Notes under the pieces: generated by a model
What the model was told of the DNA's origin: nothing
The model's database searches: none
What the model saw: only the letters and a program-made list of their open reading frames with translations
Part shown: positions 1 through 37,937 of the stretch, piece after piece
How the letters are laid out: each line of letters begins with the position of its first letter
Position numbering within the stretch: position 1 is the stretch's first letter
Virus record (IMG/VR): IMGVR_UViG_3300010883_000130
Location: 1 to 37,937 of that record
Reading direction: 5' to 3' (one strand)
DNA length: 37,937 bases
From: a virus
Program-made: the position numbers and the translations under genes

Positions 1-1
1 A

Positions 2-85
2 TGTAAAAATCCAAATGCTGAAAAAATGGATCGTGTAAATGGTATGTGTAAAACATGTTTAGGGAGGATATTTAATAATGTCTAA
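2..85 (+). CDS. 3' end of a small Cys-rich protein (5' cut off by window)
   Basis: An open frame enters from the left edge and ends at TAA 83-85. The visible 27 residues contain C at the first codon and a later C-x2-C pair (MCKTC), the spacing of a zinc ribbon or zinc knuckle. It overlaps the next gene by 8 nt, as is common in this genome. Function unknown; the frame could also be chance, but the overlap and the Cys pattern match the neighbouring small genes. Confidence 0.45.
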   Translation, partial: CKNPNAEKMDRVNGMCKTCLGRIFNNV

Positions 86-536
86 ATGTGTTAAACATAT
101 TGTAGAAAATACTGATGTTCAATTTGCACTACAAAATGGTGATCAGAACGATTTTCGTACTGGTGGCGGTGATACTGATATCTCAATGCAAGATGATAGT
201 GGATCTTTTGATCTAAGGGGTATTAAATGTAAAAGATGCGGTGAACTAGTAGATATTTACTATACACAACATGATGAAGATATGAATCATGTTGAAATAT
301 CACCCGATGCGGATGATGCCATAAACTGGGAGGATCCTATTGGTGCTGAATGTATTGAGAAACATGATACATATGATGTTTTCGAGATAAAAACCATGGT
401 TGAAAAATCAGACATTATACAAAAGTGTCGGATTTGTGGTTTAAAGATGAATAGCTTTATTATGGATCATGTGAAAAAAGAGCATCCTGATGCTCGTGAA
501 TATCACGGTTTTAAGAAGAATCCTACAATCCAATAA
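78..536 (+). CDS. Small protein with two C2H2-type zinc-finger-like motifs
   Basis: 152 residues. Two Cys/His clusters are visible: CKRC followed by H-x5-H about 10 residues later (near residues 51-71) and CRIC followed by H-x4-H (near 117-136). Both have the C-x2-C-x10-H-x4/5-H spacing of classical C2H2 fingers, which suggests nucleic-acid or protein binding. The rest is acidic. A GGGAGG Shine-Dalgarno at 62-67 supports the ATG at 78. The gene ends in a T-tract and the first copy of the ACGC repeat motif. No specific family recognised; a role as a regulator of host or viral transcription is only inference. Confidence 0.7.
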   Translation: MSKCVKHIVENTDVQFALQNGDQNDFRTGGGDTDISMQDDSGSFDLRGIKCKRCGELVDIYYTQHDEDMNHVEISPDADDAINWEDPIGAECIEKHDTYDVFEIKTMVEKSDIIQKCRICGLKMNSFIMDHVKKEHPDAREYHGFKKNPTIQ

Positions 537-543
537 TTTTTTT
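537..543 (+). terminator. T-tract terminator
   Basis: Run of seven T directly after the stop of the zinc-finger gene. Archaeal RNA polymerase terminates at T-runs without a hairpin. Confidence 0.5.
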
Positions 544-556
544 GATGATCAGCGAC

Positions 557-570
557 ACGCTTAAGTACCC
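557..570 (+). repeat. ACGC motif copy 1 (divergent)
   Basis: ACGCTTAAGTACCC, a variant of the repeated intergenic motif ACGCTTTTATACCCC. It follows the T-tract of a plus-strand gene. Confidence 0.5.
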
Positions 571-605
571 TCTTTTTCTCTTTGGGTGTGGGTATTTCTC
601 TTTTT

Positions 606-625
606 AACTATCTACTCTTTTATAC
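606..625 (+). promoter_or_regulatory. Promoter of the gene at 648 (AACTATC + TATA box)
   Basis: AACTATC at 606-612 and TTTTATAC at 618-625. The ATG at 648 is 23 nt past the TATA box, so the transcript should start at or next to the start codon (leaderless). The layout is the same at 1155, 1475 and 2318. Confidence 0.7.
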
Positions 626-647
626 TATGTTGTTTAATAGTTACTTA

Positions 648-1097
648 ATGAGTGAATTAGATCCTAGAGAGTCTGCAAATATGAACTCTAATGATATAGA
701 AATAACATCCAGTGAGTATCATGATCGTGTTAAAACTGATGATGAGAAATATAAAGATGATCCTTATAATGGATCAAGATATATTGATCACGTTATTGGT
801 AAAGTCCACGATGAAGCCATGAAGTTATTTACAGTTGATGAAATTAATGCATTAACTGAATTGCGTGCTTATATGGAAACTGCTATTTATTATATCGATG
901 ATATCATACTTGAAGACACTGCTGATGCACAACATGATGAAACTAGATCAACCTCAATAGGTTCAAGTCGTAGAATTATGCACGATATTGAACAAAATTT
1001 AGATTACATTTATAGAGATTTATGTGATCCTGAATACCCTACTATGGGTCGTTGTTTTAGAATTATCAAAGAAGCTAGAGATCGCATATGCGATTAA
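648..1097 (+). CDS. Hypothetical acidic helical protein
   Basis: 149 residues from the ATG at 648. The frame is open upstream to 582, but that part contains the promoter, so 648 is the preferred start. The protein is rich in D, E and Y, with a predicted helical middle (AMKLFTVDEINALTELRAYM) and no recognisable catalytic motif. It is a single-gene unit with its own promoter and terminator. Function unknown; small acidic proteins in this position of viral genomes are often early host-takeover factors, which is only a guess here. Confidence 0.65.
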   Translation: MSELDPRESANMNSNDIEITSSEYHDRVKTDDEKYKDDPYNGSRYIDHVIGKVHDEAMKLFTVDEINALTELRAYMETAIYYIDDIILEDTADAQHDETRSTSIGSSRRIMHDIEQNLDYIYRDLCDPEYPTMGRCFRIIKEARDRICD

Positions 1098-1100
1098 CCC

Positions 1101-1109
1101 TTTTTTTTT
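1101..1109 (+). terminator. T-tract terminator
   Basis: Nine T residues four bases after the stop at 1097. Confidence 0.55.
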
Positions 1110-1123
1110 ATCTTGCTATCAAT

Positions 1124-1140
1124 ACGCTTTTATACCCCTA
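1124..1140 (+). repeat. ACGC motif copy 2
   Basis: ACGCTTTTATACCCCTA, the core consensus. It lies between the T-tract and the next promoter. Confidence 0.65.
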
Positions 1141-1154
1141 TTAACTCATAATTT

Positions 1155-1174
1155 AACTATCTATTCTTAAATAC
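1155..1174 (+). promoter_or_regulatory. Promoter of the gene at 1195
   Basis: AACTATC 1155-1161, TATA box TTAAATAC 1167-1174, ATG at 1195 (40 nt from the first A of AACTATC). Confidence 0.75.
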
Positions 1175-1194
1175 TATGTTGTTTATATGTAATT

Positions 1195-1404
1195 ATGACT
1201 AAATTTGGTACATTAACGCCTAATGGTGTAGTAAATGAAATGGAAATTGATTTGAATAAAGTCGAATCAGATGACCCAATAGCTTATTCAATGGGTTTTT
1301 TTGAAGGTAAATCTGGTCAAGATATATCTAATGATGAAGACTTAGCTAAAGAATATGTTAGGGGTTATAAGGATGGGTTTAAAATGCGTAGAACTTTCAT
1401 TTAG
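1195..1404 (+). CDS. Small acidic protein with DPIAY motif
   Basis: 69 residues. It carries the motif DPIAYSMGF near residue 27, which recurs as DPIAYNMCF in the next gene and in weaker form (DPISSNI) in the one after, suggesting three short paralogues. The C-terminal half has a Gly-rich amphipathic stretch (EYVRGYKDGFKM). No Cys pairs, no transmembrane segment. Own promoter and T-tract, probably leaderless. Function unknown. Confidence 0.65.
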   Translation: MTKFGTLTPNGVVNEMEIDLNKVESDDPIAYSMGFFEGKSGQDISNDEDLAKEYVRGYKDGFKMRRTFI

Positions 1405-1424
1405 AGCAAAATAAACTCCACCAA

Positions 1425-1431
1425 TTTTTTT
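1425..1431 (+). terminator. T-tract terminator
   Basis: Seven T residues 20 nt after the stop at 1404. Confidence 0.5.
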
Positions 1432-1444
1432 GATGATCATAGAT

Positions 1445-1460
1445 ACGCTTTAATACCCTA
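1445..1460 (+). repeat. ACGC motif copy 3
   Basis: ACGCTTTAATACCCTA, two differences from the core consensus. Confidence 0.55.
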
Positions 1461-1474
1461 ATGATCAAATTACT

Positions 1475-1495
1475 AACTATCTATTCTTATATATG
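1475..1495 (+). promoter_or_regulatory. Promoter of the 1516-2005 gene pair
   Basis: AACTATC 1475-1481 and TATA box CTTATATATG 1486-1495. The ATG at 1516 follows at the standard distance. Confidence 0.75.
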
Positions 1496-1515
1496 ATGAT
1501 ATTTACAGTATAGTA

Positions 1516-1779
1516 ATGACGGACTATGACGACAAAGTTGATGAAGAAGTTGAAAAACGACTTGATGAACTAACTGAAGATCAATTCAATGAATGGCTGG
1601 ATGAGTTAGATGAACCTTATACTATGGGAAATTTAACATTTTATCCTTCCGATATCCTAAAGAGTTGTGATCCAATAGCTTATAACATGTGTTTTACTGA
1701 TGATTATCAGGAATCAATGCGTGAATCTATTGAAGAACAAGTTAGGGATGAGTTAGATGAGGATGAGGATGACTGTTAG
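1516..1779 (+). CDS. Small very acidic protein with DPIAY motif
   Basis: 87 residues, extremely rich in D and E (C-terminus RDELDEDEDDC). The DPIAYNMCF motif near residue 55 matches the preceding gene. The strong negative charge could mimic DNA, as in some viral anti-restriction or histone-binding proteins; that is inference from composition only. It overlaps the next gene by 23 nt, so the two are probably co-transcribed from the promoter at 1475. Confidence 0.65.
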   Translation: MTDYDDKVDEEVEKRLDELTEDQFNEWLDELDEPYTMGNLTFYPSDILKSCDPIAYNMCFTDDYQESMRESIEEQVRDELDEDEDDC

Positions 1780-2005
1780 TGTTTTAGACTATGATGGTTT
1801 AAGATATGTTGAACTTGTTAATAAATTAAAGCATACTCTAAGGCTATCTATGGCTAATGCCATGGGTAAATATACCTACGATGAGGCTTTAAAATATGAT
1901 CCGATATCATCTAATATTATTGAGTCAATCAAGATCATTGATAAACTTATAGAGAATCATATGCAAAGACGACAAAGTCAACACATATGTGAAAACCCTA
2001 CATAA
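1757..2005 (+). CDS. Small helical protein, third member of the DPI group
   Basis: 82 residues from the ATG at 1757; in-frame ATGs at 1763 and 1769 are alternatives, and the shorter form avoids the MRMRM start made by the acidic tail of the overlapping gene. It contains KYDPISSNIIESIK, a weak match to the DPIAY motif of the two genes before. It is followed by a T-tract and ACGC motif copy 4a. Function unknown. Confidence 0.6.
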   Translation: MRMRMTVSVLDYDGLRYVELVNKLKHTLRLSMANAMGKYTYDEALKYDPISSNIIESIKIIDKLIENHMQRRQSQHICENPT

Positions 2006-2013
2006 TTTTTTTT
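2006..2013 (+). terminator. T-tract terminator
   Basis: Eight T residues right after the stop at 2005. Confidence 0.5.
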
Positions 2014-2027
2014 ATACTATAAACGAT

Positions 2028-2042
2028 ACGCTTTTATACCCA
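2028..2042 (+). repeat. ACGC motif copy 4a
   Basis: ACGCTTTTATACCCA, 36 nt before a second, longer copy. Confidence 0.6.
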
Positions 2043-2063
2043 TGTGTGTAGGAGATAACTAGT

Positions 2064-2101
2064 AATGCTTATATACCCCTAATATACTGGATTTAAAAAA
2101 A
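2064..2101 (+). repeat. ACGC motif copy 4b (long form)
   Basis: ATGCTTATATACCCCT continues into AATATACTGG and ATTTAAAAAAA. The extended form occurs only where a minus-strand transcript ends, here the predicted RNA at 2100-2270. Confidence 0.6.
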
Positions 2102-2130
2102 TAAAAATAAAATAAAATAAAATAAAATAA
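2095..2130 (-). terminator. A-rich AAAAT tandem repeat, T-rich terminator on the minus strand
   Basis: Tandem AAAAT units (AAAATAAAATAAAAT...) read on the minus strand as repeated TTTTA tracts. It lies just past the 3' helix of the predicted minus-strand RNA and would end it. Confidence 0.5.
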
Positions 2131-2270
2131 GTAATAGATAACAGTTGAGCATGTACTGTGTGTTATCAAGATCAAGATACGTGAATTCCACCAGTTTGCA
2201 AGACACATGATCTATGTTCCAGTGAGAAAAACTGTTATTTTACGTTTTTTTTACACTATTACTTGTTTGC
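2100..2270 (-). ncRNA. Candidate structured small RNA with two stacked 9-bp closing helices
   Basis: No reading frame is present, but a promoter of this virus's type (TATA CTTTAATACT at 2290-2299, minus) points here and predicts a start near 2270. Two perfect 9-bp helices follow each other: 2256-2264 (CTATTACTT) with 2129-2137 (AAGTAATAG), and 2230-2238 (AACTGTTAT) with 2138-2146 (ATAACAGTT). The 3' strands are directly adjacent, while the 5' strands are separated by a 17-nt loop. Together they close an 83-nt domain in which GATCA/TGATC and TGTGT/ACACA can also pair. The 3' side runs into a T-rich tract. Target and function unknown. Confidence 0.6.
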
Positions 2271-2289
2271 AATTAAACTATGTCATACT

Positions 2290-2312
2290 AGTATTAAAGA
2301 GTTGTTAGTTAA
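2290..2312 (-). promoter_or_regulatory. Minus-strand promoter facing the RNA candidate
   Basis: Reverse-strand AACTAACAACTCTTTAATACTAG resembles the promoters at 3731, 4559 and 4813. It is divergent from the plus promoter at 2318. Confidence 0.55.
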
Positions 2313-2317
2313 GATCT

Positions 2318-2337
2318 AACTATCTCTACTTAAATAG
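2318..2337 (+). promoter_or_regulatory. Promoter of the gene at 2359
   Basis: AACTATC 2318-2324 and TATA box ACTTAAATAG 2328-2337. The ATG at 2359 is 22 nt downstream. Confidence 0.75.
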
Positions 2338-2358
2338 TAGTTTGTTTATCATATTATT

Positions 2359-2745
2359 ATGTCCACAAGAAGTATAATCCAATTCACTAATGATGGTGAT
2401 ACTATTGCGGTCTACAAACATTGGGATGGTTATCCTGAATCAACCGTACCACTACTCCAAGAATTTTGTAAATGGAATGGTGGTCGTAACGGTGATTTAT
2501 CATATACTGTTGCAAATTTTTGTTACTGGTTTAAAAGTAACAGAGATCATAAAGGTCTAGACGGTGATGATGATAATCATCATACTGGATTAGGTGTCTT
2601 AACCACTGGTGATGAAAAAGCCAATATTGGTGAAGAATATGTATATGTTGTAGACTTTGTAAAAGGAACCATTGAAGAGAATTATGGTACAAAAGGTGAA
2701 GTGTGGGATTTTAAAGGAACCTACGAAGAACCTGTAACACAATAA
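2359..2745 (+). CDS. Conserved phage-type hypothetical protein (STRS...YKHWDGYPE family)
   Basis: 128 residues. The N-terminus MSTRSIIQF and the central YKHWDGYPES are hallmarks I recognise from a widespread family of uncharacterised proteins in bacteria, phages and archaeal viruses. The conserved W/D/G/Y core and a second half with VYVVDF and VWDFKGTYEE fit a small alpha/beta fold. No enzymatic role is established for the family to my knowledge. Own promoter, probably leaderless; followed by a T-tract and ACGC motif copy 5. Confidence 0.7.
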   Translation: MSTRSIIQFTNDGDTIAVYKHWDGYPESTVPLLQEFCKWNGGRNGDLSYTVANFCYWFKSNRDHKGLDGDDDNHHTGLGVLTTGDEKANIGEEYVYVVDFVKGTIEENYGTKGEVWDFKGTYEEPVTQ

Positions 2746-2751
2746 CCCTCC

Positions 2752-2758
2752 TTTTTTT
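2752..2758 (+). terminator. T-tract terminator
   Basis: Seven T residues just after the stop at 2745. Confidence 0.5.
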
Positions 2759-2771
2759 ATCCTTTACCAAT

Positions 2772-2788
2772 ACGCTTTTATACCCTTA
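2772..2788 (+). repeat. ACGC motif copy 5
   Basis: ACGCTTTTATACCCTTA. It is followed by two TCGTACTATA direct repeats (2791 and 2811) ahead of the next promoter. Confidence 0.6.
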
Positions 2789-2810
2789 TCTCGTACTATA
2801 CGAAATATTC

Positions 2811-2834
2811 TCGTACTATATGTCTTTAAGTACT
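2811..2834 (+). promoter_or_regulatory. Promoter of the gene at 2854
   Basis: TACTATATG precedes the TATA box CTTTAAGTA at 2824-2832. The ATG at 2854 is 22 nt further, favouring it over the in-frame upstream start at 2836. Confidence 0.6.
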
Positions 2835-2853
2835 AGTGATTATAATACTAGTT

Positions 2854-3462
2854 ATGCATACAATGCAAGTAAAATATTGGAAAATAGATGATGAAGACAT
2901 ACCAGAAGATGTTAAAAGTCGTGCCATTGAACATATGACTGAAATGTTATCTCAAGAAGGTGATACATTTTATTCAGATTATGATGGTTATTTTCCTGAT
3001 GAAATAGATAGAATACTAGGGCATCCTAAACCTAAATATTGGGATTTAGATCGTGGTAGTTATATTCAATTTGATTTGAATACTTCTATTTTGATGCGAC
3101 CAGCAATAGATCCTAATACAAATAGTATAGACTGGATAAAAGACTTAGAAATATTCAGGAAATGGTTAAAGATACCAAAAAGAACATGGGATAAGATAGA
3201 TCTTGGATTTAGTTTTGAAAACATTCGTGAGAATAGTACAATACTAGAATTCAATATAATGTTCATGGAGGATCTAACCAAAAAGGATGAAGAATACATG
3301 GAAAGAGCTAGTGAAATATTCAGTGATGCGATACAGAATACATTTGTAAGTCTTCGAGATAGTTATGAATACTATATGTATGATGAAGAACATCATATTG
3401 AAATGGCTATATGTAATGACTGGTGTTTTGATGAATCGGGTGACTTAGTGCATCCCGATTAA
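2854..3462 (+). CDS. Conserved phage-type hypothetical protein
   Basis: 202 residues from the ATG at 2854; the frame is open to 2836, but that start lies too close to the TATA box. The pattern of an N-terminal KYWKIDD...EDVKSRAIEHM helix, then KYWDLDRGSYIQFDL, then a helical acidic C-terminus resembles a family of uncharacterised phage proteins (KYYKFDELSEEAKEKA type). It has no active-site motif I can name. The gene converges with the small minus-strand gene at 3526, with T-tracts on both strands between them. Confidence 0.65.
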   Translation: MHTMQVKYWKIDDEDIPEDVKSRAIEHMTEMLSQEGDTFYSDYDGYFPDEIDRILGHPKPKYWDLDRGSYIQFDLNTSILMRPAIDPNTNSIDWIKDLEIFRKWLKIPKRTWDKIDLGFSFENIRENSTILEFNIMFMEDLTKKDEEYMERASEIFSDAIQNTFVSLRDSYEYYMYDEEHHIEMAICNDWCFDESGDLVHPD

Positions 3463-3469
3463 TTTTTTT
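3463..3469 (+). terminator. T-tract terminator
   Basis: Seven T residues immediately after the stop at 3462. Confidence 0.5.
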
Positions 3470-3482
3470 AGACTTATTATCA

Positions 3483-3520
3483 ACGCTTTTATACCCCTAA
3501 TATACTGGTTTTTAAAAAAA
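3483..3520 (+). repeat. ACGC motif copy 6 (long form)
   Basis: ACGCTTTTATACCCCTAA followed by TATACTGG and TTTTTAAAAAAA. It sits between convergent genes, and its A-run (3514-3520) is the minus-strand T-tract behind the gene at 3526. Confidence 0.65.
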
Positions 3521-3525
3521 AGGAA

Positions 3526-3711
3526 TTATCTTCTGTTATGAAAATATGGACTAACAGATAAACCAGTTTCTTTATCAACTAATTCCAAAACATCTTCTAG
3601 AATATACCTGAATTGATCACGGTACATTATTTCTCCACATAGATTAGGATTTAGTAGTAAATGTTCAGTATAATCATTTACTAATGTTTCAATTTGATCT
3701 TTCCTTACCAT
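3526..3711 (-). CDS. Small hypothetical helical protein
   Basis: 61 residues, mostly predicted helix (QIETLVNDYTEHLLL, RYILEDVLELVDKE). One Cys, no membrane segment, no known family. The minus-strand promoter at 3731-3749 supports the ATG at 3711. It ends in the shared intergenic element at 3483-3520. Confidence 0.6.
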   Translation of the reverse strand: MVRKDQIETLVNDYTEHLLLNPNLCGEIMYRDQFRYILEDVLELVDKETGLSVSPYFHNRR

Positions 3712-3730
3712 GTCAATATTACTACATACT

Positions 3731-3749
3731 AATACTTAAACATTGATAG
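3731..3749 (-). promoter_or_regulatory. Promoter of the gene at 3711
   Basis: On the minus strand: CTATCAA, then TATA box TTTAAGTATT, then the start codon about 20 nt later. Confidence 0.65.
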
Positions 3750-3755
3750 TATTAA

Positions 3756-3793
3756 ACGCTTTTATACCCCTAATATACTGGATTTAAAAAAAT
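3756..3793 (+). repeat. ACGC motif copy 7 (long form)
   Basis: ACGCTTTTATACCCCTAA, TATACTGG, ATTTAAAAAAAT. It is almost identical to copy 6 and lies behind the minus-strand operon that ends at 3809. Confidence 0.7.
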
Positions 3794-3806
3794 AAAATAA
3801 AAAAAA
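3786..3806 (-). terminator. T-rich terminator of the 4537-3809 operon
   Basis: A-rich on the plus strand, so T-tracts on the minus strand, two bases after the stop codon at 3809. Confidence 0.55.
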
Positions 3807-3808
3807 GA

Positions 3809-4063
3809 TTAGTCTAAGTCGTTATAAGACTCATACCTATCTTGTTGTTGTTGTAAAAGACATTCTTCACAAAATCCATCTTCTAATAAATCTAATGTAA
3901 AGTCTCTTTCACATCCTTCACATATTTCAGGATCTCTGCATCCGCATTGACATTCAATTTTACACCTTTTACACCAGTCATGAAGTGATTCATTAGGTTC
4001 TGGTGGTTGAAGTGATTTTGAGTATATGTAATCCATTGGTATATCAGTTTCTAATCCTGTCAT
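3809..4063 (-). CDS. Cys-rich zinc-binding-type protein
   Basis: 84 residues with eleven Cys in a tight core: CKRC, CQCGC, ICEGC and FCEEC (residues about 30-67), enough for two or three zinc sites of ribbon or treble-clef type. The C-terminus is Gln/Asp rich. Last gene of a four-gene unit whose members overlap by 4 nt (ATGA). The CGC...C..C core is shared with the 41-residue protein at 4173 and the protein at 7159, so these may be related. Probable protein- or nucleic-acid-binding adaptor; function unknown. Confidence 0.65.
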   Translation of the reverse strand: MTGLETDIPMDYIYSKSLQPPEPNESLHDWCKRCKIECQCGCRDPEICEGCERDFTLDLLEDGFCEECLLQQQQDRYESYNDLD

Positions 4064-4176
4064 ACTCCTGCCTCTAGTCTAAGTCTTCGATCTATACTCT
4101 CTTTTTCTTCATCAGGTAATGAATCCCAATACTCCATTAAAATATTGTATGCTTCTTTGTAGTTTGGTTTATTCAT
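4060..4176 (-). CDS. 38-residue helical mini-protein
   Basis: Runs from ATG 4176 to TGA 4060. It starts MNKPNYKEAYNILMEYW, is amphipathic helical and ends RRLRLEAGV. It overlaps its upstream neighbour and its downstream neighbour by 4 nt each (ATGA), which argues strongly that it is translated by coupling. No family recognised. Confidence 0.6.
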   Translation of the reverse strand: MNKPNYKEAYNILMEYWDSLPDEEKESIDRRLRLEAGV

Positions 4177-4298
4177 GGTGATAGTCCTAGAACTTTTGTC
4201 TGATATTCATGGCATTCTGAACAAATTTTACTACCACAACAATCTAAACACCCACATTTAGGGTATGGTATGGTTAAGTCTGATTTAAACTTAGTCAT
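4173..4298 (-). CDS. 41-residue Cys-rich mini-protein
   Basis: Runs from ATG 4298 to TGA 4173. The core CGCLDCCGSKICSEC has seven Cys in 15 residues, a compact metal-binding knuckle. It overlaps the genes on both sides by 4 nt. It resembles the CGCGCKDTCPEC core of the protein at 7159. A zinc-binding adaptor is the simplest reading; function unknown. Confidence 0.6.
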   Translation of the reverse strand: MTKFKSDLTIPYPKCGCLDCCGSKICSECHEYQTKVLGLSP

Positions 4299-4537
4299 CT
4301 TAAGTCCTCATCCTTACCATAGAATTTATCCCATAATTTGTTATCAGCACCAGTTTTTCGTACATATTCTACTTTATCACAACAACGTTCTAATGTGTCA
4401 TGTAAGCATTCTTTTACTGACTTCATATTCATACCATTTACATGTAAGTAATATGATGCTGTACTGCATGCATCTTCATAAGACTTTTGTGCTTTTTCCA
4501 TGTCTTTTTGTATTTGGTTTGCATTTAATTTTGGCAT
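4295..4537 (-). CDS. Small helical protein, first gene of a four-gene unit
   Basis: 80 residues from the ATG at 4537. An in-frame ATG at 4552 exists, but the TATA box at 4559-4568 places the transcript start near 4537, so the shorter form should be the leaderless product. Helical, with scattered Cys (DACSTASYY, CLHDTLERCCDKV). It overlaps the 41-residue protein gene by 4 nt. No family recognised. Confidence 0.6.
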   Translation of the reverse strand: MPKLNANQIQKDMEKAQKSYEDACSTASYYLHVNGMNMKSVKECLHDTLERCCDKVEYVRKTGADNKLWDKFYGKDEDLR

Positions 4538-4558
4538 ACTTAGTATTGTCATACTAGT

Positions 4559-4575
4559 ACTTAAGTATAGATAGT
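4559..4575 (-). promoter_or_regulatory. Promoter of the 4537-3809 operon
   Basis: On the minus strand: AACTATC, then TACTTAAGTAC, then the start codon at 4537 about 22 nt downstream. The core ACTTAAGT is palindromic. Confidence 0.7.
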
Positions 4576-4790
4576 TAAGTCTTAGGAGGATACCGTCTGT
4601 GTAGGCTTATGGTTTTACCCACCAAGCTTTTACTCGGGTATTCCTCGAAACTAGTCTGTCCTCCGTTGAAGAGTTCTGATCAAGAACCGCCTTGTTAGAC
4701 ACTAGATTTATAGAGCTTTGATTTTATAGAGTCTTCTAGATTGAATGTTGTGTACCAACAATTCTAAGCTCTACTGACATACTAGACTCG
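4575..4790 (-). ncRNA. Candidate structured RNA of about 215 nt
   Basis: There is no reading frame here, and the G+C content is visibly higher than around it. The promoter at 4813-4829 (minus) predicts a 5' end near 4790. A first domain is closed by GAGTCT/AGACTC (4784-4789 with 4729-4734) and contains a hairpin TGTTG/CAACA (4746-4750 with 4756-4760). Next comes a hairpin GTTCT-gatca-AGAAC (4673-4687). A last domain is closed by GGAGGA/TCCTCC (4585-4590 with 4659-4664). A CTCTATAAA(A)TC direct repeat lies between. No tRNA or known RNA family recognised. The 3' end abuts the promoter of the next gene without a clear T-tract. Confidence 0.55.
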
Positions 4791-4812
4791 CAATTACCTT
4801 ACGTCATACTAG

Positions 4813-4829
4813 TACTTAAGCATTGATAG
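4813..4829 (-). promoter_or_regulatory. Promoter facing the 4575-4790 RNA
   Basis: On the minus strand: CTATCAATGCTTAAGTACTAG, nearly identical to the promoter at 4559 and to that at 3731. The first downstream reading frame is more than 250 nt away. Confidence 0.65.
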
Positions 4830-4834
4830 TAAGT

Positions 4835-4873
4835 AATGCTTATATAGCCCTGTATAACCAGAATTTAAAAAAA
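4835..4873 (+). repeat. ACGC motif copy 8 (diverged long form)
   Basis: ATGCTTATATAGCCCT, then GTATAACCAG and AATTTAAAAAAAT. It lies between the end of the secreted-protein gene and the RNA promoter. Confidence 0.55.
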
Positions 4874-4903
4874 TAAAAAAATAAAAAAATAAAATAAAAA
4901 AAA
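4867..4903 (-). terminator. T-rich terminator behind the secreted coiled-coil gene
   Basis: Repeated A-runs on the plus strand (AAAAAAATAAAAAAAT), so T-tracts on the minus strand, downstream of the stop at 4921. Confidence 0.5.
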
Positions 4904-4920
4904 TAATAATTATATTAGTA

Positions 4921-5742
4921 TTAAAGTCCTAATATATTTACCATTACTTTGAGTTGTTCCATGGCAATACCATACCAATTCTCTGCTAATGTCTTCCATT
5001 TATCTCTATCATCAGATAAACTTATGACAGTCTGTGATAAATTGGTATTATTTGCTTGTAATGCTAACACTTGGTTATCTAATTCAGTTGTATCAACCTG
5101 TACTATTGGCTGACTCATTAGTGAAGTTACATTAGATTGTAAGCCTGTCACTTTGTTATTAAGTGATTGGATCTCTACTCTCTGTTCTGTTATCTTCTCT
5201 ACTGATAGATTAAACTTTGCTGTTACTTCTGCAAGTTGTCCCTGTATTGTAAGCAAGTCTACATCACCATCGTATGTATTTACATTAAAGATACCAGTTG
5301 TTTCACTACTTGTTGCACTAAAGCTAACTTGTTCCTCAACTATTACCTCTGGAGTTGGTTCTACAACTACTGGTGCTACATATACTGGTGCTACATATAC
5401 TGGTGTTGGATCTTTGACTAGTATGACACTCCATTCACCTGTAATAGTATCTTGTAAATACCATCCATCAGGATTATCAGTAGTCATGTATTCAGGTATA
5501 GTAATTGTAACACTATCACCAGATCTTAAAACCTGACTAAATGCATTATTACCTATCTGTGCTGTAAAGTTACGATCCAATGCATCATTACTGGTTAATG
5601 TTAGTGACCCTCCTTTTAATATTGTAACATTAAAAGGGAATTCACTGACTTCAACTGTCTCTGGTGTATCTGCGTAAGCTAATCCTATTAAAGCTATTAA
5701 GCCAAATAGAACTATTGCTGATCCTATTATTGTTCTCATCAT
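4921..5742 (-). CDS. Secreted protein: beta domain, Pro-rich linker, coiled coil
   Basis: 273 residues from the ATG at 5742. The frame extends upstream, but a clear signal peptide begins here (MMRTIIGSAIVLFGLIALIG, then LAYA-DT as cleavage site). After it comes a beta-rich domain (about 25-125, with GGSLTLTSND and RSGDSVTITIP), a Pro/Val linker with VYVAPVYVAP, then long coiled-coil stretches (about 170-255). Several N-x-S/T sequons suit an exported archaeal glycoprotein. The linker DNA holds a perfect 15-bp tandem repeat (5371-5400). GGAGG lies inside the upstream gene's end. It could be an envelope-associated exit or entry factor or a virion spike; no family recognised. Confidence 0.6.
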   Translation of the reverse strand: MMRTIIGSAIVLFGLIALIGLAYADTPETVEVSEFPFNVTILKGGSLTLTSNDALDRNFTAQIGNNAFSQVLRSGDSVTITIPEYMTTDNPDGWYLQDTITGEWSVILVKDPTPVYVAPVYVAPVVVEPTPEVIVEEQVSFSATSSETTGIFNVNTYDGDVDLLTIQGQLAEVTAKFNLSVEKITEQRVEIQSLNNKVTGLQSNVTSLMSQPIVQVDTTELDNQVLALQANNTNLSQTVISLSDDRDKWKTLAENWYGIAMEQLKVMVNILGL

Positions 5743-5749
5743 TCTTTTC

Positions 5750-5953
5750 TTATTCACCTCCTGTACCATCAATTTTAACCCATTCAACGTGTCCGTATAT
5801 GTGGTTTCCCATAGGTTTTGAGGGTGAACCATCACGTTCTGAATATATTACTCTGTTTGTAGAGTGCATGCCTAAAGTATGTCTTTCTTTCATAATTTCA
5901 ATTAAAGGATCTCCTTCATCGAAACTCTGATCACATAATGAACATTTTATCAT
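5750..5953 (-). CDS. Small zinc-finger-like protein
   Basis: 67 residues. The N-terminal CSLC pair (residues 4-7) with downstream His residues (ERH, GMH, NHIYGH) can form a C2H2 or treble-clef site. It overlaps the 66-residue gene before it by 4 nt, and its last codons carry the GGAGG that can serve the secreted protein, so the three genes form one unit. Function unknown. Confidence 0.6.
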   Translation of the reverse strand: MIKCSLCDQSFDEGDPLIEIMKERHTLGMHSTNRVIYSERDGSPSKPMGNHIYGHVEWVKIDGTGGE

Positions 5954-6150
5954 TGTTTGATCTCCTCATCTATATTTAATATGGATTTACTTAGTAAGTT
6001 ATCTATAACCATAGCTACAATATAATCAGTAACTGGTTTCTCTAAATATTTCATAACAAACTTTGAGTTATTTTCAAACACATGCTGTTTAACATCTTCA
6101 TGAACTTCTACTTGAATAAGGTCTATGAATCTATCTATTTTTCCATCCAT
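5950..6150 (-). CDS. Small helical protein
   Basis: 66 residues, almost entirely amphipathic helix (KIDRFIDLIQVEVHEDV, DYIVAMVIDNLL). First gene of the three-gene unit, with a divergent promoter at 6172-6188. No Cys, no membrane segment. No family recognised. Confidence 0.55.
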   Translation of the reverse strand: MDGKIDRFIDLIQVEVHEDVKQHVFENNSKFVMKYLEKPVTDYIVAMVIDNLLSKSILNIDEEIKQ

Positions 6151-6171
6151 GACATAATATTTTATTTCTAA

Positions 6172-6217
6172 TACTTAAGTGTATATAGTACAAATTATAC
6201 TATATGTGTTTAAATAA
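6172..6217. promoter_or_regulatory. Divergent promoter pair for the 6150 (-) and 6239 (+) units
   Basis: Minus direction: TATA box ACTTAAGTAT (6172-6180) with start at 6150. Plus direction: TACTATATG, then TATA box TTTAAATAA (6209-6217) with start at 6239. Both starts sit about 22 nt past their TATA box. Confidence 0.65.
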
Positions 6218-6238
6218 TAGTAAAATAATAGTACTGTA

Positions 6239-7162
6239 ATGATGAAAGTTGAAGCCAACGAAGCCATTGATCGTGTAAATAAAATAAATTTTGATATTTA
6301 TTCATCAAAAAATATTGAAGATATGGGTGATTATATAGATCTACATGGTGAACGTAAACGATTAGAAAAAGTAATAGAGAGAGCCAATAAACCATATTTA
6401 ATATATGGTGCAAAAGGTATAGGTAAAACTTCCTTAGTGCATTCCATATGTAGAGATAAAGGATATGGATTAGTTGAAGTGAATTGTAGTGCTGGTACAA
6501 ATAATGCAAGACTTGAAGGAAGATTACAAGTAGATAATCAAGGATCTTATTTTGAGAGAGGTATTATACCTACTGCATTTGAAGTCAGTAACCACTTTAA
6601 ACATGTCGTATTGTATATAGATGAGATTGGTGCATTAAGTCATGACATACAGAAATGGTTGAATAGACCACTTGATAACAGAAATAGTTGTAATGCTGGT
6701 GGTAGAACTTATAAATTAAATCCAGACTGTAAAATGTCAATTATTGCAACTACAAACCCTATTGAATATGCTGGAGTCAATAATCTTACAGAAGATTTGA
6801 GATCAAGGTTTATTGGTAGAATCTGGGATTATCCTAATTCTGAACAAATGGCTAGAATCATTGATTGGACTGATATACCAGAACTTGATGTAAAAGAACC
6901 ACTTTTAACATTGGCACAAGATACCTATGGTTTAAGAACTAAAGGTGATGTGGAATATGTGTTATCAACTAGGGATATTTTACAATTTGTAGATGTTTAT
7001 AGGGATTTGATGTTAGACTATGATGATGAAGACCCAAATATCATTACTAACGTATTAATGGAAACAATACATGAAACCATTATGATAAAGTATACAGATC
7101 CTAACGAACGTGAACTAATTAAATCGAGGGTACAGGAAACATTTGGAGTGACTTTCAAATGA
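6239..7162 (+). CDS. MoxR/CobS-like AAA+ ATPase
   Basis: 307 residues. Walker A GAKGIGKT (57-64), Walker B VVLYIDE (123-129), sensor 1 TTNP (N173) and arginine finger SRF (R190) are all present, so it should be an active AAA+ ATPase of the MoxR/CobS group. MoxR ATPases act with VWA-domain partners to remodel or metallate proteins. A VWA protein lies in the same gene run at 8006. CobS names the cobaltochelatase subunit, but viral homologues usually come without other cobalamin genes and none are seen here, so a chaperone role in virion assembly or host remodelling is likelier. Promoter at 6201-6217; next gene overlaps by 4 nt. Confidence 0.8.
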   Translation: MMKVEANEAIDRVNKINFDIYSSKNIEDMGDYIDLHGERKRLEKVIERANKPYLIYGAKGIGKTSLVHSICRDKGYGLVEVNCSAGTNNARLEGRLQVDNQGSYFERGIIPTAFEVSNHFKHVVLYIDEIGALSHDIQKWLNRPLDNRNSCNAGGRTYKLNPDCKMSIIATTNPIEYAGVNNLTEDLRSRFIGRIWDYPNSEQMARIIDWTDIPELDVKEPLLTLAQDTYGLRTKGDVEYVLSTRDILQFVDVYRDLMLDYDDEDPNIITNVLMETIHETIMIKYTDPNERELIKSRVQETFGVTFK

Positions 7163-7455
7163 CACCCTCTACTTTTTTTTGTAAATACACTCATAATTTT
7201 GATGAAGTACCTTCACCAGATCCTAAATTATGCTTACATTGTTGGTATTTAAAATTAAATAAAGATGGTAATACTGAAATTCCATGTGGATGTGGATGTA
7301 AAGATACATGCCCTGAATGTGATGGTGAACGATACTGTGATTATGGTAGAGGTGAAGATGAGAGTATTGAAGGATGCCAAGTATGTAATGAAGAAGGTGA
7401 TACTGGTGATGATGATGATGCCTATGATAGATGGAGGGATGATCAAATTGACTAG
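7159..7455 (+). CDS. Cys-rich zinc-binding-type protein with acidic tail
   Basis: 98 residues. Cys cluster: CLHC, then CGCGCKDTCPEC, RYC and GCQVC, reminiscent of DnaJ-type double zinc fingers (CxxCxGxG) but not matching them exactly. The C-terminus is very acidic (GDTGDDDDAYDRW). It is coupled to the ATPase gene by an ATGA overlap, so it may be an adaptor of the MoxR-VWA pair; that is inference from position. Confidence 0.65.
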   Translation: MTPSTFFCKYTHNFDEVPSPDPKLCLHCWYLKLNKDGNTEIPCGCGCKDTCPECDGERYCDYGRGEDESIEGCQVCNEEGDTGDDDDAYDRWRDDQID

Positions 7456-7573
7456 TCCTATATCATATCCATGTAAGAAATGTAATAAGACTATTACTGA
7501 TTGGAATGATGATGCTATTTACTGTAATGATTGTGTAAATGATCAACCTTTGAGGGATTGTGGGTGGGCATAA
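7439..7573 (+). CDS. 44-residue zinc-ribbon mini-protein
   Basis: The Cys pairs CKKC and YCNDC, 21 residues apart, form a compact zinc ribbon (C-x2-C...C-x2-C). The start is uncertain: ATG 7439 sits right on GGAGGG, ATG 7424 is a bit earlier, and TTG 7448 would have GGAGG at a better spacing. It overlaps the preceding gene and ends 3 nt before the next. Function unknown. Confidence 0.55.
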   Translation: MIKLTSPISYPCKKCNKTITDWNDDAIYCNDCVNDQPLRDCGWA

Positions 7574-7576
7574 ATT

Positions 7577-7780
7577 ATGAATGATGATATTCCCACAGAT
7601 GATGAAATGTTATTATCCACCGAAACAATTCAAAGTATTCTTTCTAGACTTAATGCACTTGAAATGCAAGCAGATACTAGTGTATGTAATCATAATTGTA
7701 GAACTCATGAAGATTGGGTATTTGATGGTGAAGAGGAAGTTAGGGTAATAACTTGTGATAATTGTGGTGATGAAATATGA
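7577..7780 (+). CDS. Small acidic protein with four-Cys zinc site
   Basis: 67 residues. The N-terminal half is acidic and helical (TDDEMLLSTETIQSILSRL). The C-terminal half has CNHNC...H and TCDNC, a likely zinc ribbon. It is linked to the next gene by an ATGA overlap at 7777-7780. Function unknown; part of the zinc-protein island between the ATPase and the VWA gene. Confidence 0.6.
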   Translation: MNDDIPTDDEMLLSTETIQSILSRLNALEMQADTSVCNHNCRTHEDWVFDGEEEVRVITCDNCGDEI

Positions 7781-8013
7781 GATGTAAGAATTGTGGAAAA
7801 TCATTTAAAAGAGTTGTTAATAAAAAATGTTGGACTAAGTATAAAATGTGTCTAATATGTTGTGTTATTAAATACCCAAAATCATATCCAAAAAATATTG
7901 TAATGATGGCACTAGCAAAAGCTGAACTCTATAAAAGCCCTAAAAACAAAATATATGCTGGTAAAACTAGAGATTCTTTTAATACAGTAAAAAAGGTGAA
8001 TAATAATGGCTAG
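7777..8013 (+). CDS. Small basic zinc-finger protein
   Basis: 78 residues. CKNC at 3-6 and CLICC near 25-29 form a treble-clef-like site. The remainder is Lys-rich (KYPKSYPKN, KSPKNKIYAGK), unlike its acidic neighbours, so nucleic-acid binding is plausible. It overlaps the VWA gene by 8 nt. Family not recognised. Confidence 0.6.
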   Translation: MRCKNCGKSFKRVVNKKCWTKYKMCLICCVIKYPKSYPKNIVMMALAKAELYKSPKNKIYAGKTRDSFNTVKKVNNNG

Positions 8014-9709
8014 AAACAGAGATTTATTAAGTGATAAAGAGTTTTTTAGAAAAACCTGTGATATTGCTGAGCATATGAGAGATTGTAAGATAGAAGTTGT
8101 TTATTGGAATGATGATAACAAAGTAATGTCAAAAGATCTTAAAAAAAATAAACAATTTATGTTAAATGTTGCAACACCAGCAGTTAAGGGTATTGAAAAA
8201 TTTACCGCATTTAACCATGAAATAGGACATATTATAATGCAAAGTCCTTTACCAGAGGCAAAATTACTTGTAGATGAATGGTGTGAAGAGTTTGAATCAG
8301 ATAATGATGTATCACAAAATAATATTTCAACGAAGGATTTGATAAGAGAAACATATTGGAATATGATGAATGTGTTAGAAGATCAAAGAATTGAATCGTT
8401 AATGAAAAGATTATGGTTAGCAAATAAAAAAAGATTTGTTAGAGCTAGAACCAACAGAGGTAAATTACATAAAGAATGTAATGATAATCCTGTAAATGTG
8501 ATATTAAATATAAGATTTTATAGAGATGACTTGGCTAAAAAACATGATAATTTTGATGATTATAAAAAAGCATTAGATGATGTTGAGAATACAGGTAACC
8601 TAGGTGCATTGATAGTTTTAAAAAAATTAAAACCTTCTCTTGATAAATGGTTAAAAATTAATATAGAAAAAGGTATTGAACATTTTCCAGAACGACATTA
8701 TCATGAACCTTATGATGGAAGTGATACTGAACAAATGGAAACAGATAAATCATTAATAAAAACAGATAATGTTGTAGAGATTATTGATAGTATTGAATCT
8801 GATGAAGAATATGATAATGAGTTAGAAATATCAAAAAAAGAAAGTGATGATGATATTAATGAATTAAAAAGTTCTCTAAGTAATGATAAAGGTAAAGATG
8901 ATCCACTTAGACCAGCATATATGAAACCAGCCCAAAGACATTCTTGTGAATATGATGTTGATACACATTTATCACATAATCTTAAAAATGTATTTAGAAA
9001 AATATCAGAAATGCCTAAAAGTACCATAGGATATGAAGGTGATGAAATAGATATGGAGTCATTTATTGAAAACAAAATTAGAGGTTATGATATAAATAAT
9101 TGTTTTGTTGATACAAAAATAGATTATGGTTTATCAGTAGTTATATCTATAGATGGATCTCAATCTATGAAAAATGGTAGTAAAATGGATCGCACCAGAA
9201 ATATAGTTGCAACTTTGTTTGATTCTGTAAAGGATTATCCAATGATAAACTTGAAAGCAAATGTTTGGTCTAGTGATACTAAGGGAAATGTTGGTATTAC
9301 AAATATTAATAAAATAGAAGATTGTGAATATGTTACAGAAAAAAATAGCCAAGGTTATTGTTTGACACCTACCCATTTGGCATTAGATTATGCATCCAGA
9401 GTATTAAAAACTATGAAAGGTAGAAGGAAAATAATTATTTTAATAACTGATGGACAGCCACAATATCAAAGTTGGGGGTATAATATATCACCTAAAACAT
9501 TATTTAAAATGAACCAAAAAGCTATGTTAAAAGCTAGAAGAGTAGCAAATGAAACGGTTGTTTTATCTATTGGTCTTGATCATTATAGTAATATTAATCT
9601 ACAGAGTGTATTTGGTAAAAATAGGGTAGTTCCTGTTAATAATATGGTTGAAGGTTCTAACCTAATTGTAAATAAATTTAAACTTGCTGTACTAGACACA
9701 CTTAAATAG
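8006..9709 (+). CDS. CobT-like VWA protein with N-terminal HExxH domain
   Basis: 567 residues. The C-terminal VWA domain has a complete MIDAS: D-G-S-Q-S at 383-387, Thr in TPTH (454-456) and ITDGQ with D482. The N-terminal region carries NHEIGH (H71, E72, H75), the zinc-peptidase-type HExxH motif, an arrangement known from VWA proteins with a putative metallopeptidase domain (DUF2201-like). An acidic Ser/Asp-rich linker (about 235-300) is typical of CobT. It is the expected partner of the MoxR/CobS-like ATPase at 6239. Whether the HExxH is catalytic or only binds metal cannot be told. Similar CobS/CobT-like pairs are known in haloarchaeal tailed viruses. Confidence 0.75.
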   Translation: MARNRDLLSDKEFFRKTCDIAEHMRDCKIEVVYWNDDNKVMSKDLKKNKQFMLNVATPAVKGIEKFTAFNHEIGHIIMQSPLPEAKLLVDEWCEEFESDNDVSQNNISTKDLIRETYWNMMNVLEDQRIESLMKRLWLANKKRFVRARTNRGKLHKECNDNPVNVILNIRFYRDDLAKKHDNFDDYKKALDDVENTGNLGALIVLKKLKPSLDKWLKINIEKGIEHFPERHYHEPYDGSDTEQMETDKSLIKTDNVVEIIDSIESDEEYDNELEISKKESDDDINELKSSLSNDKGKDDPLRPAYMKPAQRHSCEYDVDTHLSHNLKNVFRKISEMPKSTIGYEGDEIDMESFIENKIRGYDINNCFVDTKIDYGLSVVISIDGSQSMKNGSKMDRTRNIVATLFDSVKDYPMINLKANVWSSDTKGNVGITNINKIEDCEYVTEKNSQGYCLTPTHLALDYASRVLKTMKGRRKIIILITDGQPQYQSWGYNISPKTLFKMNQKAMLKARRVANETVVLSIGLDHYSNINLQSVFGKNRVVPVNNMVEGSNLIVNKFKLAVLDTLK

Positions 9710-9729
9710 TTATTACACATAATAGTTTA

Positions 9730-9984
9730 GTGGTCAAAGAAAATAACAAAAATATATACAGTAGACAAGAGATCAAAGAACTTATAAGTGAGTTAGTAGA
9801 TCAAGAATTGATAAGAGAAGTGGTGTTCAGTAGATCAAAAACTATCAAAAGGATTATTGAAATCCAAAATGAAATGTGGATTCCCATACATAGAGATAAG
9901 GAAAAATATTTTACTGATATGGATGATGCTGGACTAAAAAGACAACTGGCTATGCATGAATATGCATTGGCAAATCCAGTATGA
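9730..9984 (+). CDS. Hypothetical helical protein (GTG start)
   Basis: 84 residues, starting at GTG 9730, 20 nt after the VWA gene. Charged and helical (QEIKELISELVDQELIREV), no Cys. It overlaps the next gene by 4 nt. No family recognised. Confidence 0.55.
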   Translation: MVKENNKNIYSRQEIKELISELVDQELIREVVFSRSKTIKRIIEIQNEMWIPIHRDKEKYFTDMDDAGLKRQLAMHEYALANPV

Positions 9985-10250
9985 CATTAAATGAAAGAGA
10001 AAGGTTTCTCTATCACCTTTCTGTTTTAATGACAATGGACACTATGAAGAAAGACAGAAATATTAATATTGATGAAATGTTATATGCTATATGGAAAAAT
10101 AGATGTAGAAAATTGACAGAATCTGATATAAAAACTATATATAAAGAAATTGAAGAAGAAGCTATGAATGGAACAACTGTCTATGAAGAGTTTACTGCAA
10201 GGGGTGAATATAATAAAAATGATATGGAGAAAAATGATGAATACCGATAA
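9981..10250 (+). CDS. Hypothetical helical protein
   Basis: 89 residues, ATGA-coupled to the gene before. Helical (ERERFLYHLSVLMTMDTM, YAIWKNRCRKL), acidic C-terminus. It overlaps the start of the next gene by 17 nt. No family recognised. Confidence 0.55.
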   Translation: MTLNERERFLYHLSVLMTMDTMKKDRNINIDEMLYAIWKNRCRKLTESDIKTIYKEIEEEAMNGTTVYEEFTARGEYNKNDMEKNDEYR

Positions 10251-10356
10251 ATTATGTAATATATGCTTGTTATTAGAACAGACATTAATTTATGAGAAAT
10301 TGGATTTGTGTAATAAATGTTATAAGGCAGTAAATGATAAATTATCTGAGAAATAA
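10234..10356 (+). CDS. 40-residue zinc-ribbon mini-protein
   Basis: From ATG 10234 (GGAGA 5 nt upstream). CNIC near residues 8-11 and CNKC near 26-29 form a minimal four-Cys zinc site. The last base of its TAA stop is the first base of the next ATG (TAATG). Function unknown. Confidence 0.6.
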   Translation: MMNTDKLCNICLLLEQTLIYEKLDLCNKCYKAVNDKLSEK

Positions 10357-10556
10357 TGTGTAACGGTGTTTGTTCTAGATTTGAAAAGGAATTAGGTGTT
10401 AATTTTTACTGTCAAAGTTGTGCTAAATTCATAAGTAAAAAAAATGTAGTTAAAGAATCAAAAATAAATGGTAGAATGAGATGTTCTTGTTGTAATGGTC
10501 TTGTTAGAAATAAAGGTAGATATAGAACAATACATGGATTTAAAACGATTCTTTAG
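10356..10556 (+). CDS. Zinc-binding protein, paralogue of the gene at 26086
   Basis: 66 residues. The pattern is C-x3-CSRF, YCQSCAK, then RCSCCNGLVRNKGR. The minus-strand protein at 26086-26298 has the same order: C-x3-CSLF, YCKNCNK, RCPCCNGKVRTNNR. Two zinc ribbons followed by a basic tail suggest nucleic-acid binding. It overlaps the convergent peptidase gene by 17 nt at the 3' end. Confidence 0.65.
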   Translation: MCNGVCSRFEKELGVNFYCQSCAKFISKKNVVKESKINGRMRCSCCNGLVRNKGRYRTIHGFKTIL

Positions 10557-10782
10557 ACCATTGTATACGAAATATTAATCTTTCTTCTTGATCTTCATCC
10601 ATTATAGGTGTTTCACCTAGGTCATCAAAGCAAAAATGTAATAATTCATGCTGTATTGTTTGATAAACATCATCTAAACTCTCATGGTGATTTAAATTTA
10701 CTACACATCTATGGGTTTCGGCATAATAAGTCCCCCTATCATCCCCATATGTACGCATATCGACTGTAACATTATTATCCAT
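10540..10782 (-). CDS. Mini zinc peptidase-like protein (HELLH)
   Basis: 80 residues. HELLH (H45, E46, H49) sits in a helix after a short beta part, followed by DEDQEER, where a Glu could be a third ligand. This is the minimal layout of small zincin-like proteins frequent in phages (ImmA/SprT-like). A TATA-like CTTTAATTATG about 20-30 nt upstream fits the ATG at 10782. Substrate unknown. Confidence 0.6.
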   Translation of the reverse strand: MDNNVTVDMRTYGDDRGTYYAETHRCVVNLNHHESLDDVYQTIQHELLHFCFDDLGETPIMDEDQEERLIFRIQWSKESF

Positions 10783-10843
10783 AATACCAATAAAGGTTTT
10801 TCATAATTAAAGATTATCATGTAGTTTAGGCGTGGTTTAAATA

Positions 10844-11233
10844 CTATATAAAGACCCAATCTATTGCTTCCATTAGTTCTCTTTTACTCTCATCATTTTC
10901 TATGTTTTTAAATAATGTAGGACAGTCATACCACCAAAGATCGACCACTTTACAGTTTGACCATTCAAGCATTTGTTTTTGTACTATATCTCTACTACTT
11001 TTTAATACACCTTTATGATCTCTTCCCTGTACTCTGATGCATATAGTATCAAATAGAGTATATAATACTATATCCACGCTTTCTTTCATTTGTCTTTCTG
11101 ACAATCCATCTTTAAATTCATCTGACATTAAGTCTTTGAATTGTATTTGTGTACTATATTCTATTGAATCACCATATTCTTTTTTTAATATTGATAAAGC
11201 AGTAACTTCACCATTTCCAATTATTTCAGTCAT
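10844..11233 (-). CDS. Vsr/DUF559-like PD-(D/E)XK nuclease candidate
   Basis: 129 residues. The run SVDIVLYTLFDTICIRVQG-x-DHKG (D54, Q69, H73, K74), then a helix with a conserved Gln and a final KVVDLWW strand, follows the layout of very-short-patch-repair-like endonucleases, where D...(E/Q)-x-G-x-x-H-K is typical. It overlaps the next nuclease-like gene by 8 nt, so both are made from one mRNA. Activity is inferred; the acidic residue at position 69 is replaced by Gln. Confidence 0.45.
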   Translation of the reverse strand: MTEIIGNGEVTALSILKKEYGDSIEYSTQIQFKDLMSDEFKDGLSERQMKESVDIVLYTLFDTICIRVQGRDHKGVLKSSRDIVQKQMLEWSNCKVVDLWWYDCPTLFKNIENDESKRELMEAIDWVFI

Positions 11234-11567
11234 AATACCTAGTTAGAACTTCCCACTTTTTAAACTTACCTAGTACGTTTATTGATAATATTCTAAGATT
11301 CTTTTTATCAGTTAAAAATTCTCTAAATCGTTTTTCAGAAGCCCATGCATTAGTTTTAATCTGTAGTAATATTATGTTTCCTTTTTCATCAAAACATATT
11401 CCATCAAAAAGATTCCAAAGATCTAATGCTCTATACCATTCACCTCTATTATATACTAAATCCTGTCTTCTACCATGTGCCTTTAACCATATTTCATCAT
11501 AACCATTTTTTAATAACCACATTACCGCTTTTCTGTTTGAGAATCTCATTCTTTCCCTAGGATTCAT
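11226..11567 (-). CDS. PD-(D/E)XK nuclease-like protein (LQIKTN motif)
   Basis: 113 residues. LFDGICF (D55), then ILLQIKTN (Q69, K71) after a beta turn, matches the D-...-(E/Q)-x-K core of small archaeal resolvase-like nucleases. The N-terminal basic helix NRKAVMWLLKNGY resembles the first helix of Hjc-type folds. It could resolve recombination intermediates next to RadA and MCM. The ATG at 11567 is followed by the 8-nt overlap with the second nuclease-like gene. Confidence 0.5.
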   Translation of the reverse strand: MNPRERMRFSNRKAVMWLLKNGYDEIWLKAHGRRQDLVYNRGEWYRALDLWNLFDGICFDEKGNIILLQIKTNAWASEKRFREFLTDKKNLRILSINVLGKFKKWEVLTRYYD

Positions 11568-11582
11568 GTTGATTAACCCCCC

Positions 11583-11702
11583 CTATAGAATAAAACCATG
11601 TGGCATCAATGCAGGCAAACGTATTGAACCTCTGTATGTTTTAGGGTAAGGACGTATTACACCCCTATTTTCATATTCTAGCCACATGAGTGTAATATTC
11701 AT
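11583..11702 (-). CDS. 39-residue basic mini-protein behind RadA
   Basis: From ATG 11702, which overlaps the RadA stop (ATGA), to TAG 11583. GGAGG inside the end of the RadA gene gives a well-placed Shine-Dalgarno. The sequence MNITLMWLEYENRGVI is followed by a Pro/Arg-rich tail (RPYPKTYRGSIRLPALMPHG). Coupled translation with RadA argues that it is real. Function unknown. Confidence 0.5.
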   Translation of the reverse strand: MNITLMWLEYENRGVIRPYPKTYRGSIRLPALMPHGFIL

Positions 11703-12763
11703 TCTTCTATATCCTCCACACCTTTTGCTGTCAATCTGTACTCAGCATCTGATATTGGATGTTCTGGTGAATCCACCATTCTTGCAATTCTTTTCTTACC
11801 TGATTTTTTAAAGTATACCCTGTATGTTGCGGCATGACCTACAACATTTCCTCCTATTGGTTTGACTGGATCACCAAACATGATAGATGGATCAGTTTGA
11901 ACTTGATTAGTAAATATAACAGTGCATCTGAAATAATATGATATGTTTTTAATATGTGTCATAAGCCTAGCGATTTGATTTTGTCTGTCTGCTAGTGTCC
12001 CTCTACCTAGGTATTCTTCCCTAAATTGACCTATTGCACCATCCAATACAACTAATTTTGGCTTCTTTTTTTCCATTGTTTTAGATAAAGCATTGACAGT
12101 ACCTAGTAATTGTTCTGTGTTTGGTGTATAGAAATAACTTATATGTTTAAGTGCAGACAATAACTCTTCCCTTGTTTCTGCATATTCTTTTGCTTTTAAT
12201 ATTTCAATTATTCTTCTAGGTCTAAAGGTATCTTCACAGTCTATCCATACTACATTATCACCATTGTTAATACTTTCAACTGTTAATGTATTACAAAACT
12301 GTGTTTTACCAGACCCAAACTCACCATATACCTCATACACACATTCTGGTTTAATACCACCACCAAACAATTCATCTATTGCTACACAATTAGTTGGTAT
12401 GGTAGGTAAATTTTCTTGATATTCCATTAAATCTATAACATCCATGTCTGATTTTCTTATCATATCATTATCTTCTAATATTTTCTGAGCATTAAAAACC
12501 CATCCATCTGCTTTAGCTTTGGTAACACCAGTTATCTCTGATATTTCTCTACCTCCCCTTATACAAATATCTATTAATGAAGAAACACCAAAAGTTTCTA
12601 ATTTTTTGGTTGTTACCCCACCTACTCCTTCTAATTGACCTACTGATAAGTCTAATTCTGGTTCTTTATGAGATATTTCTTCAATCTCTTCTACAATAGT
12701 TTCAGACACATCCTTTTTAGGATCTTCTGCTATATTACTTTTATGTCCTTTTCCAAGTACCAT
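11699..12763 (-). CDS. radA: RadA recombinase
   Basis: 354 residues, the usual length of archaeal RadA. Helix-hairpin-helix N-domain near 44-66 (LEGVGGVTTKKLETFGVSSL), Walker A GEFGSGKT (147-154), Walker B KLVVLD (236-241), then REEYLGRGTLADRQ, the signature stretch of RadA/Rad51. Walker B is followed by GAIGQFR where cellular RadA usually has DS. It forms filaments on single-stranded DNA and pairs homologous strands; a virus can use it for recombination-dependent replication or end repair. The start ATG at 12763 overlaps the MCM gene by 23 nt, so the two are co-transcribed. Confidence 0.9.
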   Translation of the reverse strand: MVLGKGHKSNIAEDPKKDVSETIVEEIEEISHKEPELDLSVGQLEGVGGVTTKKLETFGVSSLIDICIRGGREISEITGVTKAKADGWVFNAQKILEDNDMIRKSDMDVIDLMEYQENLPTIPTNCVAIDELFGGGIKPECVYEVYGEFGSGKTQFCNTLTVESINNGDNVVWIDCEDTFRPRRIIEILKAKEYAETREELLSALKHISYFYTPNTEQLLGTVNALSKTMEKKKPKLVVLDGAIGQFREEYLGRGTLADRQNQIARLMTHIKNISYYFRCTVIFTNQVQTDPSIMFGDPVKPIGGNVVGHAATYRVYFKKSGKKRIARMVDSPEHPISDAEYRLTAKGVEDIEE

Positions 12764-14696
12764 CCGACATCACCTTTATTTGATTTGTTTTTTCCCACAT
12801 TCCAAATATTTTTTGTCTTTCTAAATCATCAATACCTTCTGCATCAAGTTTCTTAAAGAACTCATTCATTTTTACACATCCGTTTTTATTTGCACATTGT
12901 TCCCATATATGTATATGTAATTGTTGTTTAGACATTCTACCAGTACTGCCAATTAATGTAGATTGTGTACCTTGTGATTTAATTATATCAATTCCAAAAT
13001 TGTTAAACATATCAACCAGTAAATCTTTTACTGCATTAATATCATCTAACTCAACATGTTCTTTAAACCTTAGTTTAGCATGTGCCATAGATAGTCTAAT
13101 CAATGCTTCAAGCTGTCTAATACCTATGTTTAATTCACTGTTTGAAGATTGTCTAAGTTTTTCATATATCTTGACTATTTCATCCCTTACTTCTTTAGTT
13201 ATTTTAGGGGTGTATTTTTTTGCATCATTAATGAATGCTGATAATTCAAGAATGTTAAACCTACAATCATTATTGGTTTGGGTTTCATCAAATCCGTCAA
13301 GTATATGATTTGCTTTTAAATTATCTTCGGTTATATTTACACCATCTCTGATTAACCAAATGAGATCAAATCTTGACAGTAATGGGCTAGGTATGTTTAT
13401 GTTATCCATTAATGATAAGTCAGGATCATAATTACCGAATTTTGGGTTAGCTGCCGCCATTATACTAGTCTTTGCATCCAATGTCAATGATATTCCTGCT
13501 TTAGCTATAGATACTGTTTGTTGTTCCATAGCTTCATGCATAGAACTTCTATCATCTTTTCCCATCTTATCAAATTCATCAATGAATGCATATCCACCAG
13601 AACATAAAGGTAATACCCCTGCTTGTGCTACCATTCTACCATCAGATAGTTTAACCATACCTATAGTAAGTCCTGCACTTGTTGAACCTCTACCACTGGT
13701 ATAGACTGATTTTTGTGTTATACTTTTACCATATTTTAACAATTCAGACTTAGCCATACTTGGATCTCCTACTAAAAGTATGTTGATATCCCCCCTCTTT
13801 TTGGTCTTAACACCACCAACAAGTTGTAATAGACATGATAATTTTATACTATCATATCCATAAATGTCAGGTGCATAACTATGTATTAGTTTTTTTATGA
13901 AGTCTTCATCTTTTGATTCTTTAAGTAATTGTTCTTTAGCCTCTTTACTAGGTAATATGTCTCTATTATCATCCAAATCTGATATTGATAATATGTCAAT
14001 CATGACTTCATGTTCATCATCTTTTGGTTTAATCATTGACCTAAAGATACCTATTATTTTCTTTCTTTGACCAATGAATGAAGTACCTACATTATTACCC
14101 ACTAATTTACCATAGAATAATATAGGTGAGTTATTGTCTGCTGATTCTAATGGTTGTTGTAATAATATAGTCTGAATATCATCTGTTGTAAGATTTCTTT
14201 TAACAACATCCATTTTTGATCTACCACATCCAGCATTCATACATTGTAATATAGGCATTGTTCTATCAAAAGTACAACTTACTCTCTCAGTAGCAAAACA
14301 TTTAGGACATTCAACATCTGCTGATTTTATATATGTTTTAGGTGCATCTGTTGCTATAACAGTTGCTTCAAAACATATTGTTTCACCCTCTTTTTTAGAG
14401 TTAATATCTCTCATAGGCATAGTATCTGTTGATGTTAATTTGATTTGTAATTGACTAAATGCAGTTTTTACATCTATTCCTACTAATCTTTGTGAAAGTA
14501 TTCTTAATACTGCATTTCTAAATAATGGAATAAAATCACCTTGCCTAGATAAATAGAGATCAATAAAATCATCACTTGATATATCTACTGTTATTACATC
14601 TGTAGGTCTTATACTTGAAAGTTTATCATTCCATAATCTAGTATTAAGAGTCTCATATATTTTATCTTGTATTGCAGAGTCTGTATATGTTGTCAT
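12741..14696 (-). CDS. mcm: MCM replicative helicase
   Basis: 651 residues, full length for an archaeal MCM. N-terminal domain with a zinc site (C130, C133, C152, C157), then the AAA+ core: Walker A GDPSMAKS (310-317), Walker B FIDEFDK (371-377), sensor 1 AAANP (414-418), arginine finger SRFD (441-444). A winged-helix C-terminus follows (GRMSKQQLHIHIWEQ...). It unwinds DNA at the fork as a hexamer. It lies between a small upstream gene (4-nt overlap) and RadA, forming a replication-recombination operon with promoter at 15045-15064. Confidence 0.93.
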   Translation of the reverse strand: MTTYTDSAIQDKIYETLNTRLWNDKLSSIRPTDVITVDISSDDFIDLYLSRQGDFIPLFRNAVLRILSQRLVGIDVKTAFSQLQIKLTSTDTMPMRDINSKKEGETICFEATVIATDAPKTYIKSADVECPKCFATERVSCTFDRTMPILQCMNAGCGRSKMDVVKRNLTTDDIQTILLQQPLESADNNSPILFYGKLVGNNVGTSFIGQRKKIIGIFRSMIKPKDDEHEVMIDILSISDLDDNRDILPSKEAKEQLLKESKDEDFIKKLIHSYAPDIYGYDSIKLSCLLQLVGGVKTKKRGDINILLVGDPSMAKSELLKYGKSITQKSVYTSGRGSTSAGLTIGMVKLSDGRMVAQAGVLPLCSGGYAFIDEFDKMGKDDRSSMHEAMEQQTVSIAKAGISLTLDAKTSIMAAANPKFGNYDPDLSLMDNINIPSPLLSRFDLIWLIRDGVNITEDNLKANHILDGFDETQTNNDCRFNILELSAFINDAKKYTPKITKEVRDEIVKIYEKLRQSSNSELNIGIRQLEALIRLSMAHAKLRFKEHVELDDINAVKDLLVDMFNNFGIDIIKSQGTQSTLIGSTGRMSKQQLHIHIWEQCANKNGCVKMNEFFKKLDAEGIDDLERQKIFGMWEKTNQIKVMSDGTWKRT

Positions 14697-15025
14697 AATC
14701 TTTTTTCCGTTTCTTTATTGATTAGATTATTCAACTGTGAAAATCTCTTTTGTAATTTCTTGAAACCATCTGGTTTTAAATCATTTACATGTTTTTCCCA
14801 CTTTAGTATATTTGCATAGAAAAGTGGTAATTCTGCTGTAACATCAATGTGATCAAAGTCTGTTATTCTTGCTGATGTTCTATTTTTCTTTACATAATCA
14901 TCTGCTACCACTGCTAAAAACAAACTGAAACTCATATGTTCTGGTTTCATTCTATTTAGCGATTCAAAAATAGGGGAAGCAAATTGACCAACTGACAGTG
15001 TAACTGTGTTTCTATTGAACTGCAT
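14693..15025 (-). CDS. Small protein of the MCM operon
   Basis: 110 residues, first gene of the MCM-RadA unit, overlapping MCM by 4 nt. Beta-like start (NRNTVTLSVGQFASPIF), then charged helices with KWEKHVNDLKPDGFKKLQ at the end. It does not look like GINS, Orc1/Cdc6 or an SSB. A loader, accessory or regulator of MCM is a position-based guess only. Confidence 0.6.
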   Translation of the reverse strand: MQFNRNTVTLSVGQFASPIFESLNRMKPEHMSFSLFLAVVADDYVKKNRTSARITDFDHIDVTAELPLFYANILKWEKHVNDLKPDGFKKLQKRFSQLNNLINKETEKRL

Positions 15026-15044
15026 ATATTGATATAATCAGTAT

Positions 15045-15064
15045 CTTATTTAAAACTTACTAGT
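15045..15064 (-). promoter_or_regulatory. Promoter of the MCM-RadA operon
   Basis: On the minus strand AACTAGTAAG, then TATA box TTTTAAATAAG (15045-15055), then the ATG at 15025 about 20 nt on. Confidence 0.7.
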
Positions 15065-15170
15065 TAAGTTGATCAAGTATTAGCTAACATGTGTTGTTCT
15101 TGTAAAAATAAGTTAGTTAAGTTATTAACTAAGTCATTATTGGTAACTTAGTTATTAGGTTAGTTAAGTT
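15061..15170. repeat. TAGTTAAGTT repeats upstream of the MCM promoter
   Basis: Three exact copies of TAGTTAAGTT (15061-15070, 15114-15123, 15161-15170). An inverted relative sits between the last two (ACTTAGTTA at 15147-15155), as does TTAACTAAGT (15125-15134). The whole stretch is AT-rich. The first copy overlaps the promoter element of the MCM operon. This could be an operator array or replication-origin iterons. Confidence 0.45.
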
Positions 15171-15191
15171 TTAAATGTTTACAACAAAGGA

Positions 15192-15230
15192 AAAATAATA
15201 GGTGATAGCGTATCTACACTTTTTCACCTA
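15192..15230 (-). terminator. Hairpin plus T-tract terminator
   Basis: Stem TAGGTGA/TCACCTA with an 18-nt loop, then TTATTTTT on the minus strand; a bacterial-looking terminator in an archaeal-type genome. Confidence 0.5.
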
Positions 15231-15307
15231 CCCTTTGTATTGGTTTTTGTCCGCTGGGCATGCATAACACAGCACGATGTTATCCCCTCGGCTCTTCTGT
15301 TCGTGCT
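15192..15307 (-). ncRNA. Candidate pseudoknot small RNA with own promoter and terminator
   Basis: The promoter at 15327-15345 (minus) predicts a 5' end at about 15305-15308. The RNA then starts with AGCACGA (15307-15301), a 17-nt loop, ATAACA (15283-15278), TCGTGCT (15277-15271), one base, and TGTTAT (15269-15264). The first and third segments pair (7 bp) and the second and fourth pair (6 bp) in an interleaved order, which is a compact H-type pseudoknot. The 3' end is a 7-bp hairpin TAGGTGA/TCACCTA (15224-15230 with 15199-15205) followed by TTATTTTT. G+C is higher than around it and no reading frame is present. Function unknown. Confidence 0.65.
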
Positions 15308-15326
15308 ATATTCTTTACATATACAT

Positions 15327-15345
15327 AATATATAAGGTTTACTAG
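15327..15345 (-). promoter_or_regulatory. Promoter facing the pseudoknot RNA
   Basis: Minus strand CTAGTAAACCTTATATATTAT. The TAG stop of the upstream gene is part of it. It is the same type as the promoters at 17868 and 27076. Confidence 0.65.
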
Positions 15346-15509
15346 TTATTGATTAGTAAAATATCATTTGTTACATCATCAGGCATTACTAATGATGGTA
15401 TAACATCTCTTTCAACGAAAGAGTTAATGAAACCTTGAACTTTACTTGACTCTATATATGATTTAAGAACATCACCTTTCTTGTTTTTCCATGAAATTTC
15501 AATGAACAT
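15342..15509 (-). CDS. 55-residue hypothetical protein
   Basis: From ATG 15509 to TAG 15342. It begins MFIEISWKNKKGDVLKSYIE and ends PSLVMPDDVTNDILLINN, alpha/beta in character. The promoter at 15530-15550 puts the transcript start at the ATG, and its stop codon lies in the promoter of the following RNA. Both facts support translation. No family recognised. Confidence 0.6.
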   Translation of the reverse strand: MFIEISWKNKKGDVLKSYIESSKVQGFINSFVERDVIPSLVMPDDVTNDILLINN

Positions 15510-15529
15510 ATGGTCTATTACAAAGTAAG

Positions 15530-15550
15530 AGTATTTAAGAATTGCTAGTT
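15530..15550 (-). promoter_or_regulatory. Promoter of the gene at 15509
   Basis: Minus strand AACTAGCAATTCTTAAATACT, containing the last base of the TAA stop of the winged-helix frame upstream. Confidence 0.65.
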
Positions 15551-15797
15551 ATATGAGGTTGTATAAACCATTATTTTTATTTATAATATCATCTTGCATT
15601 AATACTCTTAACACATTATGTAAATTTCCTGTACTTCTTATTTCAGTTGCGTATACAATTTCAGTAAAAGTTAATGGATTTTTAGAATTTCTGATAACTT
15701 CTATAACTTTGTCACTATTACTTCTTTTACCTGAATATGGTGCTGGAATAGGAGTATCTAATAGACGTTTATTTTTCCTTATTACTCTAGATATGTC
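15549..15797 (-). CDS. Winged-helix DNA-binding frame without a normal start codon
   Basis: An 82-codon open frame between TAG (15798-15800) and TAA (15549-15551) translates to a convincing winged helix: a Pro/basic N-arm (LLDTPIPAPYSGKRSN), then KVIEVIRNSKNPLTFTEIV, a recognition-helix part GNLHNVLRVLMQDDIIN and a wing KNNGLYNLI. There is no ATG, GTG or TTG before the second half. It may start at ATA 15794 or ATT/ATC-type codons, be fused to the metallophosphoesterase by a +1 frameshift near GGACATATC, or reflect a sequencing indel. The first 11 nt overlap the phosphoesterase end. It could be the local repressor for the MCM-side promoters (inference). Confidence 0.55.
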   Translation of the reverse strand, partial: DISRVIRKNKRLLDTPIPAPYSGKRSNSDKVIEVIRNSKNPLTFTEIVYATEIRSTGNLHNVLRVLMQDDIINKNNGLYNLI

Positions 15798-16590
15798 CTA
15801 CCACTTTCCCTTGGTATGCATTTATTGATAGAGTTGCTGTACCAGTTTGACCATATACTACTTCATTCTTTCTATCCATATATCCATCAGTATTATCTAC
15901 TAATGTACGACAAAAAGTACCAGCATTGATAAGATGAATATCTCTTTCCCATCTTTGACCAGTTTCAAAGTCAAAATCACTTACTAATTCTGGTGTATAT
16001 CTTTTTTGATGTAAATGTCCACACAAAAATATATCTGCATACACATTCTTTTTCATTTGATCAAACATTCTTTCTGGTTTACCCCCACCTGAACCATGTA
16101 TTGCTAGCATAGTCCACTGTCCCAATACTTTCTTTTTATAGGTAATTTCTAATCCTATTAATGCTCTACTACCAAGAAATTCAATATCATTAGGAATACA
16201 AAATTGATTTTCAATATATGACCTTGTTATTTCTCTGATATTATATTCGTGGTTGCCATGCAGAAGACCGCCAATTTTCTCACTTTTAGATTCTTTATGA
16301 ACATCTATTAACGGTTGTGATAGTTCTTGCCACATTTTTCTTTGATTATCAACATCATGTTCTATTGATGTATCAGGATTATATCTTTTATCATAGGTTG
16401 TTATAGCATCTAATTGATCTCCTAAAAATAATGTATATCTATGTTTATCTTTTGATATTGCTTTAATTCGTTTTTTATAAAGTTCCTCATCAAAACCAGC
16501 GTGTCCTATATGAATATCAGATAATGGTTCTAAGTGTATAACATCATCTTTCTTTTCAAGTTCTATGCTCCATTTTTTTGCAAATACCAT
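15787..16590 (-). CDS. Calcineurin-like metallophosphoesterase
   Basis: 267 residues with the full set of metallophosphoesterase motifs: D25-x-H27 (SDIHIGH), GDQLD (57-61), GNHE (112-115), a His in AIHGSGGG (H165) and GHLH (191-194). These bind two metal ions and hydrolyse phosphoesters; the substrate could be nucleic acid ends or small nucleotides. It is related to phosphoesterases common in phages. The promoter at 16610-16630 is well placed. The gene runs out of frame into the winged-helix reading frame. Confidence 0.8.
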   Translation of the reverse strand: MVFAKKWSIELEKKDDVIHLEPLSDIHIGHAGFDEELYKKRIKAISKDKHRYTLFLGDQLDAITTYDKRYNPDTSIEHDVDNQRKMWQELSQPLIDVHKESKSEKIGGLLHGNHEYNIREITRSYIENQFCIPNDIEFLGSRALIGLEITYKKKVLGQWTMLAIHGSGGGKPERMFDQMKKNVYADIFLCGHLHQKRYTPELVSDFDFETGQRWERDIHLINAGTFCRTLVDNTDGYMDRKNEVVYGQTGTATLSINAYQGKVVGHI

Positions 16591-16609
16591 AATTAAATCA
16601 CATCATTCA

Positions 16610-16630
16610 CATATTTAAGAGTTACTAGTT
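16610..16630 (-). promoter_or_regulatory. Promoter of the metallophosphoesterase gene
   Basis: Minus strand AACTAGTAACTCTTAAATATG. The TAA stop of the upstream gene (16615-16617) is inside the TATA box. Confidence 0.7.
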
Positions 16631-16905
16631 AGTATTTTTCCTTCATCTATTGAGCGTGATTCAGTTTGCATTTTTTTATATTGTTTTCTTTTCATATCAT
16701 TTTTATAACCGTCTGGTAAGTGATGTATACATGGGTCTAATAATGTTGATTTACCACACCTATTACAATCAAGTATTACTTTACCCATTTTTATTTTACA
16801 TCTTGCTTTGTATACTGGATCTGCTGGATCATACTTACCAGTAGAAGATTGTTTAAACTCTTTTAATGGTTTCCATTTACCGTTTGGTAATTTTTCCCAC
16901 TTCAT
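16615..16905 (-). CDS. Small basic zinc-binding-type protein
   Basis: 96 residues. Basic N-half (KLPNGKWKPLKEFK), Cys residues in ARCKIK, DCNRCGK and DPCIHH form a probable zinc site, and a Lys-rich helix follows. It is coupled to the SprT-like gene by a 4-nt overlap. DNA binding is plausible, but no family recognised. Confidence 0.6.
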   Translation of the reverse strand: MKWEKLPNGKWKPLKEFKQSSTGKYDPADPVYKARCKIKMGKVILDCNRCGKSTLLDPCIHHLPDGYKNDMKRKQYKKMQTESRSIDEGKILTSNS

Positions 16906-17444
16906 ATTCTTCTCACAGACCTTGAATTTGTAACATCCTCTATATCTACACCTATAAAAGTAAATCTTTTAAACCTACTTAGCTTATATCTAAACTGTTT
17001 TACCTTACCTTCTGTCACTCTATCATGTACTTCACAACTAAAAAACTTGCGTGAATCTCCTGATTTACCATGAAAATCGTTATTTCTCATTTTAACAATT
17101 TTATCAGGGTAATAAATCATAAGTATCATATGTGCCAATTCATGACATATTACTGACATGTTTTGCATTGTAATTAGATTATTTTTACTATCTGTGACAT
17201 AACATGTAATTTCACCCATACCAGTTACTCCATGAGGTATACTGAAATCTAATTCTTCTGCTCTGGGGTCATTTGAATAAAAATTTGAATTATATTCATC
17301 TGTTCTTTTAATATTTATTTTCCATTTATCTTGCTTCATATATCTTTCATGATCTGCATAATGATAATGATCATAAATATATTTTAGAATTAATTTCTGA
17401 TATAATTTTTCATCTAATTTGTTTGTGCTGAAATTTATTTCCAC
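16902..17444 (-). CDS. Putative zinc metalloprotease (HELAH)
   Basis: 180 residues starting at GTG 17444, which the TATA box at 17465-17473 places at the transcript start. The helix SVICHELAHMIL has H101, E102, H105. A third ligand may be the His of DFHGKSGD some 20 residues on, as in SprT-like and related zincins. The C-terminus is basic. No signal peptide, so it acts inside the cell. Substrate unknown; SprT-type proteases cut DNA-crosslinked proteins, but the match here is only at motif level. Confidence 0.6.
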   Translation of the reverse strand: MEINFSTNKLDEKLYQKLILKYIYDHYHYADHERYMKQDKWKINIKRTDEYNSNFYSNDPRAEELDFSIPHGVTGMGEITCYVTDSKNNLITMQNMSVICHELAHMILMIYYPDKIVKMRNNDFHGKSGDSRKFFSCEVHDRVTEGKVKQFRYKLSRFKRFTFIGVDIEDVTNSRSVRRI

Positions 17445-17464
17445 AAATAAACTGGTAATAACAG

Positions 17465-17494
17465 CTATTTATACATTTCTAGTTAAAAAAAAAA
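17465..17494 (-). promoter_or_regulatory. T-tract terminator and promoter back to back
   Basis: On the minus strand a run of ten T (17494-17485) ends the gene at 17503. AACTAG (17484-17479) and TATA box TATAAATAG (17473-17465) then drive the protease gene. Confidence 0.65.
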
Positions 17495-17502
17495 GGAAGT
17501 TA

Positions 17503-17847
17503 TTATTGCTTTTTTGTTGATTTCGGAAACATTGATAAACAAATCATAGGTCTATCGCTTTTATCCGAAATGCGTTCTACAACATAACAGTCTAGTCCAT
17601 CAGAAGCATCCTTATTAACACATTTTTCTACTACATCATTCCAATAATCAGACTTTGCTTGTCCGACAACTGTTTTTCCGAATGAGTGTCTTAAGCCATC
17701 TGTAGTTGTGATTTCTGCTACATCAGCACCTAAACTTTCAACGTGTTTAACTTTGAAGCTTTGAATAACTATTTTCTCCCCCACTTGTAACGGAGTTGAG
17801 TCATTTCCTTGTGAACTGGATATATCCAGTACGTCTGAAACATTCAT
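17503..17847 (-). CDS. Hypothetical protein, possibly OB-like
   Basis: 114 residues, strongly beta with alternating segments (GEKIVIQSFKVKHV, ADVAEITTTDGLRHSF, LDCYVVERISD, RPMICLSMFP). Such a small beta-rich protein could be OB-fold-like and bind nucleic acid, but I see no diagnostic motif. Single-gene unit, promoter at 17868-17887, T-tract behind it. Confidence 0.6.
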   Translation of the reverse strand: MNVSDVLDISSSQGNDSTPLQVGEKIVIQSFKVKHVESLGADVAEITTTDGLRHSFGKTVVGQAKSDYWNDVVEKCVNKDASDGLDCYVVERISDKSDRPMICLSMFPKSTKKQ

Positions 17848-17867
17848 TATTATGTTATTATTTAACT

Positions 17868-17887
17868 GATATATAAGGCTTTCTAGT
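17868..17887 (-). promoter_or_regulatory. Promoter of the gene at 17847
   Basis: Minus strand GACTAGAAAGCCTTATATATC. The TAG is the stop codon of the upstream zinc-ribbon gene. Confidence 0.7.
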
Positions 17888-18293
17888 CTGAATTATTTTG
17901 TTTTGCCACTACAACACCAGCAAGATGTACTAGTTGATTTAATACTGTTTGTCTTATCATTCCAAATCTATCACTACTAACATCTTCTTTTGGATAAACC
18001 ATTTTAGTTAATTCATGTGCTTCTTTAAAATATTGTTGCCATAATTTACCTATTTTTATGGTGTCCTCAGATACACTTACTTCTGGAACATGTGTTATTA
18101 TTATATTTGAAGGATTTCCAAATGCTTTTTTACCAAAAGAATCATTTACAGTTCCTCCTTGATTAAGAAAACAGTCGTTTGCTATACATATTGCTTTTGG
18201 AGTTTTTTGATAAAAAATTTCTTCTCCAACACTCCAGTCAGCACCACAATTTTTACAAGTTCCCTCGAACTTTGCAGTTATTTTAGTTCCCAT
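17883..18293 (-). CDS. Zinc-ribbon protein
   Basis: 136 residues. N-terminal zinc ribbon: TCKNC (13-16), then ICIANDCF about 20 residues on, with a WSVGEEIFY strand between. The second half is helical (KIGKLWQQYFKEAHELTKM, LNQLVHLAGVVVAK). I recognise the general type (short N-terminal zinc ribbon with GxxI-y-K pattern) from phage proteins of unknown role. Promoter at 18317-18334. Confidence 0.65.
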   Translation of the reverse strand: MGTKITAKFEGTCKNCGADWSVGEEIFYQKTPKAICIANDCFLNQGGTVNDSFGKKAFGNPSNIIITHVPEVSVSEDTIKIGKLWQQYFKEAHELTKMVYPKEDVSSDRFGMIRQTVLNQLVHLAGVVVAKQNNSD

Positions 18294-18301
18294 AACAAGT
18301 C

Positions 18302-18334
18302 TTATAAATTACTAGCATATAAGAGTTACTAGTT
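18302..18334. promoter_or_regulatory. Divergent promoter pair for 18293 (-) and 18335 (+)
   Basis: Minus direction: AACTAGTAACTCTTATATG. Plus direction: TATA box TTATAAATT at 18302-18310, 25 nt before the ATG at 18335. Confidence 0.6.
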
Positions 18335-18787
18335 ATGGAGTTACATAAGAAGCCTAGAAGTAGTAAGTCATTAAGTGATGAATATGAAACACCTGATGAA
18401 GTTTTTAAATATCTTTGTAATAAATATAAAATAATCCCCTCTATTGATGTATGTGCAAATGTAGATAATAAAAAATGTAGAGATTTTTTTGGTGTTGGCA
18501 CTGATGGATTAAAGTGTAACTGGATTGTAAATGCATGGGTAAATCCTCCACATTCTATGACTGGTGATTTTGTAAAAAAATCATATGAACAGTGGAAAGA
18601 AAATAATATTAATATTATTATGATTATACCAGCAAACACATGTAGTAGTAAATATTGGCATGAGTATATAGAAGGAAATGCTGAATATCATGCTATTAAA
18701 GGCAGGATTAGATTTTTACATGAAGGAAAACTAAGTGATTTCATGAGTAGAAATGCTTATATGTGTATAATTTTTAGAAGCATTTAA
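18335..18787 (+). CDS. Dam-type phage N6-adenine DNA methyltransferase
   Basis: 150 residues. It starts with DEYETPDEVF, has DVCAN (D38) as the SAM-binding strand end and VNPPH (70-73) as the catalytic D/N-P-P-Y/H motif. Order and spacing match the small phage Dam family. NPPH instead of NPPY is unusual, though an aromatic-like residue at this position can vary. It would methylate adenine in viral DNA, protecting it from host restriction or marking it. No cognate restriction gene is seen nearby. The 3' end overlaps the convergent metzincin gene by 14 nt. Confidence 0.75.
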   Translation: MELHKKPRSSKSLSDEYETPDEVFKYLCNKYKIIPSIDVCANVDNKKCRDFFGVGTDGLKCNWIVNAWVNPPHSMTGDFVKKSYEQWKENNINIIMIIPANTCSSKYWHEYIEGNAEYHAIKGRIRFLHEGKLSDFMSRNAYMCIIFRSI

Positions 18788-19574
18788 AAACATACATTTC
18801 TAGTATGTGACAACCCTTAATATGATATACTGGTGATGGTATATTCCATCCGTTTTCTCCATATATCTTACCCACCATAACTAAATCTAAATATGTTACA
18901 GATAAATATTGATTTTCATCAAATGGTTTTATTGTAGGTATCATTACAGATTGTGTATAACTCATCATTTGATTTTGTAATCTTCCTGTATCATAATGTC
19001 CTAAACCTAAACCATGTCCAAACTCATGTAATACGATATTTTTTATGGTGTTTTCAGATAAAGTATAATTTTGTTGTATTTTATTAACTGTAGTTGAAGA
19101 TATATCATCTCCTAAAACAATCTCAGTTATGTCTTTTTGACTTTCTAAAAATATATTAATAAACATGTATTTATGCCAAGATTTATTAAAATTTAAACCT
19201 GTGTTTCCCAATGATTTACTATTTGATGATTTTTCATAATTTATCATAATATTACATTCAGGATAATCATCTGCTAGTGCACTTTTATGATCTTCCCATG
19301 ATATTATTTCTATATCAACCCCCCAGTCTCCGTCAGGATAAAAGTATTCTAATTTTATTATCCATTCATTTATTGCAATTATTGTTATATTTTTTAAAGA
19401 GTTCCAATTATCATGTATTTCAGGATCAACTTCAAACAAACATATATTTGGAGCTGTTTCATGCCTTAATCCTATTAAATCAAATTTACTATATGATCCA
19501 TTTTCACCATATGAATTAAGTGGTATATTCATAAATAATAACATTGTTATTAGTACAAGTACAACAAACTTCAT
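18774..19574 (-). CDS. Secreted metzincin metalloprotease
   Basis: 266 residues from ATG 19574; a start 12 nt earlier is possible, but the TATA box at 19594-19604 favours this one. Signal peptide KFVVLVLITMLLFMNIPLNS. The motif HEFGHGLGLGH (H183, E184, H187, H193) is the full metzincin zinc site HExxHxxGxxH, and MMS (about 203-205) is the Met-turn. It is similar to matrixin-type (M10) and M57 peptidases. Exported from the host cell, it could cut the S-layer or other surface protein during entry or release. The gene converges on the methyltransferase gene. Confidence 0.75.
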   Translation of the reverse strand: MKFVVLVLITMLLFMNIPLNSYGENGSYSKFDLIGLRHETAPNICLFEVDPEIHDNWNSLKNITIIAINEWIIKLEYFYPDGDWGVDIEIISWEDHKSALADDYPECNIMINYEKSSNSKSLGNTGLNFNKSWHKYMFINIFLESQKDITEIVLGDDISSTTVNKIQQNYTLSENTIKNIVLHEFGHGLGLGHYDTGRLQNQMMSYTQSVMIPTIKPFDENQYLSVTYLDLVMVGKIYGENGWNIPSPVYHIKGCHILEMYVFKCF

Positions 19575-19593
19575 ATTTAAATACACTAATTAT

Positions 19594-19630
19594 AGTATAA
19601 AAAGATTCTATATCAATCCTTATATAATAC
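19594..19630. promoter_or_regulatory. Divergent promoter pair for 19574 (-) and 19651 (+)
   Basis: Minus direction: TATA box CTTTTTATACT (19594-19604). Plus direction: CCTTATATAATAC (19618-19630) with a TTG start 21 nt on. Confidence 0.6.
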
Positions 19631-19650
19631 GAATCTATAACTTATATATC

Positions 19651-19890
19651 TTGGCTAGAAGAAAAATAGGAAATTCACACACGACAATATCTATTACATG
19701 GGAAGATAAAGAGAAATTTAGACAGTTTGCAAAATTTGTTAAAAAAACAAAAACTGGTGATTTATATGAATCTGATGCTGTTTTATTTCATAAAATATTG
19801 GTATATTATAATGAGCATCATGAATCAAGTGAAAATAAACCAACATACCCAAGTAGAGTTATTTCTCAAGAACATGTCCAGCAAGATTAA
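19651..19890 (+). CDS. Possible ribbon-helix-helix regulator (TTG start)
   Basis: 79 residues starting at TTG 19651, which coincides with the predicted transcript start. A beta strand TTISITWEDKEKF, followed by two helices (RQFAKFVKK and ESDAVLFHKILVYYNEHH), fits the ribbon-helix-helix layout of CopG/Arc-type regulators. Likely a DNA-binding dimer. The last 32 nt overlap the convergent RNase H gene. Confidence 0.55.
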   Translation: MARRKIGNSHTTISITWEDKEKFRQFAKFVKKTKTGDLYESDAVLFHKILVYYNEHHESSENKPTYPSRVISQEHVQQD

Positions 19891-20215
19891 AATCTCTGGA
19901 AATCCATTTTATTTTTATTCTATCAGTCATTAATTTTATACATTTTTCCCATAATGGGTACAATGTAGCTGTTGTAACCCTCCATTTACCATTGATTTGA
20001 TTTACAACAAGCATTGAATCACTGTAAATTGTAATAGTTCTTAATTTATAATTATTTTGTATGTATCTTAATGCATATAATAATGCAAGATATTCAAGTT
20101 CATTATTTGTAGGATTACCATTAATACCGTTACGAATTTTTACTATTATTTTTGAACGATCGACCAAACATATGTTATTATGTCTAGTTCCCCCATCTAT
20201 ATAGAGTTTAATCAC
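19859..20215 (-). CDS. RNase HI-like protein
   Basis: 118 residues starting at GTG 20215. Acidic catalytic residues as in RNase HI: D7 (YIDGGTR), E39 (NNELEYLALLYAL), D66 (IYSDSMLVVNQING). The final motif NLAGH (110-114) replaces the usual N..AD, a variant seen in compact RNase H-like proteins. It would remove RNA primers or hybrids during viral replication. The TATA box of its promoter contains the TAA stop of the zinc-finger gene upstream. Confidence 0.75.
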   Translation of the reverse strand: MIKLYIDGGTRHNNICLVDRSKIIVKIRNGINGNPTNNELEYLALLYALRYIQNNYKLRTITIYSDSMLVVNQINGKWRVTTATLYPLWEKCIKLMTDRIKIKWISRDFNLAGHVLEK

Positions 20216-20235
20216 CGTAATTACTATAATTAACT

Positions 20236-20243
20236 ATTATTTA
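20236..20243 (-). promoter_or_regulatory. TATA box of the RNase H gene
   Basis: Minus strand TTAAATAA, 21 nt before GTG 20215. Its TAA is the stop codon of the upstream gene. Confidence 0.6.
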
Positions 20244-20381
20244 AGATTGTTTAGTCTCTTTTATTTTCTCTGTATACAGTTTTCTACATGCTGGACTACA
20301 GTATATTCTCTGTCTTCCTTTATAACGCCAAGGTAATGTAGTTCCACATTCTATACAATAATGAGTATCATCTTTTCTCAA
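20241..20381 (-). CDS. 46-residue zinc-finger mini-protein (TTG start)
   Basis: From TTG 20381 to TAA 20241. HYCIECGTTLPWRYKGRQ is followed by IYCSPACRK: C-x2-C, a basic turn, then C-x3-C, the layout of small treble-clef zinc fingers seen in homing-type and phage proteins. The TATA box at 20403-20411 places the transcript start exactly at the TTG. Basic overall, so nucleic-acid binding is likely. Confidence 0.6.
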   Translation of the reverse strand: MRKDDTHYCIECGTTLPWRYKGRQRIYCSPACRKLYTEKIKETKQS

Positions 20382-20402
20382 CAAATATATAAATTGCTTA
20401 TG

Positions 20403-20420
20403 TTATTTAAGGCTTTCTAT
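20403..20420 (-). promoter_or_regulatory. Promoter of the zinc mini-protein at 20381
   Basis: Minus strand ATAGAAAGCCTTAAATAAC. The TAG is the stop codon of the disordered-protein gene upstream. Confidence 0.65.
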
Positions 20421-21478
20421 TGCTTATTTATTTTTTTCTGGTGAACATCAGAGTATACAGCATTAACACCATCTGATGTATTTGCTGAATCATTTTTTAA
20501 TTGTGCTTCATAAGCATCTTTGATTAATTCTTCCTGTAATGATTTTTCTTTTTTATCTTGATATAATGCAATAGTTTTCATAGCCATGTCTATTGCATCT
20601 ATTGCAGTTTTTCTTACTTCTGCTTTATATGCTTCATGTGGACTTACTAATTTTCTTGTTTTACCGTGTTGATCTTCAATTTCAGTTCCTCCTACTTCTT
20701 TTTCATCTACTTTACCTACTGGTAAATCTCCTAGTTTTTCTGCTGGAATTTTATCACCAGTACCTTTTTCTTTTGGTGTACTTTGACTACGGATTTCTCC
20801 AAATGATCTATCATCATCACTATCTGGATCTAATGGTCTTTGGTTTCTTGAGTTTAATTTCTCATGCTCAGGTTCTGCAATTCCTGATACTGGTTCTTTT
20901 GTAGGTTTTGAACTTGAATAGTTAGCATCTCCACTTAATGCTTTTACTTTAAGTAATTTACATTTGATAATTGCCAAGTTTAATGATGCATTCTTTGGTA
21001 ATGTCTGACCTTCTGGTTTTTTATATGTATTTACATTACCAGCGGCATCTCTTTTTTGACCTGAATAATGATCTTTTATTCCAGAGTCCTGTGAAGCCTC
21101 AGTACCTACTTTTTTACCAGATGGTTTTCCAAGTTTACCTGATGAAGTCATAGATTGTGTACCTGTACCAGTTTCATCTTTTCCACCTTGAGTAGATCCT
21201 TCTGTACCACCTACACCATATCTATCCTGTCCTGCTGAATGTACTTGTTTTGATGTTTTAGGTTGATCAGTTTGATTATGAACTTTTACATCCGTATCTC
21301 CTTTTGAATCATTTTGTCTATCACCAAATCCAGATGTAGCTATATCTTGATTACTTAGAAGTGATGTTGTTCTTGCTGTTATACCAGAATCTCCACCACT
21401 CTCATGTGCCTCTTTGGCTTTCTTAACGTATTTAATTCCAAAACTGTCTAAGTTAAATTCAGGGTTTCCTACAGTCAT
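20417..21478 (-). CDS. Large disordered hydrophilic protein
   Basis: 353 residues, mostly Gly, Ser, Lys, Thr, Asp and Gln without hydrophobic core, so probably disordered. Only the C-terminus (about 275-335) looks helical. The segment KVKALSGDANYSSS (residues 173-186) is echoed by FDKALSGNANFKTQ in the next protein upstream and by GAGDARYGNQ in the short one before it. It overlaps that gene by 4 nt. Being downstream of the terminase suggests a structural or assembly role (scaffold, internal virion protein), but this is not shown. Confidence 0.6.
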   Translation of the reverse strand: MTVGNPEFNLDSFGIKYVKKAKEAHESGGDSGITARTTSLLSNQDIATSGFGDRQNDSKGDTDVKVHNQTDQPKTSKQVHSAGQDRYGVGGTEGSTQGGKDETGTGTQSMTSSGKLGKPSGKKVGTEASQDSGIKDHYSGQKRDAAGNVNTYKKPEGQTLPKNASLNLAIIKCKLLKVKALSGDANYSSSKPTKEPVSGIAEPEHEKLNSRNQRPLDPDSDDDRSFGEIRSQSTPKEKGTGDKIPAEKLGDLPVGKVDEKEVGGTEIEDQHGKTRKLVSPHEAYKAEVRKTAIDAIDMAMKTIALYQDKKEKSLQEELIKDAYEAQLKNDSANTSDGVNAVYSDVHQKKINKQ

Positions 21479-22587
21479 ATCTTTTTATCCTTCTCTTGAT
21501 CCACAGCTCTGCCTTTTATAGTTTTCGACTCTGTTGGAGTGTCATATTTATTACCTCCACCATGAGTATCTGATGGTTTTGTATCTCCTAAATCAAGTTG
21601 TTGTTTTTTAATTGATGGTTTTTTATTTTCATGTTTGAATTGCTCTGGTCTAATACCGCTATGTGAAGCACCTTCATAGTCTTCTGGAGCATCTATTGAT
21701 GTTTGTGTTGAAACACCTGAGTTTGGGTTTCTTCCAGCGTTTCCATGAACACTGTTTTCAACATTTGATTTAATTTCTTCTAGCATTTCTTTCCATGATT
21801 TTTCTTTATCCTCTTTCATAACATCATCTTTTCTATCTGATAACCATGATACCCATGCCTTATCATTATATTCTTTTTCACCAGTATCTGAATTATATCC
21901 ACTGAATAATTTAACTTCACTACTTCCTAATGCTTCTTTATTTTCTTTTGAATCATGTTTACCACCTCTTTTAACACCTTTTTCTTCCTCAACTGATGGC
22001 TCTCTTTCTCTAATACCTTGCTGTCTGGTTCTTGCAGTTGCACCATGTCCACCATGGGTATCTGCACCTTCTGAACCTATTGGTTGATTTAATTTAAATC
22101 CACCAGATTCTCCTGATGTGTCTGCACCAGTTGATAATGAACTTGAAGATGCTTGATCACCAGTTCTTTTTGGTTGTGTTTTAAAGTTAGCATTTCCACT
22201 TAATGCTTTATCAAAAATTCTTTGTGTAACATTTTCATCGTCATCCTCACCCTCTGTTGCAGAAATATTACTTGAATTGTTTTTTGTTAATAATGTTTGA
22301 AGATCTTTTGGTATTTGATCCCATGTTTTAGTAAGATACCTTGGGCTTGGAGCATGTGCTTTAGACAACGCATCCAATCTTTCACCTTCATCCATGGAGT
22401 CCCAAGTTTTGTTTAGTATTATATCTTTGACAAAAAATGTCTCATCTAATTTTATATCTTTATATTTTCCTGATTTAAAAACTGTAACATATGCGTTATT
22501 CATTTTAACCACTAAACCACTGTCTTCTACACCATTTACGAAGAAATGTATTGCATCCCCAACTCTGGTGTTAGTGATTTTATTCAT
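21475..22587 (-). CDS. Disordered protein with N-terminal beta domain
   Basis: 370 residues from ATG 22587; GTG 22596 in frame is an alternative. The first 50 residues form a small beta domain (TRVGDAIHFFVNGVEDSGLV, AYVTVFKSGKYKDIKLDE), SH3/KOW-like. The rest is low-complexity Gly/Ser/Lys/Glu with the segment DKALSGNANFKTQP. It shares this and other short motifs (ATARTRQ versus ITARTTS) with the next gene, so the two are probably diverged copies. Function unknown; likely virion or assembly protein by position. Confidence 0.6.
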   Translation of the reverse strand: MNKITNTRVGDAIHFFVNGVEDSGLVVKMNNAYVTVFKSGKYKDIKLDETFFVKDIILNKTWDSMDEGERLDALSKAHAPSPRYLTKTWDQIPKDLQTLLTKNNSSNISATEGEDDDENVTQRIFDKALSGNANFKTQPKRTGDQASSSSLSTGADTSGESGGFKLNQPIGSEGADTHGGHGATARTRQQGIREREPSVEEEKGVKRGGKHDSKENKEALGSSEVKLFSGYNSDTGEKEYNDKAWVSWLSDRKDDVMKEDKEKSWKEMLEEIKSNVENSVHGNAGRNPNSGVSTQTSIDAPEDYEGASHSGIRPEQFKHENKKPSIKKQQLDLGDTKPSDTHGGGNKYDTPTESKTIKGRAVDQEKDKKI

Positions 22588-22834
22588 GTTTATCACTCTT
22601 TTTTCCCTTACTTCCTATATAAATTTCACTATCTACTGCTTTATCCCAATCAGATTCCATTCCAGTCTCATGTTGATTACCATATCTTGCATCTCCTGCA
22701 CCTTGCATTTTTTCTAACCATGATTTGAATAATTCTTCCTGTGTACCAGCAGATATAAACTCAGGTTTCTTCTTAATTTCCTCTAATTTATCATCTGTGA
22801 CTTCTTCTATTGGTTCTGGTAACTTATCAGTCAT
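22580..22834 (-). CDS. Short acidic protein of the disordered-protein operon
   Basis: 84 residues. Acidic N-half (PEPIEEVTDDKLEEI), one helix (QEELFKSWLEKMQ) and a GAGDARYGNQ motif shared in form with the two larger proteins downstream. First gene of the three-gene unit; TATA box at 22853-22864 and ATG at 22834. Function unknown. Confidence 0.6.
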   Translation of the reverse strand: MTDKLPEPIEEVTDDKLEEIKKKPEFISAGTQEELFKSWLEKMQGAGDARYGNQHETGMESDWDKAVDSEIYIGSKGKKSDKHE

Positions 22835-22852
22835 GATTTAGTATAAATACAA

Positions 22853-22864
22853 TAATATATAAAG
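22853..22864 (-). promoter_or_regulatory. TATA box of the disordered-protein operon
   Basis: Minus strand CTTTATATATTA, about 20 nt before ATG 22834 and a few bases after the terminase stop. Confidence 0.55.
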
Positions 22865-22871
22865 TATTCTA

Positions 22872-24254
22872 TCAACCAAATAACGATTCTCTTAATGCTT
22901 TACCAACATCAAGCACATACCAGTTGTTACCAGCAGTTAATGCCCTACATGCCAACACTAAACTGTCTGGATAATCATCATGTTCGTCTGATTTAACCTT
23001 CATTTGACCGTTTTCTGTATAAGCTCTTTTTAAATAAGACAACTGATATATCATTTTATCAACGTTTTTAAGTGTTATTTTATGATTTTCAAACAATAAT
23101 CTTAGATTTTTATACATAGAACCCTTCTCTTGTAATGAAAATACCACCCCTCTAGCTGGTATATCTTGCTCTCTAGCTAAGTCTATAAGACCTCCACCAA
23201 GACCAGTCTCATCTATGAACACAGTTTCCAATCTATAATCTCTCACCATATCACCAATTCTACCACATACCTGAACCACATTTGATTGTGTTTCTGAAAA
23301 TACTTCTTCAACAAACACAGCATCATCCTCATCAACAGATACAACAGTAAATACTGTTTCATCTCTACCACTTCTTGCAACATCCACCCCCATATAATGC
23401 TTCAATCTACCTCTAGGTTGTTTATCATTCACAGCTTCCATTAATAATGAATAAGGAATTAATTGATCACCTATATCTAAGAACTCACCCTCTACCTCTT
23501 GAACATATTCTTCTTTGGTTAGTTTTTTCATTTCTTCTACAAACGTAGGGTCTTCTTGAATAAGTGGGTTGTCTGTTGATTTTACATGAAATTCAGTCCA
23601 TAATCCTTCTGGATTTCTTGGTTTAGAATTCATACTGGCTTCATAGAAATAACCTGATTTGGAAAAAGGTGTTGATGTTAGCCACACCCTAGCATGAGTA
23701 GCCATACCAGACGGAAGGAATGCTCTAAGAATATCTGTCTTAATAAAACTGCATTCGTCTGCAATAATACAGTGAGGTGAATAACCTCTGAGTCCTGTAC
23801 CTTTTTCACCAGTAGCCCTTGTTACAATTTTTGAAACACCTGTGTTATCTAAGAATGCAACAGTCATTTCTGTCTGTGTGTTTCTCACCACATAATTTTT
23901 AAGAAAATCATTACCCATTATTAAACTTCTGATCCTGTCAAACATAATACCAGACTGGTTTTGTGTAGGTGCGGCAATAACTATTGTACATTCTTTGTTA
24001 ATTGTTTTTAACATTAGGGGTGCAAAAAACGCAAAATGTATAGCTTTAACTGCTGTACTCATAGTCTTTCCTACCTGACGACCTGATCTATATACTATGA
24101 ATCTATCTTGACAGTCTACATATTTAACATTATAATCAAATAATTTATGACCTAAAAAAATTTCACTGAATTTACTAGGACTGTCTGCACACTCTGCAAT
24201 CACTTGCATGAAGTCCTGTCTTTCTGACAATTCCTCAGTTGTAGGTCTACCCAT
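22872..24254 (-). CDS. terL: Terminase large subunit
   Basis: 460 residues. ATPase: Walker A RSGRQVGKT (56-64) with the Arg-rich form typical of terminases, Walker B CIIADE (162-167), coupling motif STP (194-196). RNase H-like nuclease: D291 (GVDVARSGRDET), D348 (FIDETGLGGG) and an acidic pair in DDYPDSL (427-430). All motor and nuclease residues are visible, so it should package DNA into preformed heads. The start overlaps the small-subunit candidate by 8 nt. This gene identifies the element as a tailed virus. Confidence 0.93.
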   Translation of the reverse strand: MGRPTTEELSERQDFMQVIAECADSPSKFSEIFLGHKLFDYNVKYVDCQDRFIVYRSGRQVGKTMSTAVKAIHFAFFAPLMLKTINKECTIVIAAPTQNQSGIMFDRIRSLIMGNDFLKNYVVRNTQTEMTVAFLDNTGVSKIVTRATGEKGTGLRGYSPHCIIADECSFIKTDILRAFLPSGMATHARVWLTSTPFSKSGYFYEASMNSKPRNPEGLWTEFHVKSTDNPLIQEDPTFVEEMKKLTKEEYVQEVEGEFLDIGDQLIPYSLLMEAVNDKQPRGRLKHYMGVDVARSGRDETVFTVVSVDEDDAVFVEEVFSETQSNVVQVCGRIGDMVRDYRLETVFIDETGLGGGLIDLAREQDIPARGVVFSLQEKGSMYKNLRLLFENHKITLKNVDKMIYQLSYLKRAYTENGQMKVKSDEHDDYPDSLVLACRALTAGNNWYVLDVGKALRESLFG

Positions 24255-24762
24255 TATTTTTTTGAGCCTTTATTTGTTTAAATATAGAAGTTATATCTCC
24301 AGTTTTATCATCTATTGCTGTGGTCTGTGTAACCATAATTTTTGTTGATAAATCTGTTAATGTTTTTACTATGTTAAGAAATGTGTTTATTTCAGATTTA
24401 GTATTTCTATCAGGTATATTACCATCCATTTTAGCCTGTGTCAATGCCATTAAAACATTCTCGAATGATAGTTTGGCTATCATATCCACCATGGCTTTAA
24501 CATCCTCTGGTTTTCTAGTATCTATCTGATTAATTACTTTAATAAAATCTTCTCTGACACTACATACAGCATCTTTTTCATATTTAGGACATCTACCATT
24601 ACCACCTGAATCAATACTTCTATACATGCACTGATTACAGTATGCTGGAATGTTTGCATCCTTAAAATGTTTGGCACTATTAAAAGGTGATACAGTCTTC
24701 CTTTTATCCTCAACTACTATGTTTTTACCATCTATAGGCTTAATTTTAAATAAATCTCCCAA
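24247..24762 (-). CDS. Probable terminase small subunit with zinc site
   Basis: 171 residues (TTG start at 24762). N-terminal zinc site CNQC...RCPKYEKDAVC (about 42-67), then helices (KPEDVKAMVDMIAKLSFENV, INTFLNIVKTLTDLSTKIM) suited to oligomerisation. Position directly before terL with an 8-nt overlap is the main reason for the call; terminase small subunits are poorly conserved. A DNA-recognition role at the packaging site would follow. Confidence 0.5.
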   Translation of the reverse strand: MGDLFKIKPIDGKNIVVEDKRKTVSPFNSAKHFKDANIPAYCNQCMYRSIDSGGNGRCPKYEKDAVCSVREDFIKVINQIDTRKPEDVKAMVDMIAKLSFENVLMALTQAKMDGNIPDRNTKSEINTFLNIVKTLTDLSTKIMVTQTTAIDDKTGDITSIFKQIKAQKNNG

Positions 24763-24781
24763 TATATAACATTTAATTTAA

Positions 24782-25540
24782 TTACTTAATAAAGTTATCT
24801 GTGTATGAGTTTAACGACTTACATAATGGGATATAATATAAGGCTATTGGTAGTTTAAGCATGGTATAATAATGATTGTTTAACACATCTTCATATTTGA
24901 TACCTATTTTCTCCATGTTATCTTTATATTTTTCACAATAATGTTTTAGTATAGGGTCATTCATATTATTTATGTTCAATTTCATCTGTATTGATGAATT
25001 ACCAGTCCAAATATCAAATTTTTTAGCAAGTGCCGCAGATATCCATAGACTAGTATCTATACTTTCAAATGTTTTCTTATCAATATATTTACCTTTACCC
25101 AAACCATGATATTTCATACTGATAGGTAAACGTCTTATGGCTTCTTCCATATCAAGCCTACCACTCATTTTACCAACACATATGTTTGATCCGTTTGGTA
25201 GATTAAGTTGGCTAAGATGTTTAATAAAATCTTGTTGTAATACTGGTGTTGTATCTAGACCCATATTGCTTTCTTTTTTAAACAAGTTTATGGTATCACA
25301 CATATTATTATTTATAAAAAACTGTGCGGCATTAGTATATAATTCCTTATTATCTTTTAAGAATTCATGATATTTATCCTGTTCACCGTTCACCCCTGCT
25401 ATAAGAAATATCTTTTCAAAACAATCATAGAATTGTTTTAGATTATGTGAATATTTATGAGATACTAATACATTCTTAACACCACATGACTGTAATGCAT
25501 TTAATGTAGCCTTATTATTAGCATTAAAGAATATATTCAT
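24782..25540 (-). CDS. TIM-barrel-like protein, possible DpdA/TGT relative
   Basis: 252 residues. It begins with GVKNVLVSHKY. The middle has NICVGKMSGR, then ISMKYHGLGKGKY and SIDTSLWISAALAKKFDIW. HGLG followed by S-(I/F)-D-(T/S)-x-x-W is the arrangement I know from TGT-superfamily barrels and phage DpdA-like proteins, which exchange guanine for a deazaguanine in DNA. No deazaguanine synthesis genes are in the window, so the assignment is tentative. It is coupled by 4 nt to the zinc-protein gene upstream and lies 19 nt before the terminase pair. Confidence 0.4.
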   Translation of the reverse strand: MNIFFNANNKATLNALQSCGVKNVLVSHKYSHNLKQFYDCFEKIFLIAGVNGEQDKYHEFLKDNKELYTNAAQFFINNNMCDTINLFKKESNMGLDTTPVLQQDFIKHLSQLNLPNGSNICVGKMSGRLDMEEAIRRLPISMKYHGLGKGKYIDKKTFESIDTSLWISAALAKKFDIWTGNSSIQMKLNINNMNDPILKHYCEKYKDNMEKIGIKYEDVLNNHYYTMLKLPIALYYIPLCKSLNSYTDNFIK

Positions 25541-25977
25541 GTTAAATATGGATGAGTAGATAACATTTTTGTTGCACTTCTATAAAAAGAATCCATTCTT
25601 CTTAATTTATTTCTCATTGTATTATTTTTACTTGCCCAGCATTTATCAGAACAATATTTTCTCCCTGCTTTTTTAAAACCTTTTTTACATGTAGGACATT
25701 TTTTAGTTTTTATAGGATTACTTTTTCTATACTTATTTTTACAATATAGACTATGTTTAATTTCCTTACATTTAGTACTACAACATTTTGGTAGATCACC
25801 AGAAGGTCTACCAGTTTTATGATTGCCTCTACCCATATGTGTGAATGTGGTTTTACATATTATACATAAAAATACATAAGGATTGACAGATCTTATACAC
25901 GACCCACAAAATTGTTCATATTCTTTATTTCCTCCATTTACCATGTTCAAACATACAAAATTATTACATTTTTCCAT
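25537..25977 (-). CDS. Multi-zinc-finger protein
   Basis: 146 residues from ATG 25977 (GGTGG Shine-Dalgarno ahead; the frame is open further up, but that part codes the previous gene). Successive Cys pairs: CNNFVC, FCGSC, LCIIC, CCSTKC, KCPTCKKGF and YCSDKC, about four zinc sites. Strongly basic C-terminus (NNTMRNKLRRM). Probably binds DNA or RNA. Located in a run of overlapping Cys-rich genes. Confidence 0.6.
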   Translation of the reverse strand: MEKCNNFVCLNMVNGGNKEYEQFCGSCIRSVNPYVFLCIICKTTFTHMGRGNHKTGRPSGDLPKCCSTKCKEIKHSLYCKNKYRKSNPIKTKKCPTCKKGFKKAGRKYCSDKCWASKNNTMRNKLRRMDSFYRSATKMLSTHPYLT

Positions 25978-25978
25978 A

Positions 25979-26089
25979 TTATCCACCACCTGATATTTTA
26001 TGACAAAGACAATCACATTTTACACTAAGTCTTGTTACAGGACAGTCAAAATGCCTATGTGTATGACATTCAGGAGAAATCATCTTCAT
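25979..26089 (-). CDS. 36-residue Cys/His-rich mini-protein
   Basis: From ATG 26089 (in-frame ATG at 26083 possible) to TAA 25979. PECHTHRHFDC and KCDCLCHK give five Cys and four His, ample for zinc. It is linked to the 70-residue gene by an ATGA overlap and ends one base before the next ATG. Function unknown. Confidence 0.55.
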   Translation of the reverse strand: MKMISPECHTHRHFDCPVTRLSVKCDCLCHKISGGG

Positions 26090-26298
26090 AATCTTGAGAA
26101 ATAACACTCCTTTTTACCTCTACTTCTGTTATTTGTTCTCACTTTTCCATTACAACAAGGACATCTATATTTTTTAATTATCTTAAGTTCATACCCTTTA
26201 TTACAATTTTTACAGTAACAATACAAACCTTCGTTATAATTAATACGTTTATAATGAATTTTTGGAAATAATGAACAATTACCTTTACAAGACATCAT
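26086..26298 (-). CDS. Zinc-binding protein, paralogue of the gene at 10356
   Basis: 70 residues: C-x3-CSLF, YCYCKNCNKGY, RCPCCNGKVRTNNRSRGKK. Cys order, the CCNG-x-VR motif and the basic tail match the protein at 10356-10556. It is coupled by 4 nt to the Cas4-like nuclease gene upstream, so it may help that nuclease bind DNA (inference). Confidence 0.65.
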   Translation of the reverse strand: MMSCKGNCSLFPKIHYKRINYNEGLYCYCKNCNKGYELKIIKKYRCPCCNGKVRTNNRSRGKKECYFSRL

Positions 26299-27056
26299 GC
26301 ATATTGTTTCCTTTCATCACCAAAACACATTGATGCATAGGGACACATACCATCACAAAGAAAACATTTTGTTCTCTCTGGTAATGTTTTTTCTAATAAA
26401 GATGATTTTATTACTCTTGATTTTTCTATCATATCAATCAAAGTGGTTTCCATATCTTGTAATTTGAAAGAAATTGTAATAGGTTTATCCCTTTTGTCTT
26501 TTTCTATTCTATTAGAAATGTATATTATACATCCAAATGTTGCATCTATATCATAGCATTTTTTTAATAATACTCTATACCTGTTTATTTGATCTTTATG
26601 AGATTCACTTGCTTTACTTGTTGCCTTAGAAAAATAATCTATTGAACCAGTAGTTTTTTTATCACAAATGACCCATTTATCACCCACTTTTATCAAGTCA
26701 TCTATACTACCATAAATTATATCTAGATGTTTTGGGTCGTCATCTGGTATTTTCTTTGCTTCTTCATATGTTAAAGGAACATCTCTAACATAGTCATATG
26801 CCAAAAACATTTCGTGATGTTCTGGTTCTGCTACCATTGAATTATTATGAACACACTGACCGAAATAAAGAGACTTCATGTCTTCTGTACTCATGCCTTG
26901 GTCTTTACCTATTTTTTTGTATATTACATTACGCATACATGGTTTAATAATATCTGATACATGTATAGTACCAAGTCTTTCTGTATTCATAGCTTCGATT
27001 TGGGATTTTCTAAACTTAAAGTATATGTCTTGATTTATATCATCTAGTTTTATCAT
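26295..27056 (-). CDS. Cas4/RecB-like PD-(D/E)XK nuclease with Fe-S cysteines
   Basis: 253 residues. Nuclease motifs: GQCVH (H70), GSIDD (D119), CDKKTT (D132, K134) and HKDQINRYR (Q156...Y160), in the order typical of RecB-family/Cas4. C40 together with C231, C234, C238 and C244 near the end match the four-Cys iron-sulphur site of Cas4 (one N-terminal Cys, three C-terminal), with one extra. No CRISPR array or other cas genes are present. In viruses such enzymes are thought to process DNA ends for recombination, in line with RadA here. Promoter at 27076-27096. Confidence 0.75.
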   Translation of the reverse strand: MIKLDDINQDIYFKFRKSQIEAMNTERLGTIHVSDIIKPCMRNVIYKKIGKDQGMSTEDMKSLYFGQCVHNNSMVAEPEHHEMFLAYDYVRDVPLTYEEAKKIPDDDPKHLDIIYGSIDDLIKVGDKWVICDKKTTGSIDYFSKATSKASESHKDQINRYRVLLKKCYDIDATFGCIIYISNRIEKDKRDKPITISFKLQDMETTLIDMIEKSRVIKSSLLEKTLPERTKCFLCDGMCPYASMCFGDERKQYA

Positions 27057-27075
27057 ACATAAATATATAATGTAT

Positions 27076-27096
27076 GATATATAAGGCTTACTAGTA
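27076..27096 (-). promoter_or_regulatory. Promoter of the Cas4-like operon
   Basis: Minus strand TTACTAGTAAGCCTTATATAT. The TAG inside is the stop codon of the 41-residue gene upstream. Start at 27056. Confidence 0.65.
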
Positions 27097-27216
27097 ACTT
27101 CCTATGTTTGTACAGTCGCATCCGTCTACATCACATGTGTTATTACCTTCATGTGATTGTTGATTATGATTACATTCTTCACAAGTACCAGATGCCACTA
27201 TTTTTATATCAGTCAA
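27091..27216 (-). CDS. 41-residue Cys-rich mini-protein (TTG start)
   Basis: From TTG 27216 to TAG 27091. Contains GTCEEC, then NTCDVDGCDC: a four- to five-Cys metal site with His between. The TATA box ACTATAAATAG (27237-27247) puts the transcript start at 27216; GTG 27198 is an alternative. It separates the fibre module from the nuclease operon. Function unknown. Confidence 0.5.
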   Translation of the reverse strand: MTDIKIVASGTCEECNHNQQSHEGNNTCDVDGCDCTNIGSY

Positions 27217-27248
27217 TAGATATTTCTATATAAACCACTATTTATAGT

Positions 27249-27602
27249 TTAATAACTTTCCTCTATCACAAAATTAAATGTTTTTGTTTGTTCAGATACC
27301 CCACCAGAACTGTCTAAAAGTTCTATTTCACCAGACCATATACCAGCGTTTGCTATTACAGTATCTGATGTGACTAATGTGTATGTTACTATACCGCTTG
27401 CTCTAGTTGTGTATGTTATATTACCATTGATGATAAGTGTGCCATCAGGCTTCCAAACCTTCCATTTACCAGTAGCATATGTAACTGTGTTACTTAGGTT
27501 TTTAGCAGTTCCAGCATCATCAGTTATGGTAAGCTGTAATGTAGGTCTACTTCCTACTTTTACTCTAAATTCGGTTGATCTTCCTACCATATTCATACTC
27601 AT
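27249..27602 (-). CDS. Phage baseplate BppU-type N-terminal-domain protein
   Basis: 117 residues, all beta. GSRPTLQLTITDDAG near the start, WKVWKPDGTLI in the middle, and GIWSGEIELLDSSGG at the end resemble the N-terminal attachment domain of phage baseplate upper proteins and related Ig-like virion modules. It starts at the stop codon of the 1420-residue gene, so both are co-translated; it may anchor that protein to the tail. Confidence 0.5.
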   Translation of the reverse strand: MSMNMVGRSTEFRVKVGSRPTLQLTITDDAGTAKNLSNTVTYATGKWKVWKPDGTLIINGNITYTTRASGIVTYTLVTSDTVIANAGIWSGEIELLDSSGGVSEQTKTFNFVIEESY

Positions 27603-30600
27603 TATGATTCACCTTTTATATTACCTCTACGTTTATAAGTTTTGACATTTTTATCCTTATCATTGGTACTCATAGTCTTATCCTTATCATCTGTACGCTG
27701 AGTTTTTGTTCTATCATTAATTTTTCTGGTTCTATTTCTACCATGAATTCTTAGAGTTTTGGTCACTCTTACAGCACCGTCTTGTAAGTTCTTTACAAAT
27801 GAGTCTACAATATTTACTGTTTCTGTGAATATCTTAACCAATGATCTTACACTACCTTTGAATGATTGTATGGATATTGATTCAATTACTATAATAAGTA
27901 CTTCAAATCTTGGTTGTAATTGTGTTGATATTGAAACAATTTCTGAGAATGACCTAATCCATTTTTTGTAGAGTGTTTGTGTAATATTTACCGTATCATT
28001 AATAATTCTACTTAATCCTCTAAGTTTTTCTATACCCTCAGATATACTGACATTGTTTAATATTATTCTAAATATACCTCTTGTTGGTAATAATATTTCA
28101 TTTATATTAACAGTGTCAGATAACTTCTTGATTATATTTCTTATTCTCAATCTTGACTCAGTTATTGAAATACTTTCGTTTACCATTCTTATAAGTGTAC
28201 TAAGATTTTCACGGAAGTTTTGTATAGACACAGACTCATCTATTATTCTACGCAATACTCTTAATCTGTTTTCAGATACAGTTATGTTGATTGTATTGTT
28301 TATTATTCTACCAATACCTCTTAATCTGTCAATAGATTCTTCATAACTAACAGTGTTAGATATTAACTTCAATATTCCTCTAAGTCTTACTCTATTCTCT
28401 ACATAGTTAATTGTGTCAGAATAAATTCTTATCAATCCTCTAAGGAATATTCTATTATCAGATATTGAAATAGTCTCTGAGAATGACCTCTTGAATCCTT
28501 TACTGAATGTTATTGATATGTTGATTGAATCATTGATAGTTCTGGTTATCTGTCTTAACCTGTCTCTGAAAGTCTGAACTGATATTGACTCGTTAATCAT
28601 CCTTGTCAATCCTCTCAATCTATCAATAGATTCTGATGAAGATATTGTGTTGTTTATAACACGTTTTAATATTACTAATCTTAATCTTGTTTCATTAATA
28701 TTCAATGTATCTGATAATATTTTTAACATTGATCTTATGAATACAGGTGAATCAGATATTGAAATAGTCTCTGAGAATGACCTCTTGAATCCTTTACTGA
28801 ATGTTATTGATATACTAATACTTTCATTAACCATTCTAGTTATATCTCTAAGTTTTTCTCTGAAAGTTTGTACTGAAATATTCTCTATTATAGATCTTGT
28901 AAGTATTCTAAGTCTTACTATATTTTCTACTAAGTTTATTGACTCATTAACCATTCTAGTTATATCTCTAAGCCTTGATCTGAATGTTTGTATAGACACT
29001 GATTCTGTTACAAGTCTTGTTAAATCCCTAAGTCTCAACATTCCTTCTGATATACCTATATTATTGTTAATTATTCTTCCAAGTACTCTTAATGATACTA
29101 TTGATACATTAATATTTACCGTGTTAATAATTAATCTAATGATTGATGATAGTTTTATTTGACCATCTGCTAAATTCTCATCCTCATTTTTGAATCTAAT
29201 TAATGTCATTAGTCTAACAAACTCACTTCCTTGTTGGAATATATTTGACTGGAAAATACCTTGGAATACTCTTGAAACACCTACACTTATTGAATTATTA
29301 ATGATTTTGATTCTTCCTACTATACTATTAGAAACTGTTTGTATTCTAACTGTGTCAGATACATGTCTAATAATTTGTCTAAGTTTTTCTCTGAAAGTTT
29401 GTATGGATATAGACTCTTCTAATGACCTTACCAAAGTTCTTGCAAAGTTAGAGTCTGTATTTATGTTCATATTACTTGTTATTGATCTAGTTAATATCCT
29501 AGTAAAGTTAATTGTAGTGTCTATAGATACACTGTTAGATATTATTCTTCCAAGTACTCTTAATCTTGTTATTGATTCTGAAAACTCTATGGTTTCAGGT
29601 GCAAGTTTTACAAGTGCTCTTAATCTTAATCTAAAGTATTGTATGGAAACAGATTCACCATATGACCTAATTAATGTTCTAGCGAAATTAGATACTGTTA
29701 ATATGGAAACACTTTCAACAAATGCCATTGACATTGATTTTCTAAATGATTCTGTAGAGTTTATGGTTTCTGATATATGTTTTCCTAATCCTCTTACTAA
29801 AGATGTTTCATATCCTGCTTGGAACACACCTGCTTGGAACATATTTTGGAATAATGCTAACCTAGTTCTTGTGATATTAACAGTTTCACTTATGACTCTT
29901 AACATATGTCTTGTGTTTGACCTAAATGTCTGAACTGATATGTTTTCACCAAACAATTTTATCATTGTTCTCAATCTTAAGTCTGCATGTGACACTGATA
30001 CACTGTTGTTTATTGTTCTAGTTAATACCCTTAGTCTTGTTATACCCTCACTTATAGAAACAGATTCATTGATAATTCTCTTTATTATTCTAAGTTTTTC
30101 TCTGAAAGTTTGTATGGATATAGACTCTGAATAAGATCTTATTAAACCTCTAAGGAATATGTTTGATTCTGATACAGATGTATTCTCATTAACTCTCTTA
30201 GTCCATTTCTTGTAGAAATTTTCAGATATATTTATACTATTGTTTATTATTCTACCCAATGATCTAGTAAATATAACTGTTTCTGCAAAGTTAATTGACT
30301 CAGATAAAGATTTTACAAATCCACTTGCTGTATATGATGATTCTGTATACTGTAAAGTGTTGTTTATAATTCTAAATATTCCTCTTAATCTAATTATTGT
30401 TTCAGAATGCTGAACAGATTCGTTTATTACTCTGTTAATTGCCCTAAGTTTTTCTCTAAATGTCTGTATGGAAACCGATTCAGTCATAACTTTCAACAAG
30501 GTCATTAATGTTATTCTTGATTCGTTTACTGATATTGAAGAGTTTATAATTCTTTTGAATATACCAAGTCTGACATATGCATCTGCAACTTGTATACTAT

Positions 30601-31864
30601 TGTTAATTACTCTAAGGAATGAAGATAGCCTGACAAACGAATCATTTACTGATACATTACTGTTAATGATTCTAATTCTTCCCATAAGTTTAACATATTC
30701 ATATCCTATTTGGAATACTCCTGACTGGAAAATACCTTGGAATACTCTTTTAGTAGTTACATTAACTGACTCATTAACTCTCTTACTCCATGACTTGTAA
30801 TAGTTTTCAGATGATTGTATAGTATTGTTTATTATTCTAACTAATACTCTTGGGTTTAATCTGAAAGTCTGTATAGAAATAGAGTCATTAACAAGTCTTC
30901 TAATAGATAATAATCTAGTAAATGAATCTGATATACTTATATTATTAGATACAACTTTTAATGTTGTCAATAATTTTATTTTACTTTCTACTATTTGTGT
31001 GGATTCTGTTAATGATTTAGTAATAGTCTTTAATTTTCTTAATGATTCTGATGAACTAATTGATTCATTGACATGTCTAGTTATAGATCTTAACCTGTAT
31101 CTGAAAGTCTGAACTGATATTGACTCATTAATCATCCTTGTCAATCCTCTCAATGATATTATGGATTTAGATATACTGACAGTATTATTAATAATACGTT
31201 TTATTGCAGTTAATGGAATTTGTATCTCTGTTAATTGTGAAGTTTCTGATATTGTTTTAACTCTACCTAATACTTTTGTAACCTCACTTACAGCACTACC
31301 AAATACATTGTTTTGGTATACATTTGATTGGAATGCACTCAATCCTACTGTAATGATTTCACCTATACTTTTAAAAATACTTTTAACACTGATCTTTACT
31401 TCACCTATATTTAATGTATTAGATATTACACGTTTAATACCTCTTAATGAAAGTCTTGAATCTGATACCTGTGAAGTCTCTGATAATTTTCTTATTATTG
31501 ATTGATATTTCAATATATCTTCATCAGACTCTATTGATTCGTTCGCAAGTCTCAATAAACCTCTGGTATTTTTCACTGTTTCTGATAACTGATTTGTTTC
31601 TATTACAAACTTTACAAGTGCTCTTAATCTTAATCTAAATTGTTGTACTGAAACCGATTCGTTTGCAAGTCTTACTAATTCTCTTGTTGTTATTGCTGTT
31701 TCTGCATTGTTTAATGATTCATTTACTATTTTTGTTACAGTTAAAGGTACATCAAATACATTGTTCTGAAATACATTTTTCTGAAAAGATACTCCACCCC
31801 ATTCACCCTGAAAAGAATTACTCTGAAATATATTTTCTTGAAAAACTTGTGCAATTACTGCCAA
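27602..31864 (-). CDS. Giant 20-residue-repeat protein with VFQ cassettes (fibre or tail protein)
   Basis: 1420 residues. Nearly the whole chain is a strict 20-residue repeat, for example RLRGLTRMINESISVQTFRD and RGILKLISNTVSYEESIDRL, with consensus R-x-L-x-R-x-I-N-x-S-(I/V)-S-(I/V)-x-E/D-x-x-x-R-L; roughly 60 units. Cassettes with FQ-x-(N/G)-(I/V)-FQ interrupt it at the N-terminus and near residues 178, 373, 675 and 870. The C-terminal 55 residues are very basic (KTLRIHGRNRTRKIND). The regular period suits a solenoid or stacked beta fibre. Placement among adhesin-like genes suggests a long tail fibre or tape-like rod; the function is inferred. Similar SISVSDS-type repeats occur in archaeal surface proteins. 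Confidence 0.7.
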   Translation of the reverse strand: MAVIAQVFQENIFQSNSFQGEWGGVSFQKNVFQNNVFDVPLTVTKIVNESLNNAETAITTRELVRLANESVSVQQFRLRLRALVKFVIETNQLSETVKNTRGLLRLANESIESDEDILKYQSIIRKLSETSQVSDSRLSLRGIKRVISNTLNIGEVKISVKSIFKSIGEIITVGLSAFQSNVYQNNVFGSAVSEVTKVLGRVKTISETSQLTEIQIPLTAIKRIINNTVSISKSIISLRGLTRMINESISVQTFRYRLRSITRHVNESISSSESLRKLKTITKSLTESTQIVESKIKLLTTLKVVSNNISISDSFTRLLSIRRLVNDSISIQTFRLNPRVLVRIINNTIQSSENYYKSWSKRVNESVNVTTKRVFQGIFQSGVFQIGYEYVKLMGRIRIINSNVSVNDSFVRLSSFLRVINNSIQVADAYVRLGIFKRIINSSISVNESRITLMTLLKVMTESVSIQTFREKLRAINRVINESVQHSETIIRLRGIFRIINNTLQYTESSYTASGFVKSLSESINFAETVIFTRSLGRIINNSINISENFYKKWTKRVNENTSVSESNIFLRGLIRSYSESISIQTFREKLRIIKRIINESVSISEGITRLRVLTRTINNSVSVSHADLRLRTMIKLFGENISVQTFRSNTRHMLRVISETVNITRTRLALFQNMFQAGVFQAGYETSLVRGLGKHISETINSTESFRKSMSMAFVESVSILTVSNFARTLIRSYGESVSIQYFRLRLRALVKLAPETIEFSESITRLRVLGRIISNSVSIDTTINFTRILTRSITSNMNINTDSNFARTLVRSLEESISIQTFREKLRQIIRHVSDTVRIQTVSNSIVGRIKIINNSISVGVSRVFQGIFQSNIFQQGSEFVRLMTLIRFKNEDENLADGQIKLSSIIRLIINTVNINVSIVSLRVLGRIINNNIGISEGMLRLRDLTRLVTESVSIQTFRSRLRDITRMVNESINLVENIVRLRILTRSIIENISVQTFREKLRDITRMVNESISISITFSKGFKRSFSETISISDSPVFIRSMLKILSDTLNINETRLRLVILKRVINNTISSSESIDRLRGLTRMINESISVQTFRDRLRQITRTINDSINISITFSKGFKRSFSETISISDNRIFLRGLIRIYSDTINYVENRVRLRGILKLISNTVSYEESIDRLRGIGRIINNTINITVSENRLRVLRRIIDESVSIQNFRENLSTLIRMVNESISITESRLRIRNIIKKLSDTVNINEILLPTRGIFRIILNNVSISEGIEKLRGLSRIINDTVNITQTLYKKWIRSFSEIVSISTQLQPRFEVLIIVIESISIQSFKGSVRSLVKIFTETVNIVDSFVKNLQDGAVRVTKTLRIHGRNRTRKINDRTKTQRTDDKDKTMSTNDKDKNVKTYKRRGNIKGES

Positions 31865-31874
31865 GTGTAATTAC

Positions 31875-32462
31875 CTACAGTTCAGTCCAAACGCTTGACG
31901 AAAGTACATACGATTTATTGGTATCGGTTTCATAGAATATAGCACCATCTTGAACTTTTATTGCTACTGCTCCTGCTGGAGTAATATCTGCTCCTAACAT
32001 TGATAAGTTTGAATCAGAAGCGTAATCCCCAGTTGTTCCATTGTGAAGATCAATTCTATCCAAAGTATCTGTTAAACTTGTAGGCGAATATTTAACTACC
32101 AATTCTAGTCTAGATGGTGCTACTGCTCCTGATGAAACAGGATCACAAAGCCAAAAAATACCTAATTTTTCTGCTCCTGATATAAAACATATATGACCAA
32201 AAGTAAAATCATCTGTAGAACCACTATATGCTAAATCTATACTAACAGCATTAGTTAATGAACCCTGCGTATTATTATATGCAAATCTATCACTATAATG
32301 TTGTCCAGTACTATTATTAAATGTCATTAACATTGTACCTGCTCCACTTGCTATCTTATGAATAAGTATATTATTAAATTTTTTAGCACCCAAGTCTACT
32401 ATATCCATATCATCTGCTGTACCTGTTAATGTAACAGATGTTCCGTTCTTACCCCAAGCCAT
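31875..32462 (-). CDS. Jelly-roll-like virion adhesion protein (single domain)
   Basis: 195 residues. The pattern SDRFAYNNTQGS, AEKLGIFWLCDP, APSRLELVVKYSPTS is the same as in both halves of the neighbouring 362-residue protein, so this is a third copy of that domain. The C-terminus GAIFYETDTNKSYVLS...WTEL is the short cap common in marine phage fibre proteins. It overlaps the 362-residue gene by one base (stop/start). Probable receptor-binding protein. Confidence 0.6.
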   Translation of the reverse strand: MAWGKNGTSVTLTGTADDMDIVDLGAKKFNNILIHKIASGAGTMLMTFNNSTGQHYSDRFAYNNTQGSLTNAVSIDLAYSGSTDDFTFGHICFISGAEKLGIFWLCDPVSSGAVAPSRLELVVKYSPTSLTDTLDRIDLHNGTTGDYASDSNLSMLGADITPAGAVAIKVQDGAIFYETDTNKSYVLSSSVWTEL

Positions 32463-33550
32463 TAGTCATGCCCCCACACTTTTATTTGTGATGATGATGA
32501 TAAAGTATTGGCTCCACCACTATTTACACCAAATATATTAATTTGATTTGATGTGTTAGCCCACTTGTAAACACCCTCTAGTCTATTTGGGATATTTCCT
32601 GCTCCTGCTGTTGAAGATAAATTAGAATGACATATAAATAATTTCTCATTACCCGAATTATTAATAACAAAGAAATTATGAAATTCTTTAGTTGAGTATG
32701 TTGCCATGTTCATATAAGATTCTCCAGATCCACCACTTAATTCATCTGTACCACCATTCTCATTACGTCTACGTGAATAATTACTACCTGTGTCTAATGT
32801 TGAATTACCCACTTGGAATTGTGTATTGTTAGAATTAGAACTTCTATCTAAAAATGCTTGAATCCAAAGATATTTTTTAGCAGTAAATGTACCTGTATCA
32901 AAATCAGCAGTACCATCTCCATTTACACTTGCCAATTCTTCCCAGAAATTTGTAGTATGTGTGTCATCTGGATCCCAACCGAGTACAACCATTTCTGAAC
33001 CACTACCAAAATTCTGTGAATTATCATCTTGAAGTGAAAGAACATCTATGAGAGATGTATTAGTCCACTTACCTACAATTTCCACTCTTTCTGGAGCTGA
33101 ACCTGCACCTGTTGATGTTCCTCTATCAGCAACATGACCTGTCATTAATTTTTCACTACCTGATTTATTTGCAATATATAATTGGGTAAATCTATCTTTT
33201 GATGCGTTTGCTAAAATATCTCCCCATCTATTTGCAGGTGCAGTAGTAGAATCTCCTGCTCCATTTTGGCTATGTCTATCAGAATAATTACTACCTGTGT
33301 CCAATGTTCCACCTGTTCCTACTCTAAAATTCCAATTAATAGAACCACCTGCTATATTATGTGCTAAAACCATGTAATACCTTTTATCAGGTAATGATGA
33401 AACTGTAATTGGGTGTGATGCACTTCCTAGTGTAGTTCTATCAAGTTCTACCCAACCACCTGATATTGCATCAACTGGATTAAAACCTGCACCTGTAGTA
33501 CGTTCAGTACTTGTACCACGAATACGATTTCCAGCTAGCCATTCTACCAT
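32462..33550 (-). CDS. Virion adhesion protein with two tandem jelly-roll-like domains
   Basis: 362 residues. N-terminal peg GNRIRGTSTER, then two copies of a domain of about 170 residues. Shared marks are W-x-x-L, LDTGSNYSDRHSQNG versus LDTGSNYSRRRNENG, EKLMTGHVADRG versus EKLFICHSNLSS, and a closing APERVEIVGKWTNTS versus IPNRLEGVYKWANTS. Strongly beta, Ser/Thr/Asn/Gly rich, no Cys pairs. Likely a tail-tip or fibre protein that binds host glycans. Confidence 0.6.
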   Translation of the reverse strand: MVEWLAGNRIRGTSTERTTGAGFNPVDAISGGWVELDRTTLGSASHPITVSSLPDKRYYMVLAHNIAGGSINWNFRVGTGGTLDTGSNYSDRHSQNGAGDSTTAPANRWGDILANASKDRFTQLYIANKSGSEKLMTGHVADRGTSTGAGSAPERVEIVGKWTNTSLIDVLSLQDDNSQNFGSGSEMVVLGWDPDDTHTTNFWEELASVNGDGTADFDTGTFTAKKYLWIQAFLDRSSNSNNTQFQVGNSTLDTGSNYSRRRNENGGTDELSGGSGESYMNMATYSTKEFHNFFVINNSGNEKLFICHSNLSSTAGAGNIPNRLEGVYKWANTSNQINIFGVNSGGANTLSSSSQIKVWGHD

Positions 33551-33816
33551 TTTAACTCAACCTTATTTCCACAACCACAGGTTATAAATATACTGGATTT
33601 TTCGCTTCTATTGGTCATTGAATTACCACATTTATCACAAGTTCCTTTCTTTAGGTGTACATAGTTCCAACATGGCTCACAGTAATGATATTGCATGATG
33701 ATATATTGGTCAAACTCATTAGCATCAAGTTTTGTTTCATTACATTTATCACAAGTATATTCTTCCCCCTGTTCCACATGGTCTTTAAACTCTTGGCTCA
33801 ATTTAGTTATCTCCAT
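33544..33816 (-). CDS. Zinc-ribbon protein within the fibre module
   Basis: 90 residues. TCDKCNE, HYCEPC, TCDKCGNS and TCGCGNK give two zinc ribbons. Its N-terminal helix is acidic. It overlaps the genes on both sides by 7 and 14 nt. A non-virion, zinc-binding protein inside a structural operon is odd; it may be a chaperone or late regulator (inference). Confidence 0.6.
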   Translation of the reverse strand: MEITKLSQEFKDHVEQGEEYTCDKCNETKLDANEFDQYIIMQYHYCEPCWNYVHLKKGTCDKCGNSMTNRSEKSSIFITCGCGNKVELKW

Positions 33817-35512
33817 TAATTGTTATAGTAACTAATCTATCGTTGAAAGTTGTAAAAGATGAAGAACCATAAACTACTTTTTTTGTATCACCTGTAACTA
33901 TATCAACACCACATAAAACGAAATTATCCCCTGAAGAATTTCCAGTTGTATATAAACATACTACCCATGTATTTTCACATGTAGCATCTGTAAAATTAAA
34001 AGTAGTATCTACAAATGATGTAGTTAAACTAGAAACGACAATAGAATTTGTAGATGTATGTTTGAGAACAAAAGATGAATCGTATATCCTTGCTGTTACA
34101 GTTCCATTTCCACCTGTTCCAATTTTGGCAAGTCTAAAAATTGCTGATGTAACATCTTTAGATGAACCAGTATTATTTTGATGTCCCATAACGTAGTTTC
34201 GGGAAGTTGAATTATTCAAACCTCCAGAATTATCTCTAGTTGTTTGTTCGTACCAAGCTGGAAACTTGTCTCTAGTCCAAGTAGCAGTTGTATAATACAC
34301 AATAAATTTTAATGCTTCTCCTGAAATATTTGACCATGAACTTGTATATTCTCTTAATATTGAATTAGTTACTGCACTTGCAGTATTAGTCCATGTGTTT
34401 ACATAATTATTATTATCTCCACTATTATATTCTACTGTTATCATATCGCCTGTTGCTAATGTTGTAGTTCCTGCAAATGTAAAATCTGTTGCTACTGCAC
34501 TTCCTGTAAGACTATCTGCAACTATTGTTGTGGTTGAAGTTTCTCTTAATGTTCCACTTGAATTTCTAATATATGCTGTTACATTATTTGGTGGAGTACC
34601 TCCTTTGTTTAAATAAAAAGTGGCTTTTGTTGGAGCTTGTCCAACTAGAACATGACCTGTATTAAATTGCTGACCTATTTTGTTTCTTGAAGTGCCTTTA
34701 AGACTTCTAGCATCATTTGTTGATGTTTGTGATGATGTTTCGGATTCTGATTTAAACCAATATCTCTTTGCTGTATCTTTTTCTATGAGTATTGAATTGT
34801 TTTGTACGTCAGTTGGTTTAGATATTATTTCTGAAACACTGTTATAAAATTTCATATCACTGACCACAAGACTTCCACTTCCACTACTTACATTTCCAGT
34901 AAAGTGCTGGAAGAATAAATATCTGCCACCTGTAAGTGATGATGAAGGAGTATTACTAGATATTGTGCCAATTTGAGTTGAATAAGTAGAATCACTAAAC
35001 ACTTTCATTGTTGATGATGTTTCTGATACACGTTGTATTTCAACATAATATGTATTACCACTTGTCATTCTAGATGCTCTGTTAGTTCCTCCTGTAAATG
35101 ATCCATTTATACACATTATAGAATTTTGGGTATTATCTTGTAATTGAAGTGTACCTCCTATAAAATCATTTCCACCTGATCCATTTTCTCCTGTTATTGT
35201 TGTGTTATCTGATATACCAAATGCTAAATAAACTGCTTGTGCTGGTGCAGATATAGTATTAGTTACATCAACTTTTGCTCTTAATATCCATAATGAATCT
35301 GATACATTTCCACTTCCTAAATCATAAGTTAATCTTGCATCTACACCATTATCAGTATTAAATGTAGAAGTTATAATTCCACCAGAAGCACTTATTTTAT
35401 TTGCAGTTCCTGCTGATGTCCATGTTCCTGTAAAATCACTTCTAGTTGCTTCTGTGATTGTATCTCCTGCTAATTTTACAATTCGTTTACTATCTTTGTA
35501 TTCTATGGTCAT
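33803..35512 (-). CDS. Lectin-like virion adhesion protein
   Basis: 569 residues from ATG 35512, which shares one base with the TAA of the gene upstream (TAATG) and has GGAGGAAGGA ahead. N-terminal peg YKDSKRIVKLAG, then a concanavalin/LamG-like domain (about 20-225: GVDARLTYDLGSG, SLWILRAKVDV, YYVEIQRVSET). A short cap follows (SILIEKDTAKRYWF), then two related beta domains (about 270-390 and 410-560), each with VTAYIRNSSGTL or VTARIYDSSFVL. Probably a glycan-binding tail fibre. Confidence 0.6.
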   Translation of the reverse strand: MTIEYKDSKRIVKLAGDTITEATRSDFTGTWTSAGTANKISASGGIITSTFNTDNGVDARLTYDLGSGNVSDSLWILRAKVDVTNTISAPAQAVYLAFGISDNTTITGENGSGGNDFIGGTLQLQDNTQNSIMCINGSFTGGTNRASRMTSGNTYYVEIQRVSETSSTMKVFSDSTYSTQIGTISSNTPSSSLTGGRYLFFQHFTGNVSSGSGSLVVSDMKFYNSVSEIISKPTDVQNNSILIEKDTAKRYWFKSESETSSQTSTNDARSLKGTSRNKIGQQFNTGHVLVGQAPTKATFYLNKGGTPPNNVTAYIRNSSGTLRETSTTTIVADSLTGSAVATDFTFAGTTTLATGDMITVEYNSGDNNNYVNTWTNTASAVTNSILREYTSSWSNISGEALKFIVYYTTATWTRDKFPAWYEQTTRDNSGGLNNSTSRNYVMGHQNNTGSSKDVTSAIFRLAKIGTGGNGTVTARIYDSSFVLKHTSTNSIVVSSLTTSFVDTTFNFTDATCENTWVVCLYTTGNSSGDNFVLCGVDIVTGDTKKVVYGSSSFTTFNDRLVTITINGDN

Positions 35513-37251
35513 TATGTTCCTTCCTCCTTCCATGATGGATCTGTTGCAATTATTTTACCTGATCCTGAATTATATAAAGCAGTTTCTTCAGCAGTAGTTA
35601 AAATTCTATTCCATATAGACATTTCTGCAATTTCAGCATCAAGCTCACCTGATACTGCATCTGATTCAGAAAATAATCTAGGTGAATCGGTACAATCACT
35701 TGTAGTTGTTCCGTTGCCTGATCCATTTTTTGTTACTTCGTTTGCACCATCTGTCTTATATGTTAACACACCATTACCTGACGATTGATCCCATCTGATT
35801 GTGTACATGTGCCAAGCGTTATCTGTTGGAATTGGTAAGTTGGGGTTGTTATCAGTATCTAATGTAGATGAGTTTCCTACACCTCTTGGTATAATTACAC
35901 GAAACCTGTTACTTGATTGTGTTCTAATGTTTAATCCTATTGTAGAATCTGCAGCTTGAGTATTGTCAAAAAGTTGTTTATTTGTAACTACACTTGCATC
36001 GAATTTTAACCATACATTTATTGTCCATGTTGCACCTGTTGTATGTAAGAAATTCCAATCTGTTTTTGTTCCAAACTGACCATAATCACCACTACCATCA
36101 CATGATACTGCATTACCAAAACTACTAGGTGTGCCTGTTACAGAATATGTCGGATCACCATTCATTGTTATATTTTGACCTGTTCCCAATGTAGAATTAC
36201 CTGTAATTGTGTTTGCTACATTTACTATATTTCCACTTGATTCATCAAATTTGTAATATGCTTTTAATTCTGATGAAGATACATCTGAACCTGTAATACC
36301 ATTATCAGAATAATGATACATCTTTCTAGTATCTGTTGCTTCATATCTACTTCCTACTTGGACATTAGTCAATATTCCTTTATCTGTTGAGTGAGTTGTT
36401 ATAGTTCCACCTGTGGCTGTAATTCCTGAAGATATTGGATATGCTACAATTACTACTCCATCTCCACCTGAACTAGCTGAGGTATTTTCTCCTCCACCTC
36501 CACCACCTGAACCAAGACCATCTGTACCAGCAGTACTAGCTACATGTGAACTACCATTATAATAATGTCCATTACCTCCTCCTCCATTACCACCAACTGG
36601 TTGAACAGTTCCACCTGATGTATGTGATGATCCTGCTCCTCCACCTGCATAATAAAGATTAACACCAGTAATATCATTTTGTAAACCTATACCTCCATCT
36701 CCACCTTCACTAGATGAGCTAGAATTATCCCCTACTGCACCTTTTCCACCTCCACCACTTCCACCACTTCCAGCAGATGCTCCTCCTGCATTACCTTGAC
36801 CTGAAGATCCAGTTCCACCAGCACTACCACCTTGACCTGCACCACCACCTGAACCACCAGATTGTCCATTAGGTTGTTGATAATACATACCACCATAACC
36901 ACCACCTGTAGATTGAATTGAATTAATTGATGAAACTGCACCGTTATTACCAACTGAACCGAGATGACCACTACCGTTTGCTGTTGCATTACCACCTGCT
37001 CCAACAGCTACTGAATATGATGCAACTCCTAAACTAGAAAATGTTCCTGTTCTCATTCCTCCTGCACCACCTCCTCCCCCGTTTCCAGCATTGGCAGTTC
37101 CTCCTGATCCACCACCTGCAATAACGAGATACTCTACGTTACCACTACCAGCAGTTATTTGGAATGTTCCACCTGATGTAAATTTATGAACTTTTGTTCC
37201 AGAATTATCTAATCCTTGTACCCTTCTACCTGCGTGATAAGTTATTGCCAA
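35512..37251 (-). CDS. Gly-rich plus LamG-like fibre protein
   Basis: 579 residues starting at TTG 37251 (GAGG 7 nt ahead). N-terminal GRRVQGLDNSG peg, then a Gly-rich domain (about 40-270, runs such as NAGNGGGGGAGG and GSGGGAGQGG) of the kind found at phage fibre tips as polyglycine sandwiches. It is followed by VGSRYEATDTRKMYHYSD and a LamG/concanavalin-like domain (about 330-560) ending ELDAEIAEMSIWNRILT, a classic LamG end motif. Very likely an adhesin that sets host range. Confidence 0.7.
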   Translation of the reverse strand: MAITYHAGRRVQGLDNSGTKVHKFTSGGTFQITAGSGNVEYLVIAGGGSGGTANAGNGGGGGAGGMRTGTFSSLGVASYSVAVGAGGNATANGSGHLGSVGNNGAVSSINSIQSTGGGYGGMYYQQPNGQSGGSGGGAGQGGSAGGTGSSGQGNAGGASAGSGGSGGGGKGAVGDNSSSSSEGGDGGIGLQNDITGVNLYYAGGGAGSSHTSGGTVQPVGGNGGGGNGHYYNGSSHVASTAGTDGLGSGGGGGGENTSASSGGDGVVIVAYPISSGITATGGTITTHSTDKGILTNVQVGSRYEATDTRKMYHYSDNGITGSDVSSSELKAYYKFDESSGNIVNVANTITGNSTLGTGQNITMNGDPTYSVTGTPSSFGNAVSCDGSGDYGQFGTKTDWNFLHTTGATWTINVWLKFDASVVTNKQLFDNTQAADSTIGLNIRTQSSNRFRVIIPRGVGNSSTLDTDNNPNLPIPTDNAWHMYTIRWDQSSGNGVLTYKTDGANEVTKNGSGNGTTTSDCTDSPRLFSESDAVSGELDAEIAEMSIWNRILTTAEETALYNSGSGKIIATDPSWKEEGT

Positions 37252-37260
37252 CTTAAAACC

Positions 37261-37937
37261 TCAAGCAATTTGTACTTCTACAGCCGATCCGTTTTTAAAT
37301 ATTTTAGTGAAGACACCTTCATTATTAGTATCTATTTTTTTAATATAAAGTTCTCTTTGACCAGCACCTGATGCACCAAATCTAGATCCATCTGCTGTAC
37401 CTGTATATGTAGTAGTTGCATTTGCAGTGAAGTCGTGTGTTGCTGTTGCTCCACCAGCAGAAACTGCTTCCCAAGTCATACCACCTGTATTACCTGATCT
37501 AGCAGTTAAGACATAAGCATTCGTTGGTGCATTAGAAACTTTTAAGTTTGCCTCATCAACCATATTATCTACTATTGTTGAAGCATTACCTGAACTAGTA
37601 ACTTCACCTGTTAAGTTTGCATTAGTAGTATGTGAATAATTATTTGCACTTGTAGCTATTCCTGATAATTTTGTTTGTTCAGCATCTGAAAACTCATTAG
37701 AATCTGCATTTGCTTCATAGGCAGTTTTAATCTGTGCATTAGTTTGATCTGCTGTGGCACTTGCCTCTATTGCAGCTAATTTACTTTGTTCAGCATCTGA
37801 GAATTCATTAGAATCTGCATTTGCTTCATATGCTGTTTTAATATTTGCATTTGATAATGTAGCCTGAATACCTGTTTCTGCTAGAGTTTGATTAATCCAT
37901 GCTGAACCATTCCATTTTAATAATTCTCCACTTCCTA
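37261..37937 (-). CDS. Tail fibre, C-terminal part (5' end outside window)
   Basis: An open frame runs from the right edge to TGA 37261. It begins within GELLKWNGSAWINQTLAETG and contains two copies of IKTAYEANADSNEFSDAEQ (DNA repeats about 111 bp apart at 37680-37735 and 37791-37846). This repeat is common in marine phage tail-fibre shafts. It ends with a beta domain FTANATTTYTGTADGSRFG. It precedes the adhesins in the same operon, so it may be the fibre shaft to which they attach. Confidence 0.7.
   Translation of the reverse strand, partial: GSGELLKWNGSAWINQTLAETGIQATLSNANIKTAYEANADSNEFSDAEQSKLAAIEASATADQTNAQIKTAYEANADSNEFSDAEQTKLSGIATSANNYSHTTNANLTGEVTSSGNASTIVDNMVDEANLKVSNAPTNAYVLTARSGNTGGMTWEAVSAGGATATHDFTANATTTYTGTADGSRFGASGAGQRELYIKKIDTNNEGVFTKIFKNGSAVEVQIA

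Follow-up and report, generated by a model that had tools for sequence, protein, structure and literature searches.

Comparison with related viral records identifies an independently promoted, non-coding RNA gene, RNA1, on the minus strand (15307-15191) of the marine archaeal virus record IMGVR_UViG_3300010883_000130, the whole of which (37,937 nt) was analysed here and is referred to below as the window; transcription itself and the ends of the RNA are inferred, and no transcript has been shown. By the same comparative evidence, the predicted 5' end of RNA1 forms an H-type pseudoknot in which helix P1 is crossed by helix PK1, its 3' hairpin, H1, is an RNA motif that recurs among marine tailed viruses, probably of thaumarchaeal hosts, and H1 and a second domain, P0, make up a modular viral RNA set that is either fused in one putative transcript or split into two RNAs. 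These predictions from sequence point to RNA1 and its H1/P0 relatives as a viral RNA family that is undescribed and whose function is unknown. Whether thaumarchaeal tailed viruses share an undescribed two-part RNA machine (P0 and H1, fused or split) with an important trans-acting job, either by docking to a ribonucleoprotein of the host or by assisting the packaging motor, and with RNA1 as its H1 half in the window clade, is in our judgement an evenly balanced question.

Background

The original prediction read positions 15192-15345 of the window as a stand-alone pseudoknotted small RNA with its own promoter and hairpin terminator beside the MCM operon, and remarked that archaeal tailed viruses have scarcely any described small RNAs. 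Our literature search for structured non-coding RNAs of archaeal tailed viruses agrees with that remark, having found none. The observation itself is confirmed as real, so far as sequence comparison can confirm it, and the reading is supported with the amendments given below. The analysis yields a defined RNA with a covariation-backed structure and two motifs that are searchable in any metagenome or metatranscriptome. Ammonia-oxidising archaea hold a key place in oceanic nitrogen cycling; should the partner of these RNAs be a host factor, they would give a view on the viral takeover of such archaea, and should they be packaging RNAs, they would constitute a rare counterpart of the phi29 pRNA from a different domain of life.

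Results and Discussion

Promoter, ends and composition of RNA1

Coordinates of the predicted features are collected in Table 1. A virus-type promoter with its TATA box at 15327-15336 (minus strand) and no reading frame after it had been proposed for this locus, and both points hold: the promoter sequence ACTAGTAAACCTTATATA, starting at 15346 (minus), matches perfectly the motif preceding the leaderless genes at 27095, 16629 and 15549, and no open reading frame was found in the RNA1 region. The start codons of these leaderless genes lie 21-22 nt past the TATA box, and from this spacing the 5' end of RNA1 was placed at 15307, the first base of helix P1; as read from the alignment, the distance from TATA box to predicted 5' end is exactly 21 nt in five of five close relatives. 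A reading frame is further excluded because the homologues differ by indels of 2-4 nt. A short peptide from GGAGG...GTG was also considered and rejected, its frame being broken in L005. For the transcript of about 115 nt that had been proposed, promoter, fold and U-rich end were all recovered, and the predicted length becomes about 117 nt.

The RNA1 stretch is the most G+C-rich intergenic piece in the window, a G+C island of 55% over 60 nt against a mean of 31%, which places it above 99.8% of the window. Taken as a single sequence it offers only weak evidence for a fold, since the z-score of its nested minimum free energy is only -1.9 and the same crossing topology can be formed, on sequence alone, at 0.5% of window positions; it is covariation that makes the fold real. 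Covariance model R1, in whose training the window took part, scores RNA1 at 127.5 bits.

Table 1. Predicted RNA features of the window and the basis of each
Feature	Position	Strand	Basis
RNA2, second structured non-coding RNA, 3' end approximate	4570..4791	-	72-77% conserved in three relatives
Diverged P0 domain of RNA2 (GAGGAATACC ... GGTATCCTC, enlarged loop)	4586..4646	-	aligned to P0 of L107/L108
RNA2 promoter	4813..4830	-	virus promoter motif; no start codon at leaderless distance
RNA1, predicted non-coding transcript of about 117 nt	15191..15307	-	locus kept in 7 distinct sequences including window; no ORF
U-rich 3' end of RNA1, probable termination site	15190..15198	-	TTATTTTTC (TTATTTTT at 15198-15191); U tract kept in most homologues
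H1 hairpin, conserved 3' motif (covarying stem, AAARNNYGUAGANACRYYAU core)	15199..15230	-	model R3, 42.3 bits
P2 3' strand CCC (tentative)	15256..15258	-	sequence reading
PK1 3' strand TGTTAT	15264..15269	-	same covariation test as PK1 5' strand
P1 3' strand GTGCT	15271..15275	-	partner of AGCAC; same covariation test
PK1 5' strand ATAACA (crossing helix)	15278..15283	-	5/6 pairs changed both sides
P2 5' strand GGG, extension of pseudoknot helix (tentative)	15284..15286	-	sequence reading
P1 5' strand AGCAC	15303..15307	-	4/5 pairs changed both sides between relatives
Promoter of RNA1 (ACTAGTAANNCTTATATA type)	15326..15346	-	perfect copy of the virus's leaderless-gene promoter; kept in 7/7 homologues

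Homologues and covariation of the 5' pseudoknot

A search for homologues via relatives of the MCM protein gave 73 loci. Besides the window, seven records (L002-L005, L006, L007 and L008) carry RNA1 at the same place, between the gene for a 55-aa protein and a repeat array; L006 and L007 are identical, so that seven distinct RNA1 sequences including that of the window were available. The MCM proteins of L002-L005 are 89-94% identical to that of the window, and those of L006/L007 and L008 81-82%.

Two interleaved helices, AGCACGA/TCGTGCT and ATAACA/TGTTAT, had been read from the window alone, with the proviso that a lack of compensatory changes in homologues would refute them. That outcome did not arise: in a test on five distinct rows in two clades, with the segments aligned by hand and the variable L1 omitted, compensatory changes were found in both helices, with 9 of the 11 pairs of P1 and PK1 changed on both sides (11 of 23 pairs, in conserved columns, for the whole structure). 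The covariation score of the whole structure was 0.617, compared with 0.274 +/- 0.042 in shuffles and at most 0.12 with slid partners. The crossing pair stands, but not the length of P1, of which 5 bp are conserved in all homologues and the 7-bp extension occurs in the window virus only. Between relatives P1 is rewritten from AGCAC/GUGCU to UAACC/GGUUA, while PK1, 5-6 bp long, takes the forms AUAACA/UGUUAU, GUAACA/UGUUAC, GUAUCA/UGAUAC, (A)AUCCA/UGGAU(A) and (G)AUGGA/UCCAU(A), one of its positions passing through all four Watson-Crick types (A-U, U-A, G-C and C-G). Loops L2 (UC) and L3 (G) are identical in seven of seven sequences.

The third helix, P2 (GGG/CCC, 15286-15284 / 15258-15256), is short and probably lengthens the knot. 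It would continue PK1 across a 5-nt bulge and appears in different homologues as GGG/CCC, GGAG/CUCC and GAGG/CCUC; fewer changes support it, and a local hairpin around CUGAGUAGG, a segment missing in the window virus and L004, is a competing fold. A hammerhead-like reading of CUGAGUA/CGAAA was discarded, its topology being incompatible with the covarying helices.

The MCM locus

The location beside the MCM operon, part of the original prediction, holds within the window clade but not as a general feature. In 17 more distant relatives that have the 55-aa gene, the repeats, a 110-aa gene and MCM in the same order, the RNA is absent from this locus, and the gap between the 55-aa and 110-aa genes measures 79-177 nt without a G+C island, as against 301-424 nt where the RNA is present. 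Adjacency to MCM is thus not general, and the replication locus can do without the RNA. With many records being fragmentary, a feature's absence from one of them is weak evidence.

Positions 15026-15190 of the window hold a dense array of TTAACTAA / TTAGTTAA inverted repeats, upstream of the 110-aa ribbon-helix-helix-like gene and MCM. This array is a candidate operator or replication origin, and the repeats are present also in relatives without the RNA. A candidate origin suggested by GC skew was rejected, the skew merely tracking the coding strand.

The H1 hairpin in other viruses

The predicted H1 hairpin of the window consists of 7 bp, an internal loop, 5 bp and an AGAU loop, followed by the U-rich stretch at 15198-15191. 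It had been taken for a terminator; hairpin and U tract are both present, but the hairpin is a conserved motif of dozens of viruses and not merely a terminator. Its consensus is stem-AAARNNYGUAGANACRYYAU-stem, with a nearly invariant core that hardly differs between the two RNA1 clades, whereas P1 and PK1 are rewritten.

The form of the core seen in other viruses, AAAGAAYGTAGATACRTCAT, was matched by 39 viral contig stretches in a scan for which, by our own estimate, fewer than one match is expected by chance. The four inner pairs flanking the core form in 18 of 21 distinct contexts, compared with 2.1 in shuffles (maximum 10 in 2000), and all pair types are represented among the contexts. Model R3 finds the window hairpin at 15229-15200 (42.3 bits, E 2e-7 over the whole window), the hairpin being among its eight training sequences. 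Model R1, trained on the window clade only, ranks the H1 RNAs of L127, L223, L123, L125, L200 and L139 among its best matches (E 0.003-0.07, 142 kb), and a simple sequence profile made only from the strict-core hairpins places 15218-15209 at the top in the window, weakly (E 0.53). RNA1 accordingly meets the definition of the H1 family, a family defined in this analysis. H1 matches in L192, L212 and L220, with no related genes and incomplete stems, are probably due to chance and were set aside.

One H1 RNA, in L206/L089 (the 56-kb record IMGVR_UViG_3300027839_000010), has a 5' part with UGAUGA...CUGA, resembling C and D boxes.

The P0 domain, fused with H1 or split from it

In L007 and L008 the RNA begins about 40 nt earlier, with a P0 domain of the form GUC-AGGG-AUUACC...GGUAGCCCU-CUUAA. 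A scan for P0 gave 31 stretches of viral contigs; across 21 distinct sequences the inner part is nearly invariant and the outer stem covaries at six of six pairs. In whole-record searches with model R2, 36 records were positive, each with exactly one copy. P0 is likely the 5' end of a transcript, given that a TATA box stands at a near-fixed distance, 35-38 nt before its CAGGG, in most contexts that meet a simple TATA pattern.

A single short RNA unites P0 and H1 in L007, L008, L123, L125, L126, L127, L134, L136 and others. The two domains are separate, on the same strand and 0.45-1.1 kb apart, in L191, L194, L198, L210, L215 and L222, several such pairs having small reading frames in between; in L223 they are separate and close together. 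P0 was not detected by R2 in the window, where RNA1 lacks the domain, whereas the L006-L008 version has it; nor was it detected in the Nitrososphaera provirus Pro-Nvie1, in GenBank phages or in plasmids. The proposal of a stand-alone small RNA needs qualifying: RNA1 is predicted to be a non-coding gene with conserved promoter and spacing, but it is not isolated, belonging to a larger family with a second domain.

Two further modules accompany P0. A conserved stem-UUGAGUUGUGGAUUCUAGAUACCUGAAAA-stem module lies beside P0 or within its apical loop in L124, L131, L147, L049, L194, L198, L210 and L215, and a conserved two-hairpin module (UUCUACCAAGUCGGUAGUGAGUGAGUGCGUAAAU...) lies 3' of P0 in L067, L130, L144, L071, L049 and L066.

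RNA2 and a possible third non-coding RNA

The window encodes a second putative structured RNA, RNA2, orthologous to RNAs in records L002, L003 and L008. The versions in L002 and L003 have a canonical P0 (52.3 bits), while the P0 of the window's RNA2 is too diverged for model R2 to detect. With H1 in RNA1 and a diverged P0 in RNA2, the window virus has the split arrangement. RNA2 lies near CobS, one larger gene standing between them.

RNA2 lies in a G+C island, and its 5' helix carries a compensatory change, GAGUCU/AGACUC in the window and AAGUCU/AGACUU in L109. Elsewhere, a 353-nt gap at 2006-2358 has virus-type promoters on both strands, no ORF and a GATAACA/TGTTATC hairpin, matches the L002 record at 91% identity over about 240 nt, and may encode a third non-coding RNA.

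Hosts and gene neighbourhoods

Genes for RadA, MCM, a terminase and proteins resembling CobS and CobT are present in the window virus; radA, ATPases and CobS are listed as typical marthavirus genes (PMC7678222). Among 50,697 phage records, only the Nitrososphaera provirus Pro-Nvie1 matches the TerL of the largest P0/H1 lineage (32.5%, E 3e-59); in a different lineage, the portal finds its matches in tailed viruses of haloarchaea. From the gene set and these two matches we infer that the hosts of the P0/H1 viruses are most likely ammonia-oxidising archaea.

Linkage of P0/H1 RNAs to packaging genes is present in about four lineages and absent in at least three, including that of the window. The RNAs lie 0.1-1.5 kb upstream of TerS-TerL-portal in the first lineage, 0.1-1 kb upstream of TerS-TerL in the second, which has an unrelated TerL, and about 0.14-0.6 kb from the portal start in the third; in the fourth they lie downstream of the portal, within about 0.5-2 kb. 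The remaining lineages have them next to CobS/CobT-like genes, next to MCM (window) or at other places.

Comparison with known RNA families

None of the 4227 models of Rfam 15 reached its gathering threshold in the window, and at permissive thresholds RNA1, RNA2, three homologues and two P0 RNAs gave only chance matches, all sub-threshold (best E 0.27). ARAGORN found no tRNA or tmRNA in the window. Archaeal C/D and H/ACA guide RNAs are likewise small stable archaeal RNAs, but no C/D boxes or kink-turn were seen in RNA1. The P0/H1 family fits no known family, and the kind of job it does may yet prove to be a known one.

Several pattern matches were rejected. A scan of a genome collection gave a single match, a chance one inside an RNase E-like gene; the pattern ACGAAARR...CTGAGTAGG gave two extra matches, apparently coding and without a model match; and GTGTAGANNCRCTATYACY gave 11 extra matches in coding-looking sequence, none with a comparable model match.

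Possible functions

Our tentative preference, held at somewhat less than even confidence, is that the RNA acts in trans and that H1 and P0 dock on a conserved component of the archaeal host; partner and biological effect are speculative and the function is unproven. H1 and P0 would dock onto an RNA-binding protein or a ribonucleoprotein such as the ribosome, RNA polymerase or RNase P, the variable part (the pseudoknot in RNA1) would shield the 5' end or provide another contact, and the outcome would be a decoy or scaffold redirecting host gene expression in infection. We favour a host over a viral partner because the RNA loops are nearly invariant while the viral proteins have diverged or been replaced, the P0/H1 viruses having two TerL families and different portals. 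No transcript, binding partner or phenotype is known, however, and near-invariance could also reflect recent horizontal spread of the element. Mimicry of rRNA is unsupported: comparison with E. coli 16S, 23S and 5S rRNAs and tRNAs gave nothing convincing, the one antisense match having p 0.03 among about 48 tests.

The main rival, a packaging RNA that would form part of the DNA-packaging motor or recognise the portal and terminase, functionally like the phi29 pRNA, accounts better for the closeness of the RNAs to packaging genes in several lineages. We consider this unlikely and nevertheless keep it as a strong rival on account of that linkage, seen in about four lineages; the single P0 copy per record also agrees with it. 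Like the phi29 pRNA, RNA1 is a small structured tailed-virus RNA with its own promoter, and several of its relatives are encoded beside terminase or portal genes. RNA1 has, however, no Rfam match to the phage pRNA family and no sequence match to it, its pseudoknot and the H1/P0 domains are different, the RNAs are not fixed beside packaging genes, and TerL and portal vary by lineage where P0 and H1 barely do.

An antisense or decoy regulator, pairing with specific host or viral RNAs through invariant single-stranded segments, seems improbable to us. Such segments do exist in most homologues (CUGAGUAGG, CGAAA and the UAGAUA loop), but the first of them is lost in the window virus itself and in L004.

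Still more doubtful is an RNA that primes or regulates replication. RNA1 would be transcribed towards the TTAACTAA array, its end lying within tens of bases of these repeats, and the array precedes the 110-aa protein, ribbon-helix-helix-looking on sequence reading, then MCM, with RadA; the plasmid copy-control RNAs ColE1 RNAI and pMV158 RNAII come to mind, with a small RNA near a replication gene, a repeat array and a ribbon-helix-helix-like gene. Yet RNA1 is not antisense to its neighbour as far as can be seen, the 17 relatives of the same gene order have no RNA at this locus, and elsewhere the same modules lie far from MCM.

Least credible of all is a cis-acting leader or attenuator of the downstream operon, such as a riboswitch-like element: RNA1 does stand upstream of an operon, ends in a hairpin and U tract and shares with the preQ1, SAM-II and fluoride H-type pseudoknot riboswitches a compact two-helix knot with very short L2 and L3, but the next gene is preceded by the U tract, a repeat stretch of about 160 nt and a promoter of its own at 15064 (minus), which departs from the motif at two positions, leaving no gene in the transcript unless by read-through, which is not excluded. 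No Rfam riboswitch matches, the H1/P0 modules are unrelated, and in other viruses opposite-strand genes often follow the RNA directly, which argues that it is not a leader.

Other genes of the window virus

Two further genes on the minus strand deserve mention. The 171-aa gene at 24247-24762, which precedes TerL, matches, as do its homologues, the C-terminal part of a PHROG named queuine tRNA-ribosyltransferase, and is probably a small terminase subunit or a fused or mis-annotated domain. The gene at 26295-27056 encodes a 253-aa protein with weak similarity to Cas4 / PD-(D/E)XK nucleases.
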